Assembly: GCA_021821195.1 (NCBI GenBank)
Contig: JAKACT010000001.1
Coordinates: 558,001-622,000 of the forward strand
Direction of reading: 5' to 3'
Length of the DNA: 64,000 nucleotides
DNA from: Pseudomonadota bacterium
Lineage (GTDB): Bacteria; Pseudomonadota; Gammaproteobacteria; Xanthomonadales; Xanthomonadaceae
In this document: in pieces, positions 1 to 64,000 of the stretch
How the letters are laid out: each line of letters begins with the position of its first letter
How positions within the stretch are numbered: position 1 is the first letter of the stretch
Notes under the pieces: generated by a model
Told to the model about the DNA's origin: nothing
What the model saw: only the letters and a program-made list of their open reading frames with translations
Databases searched by the model: none
Translations under genes and position numbers: made by a program

Positions 1-74
1 GGTTCGGTTGAGGCCATTTCCCGCCAACCATTCCGCGCCTGACCCATCCCGCGATCTTTAGGAGACACCTGGAC

Positions 75-1277
75 ATGCAGCCCCACGAGTATTCCCGCCG
101 CATCCTGCTCTGCGTCAGCGGCAACAGCCCGCAGATCATCACCGAGACGCTGTACGCGCTGGCGGTGGAACCGGGTGACCGTCCGTCCTTCGTGCCCACC
201 GAAATCCGCGTACTGACCACGTCGCGCGGGGCCGAGCAGACCCGTCTGTCGCTGCTGGCGGCGGACCGCGCCAAGCTGCGCGAGCTTTGCCAGGACTACG
301 GCCTGACCGGCATCCATTTCGACGAGCAGTGCATCGAGGTGTTCAAGCGCACCGACGGCAGCCCGCTGGAGGACATCATCACGCCCGACGACAACCGCGA
401 CGCCGCCGACCACATCACCCGTTTGGTGGCCGAGCTGACCAGTGACGCGCAAACCGCGATCCACGCCTCCATCGCTGGGGGCCGCAAGACCATGGGCTTC
501 TACTTGGGTTATGCGATGAGCCTGTTCGGCCGCGAGCAGGACCGGGTCTCGCACGTACTGGTGTCACCAGGCTTCACCGATCACCGCGACTTTTTCTTCA
601 AGCCCAAGCATCCGATCACATTGCGCAATGCCCAAGGTTGGGAAATGAGTACCGACGACGCCCGCATCCATCTGGCCGAAATCCCGATCGTGCGCCTGCG
701 CAGCACCGAGTTCAGCGTGGTCAGCGACCGCAAGATGGGATTTGCCGATGCGGTGGCGCGGGCCAATCTGTTGGCGGCCGGAACGGAATTCCGGCTGAAA
801 GTGGATCGTTCATCTGGCCGGAATGCGGGCCGCGGCATCGTCACGCTGAACGGCATGGATTTGAAGCTTCAGCCCAGCAGCGTCGCACTCGTGCACTGGA
901 TGGCACGACGTCGTCTGGCTGAAGCGAAGGAGGGCGGCGACGGCTCCGTCAGCCGCAATGCGTTCGGCTACGACCGCAAGAACCCGAAAGGCCTTGGCTA
1001 TGTCAACGAGATCCTGAACTTGGCCACCGATGTGTACGGCGAATACTCGGACGTCACGATCAACGTGAAGCAAAGCATCACCGGCGAGGACGGCCGCAGC
1101 GTCGGCGTCGATCCGTCGAAATGGCTGGATGGCGCCATCGGCAACATCCGCCGCCAAATCGAAAGGGATTTCGGCCCGGAAGGTGTCCAGCGCTACGGCA
1201 TCGTCAGCGAGGGCAAACGCGGCGACACCAAATACCGCCTCGCCATCGCCCCCGAACACATCCACCTGGAGGAATGA
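75..1277 (+). CDS. CRISPR-associated CARF protein, NE0113/SSO2081-like family
   Basis: A 400-residue protein whose first ~190 residues resemble the CARF domain of the NE0113/SSO2081-like CRISPR family (often annotated as ring nuclease Csm6). Visible marks are the N-terminal strand LLCVSGNSPQIITETLYAL (about 11-29) and the glycine-rich stretch SIAGGRKTMGF (about 135-145) used by this fold to bind cyclic oligoadenylate. The C-terminal half shows no convincing HEPN RNase motif; its end (GDTKYRLAI) looks more like a winged helix. It probably binds or cleaves the second messenger made by a type III Cas10, acting in the cytoplasm. An AGGAGA motif precedes the ATG. csx16 follows after 4 bp, so they are probably co-transcribed. 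The rest of the CRISPR locus would lie left of the window. Family assignment is firm; effector versus ring-nuclease role is open. Confidence 0.82.
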   Translation: MQPHEYSRRILLCVSGNSPQIITETLYALAVEPGDRPSFVPTEIRVLTTSRGAEQTRLSLLAADRAKLRELCQDYGLTGIHFDEQCIEVFKRTDGSPLEDIITPDDNRDAADHITRLVAELTSDAQTAIHASIAGGRKTMGFYLGYAMSLFGREQDRVSHVLVSPGFTDHRDFFFKPKHPITLRNAQGWEMSTDDARIHLAEIPIVRLRSTEFSVVSDRKMGFADAVARANLLAAGTEFRLKVDRSSGRNAGRGIVTLNGMDLKLQPSSVALVHWMARRRLAEAKEGGDGSVSRNAFGYDRKNPKGLGYVNEILNLATDVYGEYSDVTINVKQSITGEDGRSVGVDPSKWLDGAIGNIRRQIERDFGPEGVQRYGIVSEGKRGDTKYRLAIAPEHIHLEE

Positions 1278-1281
1278 ACGC

Positions 1282-1569
1282 ATGAATCGCTGGCTGGTCA
1301 CCCGTCACCCCGGCGCGCAGGCGTGGCTGCGCCAACGCGGCATCGACGCTGCGGCAACGCCGCACCTGGACGTGGCGCAGGTGGCGGCTGGCGACGAGAT
1401 CTACGGCACCCTCCCCCTCCACCTGGCTGCCGAGGTCTGCATGCGCGGCGCGCGGCTGTTCCATCTGGCCATCGACCTGCCGCCAGCCCTGCGCGGGCAG
1501 GAAATTCCGGCCGAGGATATGGGCCGGTTGAACGCCCGGCTGGAGGAATACCGGGTGCAACGGGTGTAG
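1282..1569 (+). CDS. csx16: CRISPR-associated protein Csx16 (VVA1548 family)
   Basis: A 95-residue protein that matches the small Csx16 family in length and layout: N-terminal WLVTRHPGAQAWL, a central GTLPLHLAAEVC, then FHLAIDLPPALRG and a C-terminal EDM-x-RL-x-EYRV segment. Csx16 proteins occur with type III CRISPR systems and have been proposed as ring nucleases that destroy cyclic oligoadenylate. A GGAGGA motif sits 8 nt before the ATG and overlaps the end of the upstream CARF gene, so translation is probably coupled. The last 118 bp of coding sequence (1447-1564) are repeated at 17,702-17,819 next to an integrase gene, so this 3' end may be an attachment site or an old recombination junction. 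Confidence 0.85.
   Translation: MNRWLVTRHPGAQAWLRQRGIDAAATPHLDVAQVAAGDEIYGTLPLHLAAEVCMRGARLFHLAIDLPPALRGQEIPAEDMGRLNARLEEYRVQRV
1447..1564 (+). repeat. Direct repeat, left copy (csx16 3' end)
   Basis: This 118-bp stretch is repeated without gaps at 17,702-17,819 (offset 16,255). The first 71 bp are identical; four mismatches fall in the last 47 bp (at 1518, 1526, 1527 and the GAA/GAG codon near 1549). Homology starts at GGCGCGCGG and ends at TGCAACGGG, one codon before the csx16 stop. Together with the integrase beside the other copy, the pair could be attL/attR of the element between them. This is inference. Confidence 0.8.
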
Positions 1570-1673
1570 CCGCCCCCTTTGCACCCATCGGTCCGGATTT
1601 TCGTCGACCGATGGATCGCTTGCTTCGTGTCGACGGCGACAGACTTGGGGCAACCCAACCACGCACCCTCGCC

Positions 1674-1865
1674 ATGGCCCTCGAAACCTACCTTCGGATG
1701 CCCGAACTTACCCGCCGGCTCGGCATCGCCAGATCGACGATTTACAAGCTGATGCAGCAGGACGGCTTCCCAAAGCCCCTGAAAATCACTCCCAGGGCAG
1801 TTGCGTGGAGCCAGCAGGACATCGAGGACTACCTGCGCCGCAAAACCGCGCACGGGAGCGATTGA
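1674..1865 (+). CDS. AlpA-family excisionase-like regulator (first copy)
   Basis: A 63-residue protein of the AlpA/MerR-like winged-helix type. The helix-turn-helix reads MPELTRRLGIARSTIYKLM (about 9-27), followed by the wing PRAVAWSQQDIEDYL typical of the phage P4 AlpA group. Such proteins activate integrase genes or act as excision directionality factors of integrative elements. The ATG at 1674 was chosen because homology starts a few residues later and the longer upstream reading is in csx16-shadow sequence. It is the first gene after csx16, as expected for the edge of an integrated element. A paralogue lies at 5554-5751. Confidence 0.8.
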   Translation: MALETYLRMPELTRRLGIARSTIYKLMQQDGFPKPLKITPRAVAWSQQDIEDYLRRKTAHGSD

Positions 1866-2092
1866 TCGCCCCACCTGCGGCATCCCTCACGACGCGCCGG
1901 ACAGCGCCCATGCCCGCTTGGGCCCGGCGCGCAGATCTCTCACGCCGTGCGCAAGGACGCCATCGGGCGTATGCAGCCGGCTTGCGCCGGGTGGCGATGT
2001 CGTCCAGCAGACCCGGGCATCAAGTCGGTTTGGGAATGCCAGTCCGGTTTGCTAAAACCTTAAAGACAGCCCGAATGCAATGGAGAGGAAGG

Positions 2093-2410
2093 ATGCAGAA
2101 AGAAGACACACCGCCAGACGGGGCCGAGTCGGCCTGGGCGTCGCTGCGGTATTCAGCGCTACAAGTCTCGAAGGTCGCCGCCGGTGTCATCGGCGGGTTC
2201 CTGCTGGTGATGGGCGTCCTCTGGCTCATCGTGCAGTTCGCAATGCTGTTCTTGCCCAAGGAGTCGGCGCCCGGGGTGGGGATGCTCGCCTTCACCATGT
2301 TGCTGGGTGTGGGTGTGGTGTTCGCGAAGCGGCGTCATGACATTGGCAACCAGACCGCAAAATCACAATCACAGGGCGGCCACGGCCGCGGCAAAGGAGA
2401 TCGTCGATGA
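2093..2410 (+). CDS. Small two-helix membrane protein
   Basis: A 105-residue hypothetical protein. A short polar N-terminus (QKEDTPPDGAES) leads into two hydrophobic segments (about 29-50 and 60-75), followed by a basic, glycine-rich tail (GQ-rich with KGDRR at the end). This suggests an inner-membrane protein with both ends cytoplasmic. The ATG at 2093 is preceded by GAGAGGAAGG, a good ribosome binding site. Its stop overlaps the next start by 4 bp (ATGA), so it is probably translationally coupled to the SPFH-tail-like gene. No family was recognised. Confidence 0.6.
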   Translation: MQKEDTPPDGAESAWASLRYSALQVSKVAAGVIGGFLLVMGVLWLIVQFAMLFLPKESAPGVGMLAFTMLLGVGVVFAKRRHDIGNQTAKSQSQGGHGRGKGDRR

Positions 2411-2850
2411 GTCGGGAAAGCAGTTCGGCGTGGGAGATCCTGGTACTGGTCGCATTCGGCGCGTTCCTGCTGCTGGGCGGCGTTGGCGGCTGCATGTGGG
2501 GCCTGCCGAAGTACAAGGTTTACAAGCAGGAGATGGCCGGCCGCGCGGTCCTGGCCGAGGCGGAAAGCAGCCGCCAGGTCGCGATCCTCGAGGCCAAGGC
2601 AAAACGCGAAGCCGCAGTGTCGCTGGCGGCCGCGGAGGTCGAGCGCGCCAAGGGCGTAGCGGCGGCGAACAAGATCATCGGCGACTCGCTGCACAACAAC
2701 GAGGACTACCTGCGCTACCTGTTCGTGAACGGGCTGGAGCACACCAGCAATCAGGTGATCTATGTCCCCACCGAGGCCAACCTGCCGATCCTGGAGGCGT
2801 CCCGCAGGGTGGCAGCCCCGGCGCAGGCCAGCCCGGCCGCCGCGCAATGA
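2407..2850 (+). CDS. Membrane-anchored protein resembling an SPFH/band-7 C-terminal tail
   Basis: A 147-residue protein with one N-terminal membrane segment (about 10-32) and then a charged, alanine-rich coiled coil (about 42-88, with repeated AEAE, EAKAKREA and AAEVERAKG) ending in YLRYLFVNGLE and VIYVPTEANLPIL. That order is the C-terminal half of prohibitin/HflK-type SPFH proteins, but the ~150-residue SPFH core is absent. Similar short proteins occur on phages and mobile elements, where they may touch host membrane proteases; that role is inferred. It overlaps the upstream membrane gene by 4 bp. The name is tentative. Confidence 0.6.
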   Translation: MSRESSSAWEILVLVAFGAFLLLGGVGGCMWGLPKYKVYKQEMAGRAVLAEAESSRQVAILEAKAKREAAVSLAAAEVERAKGVAAANKIIGDSLHNNEDYLRYLFVNGLEHTSNQVIYVPTEANLPILEASRRVAAPAQASPAAAQ

Positions 2851-2997
2851 CGCAGAGATGCCCTTGATGCCCTCGAGCGCGACTATCAGGAAATGATCGG
2901 CAGCGGCCTTTTCGAAGAAGAACCGCCTTCATTCGATGAGCTGATGAATCGGTGCCGCGAGATCGAGCTGGAGGCCAACGGGCAGATTGCGGGCTGA
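2851..2997 (+). pseudogene. Gene tail without a clear start, in frame with the upstream stop
   Basis: Directly after the TGA at 2848-2850 the same frame stays open for 48 codons to TGA at 2995-2997. It reads like a conserved C-terminus (ALERDYQEMIGSGLF, then PPSFDELMNRCREIELEANG). The only internal ATG (2895) would give 34 residues. The pattern, a DYxxM motif followed by a short acidic helix ending near EIN/EAN, reminded me of AbiEii-type nucleotidyltransferase tails, but this is a weak resemblance. It is more likely a remnant than an active gene. Confidence 0.3.
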
Positions 2998-3123
2998 CGG
3001 GAGACGGAATTGGCTACCTGCGGCCACGCTCGCGTTAGAAGGCCGCAACATGGCCGCAAGACCTCGCTCCTGGCTCAAGGCTAAAGCGGTGACCACTGCC
3101 CCGGGGCTAGTGGTTCGCCAGCA

Positions 3124-4422
3124 CTAGGCTTCACCGCGTGCGGGAATGCGATCGGTCGGGAACGCCTCCGCACCCACCCACCAGACGAGATAGCGTCCCG
3201 GTGCGGATGCCTCAAGGAAGGCGACAACACGCTCTTTCGCCGCCTTGTACTCGTCATCATTCCGGCCATTCACCTCGATGTAGAACGGCAGGCCGCAATC
3301 GAGCAGCAAGAAATCGTGGAGGTAGGGATAGCCTTTCGCGAGGAACATCGGCTTCTCGAAGTGACGCCCCGCCCCGACCAGATAGTCCGCCATCCTCGCT
3401 TCCGCACGCGACGCCACCGGGATGCCTTGGGCCGTCGTGACGACGAGACGCACGCGTTCGGCAATCAAGGTGTCATCCTCACCCGGGATCACATGCATGA
3501 TCGCCATCAGACGAAACCGGCTATCCGGCATGCCGATCGCGAGTTCGGACAGGTCAAGGCTCGGGAAGTCGCAGTAGCGCCTCGCATACCGCCACTGCCC
3601 GCGATGCACCTCTAGCGTGAACGCTGTGCCACGGAAACTCAGACGCAGCAACCCACGGCCGGCGCTCTCCACCGCAATGACCTCACCGATCGCACCGGCA
3701 GGAAGGGTGTCGCCGTTCGGCGCACGGCCGATCAAAGCGCGCAAGCATGCATCTGGCGAGATGTCATCTGCGCCAAGAACCAGCGCGCGCCGATCGGACG
3801 ACTTGCCATCTGCAATGGCCGGCGCAACGGCGTTGGCATATCGCTTCAGCAAATCCTCCGCTAGTGGCGCGGAACCGGGATGGTAGATGTTGGTTCCTGC
3901 CACCACGGCCACGTGGAGCAACTTCGACAGCATAGGTGAGCGCTTGTGCGACTTGGACTTCTTGTGGGACTTCGCCTTCTTCGGAGCGGCAGTCGTCTTC
4001 CTTGGCGGACGGCGACTCACGGGGGGCGGGTTATTGAGATCGTGCAACCAGTCGGGGTCGAAAAACTCTGGCGCAAGAATGGAGATCTTCGTATTCGTCA
4101 CGTCGCCATGGTGAGCGCACAGTGGCGAGTGTTTCGATTTCGTACCAGGGGCGCAGCAGATCTGATTGAACCCGTTGACACGGCGAACATACAAACCCTG
4201 CATGCCTGCGGGAAGACAGGGGCACCGGAAGTCCCTTTCTCGGGGATAGGCAAGCTTTTCATTGATGGCTTCCGCGAGGCGGTTGCTGCGCAATGGAATC
4301 AGTTCCTTCCGAAGCAGACTAGTGCCGTCGTACGTAAGGAAAACGACATGATCCAGATGCGGCTCGTCCAGCGTTGGGATCTGGCGGGAAGCGCGAGGAG
4401 ATTCGTCACGGGAAATCGGCAT
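3124..4422 (-). CDS. DUF1173-family mobile-element protein
   Basis: A 432-residue protein resembling DUF1173 proteins of plasmids and integrative elements. Near residue 65 it has CPCLPAGMQGLYVRR followed by a second cysteine pair and a CAHHGD motif, a likely metal-binding N-terminal module. A lysine-rich linker (KKAKSHKKSKSHKR) follows, then a large C-terminal domain. I start it at 4422 (MPISRDESP), which has GGAG upstream; the frame stays open to 4563 but that extra part is arginine-rich and unlike a protein start. It faces the KfrA gene (divergent, sharing the GCATTAC-repeat region). Function unknown; the association with conjugative elements is family knowledge. Confidence 0.6.
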   Translation of the reverse strand: MPISRDESPRASRQIPTLDEPHLDHVVFLTYDGTSLLRKELIPLRSNRLAEAINEKLAYPRERDFRCPCLPAGMQGLYVRRVNGFNQICCAPGTKSKHSPLCAHHGDVTNTKISILAPEFFDPDWLHDLNNPPPVSRRPPRKTTAAPKKAKSHKKSKSHKRSPMLSKLLHVAVVAGTNIYHPGSAPLAEDLLKRYANAVAPAIADGKSSDRRALVLGADDISPDACLRALIGRAPNGDTLPAGAIGEVIAVESAGRGLLRLSFRGTAFTLEVHRGQWRYARRYCDFPSLDLSELAIGMPDSRFRLMAIMHVIPGEDDTLIAERVRLVVTTAQGIPVASRAEARMADYLVGAGRHFEKPMFLAKGYPYLHDFLLLDCGLPFYIEVNGRNDDEYKAAKERVVAFLEASAPGRYLVWWVGAEAFPTDRIPARGEA

Positions 4423-4581
4423 GCATGGCTCCATCGGTGGTGATGGTCCATGTCTACGGGAGCAAGACCCAGGGCGAAAGTGGACACGCCGGCCGGTCGC
4501 GAATCGAATCCGATGCCGTGTCCACTTGCGGACGTGGAACGGCGTATCCGACCCTGCAGACATCGGTGATTGCTGTGTAGC

Positions 4582-4637
4582 GCATTACGCATTACGCATT
4601 ACGCATTACGCATTACGCATTACGCATTACGCATTAC
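4582..4637 (+). repeat. Eight perfect tandem GCATTAC heptamers
   Basis: Fifty-six bases are exactly eight copies of GCATTAC with no substitutions, in the divergent gap between the DUF1173 gene (start 4422) and the KfrA-like gene (start 4683). The position suggests an operator array or iteron-like site; the perfection suggests recent slippage or selection. No similar heptamer array was seen elsewhere in the window. Confidence 0.95.
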
Positions 4638-4682
4638 TCAGCACATCGCCGGATCGCCCATCACCTGCAAGGAGCAACCCCC

Positions 4683-5339
4683 ATGAAAGCTACCCGCGAA
4701 GCCGTGTACGAGGCAGCCGACGCCCTGACCAACGCTGGCGATACTCCCAACGTCGCCGCCATCCGTCGCGTGATCGGTGGCGGTTCGTTCACCACCATCC
4801 AGACCCACTTCCTCGCGTGGCGGCAGGAGCATCGAGCGCCACCTGTCTCGGCCGCGACGTCCACGCTCCCGGCCGATCTCGAGGACGGGCTACACCGCCT
4901 CGGTCGCACCGTGTGGGAGCGCGCCTGCACAGGCGCACATGAGCGCCTAGCAACTGAGCGTGCAGCCTTGAACGCAGCTCAGGCGGAACACGACGCGGCA
5001 CGCCGGGAGGCCACCGCTCTGGCCGACCAGTTGGCGGACGATCTCGATCGCCTTCAGACCGCCCACGCCGACCTGACGCAGGAGGCGGCCACTACCCGCG
5101 ACGATCTCGTCGAAGCCCGGCGCGCGTTGGCGGTGCTGCAGGCCCGCTTGGAAGAGGTCCAGGGCCAGGCGGCCCAGCTGCGGACGGCCGAACATGCCGC
5201 CGTCGACCAGGCTGCGGCCCTGCGTGGACGTCTGGAGGCACTCGAGGCACAAAACGCGGCGTTGCTCGCCCGACTCGGACCGAAGGGTGGCACTAGGGGT
5301 GCGTCCTCCAAGGACAGCCGCAGCGACACGCGTGGTTAG
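4683..5339 (+). CDS. kfrA: KfrA-like plasmid partition/DNA-binding coiled-coil protein
   Basis: A 218-residue protein with a KfrA-type N-terminal DNA-binding domain (about 4-50, with VYEAADALTNAG, then IRRVIGGGSFTTIQTHF) followed by a long alanine/glutamate-rich coiled coil (about 95-200). KfrA of plasmids binds its own operator and supports partition or nucleoid-like organisation. AAGGAG precedes the ATG, and the GCATTAC array ends 45 bp upstream, so self-binding there is plausible. The C-terminal tail (GGTRGASSKDSRSD) is low-complexity. Its presence argues that the element has a plasmid or conjugative ancestry. Confidence 0.8.
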   Translation: MKATREAVYEAADALTNAGDTPNVAAIRRVIGGGSFTTIQTHFLAWRQEHRAPPVSAATSTLPADLEDGLHRLGRTVWERACTGAHERLATERAALNAAQAEHDAARREATALADQLADDLDRLQTAHADLTQEAATTRDDLVEARRALAVLQARLEEVQGQAAQLRTAEHAAVDQAAALRGRLEALEAQNAALLARLGPKGGTRGASSKDSRSDTRG

Positions 5340-5457
5340 AGGCACCGAAGAATGACCGCAGAGATGGCCGGTCTTCAGTCAATCATGTGGCCGCCAATGG
5401 CGCGCGCGTCCCGCGTGGACGCCGCGACACAGTCTCCTTTGACAGAAAAGTCAGCAT

Positions 5458-5505
5458 TTAGGGGCATCGCCCCCGAAAGTCACCCGGGCAATGCTCCGCC
5501 CCTAA
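5458..5505. repeat. Inverted repeat TTAGGGGC/GCCCCTAA
   Basis: Perfect 8-bp arms at 5458-5465 and 5498-5505 flank 32 bp in the gap before the second AlpA-like gene. A TTGACA hexamer lies at 5439-5444 but no good -10 follows at 16-18 bp. It could be an operator or a weak terminator; the evidence is only the symmetry. Confidence 0.35.
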
Positions 5506-5553
5506 TCGCAGTAGCGCGCTAGGCTGGATCCGGACATCCGCAGGAACCCGATC

Positions 5554-5751
5554 ATGCCCTTGGCCACCCATATCCGCTTGCCAGAACTGACCCAGAAGCT
5601 GGGCGTCTGCCGTTCCACGGTCTACAAACTCATTCAGCAGGAAGGGTTCCCCCGACCTTTCAAGATCACCCGACGCGTCAGTGCTTGGAGCGAGGATGAA
5701 GTCCAAGCCTACCTGGAGCGACAGCAGACGCAATACATCGAGCGTCGCTGA
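5554..5751 (+). CDS. AlpA-family excisionase-like regulator (second copy)
   Basis: A 65-residue protein clearly paralogous to the one at 1674-1865: the helix-turn-helix LPELTQKLGVCRSTVYKL and the wing VSAWSEDEVQAYL align without gaps. AlpA-type proteins control integrase expression or excision. Two divergent copies 3.9 kb apart suggest either nested elements or that the 1570-5550 segment and the defence operon arrived separately. It ends 10 bp from the convergent end of the McrC-like gene. ATG with GCAGGAACCC upstream. Confidence 0.8.
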   Translation: MPLATHIRLPELTQKLGVCRSTVYKLIQQEGFPRPFKITRRVSAWSEDEVQAYLERQQTQYIERR

Positions 5752-5761
5752 CGACTCCTCA

Positions 5762-7306
5762 CTAACTTAGCCATCGCTCCAGCACGGCGCTGAGGCCAGA
5801 GCGCGTGTCCGGCGCCAAAGGCTGCACACCGACCCGCTGGGCAGAATGGAACTCAGGCGCCTCCAACCACGGCGCACCGCCACCACGCGGCACCAGCAAC
5901 AGCGAGCACACGGGTCGCGCCTCGTCCCAGCGCAATGCGTCCTGATAGAGGTGCGACGAGCGCATCGCGTCCAGCACATTGGTCCGACTGGTGCGGTACT
6001 TCGCGTCGAGTACCAACATCCTGCGCGCGCCGTTGTCATCGACCGTGATCACGATATCCGGGTGTAGTTCAGCGGAAATGCTGCGAAACCCGGTTGACGC
6101 ACTGTCACCCGCTCGAAACCGACGGTGCAGCCATGCTTCTACGTGCACACCTGTGCCTGCTCCCACCAGCCGGATGCAGTCGTTCCGCGACGTTGGATAG
6201 TGCGTCTTCCAGCGCAGATCCGGTCGTTGCTCTCGCAGGCACTGCGCCACCTGGGCAAAGCACCAGCGTTCGTATATCTCCCAAGTCGGACTCAACCACA
6301 CCTGCTCATCGGCCAAATCACCGGCCACACCCCCACGGAGCGACGACCAAGCGAACCGATAGGCACGCGCATAGGCGGGATGGGCGGAGATGGCGTTCAA
6401 ACCTGCGGCAGTCACCTCGGCACGGGTGATCGAGGCAAACGGGGCGCCTCGGAGCAGGCGCGTGAGGGCGTGCGACAGCCCGTCGAGATACGCCAGCTTT
6501 CGCGCCAGGCGTGGCTGCAGCGGCGTCCGGGTGCCTGCTTGTTCGTCCTCTCGCGCCAACGCAGCAAGCGCATCCGCTACCTGTTGGCAGCGTCGGCGCA
6601 CCGACAGCACGACCGCCGCCAAGGCGCGATTGGCAGGGTTGTCGACTGTGTCAGCGGAGTGGATCACCTCAAATAACGGTGCCTGTGCGTCCAGGCCACC
6701 GGTCTCATCATTCAGGTACGCGACCGTTGCTGGTCGCCGCAGCAGGCCGACAGCTGACGCAGCATCGAGGCGTCGCACGCGATGTGCAGGCACCAGGACG
6801 CGTTCGCGCTGCAGCCGGGTCAAAGGGCGAACCATCACCGCGCGCAAGGCGGCCTGCAGGGCGTCGCCGTGACGTCGCAGGCGCGCATACGTCAGTAGTG
6901 GCGAGGTCACCTCACCAGACACGCCGATGCTGGCTTGTGCTGCCTCGGTGCCGAGCAGCAGCGCCGGATCAAACGCACGAAGTTCCTCCAGCAACGTGTG
7001 GAAGGTCCCTTCGCCCAGCTTGCTGCCATCTGGGGCGACATCGAGGCGGTACTCAGCCAGCCGTTGTCCGCTGCGACTGAGTAATTCGGCGACCACCACG
7101 CCGGCATAAAAGCCGGGCGTCCATCGCCAGCCCGACTGGCCCTCGACTTGAACGGCTTCTGCAGGGGCCTCGTCGATATACAGCTCGACGCCATCCAGCG
7201 GGGCAACAAAGAAATAAGTGCCGAGCTCCCGAAACCCCAATGTCGTGACACCGGGCAGAAGCTCCTGGCTGACATTCGCCTGATCGATGCAGCGCAACGC
7301 CACCAT
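5762..7306 (-). CDS. McrC-like PD-(D/E)XK nuclease (DUF2357 type)
   Basis: A 514-residue protein. The N-terminal ~200 residues fit the beta-rich DUF2357 region, the middle is helical, and residues ~414-438 hold a PD-(D/E)XK nuclease core: LHPDIVI, then VLDAKYR (D434, K436). This is the layout of the nuclease partner of McrB-type AAA+ motors in type IV (modification-dependent) restriction. The start lies 3 bp after the McrB-like stop, so the two are co-translated. It is the last gene of the hsdM-hsdS-hsdR-mcrB-mcrC operon. Catalytic residues look intact. Whether the target is methylated DNA or something else cannot be told from sequence. Confidence 0.78.
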   Translation of the reverse strand: MVALRCIDQANVSQELLPGVTTLGFRELGTYFFVAPLDGVELYIDEAPAEAVQVEGQSGWRWTPGFYAGVVVAELLSRSGQRLAEYRLDVAPDGSKLGEGTFHTLLEELRAFDPALLLGTEAAQASIGVSGEVTSPLLTYARLRRHGDALQAALRAVMVRPLTRLQRERVLVPAHRVRRLDAASAVGLLRRPATVAYLNDETGGLDAQAPLFEVIHSADTVDNPANRALAAVVLSVRRRCQQVADALAALAREDEQAGTRTPLQPRLARKLAYLDGLSHALTRLLRGAPFASITRAEVTAAGLNAISAHPAYARAYRFAWSSLRGGVAGDLADEQVWLSPTWEIYERWCFAQVAQCLREQRPDLRWKTHYPTSRNDCIRLVGAGTGVHVEAWLHRRFRAGDSASTGFRSISAELHPDIVITVDDNGARRMLVLDAKYRTSRTNVLDAMRSSHLYQDALRWDEARPVCSLLLVPRGGGAPWLEAPEFHSAQRVGVQPLAPDTRSGLSAVLERWLS

Positions 7307-7309
7307 GGG

Positions 7310-9562
7310 TCAACGCCAGAAGCGTGCACTGCCCAGATGGCGCAGATCCTGTGCCAGCTCGGCGACTTTGTCGGCGGACTCGATCAGGTTGCGCGTGCGC
7401 AATGTGCTCTCAATCTGGTCGAAGGTCGTGCGCAACCGCGGCGTGTCCTCGCCTCGCAGCTTGGGCAGCACTTTGGCGTAGATCGCATGATCCAAGGCTG
7501 CGTCCGTTGTAAGCACGCCACCATCCATCGCGGCTTCCACGTAGCCGATGACATCCCCGACCGTGCGCCACCCAAAGTGCAGGCGAACGGGGCGGAGTTG
7601 GGTGACCAGCGCGCCCAGGACTTCGCGCACCGTGTTGGCATGGGCCGTTGGTAACTTGGTGGTCGACCAGCCTGGGAACGCCTCCACGTCGATGTCCCAG
7701 AACTCGATGACTGCAGCACGATCCAGCACCTTGTCACTGAGGCCGTGAGTGGTCTCGTCCATGTTGACCGTGCCGATCAGCACCAGATTCTCGGGATAGG
7801 CGATGCTCGCCGGCACGCCATCCACGACATCGCCCTGCGCATGCAGACGTAGGGGATCGCCTGTTTCCATTGCTGACAGCAAAGGGGCCAAGTATTGCTC
7901 CGGGTGGGACAGGTTCATCTCATCCAGAACGATCGTGTAGGCCCGATCCGGGTCGCCTTGCGCCTGTAACAGGAACTCCAGGAAAGGCGTACGCACGTAG
8001 GTGTCGTTCTTGAGGGGATTGATGTACCCCAGCAGGCTCGAGGGGTCGTGCCACCCAGGCTGCACGGGCACGATCTCGAATGCACCATCGGCATTGCCGT
8101 TGCCTCGCAGCCCTCGCGCATAGCAACGAGCGAGTTGGGTCTTGCCGGCACCACTCAAGCCGGTCAAGACCGCGAAATGCCGGCGCGCATTCGCCCACAG
8201 GCCCGCATGCAATCGGGCCACGAGCTGCGGCGAGAACGCGATGTCTTTGGGGAAGGTAGCCAGAATCGAAGCCACCGAAGGCAGCGTGGTCGCCAACGCG
8301 GCTTCGGATGCCGTGACCGGGGTCTCCTTGGCTGGCGCCAGTGTTGGCGCAGGTGCCAGAACTTCGGGCGTCCAGGTCACGCGCGCAGCCCATTCCTCAC
8401 CGCTTTCGGTCAGCTTGATCTGCTTGCCAGGCGCGGAATCCACCAGGCTGAGGTAGCGCATCCAGTTGATCAACACGGTGGGCGCGAAGTTTGTCGTCCA
8501 CCCGGGATTCACCCGCTGCAATGAATCGACGATCTCAGTGAGCAGTCGGGGCCCGTCACGCAGCATGACCAACAGATTGTCGAAGCCCAGGATGCGCGTG
8601 AGCATCCAATCCGATACTTCTTCGGGATCACCTGTCTCGAGCAGGGCCGCGCCGCGATCCGTCAAGCGCAGCTCATCGCCTTCGGCCCGGATGGCGCCCC
8701 ATTCCGCCATGAGGCAGTTGAGGTTCGTATTGAGTGTCGCGCGGGTATGGTTGGGATTCTGCGAGTGGAGATGCTCGATGAAGTCCTCACGTTTGCAGCC
8801 ATCTTTTGCAAATTCCAGCCAGCCCATCACCGTCGACAGGCCGCCTCCGATGCCGGTCATGCCGCGGCGGCGTCGATTGGCGGGCAATGGATTCAATTGG
8901 ATCTCGCCCGGCTTGTCTCCCGCGACTTCCGTGGCATCGCTGCCTTGCTCCTGGATGAAGTGGACAAACAGCAGCCAGGGCAGCGTCATCTGCTCCTCGA
9001 CGCTACCACTCTGGTCATTGACATCGGAAAGCCGATCAAGCACGCGTTGATGCAACGCCGTGCGGTGCTCAAGCCCGTGAGTTAGACCCATGGCGCTCCC
9101 CAGCCGGCGCAGCTTGTGGAAGTGCGCGACCGTCGTGAAATGCCGTGGCCAGAGGGAGGCGAACAGCCGGTACATCTTCAATCGTGGCTGACGATCCGTG
9201 AGCGCCTGCACGCGCGTTTCGATGTCGTCCCATGCCTTGGCGAACCACTGCAAGCGTTCCTGGGAATCAACCGGGACAGGCGATTGCTTGAGCCCCCACA
9301 ACTGGCGCGCGATTGCCGGATCAGCGACCACGCGGGACACGTCGATGTGCCCTTGGCCGGTGGCAGAGACGGTTTCGCTCTCCCACAGCTCCTTCTGGAA
9401 CTGCGGGCTTGTGAATGTCGCTTCATCCGCACTGGCCACATGCTGAAGCCAGTCAGCAAGCTTTTCCAGCCAATCATCCAGATGGCGCTGGCTCCGGTGC
9501 CGCTCCTGCGCCACCTTGCACGCTTCGCGCAATGACTGGTCAGCCTTGAGATCCGTCACCAT
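7310..9562 (-). CDS. McrB-like AAA+ NTPase of a type IV restriction system
   Basis: A 750-residue protein whose C-terminal ~285 residues are a McrB-type AAA+ module: Walker A GLSGAGKT (468-475), Walker B IVLDEMN (544-550), and the family motif GTVNMDETTH (about 597-606) followed by LSDKVLDRA. The preceding region (about 260-400) contains a winged-helix-like segment with LRLTDRGAALLE and a second similar one near LTESGEEWAA. The first ~230 residues are helical and I do not recognise them; they would be the target-sensing part. It should form hexamers and drive the downstream DUF2357 nuclease. It lies 42 bp after hsdR. Confidence 0.78.
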   Translation of the reverse strand: MVTDLKADQSLREACKVAQERHRSQRHLDDWLEKLADWLQHVASADEATFTSPQFQKELWESETVSATGQGHIDVSRVVADPAIARQLWGLKQSPVPVDSQERLQWFAKAWDDIETRVQALTDRQPRLKMYRLFASLWPRHFTTVAHFHKLRRLGSAMGLTHGLEHRTALHQRVLDRLSDVNDQSGSVEEQMTLPWLLFVHFIQEQGSDATEVAGDKPGEIQLNPLPANRRRRGMTGIGGGLSTVMGWLEFAKDGCKREDFIEHLHSQNPNHTRATLNTNLNCLMAEWGAIRAEGDELRLTDRGAALLETGDPEEVSDWMLTRILGFDNLLVMLRDGPRLLTEIVDSLQRVNPGWTTNFAPTVLINWMRYLSLVDSAPGKQIKLTESGEEWAARVTWTPEVLAPAPTLAPAKETPVTASEAALATTLPSVASILATFPKDIAFSPQLVARLHAGLWANARRHFAVLTGLSGAGKTQLARCYARGLRGNGNADGAFEIVPVQPGWHDPSSLLGYINPLKNDTYVRTPFLEFLLQAQGDPDRAYTIVLDEMNLSHPEQYLAPLLSAMETGDPLRLHAQGDVVDGVPASIAYPENLVLIGTVNMDETTHGLSDKVLDRAAVIEFWDIDVEAFPGWSTTKLPTAHANTVREVLGALVTQLRPVRLHFGWRTVGDVIGYVEAAMDGGVLTTDAALDHAIYAKVLPKLRGEDTPRLRTTFDQIESTLRTRNLIESADKVAELAQDLRHLGSARFWR

Positions 9563-9604
9563 TCGTTCCCCCGCCTTGATATCGGAATGTCAGCACCGCG
9601 CCAG

Positions 9605-12600
9605 CTACTCTTGGCTTGGCCTATTTATCGCGCCATACACCTTCGCAAGCATGTGTTCCATCGCAAGTTTCCGAAACTCGCCATCCCCCATGAGCTTGCC
9701 GAATATTTCTTCGTTACCTTCCATGCGATCGATCACTAGCCCTTCAAATGCTTGTTCGAAAACATAACGGAAGTCGTCCTTCGAATTGGTCACTGCCGCC
9801 TTGCGCAGCGTTTCGCTTTCGATGGCTTCTTCCTGAATTTGGTCGAAGAAAAGCTGGTCGGCCTGGGTGAAATCGGTGCCGAAGCGCTCGTTAAGTATGT
9901 CGATCAACTCCGAAAGCCGGATCGTGTCGTCGCCATCCTGGCCAGTTCCGACGTCGCTGGGACCCTTCAATGCGCGCGCATCACCGCCAGTTAGGTCGAT
10001 CTTTCCCTCGCTGATCTTCTGCAGGCGGTAGTACTGCAGGTCAACCTCGTCCTCCACGTGCACCTCTCCACCTCCCTCACGGGCGGGAAGCTTGGTCAGC
10101 AAGAAGCGCAGGTATGTATAGAGCTGCTCCAGGTCACTGTCCTGATAGGGAATGACCTGCGACAGGAAGCCGTAGAGGTTGCGGAAGTTGATCAGCAGGG
10201 CCTTCAGCTCGTCCCGCTCTTCCGCATTTCGTGCCTTGAAGCGCTCGACGGCCTTGTCGAGGATGCCGTTCATCTCGGCATGGTCGTGCACTGATTCCTT
10301 GCGCTTAGGCCGGAAGTACACTGCGCAGAACGCCTCAACCTCGTGGTTGAACACCAGTCCGCTTTCCTCGATCTGGTGCTGCAGACGGTACAGGTGCTGT
10401 GGATCGGTCAGCGGCTCAGCCGGAGTGTCTTCGTAGTACGGCTTGAAGGCCTTGAAGATGTCCTCAGGCTTGTTGCGGAAATCAAGAACGAAGGTGTCCT
10501 CCTTGCCCACACACGTGCGGTTGAGGCGCGACAGGGTCTGCACCGCCTGCAGGCCGGTGAGAGTCCGGTCGACGTACATGGTGTGCAGCAGCGGCTGGTC
10601 GAAGCCGGTCTGGTACTTCTCCGCCACCAGCAGCACCTGGTACTCGTTACTATCGAACTTCTCAGGCAGCTCGCTTTCCTTGATGCCGTCGTTCATCCCG
10701 ACTTCGGTCCACTTTTTGCCGGGTGCATCCGGGTCTTCCACCACGCCGGAGAAGGCCACCAATGTCTTGATGTCGGTGTAGCCCTTCTCGGCAATGTAAC
10801 GGTCAAACGCCTGCTTGTAGCGCACGGCGTGCAGGCGACCATCGGTGACCACCATGGCCTTTGCCCGGCCGCCGATCTTATGGCGGACATGGGTACGGAA
10901 ATGCTCGACCATGACCTCGGTCTTGCTGCGCAGGTTGATCTCACTGAAGGTCAGGGTCCGCGCCAGTGCGCGGGCCGCCTTCTTGCGCTCGACATGCGGG
11001 TCGTCGTCGCCCACCTTCACCAGGCGGAAGTACGCTTCGTAGGTGATGTAGTTCTTCAGCACGTCGAGGATGAAGCGCTCTTCGATGGCCTGGCGCATGG
11101 TGTAAAGGTGGAAAGGCGCCTCGCCGGTCGGGCCAGGCTCATCGAAGACCTTCTTGGTCTTGTACTTGGGCGTGGCGGTAAACGCGAAAAAACTCAGGTT
11201 GGGTTGCTTGCCTCGCTTCATCATCTCGCGGACCACACCGGCCAGTTGGTCGGCGTCATCCTCGTCGTCCAGTCCCTGTTCGGCCGCATATGTCGCCGAC
11301 GCCTCACGAATGCCCTCGGCGTTCAACACGCCTTTGAGCTCCATCGCGCTCTCGCCGGACTGCGAGCTGTGCGCCTCGTCCACGATCACGGCAAACCGCT
11401 TGCCGGCGGTGGCAATCTGCAGCCCAGGCAGACGCTCGCCCCGCAGCTTGTCCAGCGTCTCGGTAATGAAGGGGAACTTCTGCAGGGTGGTGATGATGAT
11501 GGGGGTTCCATCGGCGAGCGCCTCCACCAGCTGGCGCGTGTCCTCGTCGATCTTCTGCACCACGCCTTGTTTGTGGTCGAACTGGTAGATGGTGTTCTGT
11601 AACTGCTGATCCAGCACACGGCGATCAGTGATCACCACCACCGAGTCGAACACCTTGGCATCGTGCTCGTCGTGGAGACTGGCCAAGTGATGCGCCAGCC
11701 AGGCGATGGAATTGGACTTACCCGAACCGGCGGAATGCTGGACCAAGTAGTTGTGACCAGCACCGTGCTGGCGGCTGTGACCGGACAGGCTCCGCACCGC
11801 ATCCAGCTGGTGGTAACGCGGGAAGATCATCGTCTCGCGGGTGATCTTGCGGATGCCCTGATCGGTGAGGATGCGCTTGTCCTCTACCTGCAGGTGCATG
11901 AAGCGGCCAAGGATGTCGAGCAGGCTGTCGCGCTGCCAGACCTCGCGCCACAGGTACGCCGTGCGATATCCCCCGTCGGGGGCTGGCGGATTCCCGGCAT
12001 GACCATCATTGCCAAGATTGAACGGTAGGAAGTGGGTCTTGTCTCCGCTCAGGCGAGTGGCCATGAAGGCCTGATCCTGGTCCACCGCAAAATGCACCAG
12101 TGCGCGCTGCTTGAACACGAAGATTGGCTCGTTGGCATCACGATCACGCTTGTATTGGCGGATGGCGTGGTCCACTGTCTGCCCGGACAGCGGGTTCTTC
12201 AGCTCAGCAGTGACGATCGGAATGCCGTTGAGCAGGAGCACCAGATCCAGGGAGTTTCGATTGGCTTCGCTGTAGTACAGCTGGCGGGTGACGCTGAGGA
12301 CGTTGGCTTGGTAATGCGCCAGCGTGTCCGGGTTCATTCGATTGCCGGGCGCGAACACCGCTACAAGCAACTTGCGGCCGTAGCACTTGAAGCCTTGGCG
12401 CAGCACCTTGAGCAGGCCGCGGGTTTCCACCTCTTTGTGGAAGTGGTCCAGCACGACCCGACCGGTCTCGTCCCCGTGGATGGCCTGCAGTGTATTCCAG
12501 GCCTTCTCCTGGGTCTTCTTGATGAAGCCCAACAGCAGTACCGGATCCAAGGCGCGCGCGCGATCAAATCGGCCTGCGGCCTCGCCCTGGTTGTAGTCCA

Positions 12601-12676
12601 CCTGCACGAAGCCGCCGCGCGTCACCAGTTCGGCGACGATGGCATCTTCCAGGCGCGCTTCGGTGTGCTTTTTCAT
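9605..12676 (-). CDS. hsdR: Type I restriction endonuclease subunit R
   Basis: A 1023-residue HsdR. The N-terminal nuclease core shows D144 in SLDLVLLLNG and E158-x-K160 in TAELKN. The motor follows: Walker A HSAGSGKS (314-321), DEAH at 433-436, then FFAFTATPK and later helicase motifs including YQTGFDQP and TLSRLNR. HsdR uses ATP to translocate and cut unmodified DNA in complex with HsdM and HsdS. The C-terminal ~250 residues are the helical HsdM-contact region. It starts 7 bp after hsdS. No frameshift or missing motif was seen, so it is probably active. Confidence 0.95.
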   Translation of the reverse strand: MKKHTEARLEDAIVAELVTRGGFVQVDYNQGEAAGRFDRARALDPVLLLGFIKKTQEKAWNTLQAIHGDETGRVVLDHFHKEVETRGLLKVLRQGFKCYGRKLLVAVFAPGNRMNPDTLAHYQANVLSVTRQLYYSEANRNSLDLVLLLNGIPIVTAELKNPLSGQTVDHAIRQYKRDRDANEPIFVFKQRALVHFAVDQDQAFMATRLSGDKTHFLPFNLGNDGHAGNPPAPDGGYRTAYLWREVWQRDSLLDILGRFMHLQVEDKRILTDQGIRKITRETMIFPRYHQLDAVRSLSGHSRQHGAGHNYLVQHSAGSGKSNSIAWLAHHLASLHDEHDAKVFDSVVVITDRRVLDQQLQNTIYQFDHKQGVVQKIDEDTRQLVEALADGTPIIITTLQKFPFITETLDKLRGERLPGLQIATAGKRFAVIVDEAHSSQSGESAMELKGVLNAEGIREASATYAAEQGLDDEDDADQLAGVVREMMKRGKQPNLSFFAFTATPKYKTKKVFDEPGPTGEAPFHLYTMRQAIEERFILDVLKNYITYEAYFRLVKVGDDDPHVERKKAARALARTLTFSEINLRSKTEVMVEHFRTHVRHKIGGRAKAMVVTDGRLHAVRYKQAFDRYIAEKGYTDIKTLVAFSGVVEDPDAPGKKWTEVGMNDGIKESELPEKFDSNEYQVLLVAEKYQTGFDQPLLHTMYVDRTLTGLQAVQTLSRLNRTCVGKEDTFVLDFRNKPEDIFKAFKPYYEDTPAEPLTDPQHLYRLQHQIEESGLVFNHEVEAFCAVYFRPKRKESVHDHAEMNGILDKAVERFKARNAEERDELKALLINFRNLYGFLSQVIPYQDSDLEQLYTYLRFLLTKLPAREGGGEVHVEDEVDLQYYRLQKISEGKIDLTGGDARALKGPSDVGTGQDGDDTIRLSELIDILNERFGTDFTQADQLFFDQIQEEAIESETLRKAAVTNSKDDFRYVFEQAFEGLVIDRMEGNEEIFGKLMGDGEFRKLAMEHMLAKVYGAINRPSQE

Positions 12677-12683
12677 GGCGGGC

Positions 12684-13997
12684 TCAGGCAGTAGCGTGGA
12701 TGTCGTGACGCGGAACGTCTAGCTTGCCAGTGACGACGGCGGTAATTAGGGCAGAGCGGTATTCCAGAAGCTGCTCAATGGCCTCAGCAGCCTTGAGAAG
12801 CAGTCGCGACCATTTACCCTGCTGTTGATCGAGGAATCGGGCAATCTCTTGTTGCTCCCCAAAGGATGGCTGCGGGAGCCGATACCGACGCAGCTGTTCG
12901 GCAGTCAAATGGGCGATGGTTGACGCGCTCTCGATATTGAAGATGCCGGAACTCGCTGCCCAAAAAAGGGAGTAGTACATGAATCGCGGGTCTTCATCGG
13001 AGGCCAGCGGTCGCAAGCGATGGAGCGCCTTCTGAAAGCCAATAACAGAACTCGTCTCATGGACGATTGCACAGCGCCCAACCTCTCCGCCCTCGCACAC
13101 CAGGATATCGCCGGAAGCCACGGTGTATCGATCGTATTCCGCTTCAGAGATGTCCATTTCAGGGAGATCATCAAAATTGATGCTGTCCCACTGAACGTCG
13201 ACGTTCCGTAGGTAAGGGACAAGCGCGTCTCTTGTAATCCTCTTTTCATCGAGCATCTTCCCTAGCTCCACGGAATAGCGATAGCTCAATGGAGGTGTCT
13301 TCCAATGGACAGGAATGCTACCCAGCCAGGGAATGCATGAATCTCTGAGGGATGTGTCGGGAACGAGCCCTTTGGTGACTGCCTGCGTAATGACCGCCAG
13401 GCGCTTTTCTTTGAGCCTTTCGATCAATGCGCGCTTTTTGGCGATCAGCGTGTCGATCTGACCAGTCTTCCAGTCTAGGAAGTTGGCAATTTGCTCTTGT
13501 TCCTCAAACTCTGGAACGCCCACTCGGAAATCTTTGATGAAATCTTCCGGAACTCGCTTCTGCCCACCGGCACCCAACATTTCCGATTCGCCAATTCGAC
13601 GGAAGGGCTCCGAAACAGTGAGGTAATAGAGCCATCGGTTCGAGATGCCTACTTCTGCCCGTAGAACGTGCAGTTCGGTCGTTCCGAAACCAACGCCATT
13701 GCACAGACCCGTCGCAACGGCGCCCTTGCCGTTCTCGAAACAGGGGGTGATCTTGGCAACGACTACATCCCCCTCCGCGAAATAGGTGTATCCCGTATAG
13801 ACATCGGCAATTTGTCGCTCCTGCGACGCATCTAACTCGCCGAACTCGCCTACCGCCTCCATTGGAACGAACGAAACCAGATCGTCCTCGGGCCGGTCAG
13901 CCACTTCAGAACGGACAGGATTGGAAATGATGGAGAACCGCAGCCGCTTTACAGGCCATTCGTGCGACCGTTCTGGCACGGGATCTGTTTCCATCAT
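12684..13997 (-). CDS. hsdS: Type I restriction specificity subunit S
   Basis: A 437-residue HsdS with two target-recognition domains, each followed by a conserved helix. The first ends with PEFEEQEQIANFLDWKTGQIDTLIAKKRALIERLKEKR (around 165-205); the second ends with PSFGEQQEIARFLDQQ. These helices act as a molecular ruler between the two half-sites. Its start overlaps the hsdM stop (ATGA). Recognition sequence cannot be deduced. It is somewhat less GC-rich than its neighbours, which is common for exchanged hsdS genes. Confidence 0.93.
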   Translation of the reverse strand: MMETDPVPERSHEWPVKRLRFSIISNPVRSEVADRPEDDLVSFVPMEAVGEFGELDASQERQIADVYTGYTYFAEGDVVVAKITPCFENGKGAVATGLCNGVGFGTTELHVLRAEVGISNRWLYYLTVSEPFRRIGESEMLGAGGQKRVPEDFIKDFRVGVPEFEEQEQIANFLDWKTGQIDTLIAKKRALIERLKEKRLAVITQAVTKGLVPDTSLRDSCIPWLGSIPVHWKTPPLSYRYSVELGKMLDEKRITRDALVPYLRNVDVQWDSINFDDLPEMDISEAEYDRYTVASGDILVCEGGEVGRCAIVHETSSVIGFQKALHRLRPLASDEDPRFMYYSLFWAASSGIFNIESASTIAHLTAEQLRRYRLPQPSFGEQQEIARFLDQQQGKWSRLLLKAAEAIEQLLEYRSALITAVVTGKLDVPRHDIHATA

Positions 13998-16255
13998 GCG
14001 GTTACATCCTTGAGCATGGTCAGGATGTCCTTCTCCAGCGCGGCAATATCGGCCTCGATATCCTCCAATGGCCGCGGCGGTTCGTATTCGTAGAAGTGGC
14101 GGTTGAAGGGAATCTCGTAGCCAACCTTGATCTTGCCGTGGTCGGTCCAGGCGTCCGGGCGATAGGGCAGCACCTCGGCCTTGAGGTAGGCCTCGCAGTG
14201 GTCGCGCACGAGCAGAAGCAACTGCTCAACGCTGACCTTGCCCTTGTTCTTCTTGCCCTCGTAGTCCAGCGGCAGCGGCAGGGCAATCCCTTCCGGAAGC
14301 GGGACGTTCTCGGTGTCGCGCAACGTGGAGTCAGGCTCGGGATTCCCCTTTCGGTCGCGGCAGATCTCGGCCGTTCCATCGCGCTCACCAAATGCGCCGG
14401 GCGCAAGCATGGCGGCTTTCAACTTCACATCGAGGATGACGCCGGCTGTTTCGAATGCATCCGTCAAAAGCCCGTCGAAGATGGCGCGATCCTTGACCAC
14501 GGAGCCCCCCACATAGCTCGACTTCATGCCTCGAAGCACCTTAAGGATCGCCGCCTGCGCGGCCTCACCCTCAAGCACCTCCTCTTCGATCTTCTTCTTA
14601 TCCTTGCGCTTTCGCGAGACGACAAGATCTTGAAAAGCGCTATTGGTGCGGAATCGCTCAATGCGCTCATCGGTGATCGCAAAGTTCAGGCGCAGCGGGC
14701 GTTCCACTGCGATCTTCAGGTAACCGAAATCTTGATTCCTGAATACCTTGCTGACGGGCAGAGATTTCGCCTGGTCGCGCTCAGGGTCGATGTTCGTCTG
14801 AATCTTTGCCACGGTCTTGCGCGCATCGCCCGCGAAGTCGGCATACAGCCGGGTTAGCATGGCAATGTGGTCCGGCGCACCGTCAGTCCCGTCGCCAATG
14901 CGCTTGCGCTTGTCACCCAGGCTCTTCTTCATTTTCCAGGCGAAATCGGTGCCGTTGATCAATTGCACCTTGCCCTTTCGCTTCTTGGGCTTTCGATTGG
15001 TCACGATCCAGACGTAGGTGTAGATGCCTGTGTTGTAAAAGAGCTGGTCGGGCAGGCCAATCACGGCCTCCAACATGTCGTTCTCGATGATCCAGCGGCG
15101 GATGTTGCTCTCGCCCCCACCAGCGTCGCCGCTAAACAGTGGCGAGCCATTGAACACAATGGCGATCCGCGCGCCTTCGCCGCCCTTGGTCGGCGCGGTC
15201 TCCATCTTGGAGATCATGTGCAGCAGGAACAGCAGCGCCCCGTCATTGATACGCGGCAGGCCAGGACCGAAGCGGCCCTTGAAGCCGAACTGCTCGTGCT
15301 CCCGGGTGACGTTGTCCTTCTCCGGCTTCCACTCCACACCAAAGGGTGGATTGGCCAGCATGAAATGGAAGCGTTCGTTGGGATGGCCGTCGCCATCGAC
15401 CATGTCGCCCTTGGCCTTGCCGGTGCCGAGTGTGTCGCCAAACACGATGTGGCTGACATCCTCGCCCTTGATCAGCAGGTCAGAGCCGCAGATAGCGTAG
15501 GACTCGGGGTTGTACTCCTGCCCGAACAGCTTGACGTGCGCTTGCGGGTTGAGGCCAGTCTCTGGATCGGCGATCAGCTTCTCCGATTCCGACAACATGC
15601 CGCCGGTACCACAGGTCGGGTCGTAGATCTTGATGACCTTGCCTTCCTGGAAGACCAGATCGTCGTGCGCGAACAGCAGATTCACCATCAGGCGGATCAC
15701 TTCGCGTGGAGTGAAGTGGTCACCGGCCTCTTCGTTGGCCTGTTCGTTGAATCGCCGCACCAGGTCCTCGAAGAGGTAGCCCATGGCGATGTTGGAGATG
15801 CGGTCCGGGTGCAGGTCGACCGCAGCCACAGCCTTGATCACTTCGAACAGACGGTTGTGCTCTTCAAGTTTCTCGATCTCTTCCTCGAATTTGAACTTCT
15901 CGAGGATCTTGCGGGCACGGGGGGAGAAGCCGCCAATGAAGCGCGCCAGGTTGGCGGCCAGCTTGTCGGGGTCACCCAGGAGCTTGTGAAAGGTGAAGCC
16001 GCTGGTGTTGTGGAACGGCAGCTTGAACTTGTTGTTGACCATCTTCTCGATGGTGGCTGCGTCGTACTTCTTCTCGGCCTTCAGCTTCTTGTGGTATTCG
16101 ACCACCTTGGCTTGGGTGGGCTCCAGCACACAGTCCAGTCGACGCAGGACCGTCAGCGGGATCATGACCCGGCGGTACTGGGGAGGGCGGTAGGGGCCGC
16201 GCAGGAGATTGGCGATGCTCCAAATGACATCGCCTTGATTCTTAAGAGAATTCAC
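13994..16255 (-). CDS. hsdM: Type I restriction DNA methyltransferase subunit M
   Basis: A 753-residue N6-adenine methyltransferase. The SAM-binding motif DPTCGTGGM is at 212-220 and the catalytic NPPF at 302-305; before them is the helical HsdM N-domain (GGFSPRARKIL, HFTPREVIRLM). At 753 residues it is longer than typical HsdM (~500); the extra part is a lysine-rich C-terminal region (KRKDKKKIEEEV) and the ending EYEPPRPLEDIEADIAALEKDIL, as in some HsdM subfamilies. It is the first gene of a five-gene defence operon. The promoter should lie in 16,256-16,427, shared with the divergent integrase region. Confidence 0.95.
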   Translation of the reverse strand: MNSLKNQGDVIWSIANLLRGPYRPPQYRRVMIPLTVLRRLDCVLEPTQAKVVEYHKKLKAEKKYDAATIEKMVNNKFKLPFHNTSGFTFHKLLGDPDKLAANLARFIGGFSPRARKILEKFKFEEEIEKLEEHNRLFEVIKAVAAVDLHPDRISNIAMGYLFEDLVRRFNEQANEEAGDHFTPREVIRLMVNLLFAHDDLVFQEGKVIKIYDPTCGTGGMLSESEKLIADPETGLNPQAHVKLFGQEYNPESYAICGSDLLIKGEDVSHIVFGDTLGTGKAKGDMVDGDGHPNERFHFMLANPPFGVEWKPEKDNVTREHEQFGFKGRFGPGLPRINDGALLFLLHMISKMETAPTKGGEGARIAIVFNGSPLFSGDAGGGESNIRRWIIENDMLEAVIGLPDQLFYNTGIYTYVWIVTNRKPKKRKGKVQLINGTDFAWKMKKSLGDKRKRIGDGTDGAPDHIAMLTRLYADFAGDARKTVAKIQTNIDPERDQAKSLPVSKVFRNQDFGYLKIAVERPLRLNFAITDERIERFRTNSAFQDLVVSRKRKDKKKIEEEVLEGEAAQAAILKVLRGMKSSYVGGSVVKDRAIFDGLLTDAFETAGVILDVKLKAAMLAPGAFGERDGTAEICRDRKGNPEPDSTLRDTENVPLPEGIALPLPLDYEGKKNKGKVSVEQLLLLVRDHCEAYLKAEVLPYRPDAWTDHGKIKVGYEIPFNRHFYEYEPPRPLEDIEADIAALEKDILTMLKDVTA

Positions 16256-16427
16256 TTTGCACGGGTCCTAGTGTTAGCGAATAACAACAGAGGACCTATG
16301 CTTCCCGGTACGCCACGTCCTTACAAATCAATGACATAGCGAATAGCTCGCAGCGATCCCCTCGACGTCCCCCCGCTTTCAGTAGCGAGGCGATTTAGAG
16401 TCCGGGGTTGATGGTAGTGGATGCCAG

Positions 16428-16646
16428 TTGCTTTGCGTAGGAGAGAAGCTGCTACTTCTTCTGGCGTACCAAAGGATAGCCAACAAGCCGAAGGACTCGG
16501 AGATTCCCGTGCTGTGGAAGGACTTCAAGCAACACTTCCCCCGAGTCAACACCTTCAAGGACTGGAGGGCATCGCTGGTGGCGTGCGGCTTACTCCTCCA
16601 GACGAAGGAAGCCCGACGAAAGTTCGAAGGAGGTAAGCCACGATGA
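16428..16646 (+). CDS. Short open reading frame upstream of integrase, possible RepA-tail remnant
   Basis: A 72-codon frame beginning with TTG that overlaps the integrase start by ATGA. The residues (LLLLLAYQRIANKPKD, then LWKDFKQHFPRV, FKDWRASLVACGLLL, KFEGGKPR) look like real protein rather than a shadow. The pattern recalls the C-terminal domain of plasmid RepA replication initiators, but this is only an impression. The frame stays open upstream to 16,386 without an ATG, so it may be a gene fragment. Its last codons supply the AAGGAGGT that serves as ribosome binding site of the integrase. Confidence 0.4.
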   Translation: MLCVGEKLLLLLAYQRIANKPKDSEIPVLWKDFKQHFPRVNTFKDWRASLVACGLLLQTKEARRKFEGGKPR

Positions 16647-17683
16647 TTTCCCTTGGCCCCTACCCCGCCACAGGGCTCGCGCAGGCGCGCCAGAAGGCCC
16701 TGGAGGTCCGCGCACAGCTCTCGACCGGGATCGATCCGCGGGGAAGTCGCCGGCGCGCCGCCGAGCTGCAGGCCGCGTCCGAAGCGATGCAGTTCGAGGC
16801 GGTCGCAAACGCCTGGCGAGCGGAGAAGCACGACGGTCTGGCTCCGAAGACCATCGCCAAGATCGACGCGCTACTGGATGGCGACCTGATCCCGCTGTTG
16901 GGAGCCACGGAAATCGGAAGCCTCGGTACGCCCCAAGCTGCGGCGGCGATCGAGAAGATCGCCGCCCGCGCTCCGCACATGGCCCAGAAGGCCAAGAGCT
17001 ATCTCAACCAGATCATCGATTTCGCAATCCGCAAGGGCCTGCGTGAAGACGGCCGCAAACTCACGCTGAAGGGCACCGTGCGATTGCCCAAGGCCAGCAG
17101 CGTGCCTGCCGCAGTGGAGGAAGATGCGCTCAAGGTGGTGATGACAGTCGTGTCCCGCTACCCGGACCAGATGGTGCGCTCTGCCCTCAGGCTGGCGGCC
17201 TATACGGCGCTCCGTCCCAGCAACGTAGTCACGGCACGCTGGGTCGCAATCGATCTCGAGCGTGGTATCTGGAAGATCCCGGGCAGCGAGATGAAGACAG
17301 GCATCGACCACGAGGTTCCACTGCCACGTCAGGCCATCGAACTCCTGCGAAACGCGATGACATGGCGCCGGGGCGGCAGCAAGAAGGAATGGGTGTTCCC
17401 GGCAATGTCCGAGCGCGACTCACCGCACATGTGCAGGGATACGCTCAGCAAGGCGCTGCGGGACAGTGGCCTGCGTGGAAAGCATGTCCCCCACGGCTTC
17501 CGCGCCAGCTTCCGGACCCGTGCACGAGAGGAGTTCGATGTCGATATTGACGCCTTGGAGGCCCAGCTGGCGCACAGCGTCGGAGACGCGACCCAGAGGG
17601 CTTACAACCGCGGCAAGCTCCTGAAGAAGCGCATCGAGATCATGCAGCAATGGGCGGACTATCTGGACGCACCTGTCGGCTGA
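16643..17683 (+). CDS. P4-type tyrosine integrase, N-terminally short
   Basis: A 346-residue site-specific recombinase. The catalytic set is complete: R191 in TALRPSN, H284-x-x-R287 in HGFR, H311 and the nucleophile Y321 in QRAYNRG. It begins with MISLGPYPATGLAQARQKALE, which in P4-type integrases lies in the middle of the DUF4102 arm-binding domain, so roughly 50-60 residues are missing. An in-frame stop at 16,634-16,636 excludes a longer form. AAGGAGGT sits 9 nt before the ATG, so the short form can be translated. The gene runs toward the 118-bp csx16 repeat that starts 18 bp after its stop, the usual position of an attachment site. Confidence 0.88.
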   Translation: MISLGPYPATGLAQARQKALEVRAQLSTGIDPRGSRRRAAELQAASEAMQFEAVANAWRAEKHDGLAPKTIAKIDALLDGDLIPLLGATEIGSLGTPQAAAAIEKIAARAPHMAQKAKSYLNQIIDFAIRKGLREDGRKLTLKGTVRLPKASSVPAAVEEDALKVVMTVVSRYPDQMVRSALRLAAYTALRPSNVVTARWVAIDLERGIWKIPGSEMKTGIDHEVPLPRQAIELLRNAMTWRRGGSKKEWVFPAMSERDSPHMCRDTLSKALRDSGLRGKHVPHGFRASFRTRAREEFDVDIDALEAQLAHSVGDATQRAYNRGKLLKKRIEIMQQWADYLDAPVG

Positions 17684-17701
17684 GGCAAGAAACCAAGGCA
17701 A

Positions 17702-17819
17702 GGCGCGCGGCTGTTCCATCTGGCCATCGACCTGCCGCCAGCCCTGCGCGGGCAGGAAATTCCGGCCGAGGACATGGGCCAATTGAACGCCCGGCTGGAG
17801 GAGTACCGGGTGCAACGGG
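17702..17819 (+). repeat. Direct repeat, right copy (csx16 3' fragment)
   Basis: Second copy of the csx16 end (see 1447-1564): 114 of 118 bases match, with 71 identical bases at the left side. The coding frame of the fragment runs on without the csx16 stop into unrelated sequence. The copy sits between the integrase stop and a toxin-antitoxin-like gene tail, so it marks a recombination junction and possibly attR of the 16.25-kb element. Confidence 0.85.
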
Positions 17820-17985
17820 CTGCTGGAGGTCACGCCGGCGCAGGTGACGCTCATCCAGCGAGGCCGCATCCATGCGCTCGACATCGGCCTGCTGGTCCGC
17901 ATGGCGGCCCGCGCAGGGTTGAAGCCGGAGGTGCGGCTGACGCTGCCGGGCAAGTGTGGATGCGATGGCGATGGCTGTGGCTGAG
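17820..17985 (+). pseudogene. Tail of an XRE/HigA-type antitoxin, fused to the csx16 repeat
   Basis: Starting exactly where csx16 homology ends, a different frame reads LLEVTPAQVTLIQRGRIHALDIGLLVRMAARAGLKPEVRL and ends in a cysteine-rich tail with TGA at 17,983-17,985. The pattern of a G-R helix end, LDIGLLVRMAARAG and a final beta-like ExRL is typical of the C-terminus of XRE-family antitoxins such as HigA. The N-terminal half and any toxin are missing. It is most simply a remnant cut by the event that placed the csx16 fragment here. Confidence 0.5.
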
Positions 17986-18033
17986 TGATCCGGCGCGCCT
18001 GGGCAAGTGCCGGCGCCGGGAGACCTACGGGCA

Positions 18034-19914
18034 TCACACGCCCGTTGGCTTCCCCTCCGCCGGCCCGCTGATCCGCTCCGCCAACCGGCCATGCCGCGCC
18101 AGACGCGTCAACACGGCTTTTTCAGCGGACTCCCTGATGGCCCAGAGCTCCAGTGCGGTCTTGGCCCTGGACAGTCCCGTGTAGAGCATCTGGCGGACCA
18201 GCATGGGCGATGCGGCATCCGGTGGCAGCAGCACGGCCACGCGCTCGTACTCGGAACCCTGGCTCTTGTGCACGGTCAGCGCGAACGCGTCCTCGTGCGG
18301 TGGCAGTGTGTTGGGATCGAGAAGGCGCACGCCGGCACCGGCGGAGTCCCCCGTGACCGACGCGGCATCGGGCGCATGTTCGAACGCGAGCTGCAACAGC
18401 GGCCTACCGTCGTCGCTATTCACCAGGACGCACACGCCAACGTCGCCGTTGTAGAGCCGCGCGGCGTGGTCGTTGCGGGTCACCATCACGCACCGGCCCG
18501 GATACCACGCGCCGCCGGACCACGCTGACAACCCATCCCACGCGCGCAAGCGCGCAGCGATCAACGCAGCGGCTTGGGTGGCACCGAACGGGCCTTCGCG
18601 ATGCGCGCACAGCAACTGCAGCCGCCGCAGCACCGCGAGCCGCGCAGCCAGTGCGGCCTGATCGTTCGCGTCCACCGGGGTGGTGATGCCGACTGCTTCC
18701 AGCGCGGCCTGCAGGTCGCGCGTCCACGCAGACAGGCGGCGGCGCAGGCTGGCCACGTCGGGCACCGCGTGCACGACAGCGGCGCCGATGGCGGCATCGA
18801 ACGCCGCGACATCGCCGGCACGCACGGCTTCGTTGATCGGCACCAGCGCGACATCGGCGCGGAAGCAGTGCGACAGTCGCACCAGGTCACCGCGCGGGTC
18901 GTCCTCGAGTGCCTGCACCACGTCCATCATCACCGAGCCGGTGCCCACCGAGGTGAGCTGGTCGGCATCGCCCACCAGCACCAGCACCGCATCCTCGCGC
19001 AGGGCCGCCAGCACGGCGCGCAGCAGGCCGAGGTCCAACATCGATGCCTCATCGATCACCAGGATGTTGGCCGGCAGCGGCTCGCCAGCGTGGAAGCCAT
19101 ATCCCCCATGGCGACCGCGGCTGCCCAGCAGGCGATGCACGGTGGCGGCATCGGCGGCCAGCACGGCGCCTAGGTGTGGCAACCACTCGCTGGCGAGCGG
19201 CTGTGCGCCACCGTGCAGGCGCTCGGCCCCTTGCCGCAACGATTCGGCCAGCCGTTGCGCGGCCTTGCCGGTGGGCGCGGCGATACGCAGCTGCGGAAGG
19301 CGCCCGGTGACGGCGTGGTGTTCGCGCGACAGGCCCAGCAGCATGCGCAGCACGGTGGTGGTCTTGCCGGTGCCGGGGCCGCCGGTCAGGACCATCAGGC
19401 GGCGGCCGATGGCTTGGCGCACGGCGGCGCGCTGACGCTCCTCGGTGTCCTGCCAGCTGCCGTTGAACAGCGCGCGCAAATCGTCATCGCTGATCGGGCA
19501 GCGCGGCGTTTGCGCAGCGGCGCGACGGGCACGCAGCGCAATCGCCGCAGCCACTTCGGCGCGATGGTTGCGCAGCAGGTAAAGGTGGTCGCCATCGAGC
19601 ACGAACGGCCGGCCCTCTGCGGCGTCGCCTGCCGCCACGTTCGCCACCAGGGGGCTGCGCGCCACGTCCGCGCGCTGCGCATCCGTCAGCAGCGGCCGGC
19701 CGTCGTCGCCCGGCAAGGCCATCGGCAACGCGCTGTGGCCCTGCCCTTCGGCATGGCTGGCCCATGCCGCTGCATGGGCGGTCGGCTCGTCGCCGCCATG
19801 TGCCATCACCCAACGCCAGATCGCGCGATCGAGTTCGCGCCAGTCCTCGGGGCAGCCATTGACTCGCGGCTGGCGGGCGAAGCCAAATGCTTCGCCGGCG
19901 ATATGCGCGCTCAT
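18034..19914 (-). CDS. recD: Exodeoxyribonuclease V subunit alpha
   Basis: A 626-residue RecD helicase, the 5'-3' motor of RecBCD. Walker A GGPGTGKTTT lies at 178-187, followed by APTGKAAQRL, Walker B VIDEASMLD (286-294), GDADQLTSVG and the C-terminal HKSQGSEYERV and TGLSRAK motifs. RecBCD processes double-strand ends and degrades linear foreign DNA. The start overlaps recB by ATGA. Its 3' end faces the csx16-fragment junction 49 bp away, so the accessory element ends just outside this conserved operon. Confidence 0.97.
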   Translation of the reverse strand: MSAHIAGEAFGFARQPRVNGCPEDWRELDRAIWRWVMAHGGDEPTAHAAAWASHAEGQGHSALPMALPGDDGRPLLTDAQRADVARSPLVANVAAGDAAEGRPFVLDGDHLYLLRNHRAEVAAAIALRARRAAAQTPRCPISDDDLRALFNGSWQDTEERQRAAVRQAIGRRLMVLTGGPGTGKTTTVLRMLLGLSREHHAVTGRLPQLRIAAPTGKAAQRLAESLRQGAERLHGGAQPLASEWLPHLGAVLAADAATVHRLLGSRGRHGGYGFHAGEPLPANILVIDEASMLDLGLLRAVLAALREDAVLVLVGDADQLTSVGTGSVMMDVVQALEDDPRGDLVRLSHCFRADVALVPINEAVRAGDVAAFDAAIGAAVVHAVPDVASLRRRLSAWTRDLQAALEAVGITTPVDANDQAALAARLAVLRRLQLLCAHREGPFGATQAAALIAARLRAWDGLSAWSGGAWYPGRCVMVTRNDHAARLYNGDVGVCVLVNSDDGRPLLQLAFEHAPDAASVTGDSAGAGVRLLDPNTLPPHEDAFALTVHKSQGSEYERVAVLLPPDAASPMLVRQMLYTGLSRAKTALELWAIRESAEKAVLTRLARHGRLAERISGPAEGKPTGV

Positions 19915-22900
19915 GCAGCCTCCTTCAATTGCAGCCCCAGCACGCCCTGCACCGCATCCAGCAGGCCATCGTCAAAACGGTGGTGCCAGACCCCGCAGGA
20001 CGTGCCGTCCGGCAGCCGCAGCCCAACCGCGCGGATGAACAGATACCAGCAGTCGCCGAGGTGCTGTGCGCGGCGGTAGCCGTGGCCCAGGCGCTCGCGC
20101 AGGTAGCGCTCCACCGCGATGGTGTAGAGCAGCGCCTGCAGGCGGTAGCCGGTGGCCAGCATCTTTGCCTCCAGCGCCGCCGGGGCGTAGTCCTGCAGGC
20201 CGCCTTGCGGCCCCGTGGCGAGCTGATTGCCCTTGTAATCCAGCACGTGGAAGCGGCCGCCGTGGGCGAATACCAGGTCGATCTTGCCGTTCATCAGGCC
20301 AGCCAGGGTCTGTTCGCGCACCGGCACCAGCGCGGGCTCGCCGTGGGCCTCGCAGGCCTTGCGCAGGGCGCGCAGCGAGGCGCCATCGAGCGCGTAGTTG
20401 AACTCGAGTTCGGCACGCATGTCGACGGCTGCCAGGTCGCCCAGTCGTGGACCGCCGCCATCCGCCAACGGCGTCTCCAGCACCGTCTGCAGGCGTTGCG
20501 CCAGTGGCGCCACCAGCGCGTCGAGATCGCCTTCGCGCGGACGCACGCCGTGTTCGTGCAGGGCCGCGCGCACGGTGTGCGGAGCCATCGGCTGTCCCGG
20601 CACGCGATGCTCGAACAGTGCATGCACGGCGTTGCCGAAATCGGCGCCGGCGACCGAGGCCAGTGCGTCGAGCTCGGCGTGTCGGATGGTCTCGATGACC
20701 GTCGCGGCAACAGTCGGAACCGTGTCCGCGCCATCCACAACAACCGCCTGATCCCATTCCGCGGATGCAACCGCATCCGCCTGTGCTTCATCCTCCGCCG
20801 CGCTGTCCTCCAGCCCCAGTCGATGCCGGCCACCGCCACTGAGCGTGGTGAAGCTGTGCCGCATCGGCAGCGGGCCGGCCGGTGCCGTGGGCAACGGACG
20901 GGCGCTGCGGGTATCGGGCAGTGCCGCTTCGCCCTGCCAGACCAGACCATGATACGGGTTCCAGCCATCGATGACCTGGATGCAGCCCGCACCGTCGGAC
21001 GGAAACATCGACAGCTTGAGGTTGTTCAGTGCCACGTCCTTGGCGCTCGCGCTGCGAATGGCGTCGGCCACTACATCACCCGTCGGCAGCACGAAGACGT
21101 GGCAGGCATGGATGGCGCGGGTCAGCGCCACGTACAGGATGCGATAGCGCTCTTCGAATTCCTGCTGCTTGACGATGTCCTTGGCCGGGCCTTCGACGAC
21201 GTATTTCGCCGTGCCGTCATCGGCGGCAAGCAGGCGTGCGCCCTTGTTGATCGGCCCGTGCTTCCACATCAGCGGCAGGAACACCACGCCGAACTCCAGC
21301 CCCTTGCTGGCATGCAGGGTCATCAGCTTGACCCGCGCGGCATCCGATTCCAGCCGCAAGGCGCGCGCGTCTGCGGCGTCGCTGCCTTCGTCAGCACCAG
21401 CCATCTGGTCTGCGAACCACGCCAGCAACTGTTCGCCGCCGCCTCTTTCGTCCCAGGCCTCCTGCAACAGTTCGCCGAGATGGCGAAGGTCGGTGAGCAT
21501 GCGCTCGCCTTCGACGGTGTCCAGCAGGCGCGCGGCGTGTTGCTCCAGCAGCGCCGCCACCAGCGCCAGCGGACCGCCGCGTTCCAGCGTGGCGCGCAGG
21601 GCATGGAAGCGGCTGGCGTGGCGATCCCAGGCTGCCGCGTCGTGGCGCAACGCCTGCAATGTAGCGAGGCTTGCGCCGCACAGGCGCGTGGCCAGGGCGG
21701 CACGCAGCGCGCGCGGATCCTCGGGGTGCAGCGCTGCGTGCAGGACCAGCCGCAACTCGCGGGCAATGGCCGTCTCGAACACGCTTTTCTGCGAACCCGT
21801 CACGCAGGGCACGCCGCGCGCCTTGAGCATCACCGCCAGCTTGGCGACCTGCGCATTGCTGGGCAGCAGCACGGCGATGTCGCCGGGCTGCAAGGGCTTG
21901 TCACCGATGCGGTAGCCGTCCTCCGACAGCGCCCAGGCGATCTGCCCCGCACACACCCGCAGCGCGTGCGCTTCAAGATCGGGCGCATCGTCATCCGCCG
22001 CGATCCGGTGCAGCACCAGCGGCCGGGTGACGGGCGCGTTGTCGCGCGCGGAGTACAGCGGCTCGTCGTCACGGCGGCTACTGGCCTGCACGTCCTCGTA
22101 CTGGATGGATGTCTGGGTACCGGCTGGCCCCAGCGTCCGACTGGTGTGGCCGTAGAACTGGTTGACCGCCTCGACATAGCCGCGGCTGGAGCGATGGTTG
22201 GTATCCAGCGTGAGTTTGTCTGCTTCCTGGACACGCTTGCCGGCGCGCTCGTAAGTCGCAACATCGCCGCCACGGAAGCGGTAGATCGCCTGCTTGGGGT
22301 CGCCGATCATCACCAGCCGCCCGCGCTGCGCGCCATCGCCGTCGCGGTAGATCGCATCGAGGATGCCGAACTGCACCGGATCGGTGTCCTGGAACTCGTC
22401 CACCAGCGCCACCGGCCAGGCCGCGAACAACGCATCGGCCAGCGCCCGCTGCCCATCGCGTGGGGCCAGCGCATCGCGCACCGTCACCAGCAGCTGGTCG
22501 AAGCTGGACTGGTTGGCGGCATCGAGGCGCGCCTGCATGGCGGCGCGGCACCAGCGTTGGGCGGCAGCGAGGAAGCTGCGCAGCTCAACGCTCTCACTTC
22601 GATCGATCTCAACATCCGTGAATTGCTGGAGCACCGCGGATATCGACGACGACTGGGAAACCAGCTCAAGGATTTCCGGATTCTTCTTCCCGGCAGCGGA
22701 TATCCCCGTCATGTTGGCGGCTTCCGCAAGGGTTTTCACGCGCTTGCTGGCTTGCTTCAGATTGCCGCGTGTCGATGAGATGGCTGATACCACGTCAGGC
22801 CATGCCTTTCGCAAGGTACAACTCGCATTGAACAGGGTGTCGTCCTCGACAAGCCGAAGAACTTTGGCCACCCATGCATCCAGATCACCCAGGAAGTGAA

Positions 22901-23564
22901 GGCGAGCGCGAAAGGCGTCGGGATCCAGGCCATCCACCACCACATTCGCCTGCAACAACACCGGCACGTATTTCTTCAGCGTGCTGATGGTGATATCGGC
23001 TGCGCGCGCCAGCTTCACCAATTCGTCCGATTCCTCGCCCTGCGCGATCACCCGCCACAGGTCCGCGACCAGCGCGGCTTCCAGCGTCTTGCCATCGATC
23101 ATCTCGCGGCCGCGGAACAGCGCGCCCGCAGCGAACGGATGGTCGGCGAGGATGCGCGAGCACAGCGCGTGCAGGGTGGAAATCGGCGCGGCGTCGAACT
23201 CGGCCAGTGCGGCCTGCAGGCGCTGCACGTCTTCATCGAGCCCTGCCGGCTGGTCGCGCCACCGCCCGCGGAGCCACGCGCAATCGGGATGTCGGGTTTC
23301 ATCGCTGGCTATGCCTGCGCGGTGCTTGGCGGCCTCGGCCAGCGCCCACAGCAACTTGCCGCGCAGGCGCTCGCGCAATTCCGCGGCAGCGGCGTTGGTG
23401 AAGGTGCTGACGATGACCTGGCGCGGGGTCAACTTCCGCTCCAGCAGCAGCCGCAGGTAGAGCACGGCGATGGTCCAGGTCTTGCCGGTGCCGGCGCTGG
23501 CCTCCACCAGGCTGCGACCGCCGTCCTGCAAGGACAGACGGGTCCAATCCATGGTCTCGCTCAT
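19911..23564 (-). CDS. recB: Exodeoxyribonuclease V subunit beta
   Basis: A 1217-residue RecB. The N-terminal UvrD-type helicase has Walker A EASAGTGKTW (21-30), STFTNAAAAELRERL, VDEFQDTDP, and later RFRGGDVATY and LMTLHASKGLE. The C-terminal nuclease has D1109-x-K1111 in VLDYKGN and the downstream QALLYTIAVERYL helix. It is the 3'-5' motor and the only nuclease of RecBCD. It is linked to recC upstream and recD downstream by 4-bp overlaps. All key motifs appear intact. Confidence 0.97.
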   Translation of the reverse strand: MSETMDWTRLSLQDGGRSLVEASAGTGKTWTIAVLYLRLLLERKLTPRQVIVSTFTNAAAAELRERLRGKLLWALAEAAKHRAGIASDETRHPDCAWLRGRWRDQPAGLDEDVQRLQAALAEFDAAPISTLHALCSRILADHPFAAGALFRGREMIDGKTLEAALVADLWRVIAQGEESDELVKLARAADITISTLKKYVPVLLQANVVVDGLDPDAFRARLHFLGDLDAWVAKVLRLVEDDTLFNASCTLRKAWPDVVSAISSTRGNLKQASKRVKTLAEAANMTGISAAGKKNPEILELVSQSSSISAVLQQFTDVEIDRSESVELRSFLAAAQRWCRAAMQARLDAANQSSFDQLLVTVRDALAPRDGQRALADALFAAWPVALVDEFQDTDPVQFGILDAIYRDGDGAQRGRLVMIGDPKQAIYRFRGGDVATYERAGKRVQEADKLTLDTNHRSSRGYVEAVNQFYGHTSRTLGPAGTQTSIQYEDVQASSRRDDEPLYSARDNAPVTRPLVLHRIAADDDAPDLEAHALRVCAGQIAWALSEDGYRIGDKPLQPGDIAVLLPSNAQVAKLAVMLKARGVPCVTGSQKSVFETAIARELRLVLHAALHPEDPRALRAALATRLCGASLATLQALRHDAAAWDRHASRFHALRATLERGGPLALVAALLEQHAARLLDTVEGERMLTDLRHLGELLQEAWDERGGGEQLLAWFADQMAGADEGSDAADARALRLESDAARVKLMTLHASKGLEFGVVFLPLMWKHGPINKGARLLAADDGTAKYVVEGPAKDIVKQQEFEERYRILYVALTRAIHACHVFVLPTGDVVADAIRSASAKDVALNNLKLSMFPSDGAGCIQVIDGWNPYHGLVWQGEAALPDTRSARPLPTAPAGPLPMRHSFTTLSGGGRHRLGLEDSAAEDEAQADAVASAEWDQAVVVDGADTVPTVAATVIETIRHAELDALASVAGADFGNAVHALFEHRVPGQPMAPHTVRAALHEHGVRPREGDLDALVAPLAQRLQTVLETPLADGGGPRLGDLAAVDMRAELEFNYALDGASLRALRKACEAHGEPALVPVREQTLAGLMNGKIDLVFAHGGRFHVLDYKGNQLATGPQGGLQDYAPAALEAKMLATGYRLQALLYTIAVERYLRERLGHGYRRAQHLGDCWYLFIRAVGLRLPDGTSCGVWHHRFDDGLLDAVQGVLGLQLKEAA

Positions 23565-26500
23565 GCGGCCTCCTCGCTGGCGTTTGCTGGGCTGGTGTCG
23601 CTTTCACCCAGCAGGATCAGGTCCTGGATGGCCTGTGCGTCCTGTAGCAGCGCGTGCAGGGCGCGATTGTCCGGGTCGCTGTCGGGATCGCCGAAGACCA
23701 GGTCGCTTTCCAGCAGCTGCGCGTACCCGGGGGCGTAGTCGCGCTCACCCTCGTATTCCCCGTGCTCTTTGACCCACGCGTTGCGCACCGCCTTGGCGAT
23801 CGCCGCCTCGCGCGCCCGCTGCGCTGCCGCCTGTGCTTCCGGGGTAGGCGGGCCCTGCTTGTCTGCTTCGCTTTCCGCCTCGGCCTGCCCCTTTTTGCCC
23901 TTGGTTTTTTTTGGCGCGGCTTGCAGTGCCCTCAATGCAGCCCACCCGGACTTCGGATGGAACCATGAAAGACCTTCGCGCCCCATGCGCATCAGTTCAA
24001 CCAGTGCGCGCAGACGACGGCGCAGGTCGGCCTCCATGGCCGCGCGCTCCACCGCATCGCTGCCGCGATAGCGCAGGTCCCAAGCATTCACCTGCGCCGC
24101 GAAGTCCGGCTCGCCGGCGGCCAGCACGGTCAGGTGCACCGGTGCAGGTGGTTCGCCGCCCGCCCGCTGCAGGCGCAGCAGTGCCCACTGCAGAAAGGCG
24201 GGGACGCGATCCTTGAAGCTGAGGGCTTCCGGCTGTTTCACCCCGTCATCCTTGTCGGACGTACTCGGAAAGGCGAACACCACCTGCCGACCGTCCTCCG
24301 ATCCCGCAAGCGGGAACACATTGCGCAGCAGTCCGGTCATGCGCTGCGGCACTCCCTCCGCGGCAATCGCGTCGCCGGGCAGCCACAAGGGAACATCCAC
24401 CCGCACCGCCTGCCCTCCTTGCTGGCCGCGCGCATCGAAGCAGCCGCTTGCATCCGCCTGGCTCCACAGCGCGTCCACCGCGTCAGCTTCCTTCGCCCAG
24501 GCCGCGTTGCCGGCCCCGCCCAACGGCAGCAATCCACCGAACTGCACCCATGCGGGCGGCTGGCGATCCCAGTTCCATGCGGGATCACCGCACTTGCGCG
24601 GCAGCACCTGCTGCAGAAACACCTTGCGCGCCACCGAGTGGATCGGCGAAATCGCGTCCATCGGCTCGTCTTCCGCCAACCGCACGTCATCGTCAAGCGC
24701 GTCCAGCGACAGCTGCAGATGGTCCTTCAGCAACGCCTTGGCCGGGTCCTTGAAGAAGCCCTCCAGCGTGGCCAACGGCAGCGGCTCCGGCAGGGGTTCC
24801 GGCGCGGGCAGATTGCCGTCGCGCAGGCGCGGCAGCGTGGCCCTGCCAGCGCCGCGCATGCCGGCGAACGCCGGCGAGAACGAGAACAGGGCGGGGTGCG
24901 AGCCGTCAAAATAGCGCCCGTCGAACGGCTGCAGCGGGTGTCGCACCAGCCATGGCCGCGGCGCTTCCCCGACATCTGGCGCGTTGCCGCAGGCGCGGTC
25001 GAGTTCGGCCAGCAGCTCAGCCAGCGGCGCAGCCGGGTTGCGGTGCTTGCCATCGCGCACGCCCTGGCCGATGTAAGACAGGTGCAGGCGCTTGCGCGCG
25101 GACATCACGGTTTCCAGGAACAGGTAGCGGTCGTCGCCGGGCACGTCGCGGTCGCCGAGGCGGCGGATGCGCGCCATCAGGTCGATGCCGCCGTCGGACG
25201 GACGGCGAGGGAATGCGCCCTCGTCCAGCCCCAGCACGCAGACCATGTCGAACGGGATCGCGCGCTGCGGGACCATGCCACAAAAGGTGATGCCGCCCAT
25301 CAGGAAGCGCTGGCGCTCCGGCGCGGCGGCCAGCGCGTCCTGCAGCAACTCGCGCACCACGGACAGCCGCAGGACGGGGTCTTCGCCGTTGCGCGCCGGT
25401 TCCGCGGCCAGCTGGGCGATCGCGCGATGCACCACCGACAGCGCGGCGCGGGCGTCGGCATCAGTACGATCGATGCGCAGCAGCGCGTCCACGCGCTCGC
25501 GCAGCACCGCGGCCCACTGGCTGGCAGGCTGCTCCACGTGCGCCAGGTCGCGCCACGCCTGCAGTTCGCACAGAAGGCGATCCAGACTGCCGAGGGCAGC
25601 AGCGGATGGGCCTTCGATGCCTGCCAACGGCAGCAGCGCGGTCCCATCCGGCAGCGTGACCGCCTGCGGATCGATCCCGCCCGGTACGTCGGCCATCAGG
25701 TAGCCGGCCAGCAGGCGGTCCATCGCCCAGGCGAAGCTGTGCTCGGCGCGCGGCGGTAGCGACAGTGATTGTTTGTGTGCAGCATCCAGCGCCCACGCCA
25801 CCCGACTGTTGCGCAACCACTCCACCAGAATGTCGGCATCGCCCGCATCCAAATGCAATGCCGCCTGCACTTCAGTCACGCCCAGCAGGTCCACCACTTC
25901 CGGCGCGGTGATGCGCGATGCGCCCAGCCCCAGCAGGGTGTCGAACACGGCGAACAGCGGATGGCTGCGCGCCACCGGCACGTCGGCCAGGTGGTAGGGC
26001 AGCAGCCGCTCGCGGGCGGAGCCGGGCTCACCGAACACCGCCGGGATCAGCGGGAGGTAGGCTTGGATGTCCGGCGCCATCACCACGATGTCGCCGGCAC
26101 GCACGGCTGCGTCGTCATCCGCACCGATCGCATCCAGCAGCGCATCGCGCAGTACTTCCAGCTCACGCTGGCGGGTGTGGCAGGCGTGGATGCGCAGGCT
26201 GGGGTCAGTCGCGGCATCGGTGGCGCTGGCATCCTCCTGCATCAGCTCTGGTCGCAGCCGGCGGATGCTTTCCTGCAACCGCGCCAGTCGATGGGTGGGT
26301 GCTTCAGCGCCGTCGTCCTGCCAGTGACGGATGTCTTCTCGCAGCTCGCCGTCCACCAGCGCGGCGAAGAAGTGCTGGCCCAGGCGACCCCAGCGTGCCA
26401 GCAGCGGGTGGCCCTGATCGCGCCAGTCGAGCGCGTCCGGTTCGTCGAAGCGGGCCTGCTCCTCCTGGCGGAAGGATTGCCAACCGGATGCATCGGGCCT

Positions 26501-27331
26501 GCGCCAGTCGCCCTGCCCGGTGGCCTTGTGCAACCCGCCCCAGTACTCGCGGCAGGGATCGGGCACGTACAGGAACACCGGCGCGCTGCGCGCGTACGCC
26601 CGCAGCACCGACAGCTCTGCCGGCGGCAGGTGCGACAGGCCCACCACGTGCAGCGGCGCGCGCGGCGCTGCATCCGCCTGCAGCGCAGACACCAGCGCAT
26701 CGACCATGCGGCCGCGATGCTCGCCCAGCGCCGTGACCACCGCCTGCCAGAGCGGCGCCAGGCAGGCGGATTCCAGCGCATTCAAGGCGTCATCGCCGTG
26801 CTTCGCGGTGGCGTAGGCGTGCTTGCCTGCCTCCCACGCCTGCAGCCAGTCGCTGCGGTACACTAGGTACTGCGAGAACACCCGCGCCAGCCGGTCGGCC
26901 AGCTGGAAGCGGCGCAGCGCGCGCTCGTCGGCGCTGCCGGCAGCATCCAGATAGGCCAGCACCCGCGGATCGGTGACGCCATGCGCGCCCGGATCACCCA
27001 GCATCGCGTGCAGGGTCCAGCGCAGGTGCCCGCGGCGATAGTGCGGCAGCGATACCGCGCGTTCGCCCAGCAGTTGCGTCGACAGCCCATCCAACCAGGT
27101 GCTGGGCAGCTGCACGTCGAGGTTGGCGACCACCCGGCCCGGGCCCACCTGCCGCGCCAGCGCACCGGCGAGCCATTGCTTCATCCCCGGGTGCGCCGCG
27201 ATGACCGTCTGCGGGGCCAACGGATGCGCCGGCCGCGTCTCCGCCAGCAGGGTTTCCAGTGGCGCCAGCAATGCTTCCAGCCGGCTGGCCCGTAGCAGGG
27301 TCAGGCCTGCGGCGTTTTCAGCAATGTTCAA
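23561..27331 (-). CDS. recC: Exodeoxyribonuclease V subunit gamma
   Basis: A 1256-residue RecC, first gene of recCBD. It starts with TTG (27,331) after GGGGAGCG. The inactivated helicase-like and nuclease-like domains of RecC are recognisable by SHLPPAELSVLRAYA, HACHTRQRELEVLRDAL, GAFPRRPSDGGIDLM and the DDRYLFLE segment. RecC scans for Chi and splits the duplex for RecB and RecD. The region between about 3400 and 3480 nt of the gene (encoding KKTKGKKGQAEAES) is a low-complexity lysine-rich insertion before the C-terminus. Confidence 0.96.
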   Translation of the reverse strand: MNIAENAAGLTLLRASRLEALLAPLETLLAETRPAHPLAPQTVIAAHPGMKQWLAGALARQVGPGRVVANLDVQLPSTWLDGLSTQLLGERAVSLPHYRRGHLRWTLHAMLGDPGAHGVTDPRVLAYLDAAGSADERALRRFQLADRLARVFSQYLVYRSDWLQAWEAGKHAYATAKHGDDALNALESACLAPLWQAVVTALGEHRGRMVDALVSALQADAAPRAPLHVVGLSHLPPAELSVLRAYARSAPVFLYVPDPCREYWGGLHKATGQGDWRRPDASGWQSFRQEEQARFDEPDALDWRDQGHPLLARWGRLGQHFFAALVDGELREDIRHWQDDGAEAPTHRLARLQESIRRLRPELMQEDASATDAATDPSLRIHACHTRQRELEVLRDALLDAIGADDDAAVRAGDIVVMAPDIQAYLPLIPAVFGEPGSARERLLPYHLADVPVARSHPLFAVFDTLLGLGASRITAPEVVDLLGVTEVQAALHLDAGDADILVEWLRNSRVAWALDAAHKQSLSLPPRAEHSFAWAMDRLLAGYLMADVPGGIDPQAVTLPDGTALLPLAGIEGPSAAALGSLDRLLCELQAWRDLAHVEQPASQWAAVLRERVDALLRIDRTDADARAALSVVHRAIAQLAAEPARNGEDPVLRLSVVRELLQDALAAAPERQRFLMGGITFCGMVPQRAIPFDMVCVLGLDEGAFPRRPSDGGIDLMARIRRLGDRDVPGDDRYLFLETVMSARKRLHLSYIGQGVRDGKHRNPAAPLAELLAELDRACGNAPDVGEAPRPWLVRHPLQPFDGRYFDGSHPALFSFSPAFAGMRGAGRATLPRLRDGNLPAPEPLPEPLPLATLEGFFKDPAKALLKDHLQLSLDALDDDVRLAEDEPMDAISPIHSVARKVFLQQVLPRKCGDPAWNWDRQPPAWVQFGGLLPLGGAGNAAWAKEADAVDALWSQADASGCFDARGQQGGQAVRVDVPLWLPGDAIAAEGVPQRMTGLLRNVFPLAGSEDGRQVVFAFPSTSDKDDGVKQPEALSFKDRVPAFLQWALLRLQRAGGEPPAPVHLTVLAAGEPDFAAQVNAWDLRYRGSDAVERAAMEADLRRRLRALVELMRMGREGLSWFHPKSGWAALRALQAAPKKTKGKKGQAEAESEADKQGPPTPEAQAAAQRAREAAIAKAVRNAWVKEHGEYEGERDYAPGYAQLLESDLVFGDPDSDPDNRALHALLQDAQAIQDLILLGESDTSPANASEEAA

Positions 27332-27390
27332 CAGTCGCTCCCCGTGTCTGCAATTCCATTGGATGACAGCGGCATCTCATCCCCTGCGAC

Positions 27391-27561
27391 TCAATCGAGG
27401 CTGGTCCTGACCCGGTTGCCGTCGGGAAGGATCCACATGCCGGTCTGCGGGTGGTATCGCACCCGCAGAAATCCTCCCGCTTCGGCCAACCGCTCCGCTT
27501 CGTGCTGGAGCCACAACGCCTCGACCACATTCACATCCACGTCCTGCGCATCGTCATACAT
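27391..27561 (-). CDS. Small hypothetical protein
   Basis: A 56-residue frame starting MYDDAQDVDVNVV and containing ALWLQHEAERLAEAGGFLRVRYHPQTGMWILPDGNRV. The amphipathic helix followed by a beta-rich end looks protein-like. The frame is open to 27,669 (92 codons), but the extra part is serine/arginine-rich. It is transcribed toward recC, 60 bp upstream of it. No family recognised and no strong ribosome binding site. Confidence 0.35.
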   Translation of the reverse strand: MYDDAQDVDVNVVEALWLQHEAERLAEAGGFLRVRYHPQTGMWILPDGNRVRTSLD

Positions 27562-27777
27562 CAACACGGTGTTCCGGCAGGCTCGCCTGTTCGCGAACAG
27601 GTACGACGCGAGTGCGCTGGAGGATCTGCTGGTGCGCGAGTTGGCATTCCGTACGGAGTCGACTTCCAAACGCCGGATGGGCTTCGTTTAAAGCGGAAAT
27701 CGAACAAGTTAGCGGCATCTTTGGCAAGATTGCCGCCGAACGGTTACACCCTCACACTTCGCGATGAGAAGCGTTCC

Positions 27778-28035
27778 ATGACGGTGGATAACATGCCTAT
27801 CAAACCTATCCATCTACCTCCAGAGCTGATCAAGATCCGGGGCGAACTTGCCGCCGTACTTGCGCTGGACAACGCTCCCTGGGATTTTGACATCGACGCA
27901 TGGCTCCAAGAATGGCTACGCCTTCCCCAGCCCGCCCTTGGCGGAGTAGCCCCTATGGACATGCTCAATTCACGGAGCGGAATTGAGCATGTGACGCGGA
28001 TCTTGGGGAGCTTGATGAGCAGTTCGTATCAATAG
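27778..28035 (+). CDS. MbcA/ParS/Xre toxin-binding-domain protein (orphan antitoxin-like)
   Basis: An 85-residue protein whose second half, WLQEWLRLPQPALGGVAPMDMLNSRSGIEHVTRILGSL (about 46-80), fits the Xre/MbcA/ParS toxin-binding domain (formerly DUF2384). Antitoxins with this domain neutralise RES-domain NAD-degrading toxins, usually encoded next to them. No RES gene lies beside it. The start at 27,778 is a choice: the frame is open far upstream, and the sequence before it does not look like a helix-turn-helix. It converges with the related gene at 28,239-28,604. Confidence 0.55.
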   Translation: MTVDNMPIKPIHLPPELIKIRGELAAVLALDNAPWDFDIDAWLQEWLRLPQPALGGVAPMDMLNSRSGIEHVTRILGSLMSSSYQ

Positions 28036-28090
28036 CTGCTTTCTGCCGCGGACTCTGATCGGCCCATGGAGAGGGGGGCTTCGAGCTGTT

Positions 28091-28103
28091 CTGTAAGTTA
28101 CAG
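28091..28103. promoter_or_regulatory. Palindrome CTGTAAGTTACAG
   Basis: A perfect 13-bp dyad (odd centre) in the gap between two convergent antitoxin-like genes. CTGTAA recurs at 28,110 and TGTAA at 28,121. A TATATAT stretch follows at 28,131. Looks like an operator for a dimeric regulator; no downstream gene of normal size begins here. Confidence 0.5.
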
Positions 28104-28190
28104 AAGCCGCTGTAAATTCCTGTAAAGCTTATATATCAATGAGTTACGAGACTCGTTGTGGCGTTCGCCAACGCTGATTTTTGGCATCGC

Positions 28191-28201
28191 TGTAAGTTAC
28201 A
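28191..28201. promoter_or_regulatory. Second TGTAAGTTACA palindrome
   Basis: The same 11-bp core as at 28,092-28,102, exactly 99 bp further on. Two identical dyads on either side of an AT-rich stretch support a shared DNA-binding protein, perhaps one of the neighbouring antitoxin-like proteins. Confidence 0.5.
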
Positions 28202-28238
28202 ACGCTCTGAGCATGCCATTCAGATGGCGTCCAAGACA

Positions 28239-28604
28239 CTAATCCAGTTGCGCATCAAGATATTCACGTACAGCGGCCAGTCCATCGATGCCCTCTTCCG
28301 CCACCAAGTCGATCGCGGGTCGTCCAGCAAACAACGGCGCACTGTTGGGCCGCATGATCCAACCGTCGGCCTGGATCTCATTGGGAAAGATCGTGTGCAG
28401 CGCCTTATAGATGCCAAGAACGTAGCTGATGCGAGTTAGCACATCAGGAGGCAAGTCAGCACAGTCGCCGCGGCGCCAAGAATCGAGAACCCGTAGATCT
28501 TCGCAGCCCAATAGCGAGCCCTGCTGATCGGGCGACATCTGCCACTTCTCGGAAATGCGAAAAAAGGTCCGGAGGCCAGAACCCGCCAACTCTTGCTCGG
28601 TCAT
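28239..28604 (-). CDS. MbcA/ParS/Xre antitoxin-like protein
   Basis: A 121-residue protein with an N-terminal helix-turn-helix-like part (FRISEKWQMSPDQQGSLLG, then VLDSWRRGD) and a C-terminal toxin-binding-like domain (GWIMRPNSAPLFAGRPAIDLVAEEGIDGLAAVREYLDAQ). The layout matches Xre-MbcA antitoxins of RES toxins. I start it at MTEQE (28,604); the GGGAGGG about 23 nt upstream may point to a different start. It is the last of four minus-strand genes spaced 55-90 bp apart or closer (29,711 to 28,239). No RES toxin follows it. Confidence 0.65.
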   Translation of the reverse strand: MTEQELAGSGLRTFFRISEKWQMSPDQQGSLLGCEDLRVLDSWRRGDCADLPPDVLTRISYVLGIYKALHTIFPNEIQADGWIMRPNSAPLFAGRPAIDLVAEEGIDGLAAVREYLDAQLD

Positions 28605-28659
28605 AGATTTGCTGCCATTGCACGACCCTCCCTCGACTCTTAGCTCAAGCAGGCCAAAA

Positions 28660-28938
28660 CTAGGCCGAGAATCCATGAGCAGCGCTTTGAATAATAGCCA
28701 GGACGTCCGCGGCACGTCCCTCCGCTACAGCCCTCGCGGGAGAGCTCTGCAATCCTCTCAAGTCGGCGCATACCCATCGAGCTGCCGATTCCGGATTCGA
28801 AAACAGCTCCAGGATGTGCCGTGCAAGTTCCGGCTCCGCTTTCACCAGCGCAGTCCAAACCGCATGGCGACACGCAGTGATGTCGCCAGCCTTGGCCTCT
28901 TCGGCAGCGACTGCCTTCAACAGCTCCTCATGCTGCAT
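28660..28938 (-). CDS. Small protein with antitoxin-like C-terminus
   Basis: A 92-residue protein (MQHEELLKAVAAEEAKAG at the start) preceded by GGGAGGTCCGT. The C-terminal ARWVCADLRGLQSSPARAVAEGRAADVLAIIQSAAHG resembles a short Xre/MbcA/ParS toxin-binding domain, but the helix-turn-helix part is missing, so the relation is tentative. It sits between two clearer family members in the same orientation, 91 bp after one and 55 bp before the other. Confidence 0.5.
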   Translation of the reverse strand: MQHEELLKAVAAEEAKAGDITACRHAVWTALVKAEPELARHILELFSNPESAARWVCADLRGLQSSPARAVAEGRAADVLAIIQSAAHGFSA

Positions 28939-29029
28939 ACGGACCTCCCTGGCCTGCGACGCCCTTGGCATCGACGAGCAAGATGCTTGGATCGGAAACG
29001 TTTTTTGACACGCGCACTCAGCAGCCTCC

Positions 29030-29407
29030 TCACCCGTTCTGACCAGAAGATAGGGTCTGAAGGTAGCGCATCGCCTTCGCGGCTTCCCCGTCTCTCACCA
29101 CCTCAAGCAAAGTCCTATGCCCGAGAAACCTGATCGGCGTCGCTTTCATGTAATCCGCCGCCAGTCCCGCGTCGGTCTGCAACATCAACAGTTGATTGAG
29201 AACGCTGACGAAGGGCTTTAGCCGCTCTTGGACCTGCGGGTCGCCGGATCGGCGCTGCAGAATGTCGAGGTCCACACACAGCACCTCTGCAAGCGCCGCT
29301 TCGGAAATCCGGAGCGCGCGAGCAAAGCTCGCCGGACACATGGAGTTGGCCTCCTCTTCCGGAAGCGCGCTTTCCATACGGTCCATCGGCTTGTGGCTTC
29401 CCTGCAT
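29030..29407 (-). CDS. MbcA/ParS/Xre antitoxin-like protein
   Basis: A 125-residue protein. SFARALRISEAALAEVLCVDLDILQRR (about 26-52) looks like the helix-turn-helix of Xre-MbcA antitoxins, and YMKATPIRFLGHRTLLEVVRDGEAAKAMRYLQTL (about 88-120) the toxin-binding end. AAGGAG lies just before the ATG at 29,407 and overlaps the stop of the upstream 99-residue gene, indicating coupled translation. If this is an antitoxin, that upstream protein is the natural partner candidate. Confidence 0.65.
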   Translation of the reverse strand: MQGSHKPMDRMESALPEEEANSMCPASFARALRISEAALAEVLCVDLDILQRRSGDPQVQERLKPFVSVLNQLLMLQTDAGLAADYMKATPIRFLGHRTLLEVVRDGEAAKAMRYLQTLSSGQNG

Positions 29408-29411
29408 GGCT

Positions 29412-29711
29412 CTACTCCTTGATCGTCCAAGTGGTACGCCTAGGTAACAAACCCATGCTGGCGGCGTATGTCGCGGCCACCTGCTCAGACGGGAAGCGAA
29501 GCGGGCGAGGCAGGTTCCAGCCATCCGGTCGTATGAGGTTGGGCGCCGGCAGGGGCTCGTCCCGCAGCACTCTTGTGAATCCACGGCCCCGCACGATCAG
29601 CACCCAAGAGGAGGTTCTCCCATCGAACACCTGAGCAGGCTCAATGGCTCTGACAAGCCCGAACAAGCGGGCCATCTGCAATGGAAACAGGGAGATCAGT
29701 CTGTACCGCAC
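29412..29711 (-). CDS. Unknown 99-residue protein, partner of the antitoxin-like gene
   Basis: Begins with GTG after a strong GGAGGAG. The sequence has an aromatic/hydrophobic N-terminus (YRLISLFPLQMARLFGLV), a central beta-like part (SSWVLIVRGRGFTRVL) and the end FPSEQVAATYAASMGLLPRRTTW. It is only 4 bp from the next start. At 99 residues it is much shorter than RES toxins and has no motif of a toxin family I know. It could be a new toxin type, an accessory factor or a truncated protein. Confidence 0.6.
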   Translation of the reverse strand: MRYRLISLFPLQMARLFGLVRAIEPAQVFDGRTSSWVLIVRGRGFTRVLRDEPLPAPNLIRPDGWNLPRPLRFPSEQVAATYAASMGLLPRRTTWTIKE

Positions 29712-29812
29712 CGGGGCAACTCCTCCAAAGTCAGGGGAGCAGGATTGCCGAACGCAGTCTCGCCAGCTGCGACCCGCGTCAAACCTGTCCTGCTACCCCC
29801 GTTTCACCAGGA

Positions 29813-29986
29813 TCACAGCCCTGGAAGGAGCGACTTGGTGGGGACATAGTCCGTCTCCAAGTACGCGGCCTGTCTCTTGATCAACGCCCATTGCTCCGGC
29901 GTGAAATCCGGGACGTCTGCGGATGGCCGACGTCGACTTCGGACGGGATCGTCTCTGCCATTTCGGGCTCTTTGATCGCGGCGCAC
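29813..29986 (-). CDS. Possible small protein upstream of the antitoxin-like cluster
   Basis: A 57-codon frame starting with GTG. An arginine-rich N-terminus (RDQRARNGRDDPVRSRRR) precedes DFTPEQWALIKRQAAYLE and VPTKSLLPGL, which looks like a conserved helix and tail. GAGAAGG lies about 14 nt before the start. It would be first in the same direction as the 29,711 gene, 101 bp upstream. Coding status is uncertain. Confidence 0.3.
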   Translation of the reverse strand: MRRDQRARNGRDDPVRSRRRPSADVPDFTPEQWALIKRQAAYLETDYVPTKSLLPGL

Positions 29987-30219
29987 ACCGTGAGTCTACC
30001 TTCTCCCGGCTAAAGTTCCGGCATCCATGCGGCGCATCTGCTGCTTCGTGCTCCTCTTGTGGCCAAGTTGCGTTCGCTACTGCGCGGCCGACTCGCACCT
30101 GTCGCAGAAAACAGCCCGCTAAACAATGCTCAAACGAAAGGGTCCAATCCCCCGTCATTTTTGGGGACCCCTGAAGGATCTGATCGAGCCAGACCCGAGT
30201 GTGGGCGGAATTTCTGCGC

Positions 30220-30461
30220 AATGGCCGACTTTTATCCCGCTAAAAACACCCAACAGAACAATCACTTAGCCTCGCTTGCGGGGAAAATGGCCGACTTTTC
30301 CAGTAGGACGTCGCTGCAACGAAGGGATTTCGACGAGTAGGAAGGGCATTTCCAGCCCCAGATCGAGCCACCCAACGTGGAATGGCCGACTTTTCCAAAC
30401 GATAAACCGCCGGTCCTACAAGCACTTTCCCGAAGCGCAGGCCCGAATGGCCGACTTTTCC
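30220..30461 (+). repeat. Iteron-like repeats AATGGCCGACTTTTCC (four copies)
   Basis: Copies at 30,220-30,235 (last two bases differ), 30,286-30,301, 30,381-30,396 and 30,446-30,461, all in the same direction, with start-to-start distances 66, 95 and 65 bp (about 6, 9 and 6 helical turns). Three copies are identical over 16 bp. Spacing and direction resemble plasmid iterons; no replication protein gene is adjacent. Confidence 0.85.
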
Positions 30462-30607
30462 CGGCACCATCTTGCTCGACCCTGGACACGATCGGGCCAC
30501 GGCACTGGATGCAAGCGAACGTGCCGCGTGGCAATGACGCACAACACTACTCGACGCCCTCTCAGCACCATCGGTGCATTGGTTTAGCTCCGTGTATATC
30601 TATCTAT

Positions 30608-30760
30608 CGCGGAAAGTTGGACTTTCCGGGATATACGCGGAAAGTCGACGAGAAACGCCGTTTCCTACCAAGAATCCGCGTTAGAAGTTACCGGATTCGC
30701 CAGCTTTCCCGCCATACGCGGAAAGTCAGAGAATCCGCGTATATATATCTACGCGGAAAG
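30608..30760 (+). repeat. CGCGGAAAG repeats (four copies) with an internal dyad
   Basis: CGCGGAAAG occurs at 30,608-30,616, 30,636-30,644, 30,717-30,725 and 30,752-30,760; three are preceded by TA or CTA and three followed by T. The first is part of the palindrome GGAAAGT-TGG-ACTTTCC (30,611-30,627). AATCCGCGT, its partial reverse, appears twice (30,673 and 30,732). The core GGAAAGTC also matches the reverse complement of the AATGGCCGACTTTTCC repeats, so the two sets may bind one protein. Confidence 0.8.
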
Positions 30761-31168
30761 AGTAGCGCCGGCGCATGCTACGCGGGATGTGAGAGGGGCC
30801 CGGAGAGCCGCGATTTCATTGGTCTGCGTCCCGCCCCTGCTGCCGGAAGACGCAGCCGAAAGCGCTTGGGGACGCATCACTCAGGCGCCCGGAAGGCCGC
30901 CAGAACAACCGGTCGATGGCGTACCGGCCTGCAGCGAGAAGCTGCAACAATCGAGACCCGGCCACCATGACGCCACCAGCGGTCTCTATCACCCGCCCCT
31001 TGCCGAAGTTGCCCGACACCGATGATGCTTGTTCGAGCCCGTGCGACCAGATGTGCCACCTGGGCTCTGGCGGCCCTTTGAAAATGCGGGTAAAACGGGG
31101 TTACCCTCATCGGCGCCGGCGCTTGGCACAACCAAATGAATGACCGTGTGAGTAGAACTGTGAGTAGA

Positions 31169-31184
31169 CGGAAAAATTTTTCCG
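31169..31184. promoter_or_regulatory. Perfect 16-bp palindrome CGGAAAAATTTTTCCG
   Basis: Sixteen bases, fully self-complementary, at the right end of the gene-poor region. The GGAAA half again recalls the neighbouring repeats. Two TGTGAGTAGA copies (31,147 and 31,160) stand just before it. Likely a protein-binding site; nothing shows which gene it would control. Confidence 0.45.
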
Positions 31185-31425
31185 CCCGATTTCCCCGATA
31201 TTTCAAGGAGCTGGGCGAATTGTCCGCATCCAACTTCGGGCGCCATATTCTTAAAGACTGGGGTCGCTTCGGCGGCCCCAAGTTTTTTCGGCGCACCCAG
31301 GACGTAGCCGAGTGGATTGCCAGCCGAGTGGCATCGGCACCACGCTCCGGTATCCAGCTCCCGCCCGCGGGTATGCCAGGCAGCCCACTCCGTTGCGGCA
31401 ACGGCAGGTTCTCGCGGGGCAACCG

Positions 31426-32061
31426 TCACCCCAGCGACAGCGCGAACGCGAGCTGCGCCGCGTAATACAGCGGCAGGCCCCAGGCCTTGTTCATCGGCCC
31501 CGGGGCAACGAACCGGTTGCGGGCCACGGCCACGTCAGAGACAGCGAACGCCAGTGCGCCGACGGCATAGCGCCAGTCCCCGCCGGCGCCCGTCGCCGCG
31601 ATCGCCGACGCCACCATCACCACCAGTGCCGCCACGTAGGCAGCCACGGCAACGCGATAGAACGCCTTCAGGTGCGGCCACAGCCAGCGCACCAGCAACA
31701 CGCCGCTGACGCCCATGACGGCGATTGCGCCCACCAGTTCCGACAGGTCCAGCGGCAGCCCTAGGAACGCGACGGCAAACGCAAGGTGCGCGGCGAGGAA
31801 GGCGGCCAGCCCACCAAGGAAGACCCGGCTGCGCGTGGACAGCAGCAGGGCATCGCCGACCCAGCTCAACAGGAATGCGGCCAACAACCAGCGCCCGTGG
31901 CGGCTTTCCGCCGCGCCCAGCAGCCAGGCGATGGCAACGAAAGCGCTGCTGGCGGCCAGCTTGGCCAGCGCGCGGACCGGCTGCGACCGGCGGAACTCCG
32001 CCCAGACCAGCGCCGCGACCGCGATCACGCCGACCCCGACCAGCACGACAACCACGTTCAT
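31426..32061 (-). CDS. YhhN-family membrane protein
   Basis: A 211-residue, almost wholly hydrophobic protein with about seven to eight membrane segments. The pattern FLLSWVGDALLL, FLGGLAAFLAAHLAFAVAF, and the C-terminal GALAFAVSDVAVARN and YYAAQLAFALS is typical of the YhhN/TMEM86 family, of which the animal member is a lysoplasmalogenase. The bacterial substrate is not settled. The start at 32,061 gives the first membrane helix at once; the frame is open further upstream but without a membrane-protein character. It is divergent from the HDOD-GGDEF gene. Confidence 0.82.
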   Translation of the reverse strand: MNVVVVLVGVGVIAVAALVWAEFRRSQPVRALAKLAASSAFVAIAWLLGAAESRHGRWLLAAFLLSWVGDALLLSTRSRVFLGGLAAFLAAHLAFAVAFLGLPLDLSELVGAIAVMGVSGVLLVRWLWPHLKAFYRVAVAAYVAALVVMVASAIAATGAGGDWRYAVGALAFAVSDVAVARNRFVAPGPMNKAWGLPLYYAAQLAFALSLG

Positions 32062-32383
32062 AGCCGCGGCGCCTGTGGCCACACGGGGCTCCGTGGGGCC
32101 GCATCCGGCAACCCAGCCGATGGATTTTCCATTCCTCCCCCATGGCGCCAAGCGCCCGCAATCCCGCCTGAAGTGCCAACCGGCGGCCTGCCCGCCGGGA
32201 TGCAACAACGCCCGCCGCGGCCGCGCGAAGCAACGAGCAAGCCGCCCGCCGGACCACCACGGCAGGCGACGCGGCGGGCAATTCCCCTACCGATGCAGCC
32301 GCGCGATGCCGTTTGATCCGCCCCGGCTTACCACAACCCCTGTTCACACGCATACTAGGGCCTTGGAACCCAATCCCCGCACG

Positions 32384-33871
32384 ATGCGAACGGAACTCGA
32401 AGCCACCCTCCTGCACTGCCGCAACTTGCCATCGCCGCCAAGCGTCGCGATGCAGATCATCGCGCTTGCGCAGGACCCCAACGCCACCCTGGGCTCGGCG
32501 GCGCAGCTCATAGGCGTCGACCCGGCGCTAAGCGCGCGCCTGCTGCGGGTCGCCAACTCGCCGCTGTACGCCACCCGCCGCCGCATCGACACGCTCTCGC
32601 AGGCGATGGCGATGCTGGGACTCAACGCGACCCTGAGCTTGGCGCTGGGGTTCTCCCTGATCCACGGCCTGCGCGGCCATAACGGCACCGCCGAGCTACA
32701 GGAACGCATCTGGCGACGCAGCGTGCTGGCCGCGATGGCCGCCCGGCTGCTGGGCCAACAGGCCAGCCTGAAGCGTGCCGAAACCCTGATGCTGGCGGGG
32801 TTGCTGCAGGACATCGGCCGGCTGGCCCTGCTGCAGGCCATGCCGGAGGAATATTCGGCGCTGTGCGCCGGCGCCGAGGACAACGCCGCCCTGCTGGCGC
32901 TGGAGCACGAACGTTTCGACGCCGACCACGCCGCCGTCGGCACATGGCTGGCGCGCAGGTGGAACCTGCCCGACTACCTGGTGGAAGCCATCGCGGCCAG
33001 CGAACTGGAGGATGCGGAAGACCCCTTCCTGCGCTGCATCCAGGCGTCCGGCGCGATCGCCGACCTGTGGCTGGCGACGCCCGAGGCTGCAAGTGCCGCC
33101 CGCGCACTGGCCTGCGCCCGCACGGAAACAAGCACCGGCCGCGGCGAGGAAGCATTGGAGGAAGTGCTCTCGCTGCTGGCGGTCTCGCTGCCGGAAATCA
33201 GCACCCTGTTCGAGGTGCGGATCGACCAGCCCTCGCACCTGCAGGCGATTTCCGACGAGGCGCGTGAGCTGCTGATCCTGCGCAACCTGCGCCAGATCCA
33301 AGATGCCTCGCAGACGCACCAAGAGGCGCGGGTCACCGAGGAGCGCATGCGCCAGCTGAGCGAGCAGGCGCGCCGCGACCCGCTCACCGGGGTGTACAAC
33401 CGCCTGCACATGGAAGAGGTGCTGGAGCAGGAGTTCGCCTCGGCCGGCCTGCACCCGCTCACCGTCGCGCTGGTGGACCTCGACGACTTCAAGAAGATCA
33501 ACGACCAGTTCGGCCACCTGGTCGGCGACCAGGTACTCCGCCAGTTCGCACAGACCGTGCAGCGCACCCTGCGCAGCACCGACCTGATCGCACGCTACGG
33601 CGGCGAGGAATTCCTGCTGGTGCTCAACTATTCCAACGAATCCTCCGCACGGCAGGTGCTGCAGCGGCTGCTGGAAGAGGTGTCGCGCACGCCCATGGCG
33701 ATCGTCGACGGCCAGCCGGTCTTCACCACCTTCTCCGCCGGCATCGCCACCCACAACGGCGACCCGCAGAACCGCTTCGAAAGCGTCCACGACCTGCTGC
33801 AGGCGGCCGACGACGTCCTTTACGGCGCCAAGCGCGAAGGCCGCAACCGCGTCCGCCTGCACGGCGCGTGA
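32384..33871 (+). CDS. HDOD-GGDEF protein (putative diguanylate cyclase)
   Basis: A 495-residue cytoplasmic signalling protein. Residues ~10-220 form an HDOD domain ([18 protein letters not shown], then [10 protein letters not shown] and [11 protein letters not shown]); a helical linker (295-330) follows; residues ~332-490 form a GGDEF domain with the active-site GGEEF at 406-410 and the inhibitory I-site RSTD at 397-400. It should make cyclic di-GMP with product inhibition, gated by the HDOD part. The ATG at 32,384 matches the start of HDOD homology. A hairpin follows the stop, so it is probably transcribed separately from pyrH. Confidence 0.9.
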
Positions 33872-33883
33872 CCACCTGCCCGC

Positions 33884-33906
33884 ACGCCGCGGAGCGGGCG
33901 CGGCGT
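33884..33906 (+). terminator. Hairpin after the HDOD-GGDEF gene
   Basis: Arms ACGCCGCG (33,884-33,891) and CGCGGCGT (33,899-33,906) with a 7-nt loop, 12 bp after the stop codon, followed only by TTCC. A plausible but weak intrinsic terminator. Confidence 0.5.
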
Positions 33907-33912
33907 TTCCGC

Positions 33913-33918
33913 TAGAAT
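33913..33918 (+). promoter_or_regulatory. -10-like TAGAAT before pyrH
   Basis: TAGAAT lies 29 bp before the pyrH ATG, just after the preceding hairpin. No clear -35 is visible at 16-18 bp upstream because that space is the GC-rich hairpin. Confidence 0.35.
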
Positions 33919-33947
33919 CCCCGGGTTTTCCATTGCCCGAGGCCCCC

Positions 33948-34670
33948 ATGTCCAATCTCGCTTACCGCCGCGTCCTGCTGAAGCTGTCCGGCGAAGCGCT
34001 GATGGGGGACGAGGACTACGGGATCGACCCCAAGGTCCTGAACCGGCTGGCGCGCGAGGTCATTGAAGCCAGCGAGGCCGGCGCCGAGATCGCGCTGGTG
34101 ATCGGCGGCGGCAACATCTTCCGCGGCGCCGGCCTGGCCGCGGGCGGGATGGACCGGGTGACCGGCGACCACATGGGCATGCTGGCCACCGTGATCAACG
34201 CGCTGGCGATGCAGGACGCGCTGGAGAAGCTCGGCGGCAAGGCGCGGGTGATGAGCGCGCTGAAGGTCAACGACGTGTGCGAGGACTACATCCGCCGCCG
34301 CGCCATCCGCCATCTGGAAAAGCGTCGGCTGGTCATCTTCGCGGCCGGCACCGGCAACCCCTTCTTCACCACCGACTCCGGCGCCGCCCTGCGCGCCATC
34401 GAGATCGGCGCGGACCTGCTGCTGAAGGCAACCAAGGTCGACGGCGTCTACGACAAGGATCCGAAGAAGTACCCCGACGCGGTCAAGCTGGACACCCTGA
34501 CCTATGACGAGGTGATCTCGCGCAACCTGCAGGTCATGGACACCGCCGCCTTCGCGCTTTGCCGCGACGCCCGCCTGCCGCTGCGCATCTTCGACATGGC
34601 CGAGCCCGGCGTGCTGCTGCGGATCCTCCGCGGCGAACCGATCGGCACCCTCGTCCGCGCCCGCGACTGA
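33948..34670 (+). CDS. pyrH: UMP kinase
   Basis: A 240-residue bacterial UMP kinase of the amino-acid-kinase fold, phosphorylating UMP to UDP with ATP in pyrimidine synthesis. Visible are [10 protein letters not shown] near the start, [10 protein letters not shown] (about 50-59), [15 protein letters not shown] (about 70-84), the [17 protein letters not shown] loop and [12 protein letters not shown] use ATG 33,948 (MSNLAYRR) rather than the upstream in-frame ATG. frr follows after 66 bp; tsf and rpsB, which often precede pyrH, are not here. Confidence 0.97.
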
Positions 34671-34697
34671 GCCGCGCCCGGCGGCACCGGCCCCGCT

Positions 34698-34703
34698 TAT
34701 AAT
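34698..34703 (+). promoter_or_regulatory. -10 TATAAT before frr
   Basis: An exact TATAAT in otherwise very GC-rich DNA, 33 bp before the frr ATG. A matching -35 is not evident. It suggests that frr has its own promoter besides read-through from pyrH. Confidence 0.5.
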
Positions 34704-34736
34704 CGCGGGTTTGCAGACCCCCTCCGGAGCGCCGCC

Positions 34737-35294
34737 ATGTTGAACGAGATCAAGAAAGACGCCCAGGCCCGCATGGCCAAGAGCATCGAGGCGCTGCGCC
34801 ACGCCCTGGTCAAGGTCCGCACCGGCCGCGCCAACGCCGGCCTGGTCGACAGCATCAAGGTCAACTACTACGGCTCCGACATGCCGCTGTCGCAGGTCGC
34901 CAGCGTATCGGTCGCCGACGCCCGCTCCATCGTCATCACCCCGTGGGAGAAGCAGATGGTGGGCGCGGTGGAGAAGGCCCTGCTCGCTTCCGACCTCGGC
35001 CTGACCCCGAACACCGCCGGCACCACCATCCGCCTCAACATCCCCGCGCTGACCGAAGAACGCCGCCGCGACCTGACCAAGGTCGTGCACGGCGAAGGCG
35101 AGGACGCCAAGGTCGCCGTTCGCAACATCCGCCGCGACGCCAACCACCAGGTCAAGGAACTGCTAAAGGACAAGCAGATCACCGAGGACGAGAGCGCGCG
35201 CACCGAGGCCGAGATCCAGAAGATCACCGACGCCGCGATCAAGGACGTGGACGACGTGATCAAGGCGAAGGAAGTCGAGCTGATGTCGGTTTGA
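34737..35294 (+). CDS. frr: Ribosome recycling factor
   Basis: A 185-residue RRF, the exact usual size. It releases ribosomes from mRNA after termination together with EF-G. Hallmarks: the N-terminal [21 protein letters not shown], the central [22 protein letters not shown] and [11 protein letters not shown], and the long C-terminal helix [27 protein letters not shown] lies 8 nt before the ATG. The usual pyrH-frr-uppS order is kept. Confidence 0.98.
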
Positions 35295-35352
35295 GCGACG
35301 TGGCCGGCCACCGCGATGCCCCGCCCGTGATCGGGCCGTCCCCTTGAACGGC

Positions 35353-36105
35353 ATGGCCGGCACGCCTGCATGCGTGCCCCGGCACGTTGCCATCATCATG
35401 GATGGCAACGGCCGCTGGGCGCAGCAGCGCCACCGCCCGCGCCTGGTCGGCCATCGTGCCGGCGCGCGCGCGGTCAAGCGCAGCGTGGAGTTCTGCCTGG
35501 ACCGCGGGATCGACGCGCTGACCCTGTTCGCGTTTTCCAGCGAGAACTGGAACCGCCCGGCCGAGGAAGTGGGCGGACTGATGAAGCTGTTCCTCGGCGC
35601 GCTGGAGCGCGAGGTCGGGGAACTGCACCGGCTGGGCGCGCGGCTGCGCTTCATCGGCGAACGCAGCCGCTTCGACGGCGCGATCCTCGCCCGCATGCTT
35701 GCGGCGGAAACGCTGACCGCCGGCAATACCCGCCTGCACCTGAACATCGCCGCCAGCTATGGCGGCCGCCAGGACATCGCCGCCGCCGCGCGCGCGCTGG
35801 CCGAAGAAGTGGCCGCCGGCCGCCTGCGCCCGGACCAGGTCGACGAGGACGCGCTGGGTGCCCGCGTGGCGCTGGCCGACCTACCCCCGCCCGACCTGTT
35901 CATCCGCACCGGCGGCGAGCTGCGGATCAGCAATTTCCTGCTCTGGCAGCTGGCCTACACCGAACTCTGGTTCACCGACGCGCTGTGGCCCGACGTCGAC
36001 GCCACGCTGCTGCAGGCGGCGCTGGACGACTATGCCCGGCGCGAACGCCGCTTCGGCCTGACCAGCGCCCAACTCGGGCAAACCGCACCCGGAGGAACGA
36101 CGTGA
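35353..36105 (+). CDS. uppS: Isoprenyl transferase (undecaprenyl diphosphate synthase)
   Basis: A 250-residue cis-prenyltransferase that elongates farnesyl diphosphate with isopentenyl units to the C55 lipid carrier. The catalytic IMDGNGRWA stands near the N-terminus, followed by HRAGARAVKRSVEFC, FAFSSENWNRP, NIAASYGGRQDI and DLFIRTGGELRISNFLLWQLAYTELWF. I choose ATG 35,353; a TTG at 35,344 would add three residues. Its stop overlaps the cdsA start (GTGA), so the two are coupled. Confidence 0.96.
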   Translation: MAGTPACVPRHVAIIMDGNGRWAQQRHRPRLVGHRAGARAVKRSVEFCLDRGIDALTLFAFSSENWNRPAEEVGGLMKLFLGALEREVGELHRLGARLRFIGERSRFDGAILARMLAAETLTAGNTRLHLNIAASYGGRQDIAAAARALAEEVAAGRLRPDQVDEDALGARVALADLPPPDLFIRTGGELRISNFLLWQLAYTELWFTDALWPDVDATLLQAALDDYARRERRFGLTSAQLGQTAPGGTT

Positions 36106-36953
36106 CCAAGACCCGCATCCTGGCCGCCTTGGTCATGGCCCCGGCCGTCATCGCAGCCGTCCTGCTACTGCCCACCGGCTGGCTGATGTTGCTCAGCGCG
36201 CTGGTGTTCCTGGCCGCGCTGTGGGAATGGCTGAAGCTGGCCGACATCGAGGATGCGCTGGCGCGCAGCACCCTACTGGCCTGCAACCTCGCGCTGATGG
36301 TGGCGCTGGTATGGGGCTCGAAATCATCCCACGCGGCATCCCTGCCGCTGTTCCAACTGGTCATCGTGCTCGGCGTGGTGTGGTGGTGGCTGGCGCTGCT
36401 GTGGCTGCGCCATTACGACTTCGCCTCCCGCCACGACGGCAACGCGCGGGTGTTCAAGCTCGCCGCCGGCACCGCCGCGGTGGTGCCGGCCTGGTGCGCG
36501 CTGGCGGTGATCCATGCCAGCCAACCCAACGGCCACCGCTGGCTGCTGCTGGCGCTGCTGCTGGTCTGGGCAGCCGACAGCGGCGCCTACTTCACCGGCC
36601 GCAAGTTCGGCGGGCAATGGTTCGGCGGGCGCAAGCTGGCGCCGCGGATCAGCCCCAACAAGACGTTGGAAGGCGTGGCCGGCGGCGTTGGCCTGGCCAT
36701 GCTGGTGGCGATCATCGGCGCGCTGCTGATTGGCGCCAAGGCCAGCCAGCTGCCGGCGGTGGCGCTGGTGGCGGCGATCACGGTGCTGTTCTCGGTAGCC
36801 GGTGATTTATTCGAAAGCCTGCTCAAGCGCCACGTCGGCGCGAAGGATTCCGGCAGCCTGATCCCCGGCCACGGCGGCGTATTGGACCGAGTGGACAGCG
36901 TGCTGGCGGCGCTGCCGGTGTTCGCGCTGGGCAAGGTCTGGCTGGGGTTCTGA
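36102..36953 (+). CDS. cdsA: Phosphatidate cytidylyltransferase
   Basis: A 283-residue integral membrane enzyme that makes CDP-diacylglycerol from phosphatidate and CTP, the branch point of phospholipid synthesis. About eight hydrophobic segments are visible, and the family signature [21 protein letters not shown] followed by VLDRVD is complete near the C-terminus. It starts with GTG (36,102) after GGAGGAACGAC. Other marks are [12 protein letters not shown] and [14 protein letters not shown]. dxr begins 2 bp after its stop. Confidence 0.96.
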
Positions 36954-36955
36954 GC

Positions 36956-38134
36956 ATGCAGCGGGTAGCGGTCCTCGGCGCCACCGGTTCGATCGGCACG
37001 TCCGCGCTGGACGTGATCGCGCGCCATCCGGACGCGATGCGCGCCAGCGTGGTGGCGGCCGGCAGCAAGGTCGACGCGCTGCTGGCGCTGTGCCTGGCGC
37101 ATCGCCCGGAGCACGCGGTGGTCGCCGACCCGGCCGGCTACGCCACGCTGCGCGACGGCCTGCGTGGGGCCGGGCTGGCCACGCAGGCGCATGCCGGCAG
37201 CGATGCGCTGGAGGCGCTGGTGGCCGGCGATGCCTGCGACACCGTGGTGGCGGCGATCGTCGGTGCCGCCGGCCTGCCCTCCACGCTGGCAGCCGCCCGC
37301 GCCGGCAAGCGCCTGCTGCTGGCCAACAAGGAATCGCTGGTGCTGGCCGGCGAGCTGCTGATGCGCGAAGCCCGCGCGCACGGGGCCACCATCGTCCCGA
37401 TCGACAGCGAACACAACGCCATCTTCCAGTGCCTGGCCGACGGCAACGCGCCGGCGCGGATCACCCTGACCGCTTCCGGCGGCCCGTTCCGCGGCTGGAC
37501 CCGCGACGCGCTGGCGTCGGTGACCCCTGCACAAGCGGTAGCGCACCCGAAGTGGTCGATGGGGCCGAAGATCTCGGTCGATTCCGCCAGCCTGATGAAC
37601 AAGGGGCTGGAAGTGATCGAGGCCCACCACCTGTTCGGCGTGCCCGGCGACGCCATCCGGGTGTTGGTGCACCCGCAGTCGCTGGTGCATTCGCTGGTCG
37701 ATTTCGCCGACGGCAGCACCCTCGCCCAGCTCGGCTTGCCGGACATGCGCACCGCGTTGGCGGTGGGCTTGGGCTGGCCGCGGCGGATCGCCTCCGGGGT
37801 CGGTCCGCTGGACCTGCTGGCGCAGGGCGGCAAGCTGGAGTTCGAAGCGCCGGACCTGGGCGCATTCCCCTGCCTGGGCTTGGCATTCGGCGCGTTGGCC
37901 GCGGGCGGTACCGCGCCGGCGGTGCTCAACGCCGCCAATGAAGAAGCGGTTTCAGCGTTCCTTCAGGGCCGGATCGGTTTTCTGGGCATTCCCGATACCG
38001 TTGCCGCCGCCCTCGACGCCATGCCGCCACAGCCTGCCGATTCGATTGATGCGCTGCTGGCCGCCGATGCCAGCGCGCGGGTCGCTGCGCGGGCACGCAT
38101 CGCCGCCTTGCCGGCGCACGGGGGCCGCGCATGA
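36956..38134 (+). CDS. dxr: 1-deoxy-D-xylulose 5-phosphate reductoisomerase
   Basis: A 392-residue NADPH-dependent enzyme of the non-mevalonate isoprenoid pathway. The N-terminal [13 protein letters not shown] is the dinucleotide-binding loop; [39 protein letters not shown] and [28 protein letters not shown] form the metal and substrate site. Intact length. It supplies precursors that uppS, its near neighbour, uses. The stop overlaps rseP (ATGA). Confidence 0.97.
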
Positions 38135-39489
38135 GCGATTTCTTCGGCTCGGTGTGGTGGCTGCTGGTCGCGCTGGGGGTGCTGGTCACCTTCCACGAAT
38201 TCGGCCATTTCTGGGTCGCCCGCCGCTGCGGGGTGAAGGTGCTGCGCTTCTCGGTGGGCTTCGGCAAACCGCTGTGGTCGAAGGTCGGCAAGGACGGCAC
38301 CGAATACGTGGTCGCCTCGATCCCGCTGGGCGGCTACGTGAAGATGCTGGACGAGCGCGAGGGCGACGTGGCCGCGCACGAGCTGGATCGGGCGTTCAAC
38401 CGCGCCTCGGTATGGCGGCGCATCGCCATCGTCGCCGCCGGGCCCTTGGCCAACCTGCTGCTGGCGTTCGGCCTGCTTTGGGCGATGCTGGTGATCGGCC
38501 GCCCCGATTACGCGCCGGTGGTCGGCAGCGCCAGCGGCATCGCCGCGCAGGCGGGGTTGCAGCCGGGCGACCGCATCCTGGCGGTGGGCGAGCGCGACAC
38601 CCCCACCTGGAGCGAGCTGGGCATGGCGCTGTCGGTGGCCGCGCTGGATCGCCAGCCGGTGCCGCTGCGGATCCAGCGCGAGGACGGCGGCACCGCCACC
38701 CGCTCGCTGCCGCTGCAGAAGCTGCCGGCGCAGGCCGACGAACTGCGCGCGATCGGCGAGATCGGGCTGGTGCCGCGCCATCTGCTGCTGCCGGCGCTGG
38801 TCGGCAGCGTGCGCGAGGGCACGCCGGCCTGGGGCGTGCTGGCCGAAGGCGACCGCATCACCGCCATCGACGCCCATCCGGTGGCCAGTTTCGAGGACAT
38901 CGCCCCGCTGGTCGCGCGGCTGGGCGCGCGCGGCGTGCCCGGCATGGTCGAAGTGGAGCGCGACGGCGAGCGGCTGGCGCTGGAGCTGACCCCACAACGC
39001 ATGACCGGCGACGACGGCCAACCGCGCTGGATCCTCGGCGTCGGCAACGCCTCCCTCGGCCCGGCGCCGCACGACGCCACCCTGCGCTACGGGCCGCTGG
39101 CGGCGATCCCCGCCGCCGCGCGCGAGACCGGCTTCCAGGCCCGCCAGCTGGTGGACATGATCGGCCGCGCCCTCAGCGGCCGGGTGTCGGTGCAGAACAC
39201 CGTTTCCGGCCCGCTGACCATCGCCCGCGCCGCCAACGACTTCGCCGCCCGCGGCCCGGCCTGGTTCCTGAACTTCCTGGCCCTGCTGTCGGTCAGCCTG
39301 GCGCTGATCAACCTGCTTCCGATCCCCGTCTTGGACGGGGGTCACCTGCTGTATTACCTTATCGAGCTTGTCATCCGCCGCCCCGTGGGCGAGCGGGTCA
39401 TGGCTGTCGGTAATTACATCGGCCTTGCGATGATTGCAGGGCTGATGGGATTGGCCTTCTACAACGACATCCTGCACCTGGTGTCGTGA
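38131..39489 (+). CDS. rseP: RIP metalloprotease RseP
   Basis: A 452-residue inner-membrane site-2 protease that cuts the anti-sigma factor RseA to release sigma-E. The zinc motif HEFGH is at 22-26 in the first membrane helix; PDZ regions follow (with [15 protein letters not shown] and [16 protein letters not shown]), and [19 protein letters not shown] gives the third metal ligand and C-terminal helices. It lies directly before bamA, fitting the link between sigma-E and outer-membrane assembly. Confidence 0.97.
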
Positions 39490-39587
39490 CCCCACCACGG
39501 TTGGCGCTGCCCGCGCCACCGCACTCCCCGCAACAGGGCGCTGCGATACTGCGGCGCCGGACCAGGCAGCTCAACAGGATGTTCCGA

Positions 39588-42053
39588 ATGACCCGACCCA
39601 TGCACCGCCGCCTGCTTACCCTTGCCCTTGCCTCGGCACTTTCGCTGCCGGCGCTGGCGCAGACGGCGCTCGCGCCCTTCACGGTCAGCGACATCCGCAT
39701 CGACGGCCTGCAGCGCATCGGCGCCGGCACCGTGTTCACCTACCTGCCGGTGGAGCGCGGCGACACCCTCGACCAAGGCAAGGCCGCGGAGGCGCTGCGC
39801 GCCCTCTACAAGACCGGCTTCTTCGAGGATGTGCGGCTGGACCGCCAAGGCGGCATCCTGGTCATCAGCGTGGTCGAGCGACCGGCGATCAACAAGCTGA
39901 CCCTGTCCGGCAACAAGGACCTCAAGACCGAGGACTTGACCAAGGGCCTGAAGGACATCGGCTTGGCCGAGGGCGAAACCTACAACCCGCTCAACCTGGA
40001 TCGCGTGACCCAGGAACTAACCCGCCAGTACAACAACCGCGGCAAGTACGGCGTGCAGATCAGCCCCTCGGTGGAGCGGCTGGATCGCAACCGCATCAAC
40101 CTGACCATCAACGTCAAGGAAGGCAAGGCGGCCAAGATCCGCCACATCAACCTCATCGGCAACGAGACCTTCGAGGAAGAGGACATCACCAAGGCCTGGG
40201 AGTCGCACCCCAGCAACTGGCTGAGCTGGTACAAGCGCGACGACCAGTATTCGCGCGAGAAGCTCTCCGGCGACATCGAGAAGCTGAACTCCTGGTACCT
40301 GGATCGCGGCTACGTGGATTTCAGCTTGGATTCCACCCAGGTGGCGATCAGCGGCGACCGCAAGGACATGTTCATCACCGCCGGCCTGACCGAGGGCGAG
40401 CCCTACAACTTCGCCGAGATCTCGGTGTCCGGCGACACGGTGCTGCCGAAGTCCGAGGTCGAGACCATCGTCAGCTTCATCAAGCCGGGCGGCACCTTCT
40501 CGCGCGGGATGCTGGAGATGGCCACCAACGCGATCACCGCGCGCCTGTCCAACATCGGCTACGCCTTCGCCCGGGTCAACCCGGTACCGAACATCGACCG
40601 CGACAAGCGCACCGTGGCGGTCGATTTCCAAGTGCAGCCCGGCCCGCGCGTGAACGTGCGCCGGATCGTGTTCAAGGGCAATACCCGCACCGCCGACCCG
40701 GTGCTGCGCCGCGAGATGCGCCAGTTCGAGGGCAGCTGGTACTCGCAGGCGGCGATCGACCGCGGCAAGGTGCGCCTGGACCGGCTGGGCTACTTCGAGG
40801 AGGTCAGCGTCGACAGCGAGCCGGTGGCCGGCGCCGACGACCAGGTCGACGTGGTCTACACGGTCAAGGAAACCACGTCCGGCAGCATCTCGGCGGGCGT
40901 CGGCTATTCGCAGCTGTCCGGCCTGAACCTGTCGCTGCAGCTATCGGAGAACAACTTCCTCGGCACCGGCAACCGCGTCTCCACCGCGATCACCCGCAGC
41001 GACTACCAGAAGCGCTACGACTTCTCGTACGTGAACCCGTATTTCACCGACGACGGCATGTCGCTGGGCTACAACCTGTGGTGGCGCGAGTTCGACTACT
41101 CCAGCTTCAACGTCGCCTCCTATTCCACCAACAGCGGGTCCTTCCAGGTGTTCATGGGGCTGCCTCTGAGCGAAGCCGATTCGATCTCGCTGATGGTCGG
41201 CATCGACAGTAACGAAATCCTGGCGTTCGAAGGCTCGACCCCGCAGCCGCTGGTCGACTACGTCAACGCGGTTGGCCAGCGCACCTTCCACAGTTGGCGC
41301 GCACAGGTGGGTTGGGGCCGCGATACCCGCAACAACTATTTCACCCCGGTGGTCGGTGGCACCCAGAACCTGTCCGCCGAAATCGCCTTGCCGGGCTCCA
41401 CGGTGGAATATTTCAAGCTGCAGTACGACGTCTCCAAGTACTGGCCGCTGCATCCCGCCCTGGTGGTCAAGACCGCGCTGAACCTCGGCTACGGCGATTC
41501 CTACGGCAAGGAGTACAACCGCAACATCTGCTTCACCGCCCCCACGCTGGTGGACACCAACAACGATGGGACCGGCGACACATGGGTACCCGGCCCGGTT
41601 GGCACGGATCCCTGCCTTCCCACCTCGCCGGACTACGTCAAGTCGGTCCAGGCCAGCGGCCTGCCGTTCTTCGAGAACTTCTACGCCGGCGGCATCGCCT
41701 CCAGCGGCCGCGTCCGCGGCTTCATGGACAACACGCTGGGCCCCGTGCATACCTCCAGCTACGGCTATCGCCAGCCGCTGGGCGGTTCGGTGCTGCTGGC
41801 CGGCTCGGTGGAAGCGATCTTCCCGAAGCTGTTCGACAGCCCGTCGGCGCGCGTATCCGCGTTCCTGGACGTCGGCAACGTCTACAACGGCTGGGACAAC
41901 TTCGATGCCGGCGAACTGCGCGCTTCCGCCGGCGTGGCGCTGCTGTGGCGCTCGCCGATGGGGCCGCTGTCGATCAGCTACGCGATGCCGCTGCGCAAGA
42001 AGGACGGCGACCAGATCGAGCGGTTGCAGTTCAATTTCGGCGGCCAGCTTTGA
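39588..42053 (+). CDS. bamA: Outer membrane protein assembly factor BamA
   Basis: An 821-residue beta-barrel assembly protein of the outer membrane. The signal peptide (MTRPMHRRLLTLALASALSL, cleavage after ALA-Q) is followed by five POTRA domains (start FTVSDIRIDGLQRIGAG; repeated GN-x-xFxxEDI and GNTRTADPVLRREMRQ) and a C-terminal barrel (SAGVGYSQLSGLNLSLQ, RGFMDNTLGP with the conserved RGF loop, ending in FNFGGQL). The start was chosen at 39,588; in-frame ATGs at 39,579 and 39,600 are possible. A calcium-like loop VDTNNDGTGDTW is seen in an extracellular loop. Confidence 0.97.
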   Translation: MTRPMHRRLLTLALASALSLPALAQTALAPFTVSDIRIDGLQRIGAGTVFTYLPVERGDTLDQGKAAEALRALYKTGFFEDVRLDRQGGILVISVVERPAINKLTLSGNKDLKTEDLTKGLKDIGLAEGETYNPLNLDRVTQELTRQYNNRGKYGVQISPSVERLDRNRINLTINVKEGKAAKIRHINLIGNETFEEEDITKAWESHPSNWLSWYKRDDQYSREKLSGDIEKLNSWYLDRGYVDFSLDSTQVAISGDRKDMFITAGLTEGEPYNFAEISVSGDTVLPKSEVETIVSFIKPGGTFSRGMLEMATNAITARLSNIGYAFARVNPVPNIDRDKRTVAVDFQVQPGPRVNVRRIVFKGNTRTADPVLRREMRQFEGSWYSQAAIDRGKVRLDRLGYFEEVSVDSEPVAGADDQVDVVYTVKETTSGSISAGVGYSQLSGLNLSLQLSENNFLGTGNRVSTAITRSDYQKRYDFSYVNPYFTDDGMSLGYNLWWREFDYSSFNVASYSTNSGSFQVFMGLPLSEADSISLMVGIDSNEILAFEGSTPQPLVDYVNAVGQRTFHSWRAQVGWGRDTRNNYFTPVVGGTQNLSAEIALPGSTVEYFKLQYDVSKYWPLHPALVVKTALNLGYGDSYGKEYNRNICFTAPTLVDTNNDGTGDTWVPGPVGTDPCLPTSPDYVKSVQASGLPFFENFYAGGIASSGRVRGFMDNTLGPVHTSSYGYRQPLGGSVLLAGSVEAIFPKLFDSPSARVSAFLDVGNVYNGWDNFDAGELRASAGVALLWRSPMGPLSISYAMPLRKKDGDQIERLQFNFGGQL

Positions 42054-42066
42054 CGGCAACGCCGGC

Positions 42067-43086
42067 ATGACCATGCCGACGTTCACCGCCGCCGGGCTCG
42101 CCGCGCGCTTCGGGTTGGAGCTGCGCGGCGAAGACCGCGTCGTGGCGGGCGTCGGCACCCTGGCCGACGCATCGCCGTCGCAGCTGGCCTTCCTGGCGAA
42201 TCCGCGCTACCGCGGCCAGCTGGCGCAGACCCGCGCCGGCGTGGTGGTGCTGCGCGCCGGTGACGCCGATGCCTGTACCGGCACGGCGCTGGTGGCGCGC
42301 GATCCCTACGTGGCGTTCGCGCGCATCGCCGCGCTGTTCGAACAGCGGCCGGCACCGGCGCGCGGCATCCATCCCACCGCGGTGGTGGACCCCAGCGCGC
42401 AGGTCGACCCCGCCGCCAGCATCGGCCCGCACGCCAGCATCGGCGCGCGCAGCCGGGTCGACGCCGGCGCGATCATCGGCCCCGGCTGCGTGATCGGCGA
42501 CGACTGCGTGGTCGGCGAGGACTGCGAACTGCAGGCGCGGGTGACGCTGTGGACGCGGGTGCGGCTGGGCAAGCGCGTGCGCATCCTGCCCGGCGCCGTG
42601 CTGGGCGCGGCGGGCTTCGGCATGGCGATGGAAGGCGGGCGCTGGATCAACGTGCCGCAGTTGGGCGGCGTGGTGGTCGGCGATGACTGCGAAATCGGCG
42701 CCAACACCACCATCGACCGCGGCGCGCTGGGCGACACCGTGCTGGAAGAGGACGTGCGCCTCGACAACCAGATCCAGATCGGCCACAACGTGCGCATCGG
42801 CGCACATACCGCCATGGCCGGCTGCGCCGCGGTGGCCGGCAGCGCCAGGATCGGCCGCCACTGCCTCGTCGGCGGCGGGGCCGGCATCCTCGGCCACCTC
42901 GAGATCTGCGACCGCGTGGTGGTCACCGCGATGTCGCTGGTCACCCATTCGATCCGCGAGCCCGGCGAGTATTCTTCCGGCACCCCGTTGATGGACAATC
43001 GCAGCTGGCGCAAGAGTGCCGCCCGCTTCAAGCAACTCGACCGCATCGCCCGGCGCAGTCCCGGCGAGGCGAAGGACACCGAATGA
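42067..43086 (+). CDS. lpxD: UDP-3-O-(3-hydroxyacyl)glucosamine N-acyltransferase
   Basis: A 339-residue lipid A enzyme that adds the N-linked acyl chain, third step of the pathway. An N-terminal uridine-binding domain (AFLANPRYRGQL) leads into hexapeptide-repeat beta-helix turns (IGPGCVIGDDCVVGEDC, IGANTTIDRGALGDT) and the active-site region LDNQIQIGHNVRIG (catalytic His in IGHN). ATG 42,067 lies 13 bp after the bamA stop; no skp gene lies between. The end overlaps fabZ (ATGA). Confidence 0.97.
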   Translation: MTMPTFTAAGLAARFGLELRGEDRVVAGVGTLADASPSQLAFLANPRYRGQLAQTRAGVVVLRAGDADACTGTALVARDPYVAFARIAALFEQRPAPARGIHPTAVVDPSAQVDPAASIGPHASIGARSRVDAGAIIGPGCVIGDDCVVGEDCELQARVTLWTRVRLGKRVRILPGAVLGAAGFGMAMEGGRWINVPQLGGVVVGDDCEIGANTTIDRGALGDTVLEEDVRLDNQIQIGHNVRIGAHTAMAGCAAVAGSARIGRHCLVGGGAGILGHLEICDRVVVTAMSLVTHSIREPGEYSSGTPLMDNRSWRKSAARFKQLDRIARRSPGEAKDTE

Positions 43087-43550
43087 CCGACACCACCGCA
43101 ACGCCGGCGCTGCCCGCCACCATCGCCGACATCCAGCGCCTGCTGCCGCACCGCTATCCGTTCCTGCTGGTGGACCGGGTGGTGGAGCTGGAGCCGAACA
43201 AGCGCGTGCTGGCCTACAAGAACGTCAGCATCAACGAGCCGTTCTTCCAGGGCCACTTCCCCGGCAAGCCGGTGATGCCCGGCGTGCTGGTGGTGGAGGC
43301 ACTCGCGCAGGCGGGTGGCCTGCTGACCCAGCTTTCCACCGCGGCGGGTGATCCGCAGACGGAAACCTTCTACTTGGTGAAGGTGGACAACGCCAAGTTC
43401 AGCCGGATGGTGGTGCCCGGCGACCGCCTGGAGCTCGACGTCGAGCTCAAGCGCCGCATCCGCAACATGGCCCAGTACGTGGGCGTGGCGCGGGTCGACG
43501 GCGAGCAGGTCGCCTGCGCCGAGATCCTGTGCGCGGCATCACGCGACTGA
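43083..43550 (+). CDS. fabZ: 3-hydroxyacyl-ACP dehydratase FabZ
   Basis: A 155-residue hot-dog fold dehydratase that forms trans-2-enoyl-ACP in fatty acid elongation and competes with lipid A synthesis for hydroxyacyl-ACP. [17 protein letters not shown] and the catalytic [29 protein letters not shown] are complete. It sits between lpxD and lpxA as in most proteobacteria, and overlaps lpxD by 4 bp. Confidence 0.97.
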
Positions 43551-43566
43551 GACAGCACCCACAGCC

Positions 43567-44361
43567 ATGAGCAGCCACGACGCCAGCGCCATCCACCCCA
43601 CCGCCGTGATCGACCCGCGCGCGCGGATCGGCGCGGGCGTGCAGATTGGTGCCTATGCGGTGATCGGCGCCGAGGTGGAGGTGGGCGACAACACCCGCAT
43701 CGGCCCGCACTGCCTGATCGAGGGCCCGACCCGGATCGGCCGCGACAACGTGTTCCACGGCCACGCCGCGATCGGCGGCGAGCCGCAGGACAAGAAGTAC
43801 CGCGGCGAGCGGGTGGCGCTGGAGATCGGCGACGGCAATGCGATCCGCGAATTCGTCACCATCAACCGCGGCACCGGCGACGGCGGCGGCCTGACCCGCA
43901 TCGGCAGCCGCAACTGGATCCTGGCCTACAGTCATATCGCCCACGACTGCCTCGTCGGCGACGATTGCGTGTTCTCCAACAATGCCACGCTGGCCGGGCA
44001 TGTCACCGTCGGCAACCACGTGATCCTGAGCGGCTTCTCCGGCGTGCACCAGTTCTGCCGGATCGGCGACCACGCGTTCATCGGCATGGGGGCGTTCGTC
44101 AACGGCGATGTGCCGCCGTATCTGATGGTGGCGCAGGAAAAGTACGCGCGGCCGCGCGGCATCAACGCGGAGGGGCTGAAGCGACGCGGCTTCGACGCCA
44201 GCCGCATCGCCGCGATCAAGCGCGCCTACCGGGCCCTGTACATGGGCGAAGCGAAGCTGGACGAAGCCAAGCTCGAGCTGGCGGAGATCGCCGCGGGCAG
44301 CGACGACGTGCGCGCCTTCCTCGATTTCATCGACGCGGGCGAGCGGCCGCTGCTGCGGTGA
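43567..44361 (+). CDS. lpxA: UDP-N-acetylglucosamine O-acyltransferase
   Basis: A 264-residue first enzyme of lipid A synthesis. The left-handed beta-helix repeats begin at once ([20 protein letters not shown]) and include the active-site part [14 protein letters not shown] and [15 protein letters not shown] (catalytic His), [12 protein letters not shown] and [11 protein letters not shown]; the C-terminal helical part follows [12 protein letters not shown]. Usual length. The gap to lpxB (256 bp) is unusual for this cluster and holds two long hairpins. Confidence 0.97.
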
Positions 44362-44375
44362 ATTTCGTCGGCCTT

Positions 44376-44456
44376 GTCGCGCGGGTGGCCGAGGGCTGTC
44401 CCAAGTCGCTCCCCGATACTCGCTTGGTTGGGACAGCCCTCGGCCACCCGCGCGAC
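44376..44456. repeat. Long perfect hairpin A in the lpxA-lpxB gap
   Basis: Two exactly complementary 29-nt arms (44,376-44,404 and 44,428-44,456) around a 23-nt loop (44,405-44,427), 15 bp after the lpxA stop. Its loop GTCGCTCCCCGATACTCGCTTGG matches that of hairpin B at 18 of 23 positions when B is read in reverse. It lacks a T-run, so a simple terminator is unlikely; a REP- or MITE-like element fits better. Confidence 0.9.
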
Positions 44457-44519
44457 CCGATTTCCTCGAATGTTGCAAGAACAAGCTTGGCCGCAATGCG
44501 CGACACAACCAGCGCCGTT

Positions 44520-44588
44520 GCGGGGGCTGGGGTGTGTCCCGACAAAGCGAATCACGTGGAGCGACTCGGGACACACCCCAGCCCCCGC
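44520..44588. repeat. Long perfect hairpin B in the lpxA-lpxB gap
   Basis: Two exactly complementary 23-nt arms (44,520-44,542 and 44,566-44,588) around a 23-nt loop (44,543-44,565). Reverse-complemented, the loop is GTCGCTCCACGTGATTCGCTTTG, closely like hairpin A, and the inner stems share TGTCCC-x-A; the outer stems differ. It ends 29 bp before the lpxB start, opposite in orientation to hairpin A. Confidence 0.9.
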
Positions 44589-44617
44589 GGCGGCGCGGCC
44601 CCGAAACGAGTTTGGCC

Positions 44618-45757
44618 ATGACCCGACGCATCGCCCTCTGCGCCGGCGAAACCTCCGGCGACCAGCTCGGCGCCGGACTGATCGAAGCGCTGCGCGAACG
44701 CTTCCCCGATGCCCGGTTCGCGGGGATCGGCGGCGATGCGATGCGCGCGGCGGGCATGGACACATGGTTCGATGCCAATGAGTTGGCGGTGATGGGACTG
44801 GCGGAAGTGCTGGCGCACCTGCCGCGCCTGTTGAAGCTGCGCAAGGCCTTCCGCCAGCGCGTGCTGGAGTGGAAACCCGACGTGTTCATCGGCATCGACG
44901 CACCGGACTTCAACCTCGGCGTCGAGCGCTGGCTGAAGCAGCGCGGCGTGCGCACCGTGCACGATGTCAGCCCATCGGTCTGGGCCTGGCGCGAGAACCG
45001 CGCGCGCAAGATCGGCGAGAGCGCCGACCGCGTGCTCTGCCTGTTCCCGATGGAGCCGCCGATCTACGCCCGGCACGGCGTGGATGCCGCCTTCATCGGC
45101 CATCCGCTGGCCGACGCCATTGCGTTGCAGCCCGATCGCGCCGGCGCACGCGCCGCGCTGGGCGAATCCGGCGATGCGCCGCTCCTGGCGCTGCTGCCCG
45201 GCAGCCGGCTGGGCGAGATCCGGCGCATGCTGCCCGACTTCGCCGAAGCCGCGCGCCGGCTTGCCGCGGAGGTCCCCGGCCTGCGCGTGCTGGTGCCGGC
45301 GGCAAACGCGCAGTGCCGTGCCGCCATCGACGCCATCCTCGGCGATGCGCCGATGTTCCGCGTCCTCGACGGACAGGCGCAGCGGATCATGATCGCCAGC
45401 GACGCGGTGCTGCTGGCGTCCGGCACCGCCGCGCTGGAGGCGATGCTGTGCAAGCGACCGATGGTGGTGGGCCACCGCATCGCGCCGCTGACCTACCGCA
45501 TCGTGCGGCTGTTCGGCATGCTCAAGTCCGCGCACGTCAGCCTGCCCAACGTGCTCGCCGGCGAGGAACTGATCCCCGAACTGCTGCAGGACGACTGCAC
45601 GCCAGGCAACCTGCACGCCGCGCTGCTGCGCTGGTTCCGCGACGACGATGCGGTGGCGACCCTGCAGCCGCGCTTCCTCGCCATCCACCAGACGCTGCGC
45701 CGCGATGCCTCCGCGCGCGCCGCCGACGCGGTGGCGCAGCTCCTGCGGCAGCCATGA
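44618..45757 (+). CDS. lpxB: Lipid-A-disaccharide synthase
   Basis: A 379-residue peripheral membrane glycosyltransferase that joins UDP-diacylglucosamine and lipid X. Family marks: [109 protein letters not shown] and [15 protein letters not shown] 44,618 is preceded by CGAAACGAG, a weak site. It overlaps rnhB by 4 bp. Confidence 0.97.
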
Positions 45758-46365
45758 ACCTGCGCATCGCCGGCGTCGACGAGGCTGGGCGTGGCCCGCT
45801 GGCCGGACCGGTGGTGGTGGTGGCCGTCATCTTGGATCCAGCGCGGCCGATTGCCGGACTGGACGATTCAAAGAAGCTTTCCGAACGCAAGCGCGACGCG
45901 CTGTATCCGCTGATCATCGAACACGCGCTGGCGTGGCACATCGAACACGTCGAAGCCGACGAAATCGACCGCCTCAACATCCTGCAAGCCACCCTCGCCG
46001 GCATGCGGCGTTCGCTGCAAGGCCTGTCGGTGGCGCCCACGCACGCGCTGGTCGACGGCAACCGCCTGCCCGACGACCTGCCCTGCCCGGCCACCGCGAT
46101 CATCGGCGGGGATGCCAGCGAGCCGGCGATTTCAGCCGCATCGATCCTCGCCAAGGTCGCCCGCGACGCGCGCATGCGCGAACTGCACGCGCACTACCCG
46201 CAATACGGTTTCGACCGCCACAAGGGCTACCCCAGCCCGCTGCACTTGGCCGCACTGCAGGCACACGGCCCCTGCCCGCAACATCGACGCAGCTATGCGC
46301 CGGTCCAGCGCGCACTACGTGAACAATTCAGGGAAGAACCGGCCCACCCCACTTCCGGCACGTGA
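45754..46365 (+). CDS. rnhB: Ribonuclease HII
   Basis: A 203-residue RNase HII that nicks DNA at embedded ribonucleotides. The catalytic set is visible: [14 protein letters not shown] (D-E), [11 protein letters not shown], and [21 protein letters not shown] (acidic pair) followed by [12 protein letters not shown]. Starts by overlap with lpxB. The tail ([11 protein letters not shown]) is unremarkable. Confidence 0.96.
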
Positions 46366-46480
46366 AACGCACTCGCGCGTGGCGTAGATTCGGCCTGCAT
46401 TGACAGATGCGGCCGCGTGTATGGATCGGCCGACGCTTGCACGCTGCCTTCCCCCGCATGTCGGCATCGCGAGGTACGTC

Positions 46481-47116
46481 ATGCTCATGCGTACAGCCAA
46501 ACATTCGCCCACCGCGTTGCCATGGCCGCAACGTCCAGGCACGAGCCTGCGCCGCCATGCAGGCAGCCACCTGCTCGACCCCGAAGCGGTGGCGCAGTTC
46601 GACCGATACCTGCACCGGATCAACCCGCAGGCACCGCAGGTCGATGCCGACCGCGTCGCCACGCTGGCGCGCTGGCTGCAGGATCTGCCCGAAGCCCAGG
46701 CCCGGAGTCTCCTTGATGAGCGCCTGTCGCGCTTCGAGCTGTTGCGCGCCATGCGCGATGATCCCGACTGGAACGCCGGCGACGGCAGCCGCCGCCGCAT
46801 CGATGCGCTGCTGGCCTACTTCGACCACGGCGGCGCAGAGCAGCTGATCCCCTCCGGCATCCCGCTGCTTGGCCTGCTGGATGATGTGCTGCTGCTCGAA
46901 CTGGCGTGGCCGGCCCTGCAGATCGAAGCCGAGGACTACCGCGACTTCTGCGGGTTTCGCAGCGACGAACGGCCGCAGGGCAGCGGCATCGAGCAACGCG
47001 AGGCATGGGTGCGTGCGCGCCTGGAAGCACTGGCGCTGCACCGCCACCACGCCCGCGTCAACGCCAGCCACTACGCCGACAGCGGTAGCCCCAACCAGCC
47101 CTTCAGGATCAGCTGA
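46481..47116 (+). CDS. Hypothetical protein with a YkvA/DUF1232-like segment
   Basis: About 211 residues from ATG 46,481. The middle (about residues 105-155) reads RRRIDALLAYFDHGGAEQLIPSGIPLLGLLDDVLLLELAW, recalling the DUF1232/YkvA pattern of a hydrophobic stretch with IP-x-x-P-x-LG-x-LDD. The rest is polar and arginine-rich. A frame start at 46,400 is also possible. It stands alone between rnhB and dnaE; a -10-like TAGATT is at 46,385. Function unknown. Confidence 0.6.
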   Translation: MLMRTAKHSPTALPWPQRPGTSLRRHAGSHLLDPEAVAQFDRYLHRINPQAPQVDADRVATLARWLQDLPEAQARSLLDERLSRFELLRAMRDDPDWNAGDGSRRRIDALLAYFDHGGAEQLIPSGIPLLGLLDDVLLLELAWPALQIEAEDYRDFCGFRSDERPQGSGIEQREAWVRARLEALALHRHHARVNASHYADSGSPNQPFRIS

Positions 47117-47216
47117 CGGATTTTCGCGGCGCGGGCATCCGGGCTAGCGGCAGTGTCAAGTCCTTGTCCGAATGAGTGCCGCGGCCTAACCTGCGGGCTT
47201 CGCCTGCGGTACGCCG

Positions 47217-50200
47217 ATGCCCGCCCGTTTCGTCCACCTGCACCTGCACACCGAGTTCTCGCTCGCGGATTCCACCATCCGCGTGCCCGAGAAGCCGGAC
47301 TATGCGCGGCCGGAAAAAGCCGGCGACCGGCCCAACCTGCTCAGCCGCGCGGTGGAACTGCAGCTGCCGGCGCTGGCGGTCACCGACCGCAACAACCTGT
47401 TCGCGCTGGTCAAGTTCTACAAGGCAGCGGAAAGCGTGGGCATCAAGCCCATCGCCGGCGCCGACGTGCTGGTGGCCGACGGCGGCGACGCGCCTTCGCA
47501 ACTCACCCTGCTGTGCCGCGACCAGGACGGCTACCTCAGCTTGTCGCGCTTGCTCAGCCGGGCCTGGCTGGAGGGCCAGCGCGGCGACTGCGTGGCGATC
47601 GAGCCGGAATGGCTGCGCGACGACCATGCCGGCCTGTTCGCGATCGCCGGTCGCGCCAGCCTGGCCGGGCGGCTGGTGCAGGCCAATCGCCACGACGTGG
47701 CCGAGGCGCAGCTGGCGGAATGGCGCCGCGTGTTCGGGGACGGCCTGCACCTGGAGCTGACCCGCACCGGCCGCGACGGCGAGGAGGCGTTCAACCAGTT
47801 CGCCCTGCACGCGTCCGGCAAGCTCGGCCTGCCGGTTGTGGCCAGCAACGACGTGCGCTTCCTCGATGCCGCCGGCTTCGGCGCGCACGAGGCGCGGGTA
47901 TGCATCTCCAGCGGCCGCGTGCTGGAAGATCCGCGCCGCCCGCGCGACTACAGCGCGCAGCAATACCTGCGCTCGACCGAGGAAATGGTCGCGCTGTTCG
48001 CCGACGTGCCGGACGCGCTGGACAACACGGTGGCGCTGGCGCAGCGCTGCAACCTGCAGCTGAAGCTGGGCACCTACTTCCTGCCGGCCTACCCGGTGCC
48101 ATCCGACGAGACGCTGGACAGCTGGATCCGCAGCGAGGCGCGCAGCGGGCTGGAAGCGCGGCTGCAGAAGAACCCGCTGGCACCCGGCAAGACCCGCGAG
48201 GACTACGACGCGCGGCTGGAATTCGAGCTGGAGACCATCATCAAGATGGGCTTCCCCGGCTACTTCCTGATCGTGGCCGACTTCATCCAGTGGGGGAAAA
48301 ACCAGGGCATCCCCATCGGTCCCGGCCGCGGCTCCGGTGCCGGCTCGCTGGTGGCGTGGGCGCTGCAGATCACCGACCTCGACCCGCTGCCGTACAACCT
48401 GCTGTTCGAACGCTTCCTCAACCCGGAACGCGTGTCGATGCCCGACTTCGACATCGACTTCTGCATGGACCGGCGCGACGAGGTCATCGACTACGTGGCG
48501 CGCAAGTACGGCCGCGAGCGGGTTTCGCAGATCATCACCTACGGCACCATGGCCGCCAAGGCGGTGCTGCGCGACACCGGCCGCGTGCTCGGGTTCGGCT
48601 ACGGCATGGTGGACGGCATCGCCAAGCTGATTCCCAACATCCTCGGCATCTCGCTGAAGGACGCGATGGGACAGGGCAAGGGCGGGATGGACGGCGAGAT
48701 GGCTTCGCCGGAGCTGATCGCCCGCTACGAAAGCGAAGACGACGTCCGCGACCTGATCGACCTGGCACTGCAGCTGGAAGACCTCACCCGCAACGCCGGC
48801 AAGCACGCCGGCGGCGTGGTGATCGCACCGACGCCGCTGTCGGATTTCTGCCCGCTGTACGCCGAACACGACCACGGCACGCTGGGCAAGAACCCGGTCA
48901 CCCAGTTCGACAAGGACGACGTGGAAGCGGTGGGGCTGGTGAAGTTCGACTTCCTCGGCCTGCGCACGCTGACCATCATCGACTGGGCGGTGAAGGCAAT
49001 CAACGCGCGCCGTGCGAAAGAAGGCGCCGAGCCCATCGACATCGCGACGATCCCGCTGGACGACGCCAGCGTCTATCGCAACGTATTCGCCAACGGCAAT
49101 ACCGGCTCGGTGTTCCAGTTCGAATCCTCCGGCATGCGCCGCGCGCTGAAGGACGCGAAACCCGACCGCTTCGAGGACCTGATCGCGCTGAACGCGCTGT
49201 ACCGCCCCGGCCCGATGGAGATGATCCCGTCGTTCGTGGCGCGCAAGCACGGCACCGAGACGTTCGAATACCCCGACCCCCGCACCAAGGGGATGCTCCA
49301 AGAGACCTACGGCATCATGGTCTACCAGGAGCAGGTCATGCAGATGGCGCAGATCGTCGGCGGCTACTCGCTGGGCGGCGCCGACCTGCTGCGTCGCGCG
49401 ATGGGCAAGAAGGTGCCGGCCGAGATGGCCAAGCACCGCGAGATCTTCCGCGAGGGCGCGGCCAAGGGCGGGGTCAGCGCGGCCAAGGCCGACGAGATCT
49501 TCGACCTGATGGAGAAGTTCGCCGGCTACGGCTTCAACAAGTCGCACGCCGCCGCGTACTCGCTGGTCGCCTACCAGACCGCGTGGCTGAAGCAGCACTA
49601 CCCGGCCGAGTTCATGGCCGCCACCCTGTCCAGCGACATGGACAAGACCGAGAAGGTGGTCGGCTTCCTCGACGAAGCGCGCGGCCTCGGCCTGGTCGTG
49701 CTGCCGCCGGACGTGAATGCCTCCGTGTACATGTTCGAGGCCACCACGCCGGACACCATCCGCTATGGCCTCGGCGCGGTGAAGGGCGTGGGCCAGGGCG
49801 TGTGCGAGGCGATCGTGGCGGCCCGCGACGGCGCCGGCCCGTTCCGCGACCTGCTCGACTTCTGCCAGCGCGTCTCCGCCGCCGGCCTCAACAAGCGCAC
49901 GCTGGAAGCGCTGATCCACGCCGGCGCGATGGATGCGCTGGCGGTCAACCGCGCCTCGCTGATGCTGCAGCTGCCGGAGGCGATGAAAGCCACCGACCAG
50001 ATGGCGAAGAACCGCGAAGCCGGCATGTTCGACATGTTCGGCGGTGGCGGCGGCGCCGACATCCGCGTGGAGCTGCCGGAGACCACCGAGTGGCCGCTGG
50101 CGCAGCTGCTGCAGGGCGAACACGACACGCTGGGCCACTACCTCAGCGGCCATCCGATGGACCCCTACCGCGACGACGTGCAGAAGCTGGTCGGCCACGA

Positions 50201-50789
50201 CCTGTCGGCATTGGCCGGGATCTGGGAGGGCGCCGCGCGCAGCAGCCGCCCGCAGGAAGGGCGCAGCTGGCGGCCGATGGTGCAGACCGTGGTGGCGGGC
50301 CAGGTCGTCGGTATGCGCAAGCGCGGCGAATCGCAGGCCTTCGTGCAGCTGGAGGACGGCCGCGGCCGGATCGAATGCGGCTTCTTCAACGAACAGTGGC
50401 AGGAATTCGCCCCGCTGCTCACCCGCGACCGCATCCTGGTGGTCGAGGGTGGCCTGCGCGAGGACGAGTTCAACGGTGGCTACTCGCTGCGCGCCAGCCG
50501 CTGCTGGGACTTCGCCCAGATCTGCGGCCAACAGGCGCAGCGCATTTCCATTCGCATCGATCTGCGGGTGCCCGGGGCACAGCAGCAGCTGGAGCAGGTG
50601 CTGAAGGCCCATGCCGGCCCGACCCCGGTGCTGCTGGAGGTCGCCACCGCCGCCGGCATCGGCCGGCTGACGGTAGGCGGCGGCCGTGGCCTGCAGGTGG
50701 ACGCCAGCCTGCCCGGCCTGCTGCGCAGCCTGCCGGGCGTCAGCACGGTGCAGGTGCAGCTGGCGCGGCCGTGGACGGCGGCGAACTGA
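47217..50789 (+). CDS. dnaE: DNA polymerase III subunit alpha
   Basis: A 1190-residue replicative polymerase. The N-terminal PHP domain starts [13 protein letters not shown]; the polymerase palm has the catalytic aspartates D410, D412 and D414 in [35 protein letters not shown], and [13 protein letters not shown] follow; the C-terminal OB-fold and tau-binding parts are present ([11 protein letters not shown]). It is directly downstream of the lipid A cluster, as in related genomes. accA follows after 55 bp. Confidence 0.98.
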
Positions 50790-50831
50790 CCCTGCCGGCC
50801 CCTACGCCTCGGTACGGCGCCCCCGCTGCGA

Positions 50832-50837
50832 TAAACT
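50832..50837 (+). promoter_or_regulatory. -10-like TAAACT, 7 nt before the accA ATG
   Basis: With a normal 6-7 nt distance from -10 to the transcription start, the message would begin at the ATG itself. No Shine-Dalgarno sequence is present. No -35 match is seen. Confidence 0.45.
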
Positions 50838-50844
50838 CCGCCGG

Positions 50845-51807
50845 ATGAATCCGAATTACCTCGACTTCGAGCAGCCCATCGCCGACCTGGAGACCAAGAT
50901 CCAGGAGCTGCGACAGGCCAGCGACGGCCCGGCGCTCAACATCGACAAGGAAGTGCAGGCGCTGCAGGACAAGCTGCGCAAGCGCACCGCGACGATCTTC
51001 CGCGACCTCACCCCGTGGCAAGTCTCGCAGCTCTCGCGCCATCCGCAGCGGCCGTACACGCAGGATTACCTGCGGGTGATCTGCGACGAATTCCAAGAAC
51101 TGGCCGGCGACCGCGCGTTTGCCGACGACCAGGCCATCGTCGGTGGCCTGGCCCGCATCGACGGCCGTCCGGTCATGGTGATCGGCCACGAGAAGGGCCG
51201 AGACACGAAGACCAAGGTGCGCCGCAACTTCGGCATGCCCAAGCCCGAGGGTTACCGCAAGGCGCTGCGGCTGATGAAGATGGCGGAGCGCTTCGGCTTG
51301 CCGATCCTGACCTTCATCGACACCCCCGGCGCGTGGCCGGGCATCGATGCGGAAGAGCGCGGCCAGTCCGAGGCCATCGCCCGCAACCTGCTGGAAATGG
51401 CCGAACTCACGGTGCCGATCCTCTGCACCGTGATCGGCGAAGGCGGCAGCGGCGGCGCGCTGGCGATCGGCGTCGGCGACCGCACCATCATGCTCGAGTA
51501 CAGCACCTACTCGGTGATCTCGCCGGAAGGCTGCGCCTCGATCCTGTGGCGCGATTCCGCCAAGGCCAAGGACGCCGCCGAACAGCTGGGCATGACCGCC
51601 AAGCGCCTGCATGGGCTGGGCCTGATCGACAAGGTGGTGCGCGAGCCCACCGGCGGCGCGCACCGCAACCCAGTGCAGATGGCCAAGCGCCTGAAGGCGG
51701 TGCTGCTGCGCGAACTGGACGCGCTGGAAGGCCTACCGGCAGGGGATCTGCTGGAGCGCCGCTACCGCCGCCTGCGCGCACTCGGCGCCTACGACCTCGC
51801 CTCCTGA
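50845..51807 (+). CDS. accA: Acetyl-CoA carboxylase carboxyltransferase subunit alpha
   Basis: A 320-residue subunit that, with AccD, moves the carboxyl group from biotin to acetyl-CoA to give malonyl-CoA. Recognised by the N-terminal [76 protein letters not shown] and [13 protein letters not shown], with [15 protein letters not shown]. Intact length. The ATG follows a TAAACT hexamer by 7 nt and has no ribosome binding site, so the mRNA may be leaderless. Confidence 0.97.
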
Positions 51808-51812
51808 GTCCA

Positions 51813-51852
51813 TAGGGCGGCGCCGGCCGCCCACCGCGCAGGCGCCGCCCTA
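51813..51852. repeat. Hairpin between accA and tilS
   Basis: Perfect 12-nt arms TAGGGCGGCGCC (51,813-51,824) and GGCGCCGCCCTA (51,841-51,852) with a 16-nt loop, beginning 6 bp after the accA stop. The right arm overlaps the -10-like TACACT (51,851-51,856) of tilS. It may terminate accA transcription and limit tilS read-through. Confidence 0.6.
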
Positions 51853-51856
51853 CACT
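51851..51856 (+). promoter_or_regulatory. -10-like TACACT, 6 nt before the tilS ATG
   Basis: Same arrangement as for accA and xseB: a -10-like hexamer, 6 nt, then ATG, with no Shine-Dalgarno. Suggests a leaderless transcript. Confidence 0.4.
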
Positions 51857-51862
51857 TGCGGC

Positions 51863-53140
51863 ATGCGCCTGCCCGTTCCGCCGCTGCCGTCCCCGATCCT
51901 GCTGGGTTTCAGCGGGGGCCTGGACTCCACCGCGCTGCTGCACCTGCTGGCCGCCGACGCCGGCGTCCGCCAGCGCGGCCTGCGCGCGCTGCATGTCCAC
52001 CACGGCCTGCACCCGCAAGCGGACCTCTGGGCCGCACATTGCCTGCGCGCCTGCGAGGCACTGGGCGTGCCGCTGGAAATCGTCCGTGTCGAGGTCGACC
52101 TGACCGCGGGGCTCGGCGTGGAAGGCGCCGCACGCGCCGCACGCCACGCCGCCTTTGCCGCGGCGCTGGGCGAAGGCGAAATCCTTGCCTTGGCCCACCA
52201 TCGCGACGACCAGGCCGAAACCTTCCTGCTGCGCGCACTGCGCGGCGCCGGCGCGGATGGGCTGGCGGCGATGCGGGCGTGGCGCCGGTATGCGCGCGGC
52301 TGGCTGTGGCGTCCGCTGCTGGATGTCCCGCGCACGGCATTACGGCACTACGCCACGTCACGGCGCCTGCACTGGCTCGACGACCCCGCCAACGCCAACA
52401 CCGACTTCGACCGCAACTTCCTGCGCAATGCAGTCCTGCCCCTGCTCCGCCAGCGCTGGCCAGACACTGCCGGCAGCTTCGCCTGCAGCGCGGCGCTGTG
52501 CGCACAGGCCGTCGACCTGCTGGAGACCGAAGACGCGGCAGCGCTGGCAGCCGCCCGCGGCGATCCGCAAACGCTGGAGATCCGCACGCTGCAGGCGCTG
52601 CCGGCGGCTCGCCGGGCCCGCGTGCTGCGTCGCTGGATCGCAGCCCTGCAACTGCCGCCGCTGCCGGGCAACGGCATCGCCCGCATCGAAGGTGAACTGC
52701 TGGCCGCGCGCCACGACGCCAGCCCCTGCTTTGACTGGCAGGGTGCGCGGGTCTGGCGCTGGCGCGGGCTGCTGCACGCAGGCGTGCTGCGTGCCCCGCT
52801 GCCAACTGACTGGCACCAGGCTTGGGATGGCCGCACGGCGCTGGTGATGCCCGGCGGCGAGCGCCTGGAGCTGGTGGGCGCAGCGCATTTCGACGCACCG
52901 CTGCGCGCGCATGCGCGGCAGGGCGGGGAACGCATCATGCTGCCGGGCCGCCGCCATTCGCATGCGCTCAAGCACGTCCTGCAGGACGCCGGCATGCCGC
53001 CGTGGCAGCGCGCGCGGCTGCCGCTGCTGTCCGCGGCCGACGGCCCGCTGCTGGCGGCGGGGGATCAAATCGTGTCGGCGCGCATGGCGGCATGGCTGGC
53101 AGCGCACGGCGCCCACCTGCGACTCTCCGCACCGGCGTGA
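51863..53140 (+). CDS. tilS: tRNA(Ile)-lysidine synthase
   Basis: A 425-residue enzyme that converts the wobble cytidine of the CAU tRNA-Ile to lysidine with ATP and lysine. The PP-loop SGGLDST is at 17-23; HHGLHPQADLW, ALAHHRDDQAETFLLRALRGAG and RPLLDVPR follow, with NTDFDRNFLRNAVLP. The C-terminal TilS domain has the RxGGERIMLPGR-like QGGERIMLPGRRHSHALKHVLQDAGMPPWQR. Essential in most bacteria. Intact. Confidence 0.95.
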   Translation: MRLPVPPLPSPILLGFSGGLDSTALLHLLAADAGVRQRGLRALHVHHGLHPQADLWAAHCLRACEALGVPLEIVRVEVDLTAGLGVEGAARAARHAAFAAALGEGEILALAHHRDDQAETFLLRALRGAGADGLAAMRAWRRYARGWLWRPLLDVPRTALRHYATSRRLHWLDDPANANTDFDRNFLRNAVLPLLRQRWPDTAGSFACSAALCAQAVDLLETEDAAALAAARGDPQTLEIRTLQALPAARRARVLRRWIAALQLPPLPGNGIARIEGELLAARHDASPCFDWQGARVWRWRGLLHAGVLRAPLPTDWHQAWDGRTALVMPGGERLELVGAAHFDAPLRAHARQGGERIMLPGRRHSHALKHVLQDAGMPPWQRARLPLLSAADGPLLAAGDQIVSARMAAWLAAHGAHLRLSAPA

Positions 53141-53178
53141 GCGTGGATGGCAACCACGGTGGAAGCGCCGCGCTGGCG

Positions 53179-53184
53179 TAAACT
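53179..53184 (+). promoter_or_regulatory. -10-like TAAACT, 6 nt before the xseB ATG
   Basis: TAAACTCC followed by ATG within 9 nt, nearly identical to the accA start region. No Shine-Dalgarno or -35 seen. Confidence 0.45.
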
Positions 53185-53190
53185 CCACGC

Positions 53191-53454
53191 ATGGCCAAGA
53201 AACCCGCCCCCGACATTTCCCCCGTTGCCGACTTCGAGCAGTCGATGCTGGCGCTGGAAGACCTGGTCGGCCGGATGGAAGCCGGCGACATGACGCTGGA
53301 AGAATCGCTGGCCGCCTACGAACGCGGCGTCGGCCTGTACCGCCGCTGCCAGGGCGCTCTGGAGCAGGCGGAGCTGCGCGTGCGCCTGCTCGATGATCCC
53401 GCCAGTCCGGGCGATGCGCGCGAGTTCGACGCCGGCGACGATGGCAGCGCCTGA
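53191..53454 (+). CDS. xseB: Exodeoxyribonuclease VII small subunit
   Basis: An 87-residue helical subunit of exonuclease VII. The core [50 protein letters not shown] is a textbook match. It overlaps ispA by 14 bp, the usual xseB-ispA pairing. The large subunit gene xseA is not in the window. Confidence 0.97.
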
Positions 53455-54316
53455 CTTCGCGCCGTGGCGCGCGCGCGCCGTGGCCGCGCTGGAACACGCC
53501 CTGCCCGACCCCGCCACCGCCCCGCAACGCCTGCACGCGGGGATGCGGCACGGCGTCCTCAACGGCGGCAAGCGCATGCGCCCGCTGCTGGTGTACGCCA
53601 CCGGCACCGCGCTGGGCGCACGCGAGGCCGACCTGGACGCCGCCGCCGCCGCGGTGGAACTGGTGCACTGCTATTCGCTGGTCCATGACGACCTGCCGGC
53701 AATGGACGACGACGACCTGCGCCGTGGCCAGCCCACGGTGCACGTCGCCTTCGACGAAGCCACTGCCATCCTCGCCGGCGATGCGCTGCAGACGCTGGCG
53801 TTCGAGGTCCTGGCGGCCGCACCGCAAGCGCCCGCACAGCGCGTCGCGATGCTGGCCGAACTGGCCCGCGCCTCCGGCGTGGCCGGCATGTGCGGCGGGC
53901 AGGCGCTGGATATCGATGCCACCGGCCAGGCCATCGCGCTGATCGAACTGGAGCGCCTGCACGCGCTGAAAACCGGCGCGCTGCTGCGCTGCGCGGTGCG
54001 CCTGGGTGCGCTGGCCGCCAACGCCACGCCAGCGCAGGTGGAACAACTCGACCGTTACGCCGACGCGCTGGGGCTGGCCTTCCAGGTCCGCGATGACCTG
54101 CTGGACATCGAGGGCGATGCCGCCACACTGGGCAAGACCGCCGGCAAGGACGTGGCGCAGGCCAAGGCCACGTTCCCGGCCCTGCTTGGCATCGAAGCCA
54201 GCCGCGCGCGGCTGGCGGCGCTGGCGGCGACGATGCGGCAGGCGCTGGACGCGCTGGATGTCGATACCGGCGCGCTGCACGCGCTGGCGCGACAGGTCGT
54301 CGAACGCAGCCACTGA
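53441..54316 (+). CDS. ispA: Polyprenyl synthetase (farnesyl diphosphate synthase)
   Basis: A 291-residue trans-prenyltransferase. The first aspartate-rich motif [10 protein letters not shown] (in [20 protein letters not shown]) and the second DDLLDIEGD are present, with GGKRMRPLL for the isopentenyl diphosphate site and a [10 protein letters not shown] helix. It makes farnesyl diphosphate, the substrate of UppS. ATG 53,441 lies inside the end of xseB. A bidirectional hairpin follows 16 bp after the stop. Confidence 0.96.
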
Positions 54317-54332
54317 CCCGGCACCACACGAA

Positions 54333-54356
54333 AAAGGCCGGGGGTTCCCGGCCTTT
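54333..54356. terminator. Bidirectional intrinsic terminator after ispA
   Basis: AAAGGCCGGG (54,333-54,342) and CCCGGCCTTT (54,347-54,356) with a 4-nt loop; A-run on the left and T-run on the right serve both ispA (+) and the convergent DUF4870 gene (-). Confidence 0.85.
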
Positions 54357-54379
54357 CCGTGATGCCCGATCCGCTGCCC

Positions 54380-54820
54380 TCACAGCAGCCGCAGCGTGAA
54401 CGGATAGCGGTAGCTTTCGCCGTTCAGTGCCTTGAACGTGGCGATGATGCTGCACACCAGCCAGCTCACCGCCACAAGCCCGGCCAACAGCACCAGCGCC
54501 AGCCCGGCCGGCAGCGTCAGGATGGCGCCCAGGCCCAACGTCAGCACGGTGGCGCCCACCAGCACCACGCCGGCGATCGCCAGTGCGCAGGTCAGCAGGA
54601 ACATGGTCAAGTTGAAGTTGAATGCTTCCCGCGCGTGCTCGGCGACGAAAGCGGAGTCGTTCTTCTTCAGGAAATAGATCGCCAGCCCCGCCAGCATGCC
54701 GGCCACGCCTGCACTCCAGCTGGTCATGAAGGCCAGCAGCAGGGCGCCCGCATGCACGCCCGCGGCCCACGCGCGCTCGCCCTGGGCGGTCGACAGTGTC
54801 TGCATCTGCACGGTATCCAT
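54380..54820 (-). CDS. DUF4870 membrane protein (first of a tandem pair)
   Basis: A 146-residue protein with four hydrophobic segments, resembling DUF4870 (Tic20-like) proteins: HAREAFNFNLTMFLL and TFKALNGESYRYPFTLRLL are the typical central and terminal motifs. CAGGAGA precedes the ATG at 54,820. Function unknown; the family is often in envelope-stress or lipid contexts. The related gene at 55,011 lies just upstream. Confidence 0.85.
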   Translation of the reverse strand: MDTVQMQTLSTAQGERAWAAGVHAGALLLAFMTSWSAGVAGMLAGLAIYFLKKNDSAFVAEHAREAFNFNLTMFLLTCALAIAGVVLVGATVLTLGLGAILTLPAGLALVLLAGLVAVSWLVCSIIATFKALNGESYRYPFTLRLL

Positions 54821-54959
54821 CGTCGTCTCCTGCCGGAACCATTCCGGCGTGGGGTCGATGATGCCGACGCCCGCCGGTGGCACAAGCGGGCTTGCGACGA
54901 AACCCGCGCAGCGGCGACGGGAGGCCCACGGAGGGGGGCCAAACGCAGCCCGGAAACGG

Positions 54960-54985
54960 ACGAGCCCGGGCATGCCCGGGCTCGT
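54960..54985. terminator. Hairpin between the two DUF4870 genes
   Basis: ACGAGCCCGGGCA and TGCCCGGGCTCGT form a fully palindromic 26-bp sequence centred at 54,972, 25 bp after the end of the upstream minus-strand gene. No T-run, so termination would be weak or factor-assisted. Confidence 0.5.
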
Positions 54986-55010
54986 CGCGCTGCACTGGCT
55001 GCCGCCGGGC

Positions 55011-55433
55011 TTACTTGATCAGGCGGATCGTCAGCGGATAGCGGTAGGCCACGCCGTCGTTGGCCTTGATCGCGGCCATGATGGTGAAAACCAGCCAAGC
55101 GACGCCAAGCGCCAAGGCCACAGGCACCACCAGAATTGCCCCGAGCCCAAGGGTAATAGCCGTGAAGATGGCACCGATCACGCCAAACACAACGCCAACG
55201 ATGAGCAAGGTAATGTTGAAATTGAGCGCTTCCTTGGCCTGATCAGCTGCGAAAGGCAGCGTGTCCTTCTTCATCTGCCAGACGATCAGCGGCCCCAGGA
55301 AATTACCCAGTCCGCCCGTCACGACCCCGGTGAGGGCAGACAGGTGACCGAACATGCCCCACTGCTTTTCCTCGGCGCTGGGACTGCCCGAGGGCGGCGG
55401 CGGCGGCGCGGTCAGATTTTCGAATTCGCTCAT
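55011..55433 (-). CDS. DUF4870 membrane protein (second of the pair)
   Basis: A 140-residue protein; a proline-rich N-terminus (APPPPPSGSPS) precedes EEKQWGMFGHLSAL, the DUF4870 hallmark, then AADQAKEALNFNITLL and four membrane segments, ending AIKANDGVAYRYPLTIRLIK. It aligns with its downstream neighbour over the last ~100 residues, so the pair is a duplication. Start ATG 55,433 with GGGATTTTGC upstream. Confidence 0.88.
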   Translation of the reverse strand: MSEFENLTAPPPPPSGSPSAEEKQWGMFGHLSALTGVVTGGLGNFLGPLIVWQMKKDTLPFAADQAKEALNFNITLLIVGVVFGVIGAIFTAITLGLGAILVVPVALALGVAWLVFTIMAAIKANDGVAYRYPLTIRLIK

Positions 55434-55524
55434 GCAAAATCCCCGGTTTAGTTAATACGGCAGCAATTGCCGCGTCCCGGAGGATAACGCGAACCGATGA
55501 CACATTCGGCCATCACCAGGGCCG

Positions 55525-56907
55525 TCAGCCCTCGCCCGCCACCGTCATCCGCCCGACCAGGATCGAGCCGGTGCGCACGTGCGAACGGGGATCGACGTCG
55601 CTGCCCACCGCCTCGATCCCGGCGAACATCGCCTTGAGGTTGCCGGCGATGGTGATGCCATCGACCGGGTAGGCGATTTCGCCGTTTTCCACCCAGAACC
55701 CGGCGGCGCCGCGCGAGTAGTCGCCGGTGATCGGGTTGACGCCCTGACCCATCAGCTCGGTCACCAGCAGGCCGGTGCCCATGCCGCGCAGCATCGAAGC
55801 CAGGTCGCCGGCATTGGCCCGCACGTTGAGGTTGTGCACGCCACCCGCGTTGGCGGTGGTGGCCAGGCCCAGCTTGCGCGCCGAATAACTGCCCAGCACA
55901 TAGCGCTGGACGATGCCGTCGTCCACCAGCATCGACTTGCGGGTCGCCACGCCTTCGGCGTCGAACGCCGCGGAACGGAAGCCGCGCGGCAGGAACGGAT
56001 CTTCCTCGATCGCGAACCAGTCCGGGAACACCCGCGTGCCCGCGCTGTCGAGCAGGAAGCTGGCGCGGCGGTACAGCGCGCCGCCGGACACCGCGCCGAT
56101 GAAGCTGCCCACCAGCGACCGGGCCATCTCCGCGGCGAACAGCACCGGCACCTGTCCGGTCGGCAGCCGGCGCGGATCCAGCCGCTCCAGCGTGCGCCGG
56201 GCGGCCCTGCGGCCGATGGCCTCGGGCGATTCCAGGTCGCCCTGCGCCAGCGCCACGCTGTACCAGCCGTCGCGTTGCATCGCCTCGCCTTCGCCGGCGA
56301 TCAGCGCGCAGCCGATGCTGTACGAAGTCGCCCGTTCGGCGCCGAGGAAACCGTGCGAGTTGGCATACACGCTGAGCGAAGCGTTGGCGTTCATCGACGC
56401 GCCATCGGAATTGCCGATGCGCGGATCCAGCTCGCGCCCGGCCGCCTCGCAGGCCAGCGCGATGTCGATGGCGCGGTCGGGATCGAACGGCGCCGGGTGC
56501 CAAGTATCGAATTCGCGCAACACCTGCGCCATCAGCGCGGGATCGGCCAGCCCGGCCGCCGGATCCTCCTCGGTATGGCGGGCGATCGCGCAGGCCTGCG
56601 CCACGGTGGCGGCCAGGCTGTCCTCGCGCAGGTCGGCGGTGCTGGCGCTGCCCTTGCGCTTGCCGAAGTAGACGGTCATCGACACCCCGCGGTCGCGGGT
56701 GGCCTCCACTGTCTCAACGGTGCCCATCCGCACGTTGACCGCCAGCCCGGCGTCCTCGTTGCAGGTGACTTCGCACTGGTCGGCGCCGGCGGCGCGGGCG
56801 CGGTCCAGCAGCTGGCGGGCGACGGCGGACAGCTGTTCCAGCCGCTGCCGGCTGTCGTCGGCGGGCGCGGCAAGATCGGCGGACGAGTTCAATGACCTGC
56901 TGTTCAA
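55525..56907 (-). CDS. pmbA: Metalloprotease PmbA/TldE
   Basis: A 460-residue subunit of the TldD-TldE protease, which processes peptide modifications and some antitoxins in enterobacteria. Marks: [33 protein letters not shown] at the start, then [39 protein letters not shown] and the C-terminal [26 protein letters not shown]. The subunit has no zinc motif of its own; TldD (57,509) has it. Divergent from yjgA with only 17 bp between starts. Confidence 0.95.
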
Positions 56908-56924
56908 TGGCTTATCCTGTAGCG

Positions 56925-57500
56925 ATGCGAGGACGTGACGAAGATACCGGTGAATTTTTCAGCCCCAGCCGCAGCGAGCAGCGCCGCGCGGCGCTGGACG
57001 TGCTGGAGCTTGGCGAACAACTGGTGGCGATGACCGCCACCCAGCTGGGCAGGCTGCCGATTCCCGAGGAGCTGCTCCCGCATATCCGCGAGACCCAGCG
57101 CATCACCTCGTTCGGCGCGCGCAAGCGGCAGCTGGCCTACCTGGCCAAGCAGATGCGCAAGCTGGACGACGAAGCGCTGGACGCGATCCGCGACGCGATG
57201 AGCAAGGACGGCGAGGCCGCGCGCCGCGAAACCGCCGCGCTGCACCGGGTGGAAGCGCTGCGCGACGCACTGCTGGGCGAGGACGGCGACGCCGCGCTGA
57301 CCGAGCTGCTGGCCGCGCATCCGCACGCCGACCGCCAGCAGCTGCGCCAGCTGCTGCGCAACGTCCGCGAGGAGCGCGCCAGGAACAAACCGCCGCGCGC
57401 CTTCCGCGAATTGTTCCGGGTGCTGCGGGAGCTGCAGGCGGAAGCCGGCGACGCCACCGGCGACGACGACGCGGCGCTGGACGACGACAGCGACGCCTGA
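56925..57500 (+). CDS. yjgA: Ribosome-associated protein YjgA/DarP
   Basis: A 191-residue DUF615 protein that binds the late 50S precursor. Recognised by [57 protein letters not shown] and [21 protein letters not shown] 56,925 (MRGRDEDTG) is preferred over an in-frame ATG at 56,892, which overlaps pmbA. It ends 8 bp from the convergent tldD stop. An acidic tail ([13 protein letters not shown]) closes it. Confidence 0.94.
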
Positions 57501-57508
57501 GCGCGGCA

Positions 57509-58948
57509 TCACGCCTGCGTCCCGCCCACGGTCAATTCCGAAACCAGCAGGGACGGCTGGCCCACGCCCACCGGCACGCTCTGGCCGTCCTTGCCGCAGA
57601 TGCCGACGCCGTCGTCCAGCGCCAGGTCGTGGCCGATCATCGCCACCTTCTGCATGGTTTCCGGACCGTTGCCGATCAAGGTGGCGCCCTTCACCGGCGC
57701 GGTGATCTTCCCGTCCTCGATGAGGTAGGCCTCGGTGGCGGAGAACACGTACTTGCCGCTGGTGATGTCGACCTGGCCGCCGCCGAAGTTGACCGCGTAC
57801 AGGCCCTTCTTCACCGAGCGGATCATTTCCTCCGGGTCATGGCTGCCGGCGCGCATGTAGGTATTGGTCATGCGCGGCATCACCAGGTGGGCGAAGGACT
57901 CGCGGCGGCCGTTGCCGGTGGGCGCCATGCCCATCAGCCGCGCGTTGAGCGTGTCCTGCATGTAACCGACCAAGATGCCGTCCTCGATCAGGGTGGTGCA
58001 GGACGTCGGCGTGCCTTCGTCGTCGATGTTGAGTGAGCCACGGCGGCCATCGAGGGTGCCGTCATCGACGATGGTCACGCCCTTCGACGCCACCTGCTGC
58101 CCCATCCGCCCGGCGAAGGTGCTGGTGCCCTTGCGGTTGAAGTCGCCTTCCAGCCCGTGGCCCACCGCCTCGTGCAGCAGCACGCCCGGCCAGCCGTGGC
58201 CCAGCACCACCGGCATCACCCCGGCCGGCGCATCGATCGCATCGAGATTCACCAGCGCCTGCCGCAGCGCCTCGCGGGCGAACTTCTCCGGCTTGTCGTC
58301 GGCCAGCAGCTGCTCGTAGGAATAGCGCCCGCCGAAGCCGGCGTAGCCCGATTCGCGGCGACCGTTCTGCTCCACGATCACCTGCACGTTCATCCGCACC
58401 AGCGGGCGCACGTCGCCGGCCAGCACGCCGTCGCTGCGCGCCACCAGCACGGTATCCACCCCGCCGGACAGGCTCACCATCACCTGCTGCACGCGCGGGT
58501 CGAGCGCGCGCACCAGCGCATCCACACGGCGCAGCGCCTCCACCTTGGTGGCGTTGTCGAGCGCATCGATCGGATCGAGCGCGGGATACAGCGCGCGCCC
58601 ATTGCTGCGCTGCAGAGCTTGCGCGCCGTGCGCGCGGCCATCGCGGGCGATGGCGCGGGCCGACTGCGCCGCGGCGAGCAGCGCCGGCGCATCCAGTTCG
58701 TCGGAATAGGCGAAGCCGGTTTTCTCGCCGGAGATCGCGCGCACCCCGACGCCCTGCTCGATGCTGTGCGAGCCGTCCTTGACGATGCCGTCCTCCATGC
58801 TCCAGCCCTCGCGGCGGGCGTGCTGGAAATACAGGTCGCCGAAGTCGATGCCCGGGCCCAGCAGGGTGCCGAAGGCGCGCTCCAGCGCGGCAGCGTCCAG
58901 CCCGGTGGGCAGCAGCAGGCGGGATTCGGCGATGGAAAGATGGGGCAT
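57509..58948 (-). CDS. tldD: Metalloprotease TldD
   Basis: A 479-residue catalytic subunit of the TldD-TldE heterodimer. The zinc motif [13 protein letters not shown] is present, with [23 protein letters not shown] at the start and [16 protein letters not shown] and INFGGGQVD-like [19 protein letters not shown] near the end. Starts at 58,948 after AGGACAACCCC. It follows yhdP in the same direction; pmbA lies beyond yjgA. Confidence 0.96.
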
Positions 58949-59084
58949 GGGGTTGTCCTAAATACTGCGGGGGATGGGTCATCGCCTACGCGGCGATGCG
59001 CCTGCCGGAGCGGAAATGCGCAGCGGGTTCGCTGCATGCGCCGACGACATCGGGATCACCAATGTCGTGGCGTTTGCGCCGAAA

Positions 59085-62000
59085 TCAATCGCCGGGGGAT
59101 CGCCCGGCGGCGGCCTGCGCCGCGTTGTCGCGGGCGATGGCTTCCACCTTCGGCTCCGCCCACGGCCCGGTGACGCGGTAGGTCTTGGCGCCGATGCCGC
59201 GCATCGGCTTGTCCAGCACCGCATTGGCCACCGCCCCGACCGCGGCGCCGACCGGGCCGCCGGCCAGTGCGCCCACCGCGGTGAGCAGGCTGCCGGACTT
59301 CGGCCGCACTTCCACGGTCTGGTCGAAGCGGCGATTGCGCAGGTCGGTGCTGCCGCGCACGTGGATCTCGGCGGCGGGACCGCGCACGGCCAGGTCCTCG
59401 GTGCGCAGCTGGCCCTGCGCCAGCGTGGCATCGCCCTGGATGCGGTCGAAGGCGAAGCCCTTGTTGAAGAAGTCGCTGAAATCCAGGGTCAACCGGCGGC
59501 GCAGCTGGGCCACGCCGAGCAGGCCGAGCACGCGGCCGGCACCGGGCTCGATTTCCAGCAGCTGGCCGTCGCGCACGTCGGTGCTCAGGCGCGCCTCCAC
59601 GCTGGTGAGGCCGAACTCGCCCGGGCCACCGCGCCAGCTGGCTTCAGCGCCGATCCTGCCCTTCCCGCCCGCCACCTGCCCGCCGAAACCGAACCCGTCC
59701 AGCAGCGCGCCGATGTCGTCGCTGGCCACGTCCAGCTTGAACTGGGTGCGCGCAGCCGCGCCGCGCCCCAGCCAGCTGCCGGTGGCGTTGAGCCGCTGCT
59801 TGCCGCCAGTGGTGGTGAATTCGTCCATGCGCAGCCCGCCGGCCACCGGCGTGCTGCGGAAGCGCGCGCGGCCCATCGCGGTCCTGCCGATGCGCAGGTC
59901 GGCCACGTCCAGCAGCAGCGGCGGCACCGCGGCTGGATCGGCGCCGTTGGCCTGCGCAGTCGCAGGCGTGGGCGTGGGCGTGGGCGCAGCGTCCTTGTCG
60001 GCCACCGGCAACGACCAGTACAGGCGCTCGAAGCGGCCGGCAACGGTGGCGCCGTCCTGCGTCGGCACCAGCAGCGCGCCGGAAATGCCCGTGCCCTGCA
60101 CCTGCACCGAGGTGCCGCGCGGCGCCGGCGCCACCACCAGCCGCGCCGCGCCGACGTCGGACCCCAGCACCTGCAGGTGCGCGGCTTCCAGCTCGATCCG
60201 GCGCAGCGGCAAGTCGGCATTGCCGCTGCCGCCTCCGCCGATCCCGATCCAGTCCAGCGCATCCAATTGCTCCACCCGCCCGCCGACCAGCAGGCCGGAG
60301 GCCGGCGGCGCGCCCGCCGGGCCACCACCGAGCTGCAGGCGCAGGCCGGTGCGGCCGTTGCTGGTGCGGCTGCGCAGCGCCAGCAGGTTGCCGAGGGTGG
60401 CATCCACTTCGCCGCTTTCCAGCGGCAGGCGGATGTCGATTTCCGTCGCCAGCACCTGCGCAGCCGGCTTGCGCAGCGGCGCCGGCAGGTCCAGCGCGGT
60501 GCCGACGAGGTTGGAGCGCAGCCGCAGCCGCGCCGGCTGCGACCCGGGCGCCGCGCCCCGCGGCACCGCCAGCTCGGTGGTCCAGCTGGAGCTGCCGCGC
60601 ACATGCGGCTTCAGCCAATCCAGGTTGCCGGCCTTCGCCAGCAGCGCATCGATATCCGACGCGGCCTGCAGCGTCGCCTCGAACGCGTGGGCGGGATCGC
60701 GCACATGCGGGCCCGCACGCAGCGACAGCAACCCCGGCGCGCCGCCCTGGCGCACCTGCAGGTCGCTGGCATCGAAGCCGCCGCGATCGAAACGGGCCTG
60801 CCCGCGCACCTGTTCGAACGCCAGCTTCCAGCGCTGCTCGGCCAGGCGCACGCCACCCAGCGCCACCGTGCCTTCGATCTGCGGCGGCGTCGGACGATCA
60901 TGGTGCAGCGGCAGCAGCATCCGGAAGCGCGCCTGCGCCGGCCCGGCCGCGCGCAGGTTGTCGAGGGTCTCGCGGTGCTCCTTGTGCAGCGGGCTGGCGC
61001 GCAGCATGGCCAGGAAATTGCCCGCATCGCCGCCGGCCGCGGCCTCCACCTGCAGTTCGGCCTTGCCGAAGCGGGCGATGCCGGCCTTGAGCGCGCTGAC
61101 CGGCACCCCGCCGAGGTTGGCGCTGCCGGTGACGCTGAAGCCGTCGGCCACGAAACTGAGATCGGCGTTCATGCGCTGCGCCGCCGGCCAGTCCGGCTGG
61201 AACTTCACCGTACCGTCGGCGATATGCGCATCGGCGCGGAACACGCCGGCGCCGGCCATGCCCGGCTCGTTGCGGAACGGCCAGTCGTCGAGGTCGCCGG
61301 CCACCACCGCGTGGACGTTGCGCAGGGTGCCGCCCTGCAGCGCCGCGTCCAGCCACTGCACGGTCGCCTTGGGCATCAGGTGGTGGATCCAGAAGCCGTG
61401 CGCGGCCGACACCGGCACGTCGCCGATGTCGACCGCAAGGTCGAGGTGCGGGCGGCTGCCGTCGCCCTCGAAGCCGATGCCGCCGCGCGCCTGCAACCGC
61501 AGCGGGTCGCCATCGACGGCCAGCCCCGGCGTACGCACGGTCCAACCCTCGCCATCGCGCCAGAGCACGGCTTCACCGTCCAGCGTGAACGCATGCACCA
61601 CGCCGAATCCGGCCGGCCAGTCGAACGCCACCTGCGCGGCGCGGTCGAGGCGCAGCCGCAGGCCGTCCTGGTCGGCCTGCAGCCAGCCGCCGACCCCGCG
61701 CAGGCCGGGCGCGTGCCCGACCGGATCGAAGCGGAAGCCGTCGATGCGCGCGCTGGCGCGCAGCCGGCCGCCGCGTTCGCCGGCCAGCACGATGTCCTGC
61801 ACCAGCGCGCCCGGCGCGGTGGTCCGCAGCCAGTGCCGCAGCGACGGCGCCAGCGCATCGCTCAGCGCCGCCAGCTGCAGCAGCGGGGCAACGTCCACCC
61901 GCTGCGCGCGCAGTGCGTAGCGGCGCTCGCCGCCGGCCAGCGCCAGCCCGTCCAGGGTCTGCCGGCGCGCGCCGTCGCCGATGCGCAGGCGCGGCATGCG

Positions 62001-62924
62001 CAGCTGCCAGTCCTGCAGGCTGCCGGCCCAGCTGGCATCCAGCACCAGTTCGCCCAGCGCCTGCGTGGGCACGGCGGCACCGGCCGCGGCGCTGCCGCGC
62101 AGGCGCACGTCCAGCAACCCGGCGTCGGCACGCACGCCCACCACCCGGTGCCCGCGCAGCTGCGCCCAGACGCGCAGGCGGCCGCGTCCCGACAGCGGCG
62201 AAACGCCGGCCACGTCGAAGGTGCCGGCCAGTGCCGCCAGATCCGCCTGGCGGGTACCGGCGTAGACGCGGCCATCGCCGTTGGCGCGGTCGAGTTCGCC
62301 GGCGATATCGAAAGGCTGGACGTCTTCGCGCAGCCAGGCGCGCGCACCGGCACGCACCCGCTCACCCTCCACGCGCAGGCGCAGGTCGATGCGCGGCAGG
62401 CGCAGGTCGATGCCCAGCTCCGGCGCCCGCACGTGCAGGCGCGCCTGCGCCAGCTGCAGTTCGCCCAGGTTCGACAGCGCCTCCAGCGGATCGCCGCCGG
62501 CCTGCTGGCCGGGCAGCCCGCGCACCTGCCACTGGCCGTCGGCGCTGCGCTGCAGGGTCAGGTCCACCCCGCGCAGGCGCAGCTCGGTGAACGAACGCCC
62601 CGGCAGCAGGCCGGCGTACTGCGCCACCAGCACCTCGGCATCACCGATCCGCAGCGGGTTGGCGGGATCGCCGACGCGCAGGTTGTCCAACCGCAGCAGC
62701 GGCCCGCGCCGGGTCCACTGGGTCGTCACGTGGTCGAACGCGACCGGCCGGCCGGCGCGCTCACCCAGCCATGCCGCGATGCGTTCCGGATGACGCTCCG
62801 CCAGCGGCAGCAGCTGGCTGCCGACGCCGTTGCCCAGCGCCGCCAGCACCAGCATCGCCACCAGCGCGTACCAGGCGCCGCGGCGCAGCAGACGCAGGCG
62901 GTGGCGCCAAGGCATGCCCATCAT
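59085..62924 (-). CDS. yhdP: YhdP-family AsmA-like envelope protein
   Basis: A 1279-residue protein with an N-terminal membrane anchor (about 10-32, WYALVAMLVLAALGNGVG) and a very long periplasmic part, ending with a typical LRNRRFDQTVEVRPKSGSL and TYRVTGPWAEPKVEAIAR. YhdP proteins bridge inner and outer membrane and move phospholipids outward. The start is at one of three close ATGs (62,924, 62,921, 62,915) directly after rng. The frame is open leftward through rng, but that is a shadow. Confidence 0.92.
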   Translation of the reverse strand: MMGMPWRHRLRLLRRGAWYALVAMLVLAALGNGVGSQLLPLAERHPERIAAWLGERAGRPVAFDHVTTQWTRRGPLLRLDNLRVGDPANPLRIGDAEVLVAQYAGLLPGRSFTELRLRGVDLTLQRSADGQWQVRGLPGQQAGGDPLEALSNLGELQLAQARLHVRAPELGIDLRLPRIDLRLRVEGERVRAGARAWLREDVQPFDIAGELDRANGDGRVYAGTRQADLAALAGTFDVAGVSPLSGRGRLRVWAQLRGHRVVGVRADAGLLDVRLRGSAAAGAAVPTQALGELVLDASWAGSLQDWQLRMPRLRIGDGARRQTLDGLALAGGERRYALRAQRVDVAPLLQLAALSDALAPSLRHWLRTTAPGALVQDIVLAGERGGRLRASARIDGFRFDPVGHAPGLRGVGGWLQADQDGLRLRLDRAAQVAFDWPAGFGVVHAFTLDGEAVLWRDGEGWTVRTPGLAVDGDPLRLQARGGIGFEGDGSRPHLDLAVDIGDVPVSAAHGFWIHHLMPKATVQWLDAALQGGTLRNVHAVVAGDLDDWPFRNEPGMAGAGVFRADAHIADGTVKFQPDWPAAQRMNADLSFVADGFSVTGSANLGGVPVSALKAGIARFGKAELQVEAAAGGDAGNFLAMLRASPLHKEHRETLDNLRAAGPAQARFRMLLPLHHDRPTPPQIEGTVALGGVRLAEQRWKLAFEQVRGQARFDRGGFDASDLQVRQGGAPGLLSLRAGPHVRDPAHAFEATLQAASDIDALLAKAGNLDWLKPHVRGSSSWTTELAVPRGAAPGSQPARLRLRSNLVGTALDLPAPLRKPAAQVLATEIDIRLPLESGEVDATLGNLLALRSRTSNGRTGLRLQLGGGPAGAPPASGLLVGGRVEQLDALDWIGIGGGGSGNADLPLRRIELEAAHLQVLGSDVGAARLVVAPAPRGTSVQVQGTGISGALLVPTQDGATVAGRFERLYWSLPVADKDAAPTPTPTPATAQANGADPAAVPPLLLDVADLRIGRTAMGRARFRSTPVAGGLRMDEFTTTGGKQRLNATGSWLGRGAAARTQFKLDVASDDIGALLDGFGFGGQVAGGKGRIGAEASWRGGPGEFGLTSVEARLSTDVRDGQLLEIEPGAGRVLGLLGVAQLRRRLTLDFSDFFNKGFAFDRIQGDATLAQGQLRTEDLAVRGPAAEIHVRGSTDLRNRRFDQTVEVRPKSGSLLTAVGALAGGPVGAAVGAVANAVLDKPMRGIGAKTYRVTGPWAEPKVEAIARDNAAQAAAGRSPGD

Positions 62925-62938
62925 GTCAACGCCTGACT

Positions 62939-64000
62939 TCAGAGCAGCACCACATCGAACTGCTCCTGCAGGTACTGCGCATCGGCCTGGAAGCGGATCG
63001 ACTTGCCGATGAACTCCTCCAGCTCGGCCACCGCGTTCGACTCCTCGTCGGTGATCCGCGCCACCACGCTGGGCGATGCGATCACCAGCAGCCGCGCGGC
63101 GTCGAACTGGCGCACCGCGCGCACGATTTCGCGGAAGATCTCGTAGGTCACGGTCTCCGCGGTCTTGAGCATGCCGCGCCCGCCGCATTCGTGGCAGGGC
63201 TCGCACAGCTGGCGCTCCAGCGATTCCACCGTGCGCTTGCGGGTCATCTCCACCAGTCCCAGCGGCGAGAAATCGTAGACCGTGGTCTTGGCATGGTCCT
63301 TCGCCAGCGACTTCTCCAGCGTGCGCAGCACCTGCCTGCGGTGCTCGGCATCGTGCATGTCGATGAAGTCGATGATGATGATGCCGCCCAGGTTGCGCAG
63401 CCGCAGCTGGCGCGCCACCGCCTGCGCGGCCTCGAGGTTGGTGCGGTACACGGTTTCCTCGAGGTTGCGCTGGCCGAGGAAGCTGCCGGTGTTCACGTCG
63501 ACCGTGGTCATCGCCTCGGTCTGGTCGATGACGAGGTAGCCGCCGGACTTCAGCGGGACCTCTTTTTCCAGCGCGTGCTGGATCTCGTCCTCGACCCCGT
63601 ACATGTCGAACACCGGGCGTGCGCCGGTGTAGTGCTCCACCTTGTCCGCCAGCGCCGGCATGTAGCGCGCGGCGAACTCGCGCAGGCGCTCGCAGGTCTC
63701 GCGCGAATCCACCTTGACCTTGTCGACGTCGCGGCGGATCAGGTCGCGCACCGCGCGCAGCGGCAGGCTCAGGTCCTCGTACACGCGGCTGCCGACCTTC
63801 GCCTCGGCGGCATTGCGTTCGATCAGCTCCCACACCCGGCCGAGGTAGGCGATGTCCTCGGCCAGCGCCTCGGCCGGCTGGCCTTCGGCATTGGTGCGGA
63901 CGATGTAGCCATGCCCGGCGCCACCGGCGGTCAGCTCGGCCATCAGGGTCTTGAGGCGGGCGCGCTCGGCCTCGTCCTCGATGCGCGCGGAGATGCCGAC
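62939..64000 (-). CDS. rng: Ribonuclease G (partial, 5' end outside window)
   Basis: The last 354 residues of an RNase E/G-family endonuclease; the reading frame runs to the window edge at 64,000. The metal-binding aspartates are in VDVNTGSF and IIIIDFIDM, the zinc-link cysteines in CEPCHECGG, and TVYDFSPLGLVEMTRKR is typical. RNase G trims 16S rRNA 5' ends and some mRNAs. It has no C-terminal degradosome scaffold, so Rng rather than Rne. It heads the rng-yhdP-tldD run; maf is a usual upstream neighbour. Confidence 0.95.
   Translation of the reverse strand, partial: VGISARIEDEAERARLKTLMAELTAGGAGHGYIVRTNAEGQPAEALAEDIAYLGRVWELIERNAAEAKVGSRVYEDLSLPLRAVRDLIRRDVDKVKVDSRETCERLREFAARYMPALADKVEHYTGARPVFDMYGVEDEIQHALEKEVPLKSGGYLVIDQTEAMTTVDVNTGSFLGQRNLEETVYRTNLEAAQAVARQLRLRNLGGIIIIDFIDMHDAEHRRQVLRTLEKSLAKDHAKTTVYDFSPLGLVEMTRKRTVESLERQLCEPCHECGGRGMLKTAETVTYEIFREIVRAVRQFDAARLLVIASPSVVARITDEESNAVAELEEFIGKSIRFQADAQYLQEQFDVVLL

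Follow-up and report, generated by a model that had tools for sequence, protein, structure and literature searches.

The two long palindromes between lpxA and lpxB of a Thermomonas-like genome belong to a dispersed family of hairpins in which the 23-nt loop is conserved and the stem, whose sequence is largely free, keeps its pairing. We put at about even odds (roughly 0.5) the reading that both are copies of a REP-like mobile palindrome whose loop strand would be recognised as a single-stranded hairpin by a trans-acting factor. At the level of sequence comparison, the family is shown to have a pairing constraint, strand specificity, independence of gene direction, inverted pairs, both orientations at orthologous sites, and mobility. 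The features that we discuss lie in a stretch of 64,000 nucleotides (the window) and are as follows.

lpxA, 43567..44361, plus strand: ORF with Pfam PF13720 and PF00132; its stop codon is 14 nt ahead of stem A
Hairpin A, 44376..44456, minus strand: perfect stem of 29 bp and 23-nt loop; match to model R1 at 44381-44451; DNA fold z of -11.3 on the loop strand
Loop of hairpin A, 44405..44427, minus strand: CCAAGCGAGTATCGGGGAGCGAC (as read on the minus strand)
Hairpin B, 44512..44596, plus strand: stem of 31 bp with two T.G pairs and 23-nt loop; match to model R1 at 44519-44589; also seen by folding
Perfect core of hairpin B, 44520-44588, plus strand: stem of 23 bp and 23-nt loop
Loop of hairpin B, 44543..44565, plus strand: CAAAGCGAATCACGTGGAGCGAC
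lpxB, 44618..45757, plus strand: Pfam PF02684; its ATG start is 21 nt past the extended stem B

Hairpins A and B and their family

A preliminary description of the window had reported two perfect long-stem hairpins with loops of equal length that match at 18 of 23 positions, and our results bear this out. The perfect stems measure 29 and 23 bp, DNA folding of the two hairpins gives z values of -8.7 to -13.4 with none of 200 shuffles as good, and the loops share 18/23 positions when read in a common orientation (A on the minus strand, B on the plus strand). The loop strand of A is antisense to lpxA and lpxB and that of B is sense; the two non-Watson-Crick pairs of B are T.G on its loop strand and A.C on the opposite strand in the folds. 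The start of lpxB is the ATG picked within a longer ORF (44534-45757), where the alignments of relatives begin at the first residue. As the same description had it, there is no T-run behind either hairpin (16 bases past each stem, both strands, by eye), so that neither has the GC stem followed by a T-run in the transcribed direction that marks an intrinsic terminator; the terminator scan itself admits loops of 3-8 only, a range that 23-nt hairpins fall outside.

The family loop has the consensus CMAAGCGARTNNCGKGGAGCGAC, and we searched for it with the pattern CCAAGCGA-N7-GGAGCGAC. The genome to which the window belongs holds 14 loops with no mismatch and two with one mismatch, i.e., 16 matches against one for a reversed control pattern; at up to two mismatches the numbers are 19 (three of them at two mismatches) against eight, and the covariance model finds 18. 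All 16 loops sit on stems of 24-31 bp that differ in sequence, some with mismatches. Within the window, the family model matches A and B only (E-values of 1.8e-19 and 6.4e-17), values that are not independent because both are among the 70 sequences used to build it. Further copies, on whose presence the preliminary description had staked its reading, are thus found both in the own genome (16 loops) and among its relatives, where 21 of 60 genomes, the own one included, contain the pattern: 20/25 in the genus, 1/11 among the others in the family and 0/24 in the order. With the covariance model, 21 of the 25 genomes of the genus are positive, and G003, G006, G014 and G020 give no match at its threshold.

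Beyond these relatives, a pattern scan of named genomes returned at least 115 stretches, from Luteimonas, Lysobacter, Halioglobus, Pseudohaliea, Pandoraea, Burkholderiaceae and unplaced proteobacterial bins; the loops of this set were found by exact pattern, and their constancy at the fixed positions is partly by construction. The distribution is patchy across Luteimonas, Lysobacter, Halioglobus, Pseudohaliea, Pandoraea and other Gamma- and Betaproteobacteria, with up to 100 copies per genome. By model, the highest numbers are in Halioglobus G060 (100, from 150 candidates scored), Pseudohaliea rubra G069 (72), Halioglobus G061 (48), Luteimonas G064 (37), Lysobacter concretionis G066 (35), Luteimonas G065 (20) and G237 (14), followed by G444 (6), Pandoraea G067 (4), G071 and G440 (2 each) and G441 (1), and the model finds no copies in G438, G445 and G450. 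A class-wide search with model R1 under stricter filters was positive in only 3 of 369 genomes, the own one included, so the family is not universal. It does not look like a phage or plasmid element either: at the sensitivities used, an exact-pattern scan of IMG/VR and the phage records gave no match, and the plasmid records gave two partial matches of 19 bases only. One copy comes from a bin labelled Sumerlaeia (L249); since by eye it closely resembles those of the gammaproteobacterial bin MAG.332, this label may be a binning error.

Paired stems, the strand that folds and the structure of the loop

Alignment A1 and model R1 were built from 70 of the 103 loops in the Thermomonas set (with G029, a genome of another genus, among its sources), namely those with a stem score of at least 21, a length of at least 23, a position away from ends and a distinct inner stem. 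In these 70 hairpins 99.0% of 1680 cells are paired, a value favoured by the choice of hairpins for their long stems, as compared with 37-42% in slid-register controls, and 671 cells carry a double change against 191 in shuffles; the number of stem pairs with any double change (23/24) is not above that of the shuffles (22.3). Under a looser cut of 92 distinct hairpins of the Thermomonas set, 2298 of 2413 pairs are Watson-Crick, the others being 73 G.T, 12 A.C and 30 of other types. Most stems are about 23-36 bp long; in the bins MAG.332 and KLAP199 the accepted loop-proximal stem is only 7-16 bp and is followed by an internal loop. Among the copies at L175, L179, L187, L206 and L249, those of two MAGs have, in the stem under the family loop, a constant internal loop (CGCCCGGAGG.../...CCGCAAGGGCG).

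Between orthologous sites, 21.4 of the 23 loop positions are retained, a figure favoured by pattern-found loops and including members of two-hairpin sites, and the stems have a mean identity of 0.71. The stems change by compensation at these sites. One could also suppose that the palindromes are under no selection, that template-switch copying across the arms keeps them perfect and that their loops are alike only through recency, and the correction of palindromes is a known mutational process. The occurrence of both loop orientations and of an inverted hairpin pair at hslV-hslU does suggest recombination from arm to arm. We nevertheless regard this explanation as quite unlikely, given the difference in conservation between orthologous loops and stems and two further properties that it does not predict: a covariation within the loop, and an asymmetry between the two strands where it would have G.T and A.C equally frequent.

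This asymmetry is informative because a G-C or A-T pair hit by one transition becomes G.T on one of the strands and A.C on its complement, and the ratio of the two thus reveals which strand must stay folded. At a threshold of 0.8 we counted, on the loop strand, 145 distinct G.T events and 27 A.C events in 67 stem clusters (p 1e-20), with 39 clusters voting for G.T, none for A.C and 28 ties. The ratio is 89:25 at a threshold of 0.72 and 171:27 at 0.9 (85 clusters against 4, with 59 ties), and it leans the same way in the Thermomonas set (73:12), the named genomes of other genera (99:9), Pseudohaliea (25:3) and L. concretionis (18:3). These counts were made with equal penalties (an initial scoring of the Thermomonas set had penalised G.T more lightly), and hairpins with a stem score below 12 were excluded from them, from the counts by gene direction and from the tally of loop positions 9 and 15.

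The direction of the neighbouring genes makes no difference to this bias. According to a crude home-made ORF finder, 42 of 84 distinct hairpins lie in codirectional gaps, 13 are convergent, 28 are unplaced and one is divergent (likely a gene-calling error); in 21 of the codirectional hairpins the loop strand has the sense of both neighbouring genes (G.T:A.C of 14:4), and in the other 21 it is antisense (20:2). Since the bias is alike in both groups, the constraint sits on the hairpin's own folded loop strand, and not on the host mRNA. The suggestion in the preliminary description that the structures are selected as RNA holds in so far as the pairing of a single strand is constrained; that this strand is the one with the loop consensus, whichever way the genes run, speaks against an mRNA element. 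We therefore find it very doubtful that the hairpins serve as 3' elements of the upstream gene's mRNA (a stabiliser, a processing site or a terminator). Many copies do stand shortly behind a stop codon, in convergent or codirectional gaps, and palindromes of other types take up the lpxA-lpxB gap in some species, as such a role would have it; the wobble pairs, however, track the loop strand and not the transcript (20:2 when antisense), the codirectional hairpins divide 21 to 21 in loop orientation, and by eye A and B have no T-run behind them. Replication direction left no trace either: in two single-contig genomes, with the terminus assumed opposite dnaA, the loop strand showed no bias between leading and lagging template (4 to 5 in G016, 3 to 5 in G002).

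The loop itself is structured: its position 9 covaries with position 15. In 266 distinct hairpins, this combination is G/G in 145, A/T in 117 and something else in four (262/266 covarying), and the search pattern permitted all four R/K combinations. A Hoogsteen-type pair geometry is compatible with both G/G and A/T. In four copies of G237 the middle of the loop is lengthened and both of its ends are kept. The non-canonical loop, the 9/15 covariation and the tolerance of G.T would fit RNA equally well, and the main rival to a single-stranded DNA hairpin is a structured loop-strand RNA (from its own promoter, or as a transposon-derived or antisense transcript), whose loop would be bound by a protein or an RNA. 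We think this unlikely: half of the codirectional hairpins (21/42) are antisense to their operon and equally constrained, both orientations occur at the same site, no sigma-70-like promoter matches within 44300-44700 (a weak test), the flanks of orthologous hairpins look unconserved by eye, and there is no corresponding Rfam family. The mismatch pattern of the family has the merit that the folding strand can be told from sequence alone, as can the lack of any influence of the direction in which host genes are transcribed.

Genomic sites, flips and mobility

In the own genome, the hairpins adjoin core genes, often just 3' of them, at sites that include lpxA-lpxB, hslV-hslU, infC-rpmI, purF with a DUF455-like gene, adk-mpl, pabB-pabC and others (gene names were read from the sequence, except for lpxA and lpxB, which rest on Pfam). 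Among 25 genomes of the genus, the lpxA-lpxB gap carries the family loop in 15 and lacks it in 10; only part of the gap of G024 is on its contig. Erosion is visible at this site, with a decayed hairpin in G007, short or interrupted stems in G013 and G015, and an expanded loop in G023. Four genomes (G006, G017, G020 and G022) have other palindromes in the same place, without the family loop: those of G022 and G017 (L133, L135) have GGGATTGGGGATTCG-type stems with partly similar loops (ACGTGNA.TCCA), and that of G006 (L134) has a GAGCGCACCGCAGGGGCGCGA stem. These are possibly further variable-stem families. The hairpin at hslV-hslU is kept at the orthologous site in 10 genomes. Such survival at orthologous sites exceeds what a plain transposable element would need, which suggests a benefit to the host or repeated rewriting.

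Copies less than 350 nt apart are arranged as -+ in 58 cases, as +- in seven and in tandem in 11, and by eye the two members of the pairs in P. rubra, Halioglobus and Luteimonas have unlike stems. At loci with a single hairpin, both loop orientations occur at 8 of 15 orthologous loci, a count that leaves out loci with two-hairpin members (these had been included in an initial 145 "flipped" pairs). Stem identity is 0.66 in flipped pairs, 0.79 in unflipped pairs and 0.46 between unrelated hairpins; at six of the eight loci the best flipped pair reaches at least 0.78 (the 95th percentile of unrelated hairpins being 0.69), and at one of the eight, with G029, it is no better than unrelated hairpins. 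Some flips may reflect the loss of different members of old pairs. At hslV-hslU in G018, the order of the two hairpins looks by eye as if it had been inverted as a block. We rejected the idea that the loops are sites of double-stranded inversion, reasoning that inversion from loop to loop would unpair both stems.

The preliminary description's proposal of a mobile hairpin family gains support from the dispersed copies, from stems common to several copies within single genomes, and from a comparison of occupied and empty sites. In G071, a Burkholderiaceae bin, a copy with a 36-bp stem preserves the reading frame of a gene called UvrA-like on the basis of its sequence (ABC_tran in Pfam) and lies within an insert of 180 nt that is absent from the near relatives G450, G445 and G451; the same open frame of this gene holds a second copy in G071 and three copies in G444. 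The arms are absent from the empty sites of these three relatives (by eye), and an origin of the stem by inverted duplication of the insertion target was rejected. In Halioglobus HKST-UBA220, twin hairpins are part of a longer repeat with ends that match each other in inverted orientation, ..TTTTTCAACACGCTGC (in the copies of this one genome). In Pandoraea terrigena (L202, 6600-7530), two hairpins with the same stem flank about 740 nt that hold long inverted repeats.

In the mechanism that we favour, the conserved part would be the apical 23-nt loop and not the stem, and the working unit would be the strand carrying the loop consensus in its folded form; a stem of about 25 bp and of almost any sequence would suffice if paired, its role being to present the structured loop. 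The folded strand would be single-stranded DNA, either an extruded cruciform or a strand exposed by replication, and a trans-acting protein that reads the loop (an ssDNA-type nickase or transposase, acting as TnpA-REP, relaxases or Rep proteins do) would move, flip and re-copy the hairpins. Nicking and re-copying would also account for the flips and the homogenised arms. It is possible, and we offer it tentatively, that the family represents a new class of mobile ssDNA hairpins. Recognition would then depend on a single conserved element, a structured 23-nt DNA loop, with the stem left free, and a putative enzyme conserved in Gamma- and Betaproteobacteria would read the loop strand, mobilise the hairpins, turn them round and maintain the complementarity of their arms. 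If this were true, copies would persist at constant places in operons as their stem sequences are replaced.

Known palindromic elements and the search for a partner enzyme

Like REP, BIME and REPIN elements, the hairpins are dispersed, mostly extragenic palindromes that form inverted pairs (the 58 in -+ arrangement), often of unlike members; unlike REPs, they have stems mostly of 23-36 bp, a conserved 23-nt loop, a free stem, no tag and no RAYT alongside. REPs are described in PMC3733652 with stems of 5-13 bp, loops of 2-20 bp (GTAG) or 4-5 bp (CGTC) and a terminal tag, figures that the 16 stems of the own genome (24-31 bp, with 23-nt loops) do not fit. Strand-specific recognition of single-stranded DNA is described for TnpA-REP in PMC3733652 and PMC8266576; in the family, the one observation that bears on such binding is the G.T/A.C asymmetry. 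We saw no common GTAG or CGTC tag, and the feet of the stems differ between sites (by eye), in agreement with the preliminary description, which had noted the lack of the GTAG head of REPs. Known bacterial palindromic repeats keep the foot of the stem and the tag; this family does the reverse.

Several other systems share part of these properties. Integron attC sites fold one strand and have a variable stem with the pairing kept, as the family does; their boxes are conserved in the stem and their tip varies, and their R boxes, GTTRRRY/RYYYAAC, flank the stem, whereas our hairpins conserve the tip and have variable closing pairs (CAA/TTG, TCA/TGA, TTTTC/GAAAA, GCC/GGC), differing among families with no constant GTTRRRY (by eye). 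Rolling-circle origins of the geminivirus and circovirus type likewise place a conserved loop on a variable stem in a strand-specific manner; they are single origins with a Rep gene, unlike the 1 to 100 dispersed copies per genome seen here. Rickettsia palindromic elements are inserted in frame in coding genes, as are the copies in the UvrA-like gene of G071 and G444, but the family has another sequence and is mostly extragenic. In the hairpin-loop (minute) inversions of plastids, a loop between inverted arms flips in evolution, as the orientation of our loops does; the plastid loop is not known to form a conserved dispersed family, unlike ours. Finally, the inverted-repeat ends around twin hairpins recall bacterial MITEs in the Halioglobus HKST-UBA220 copies only, and none were noticed by eye around the Thermomonas copies.

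Rfam gave 20 matches for the window in E-value mode, none at its gathering score, and three matches for 18 loci in gathering mode, none over a hairpin. Two matches were noted on L242 of Lysobacter concretionis: one to the Vibrio RNA AS9 (RF02820) at the gathering limit (4043-4146), and an FMN riboswitch (2922-3097). A full-text search of 5.39 million papers gave no occurrence of six 18-letter loop strings, and word searches of titles and abstract beginnings found no description of this family. The family is thus apparently new to the literature and without an Rfam family.

The preliminary description had proposed to look for an associated transposase, a search that we carried out for Y1_Tnp (PF01797) genes only. 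At 37 Y1_Tnp loci (24 in the genus and 13 in hairpin-rich genomes), no family loop with up to four mismatches was found in about 1.5 kb on each side, where the contig allows; one locus (L152) has a five-mismatch loop match, without a stem. Three of 12 hairpin-bearing genomes, including that of Pseudohaliea rubra with its 72 copies, have no Y1_Tnp match at all. A RAYT partner was rejected, as no Y1_Tnp gene adjoins the hairpins and none of the 37 loci has the arrangement, known from REPs, of such a gene flanked by its repeats. An all-against-all comparison of nearby ORFs did not reveal, in the 25 largest clusters, a gene common to hairpin neighbourhoods across genera; as far as they could be read, and not every cluster was identified, these are frames over the repeats themselves and housekeeping genes. 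That the hairpins are ordinary REPs of an IS200/RAYT (TnpA-REP) system is thus highly improbable, despite their inverted pairs with unlike stems, their mostly extragenic position, their strand-specific folding and their many copies, in view of the missing GTAG or CGTC tag, the stem lengths (mostly 23-36 bp), the Y1_Tnp loci without a loop and the many copies of P. rubra without a Y1_Tnp gene. The family works like a REP, and because the tests for tag, stem length and transposase failed, it is not a REP member.

With these hairpins, it can be tested how REP-like repeats spread and are maintained where no transposase adjoins them, and the many-copy genomes of Pseudohaliea rubra, Luteimonas salinisoli and Lysobacter concretionis offer material in which to find the factor that would read the loop. 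As for the Y1_Tnp genes of the genus, those at L151, L155, L157, L158, L162, L165 and L168 stand near palindromes with A+T ends (AAAACAGGGGTCAGAGTCGACTTTT and AAAAGGGGACGGAGGGAATTAA types), which are probably these genes' own REP-like partners.
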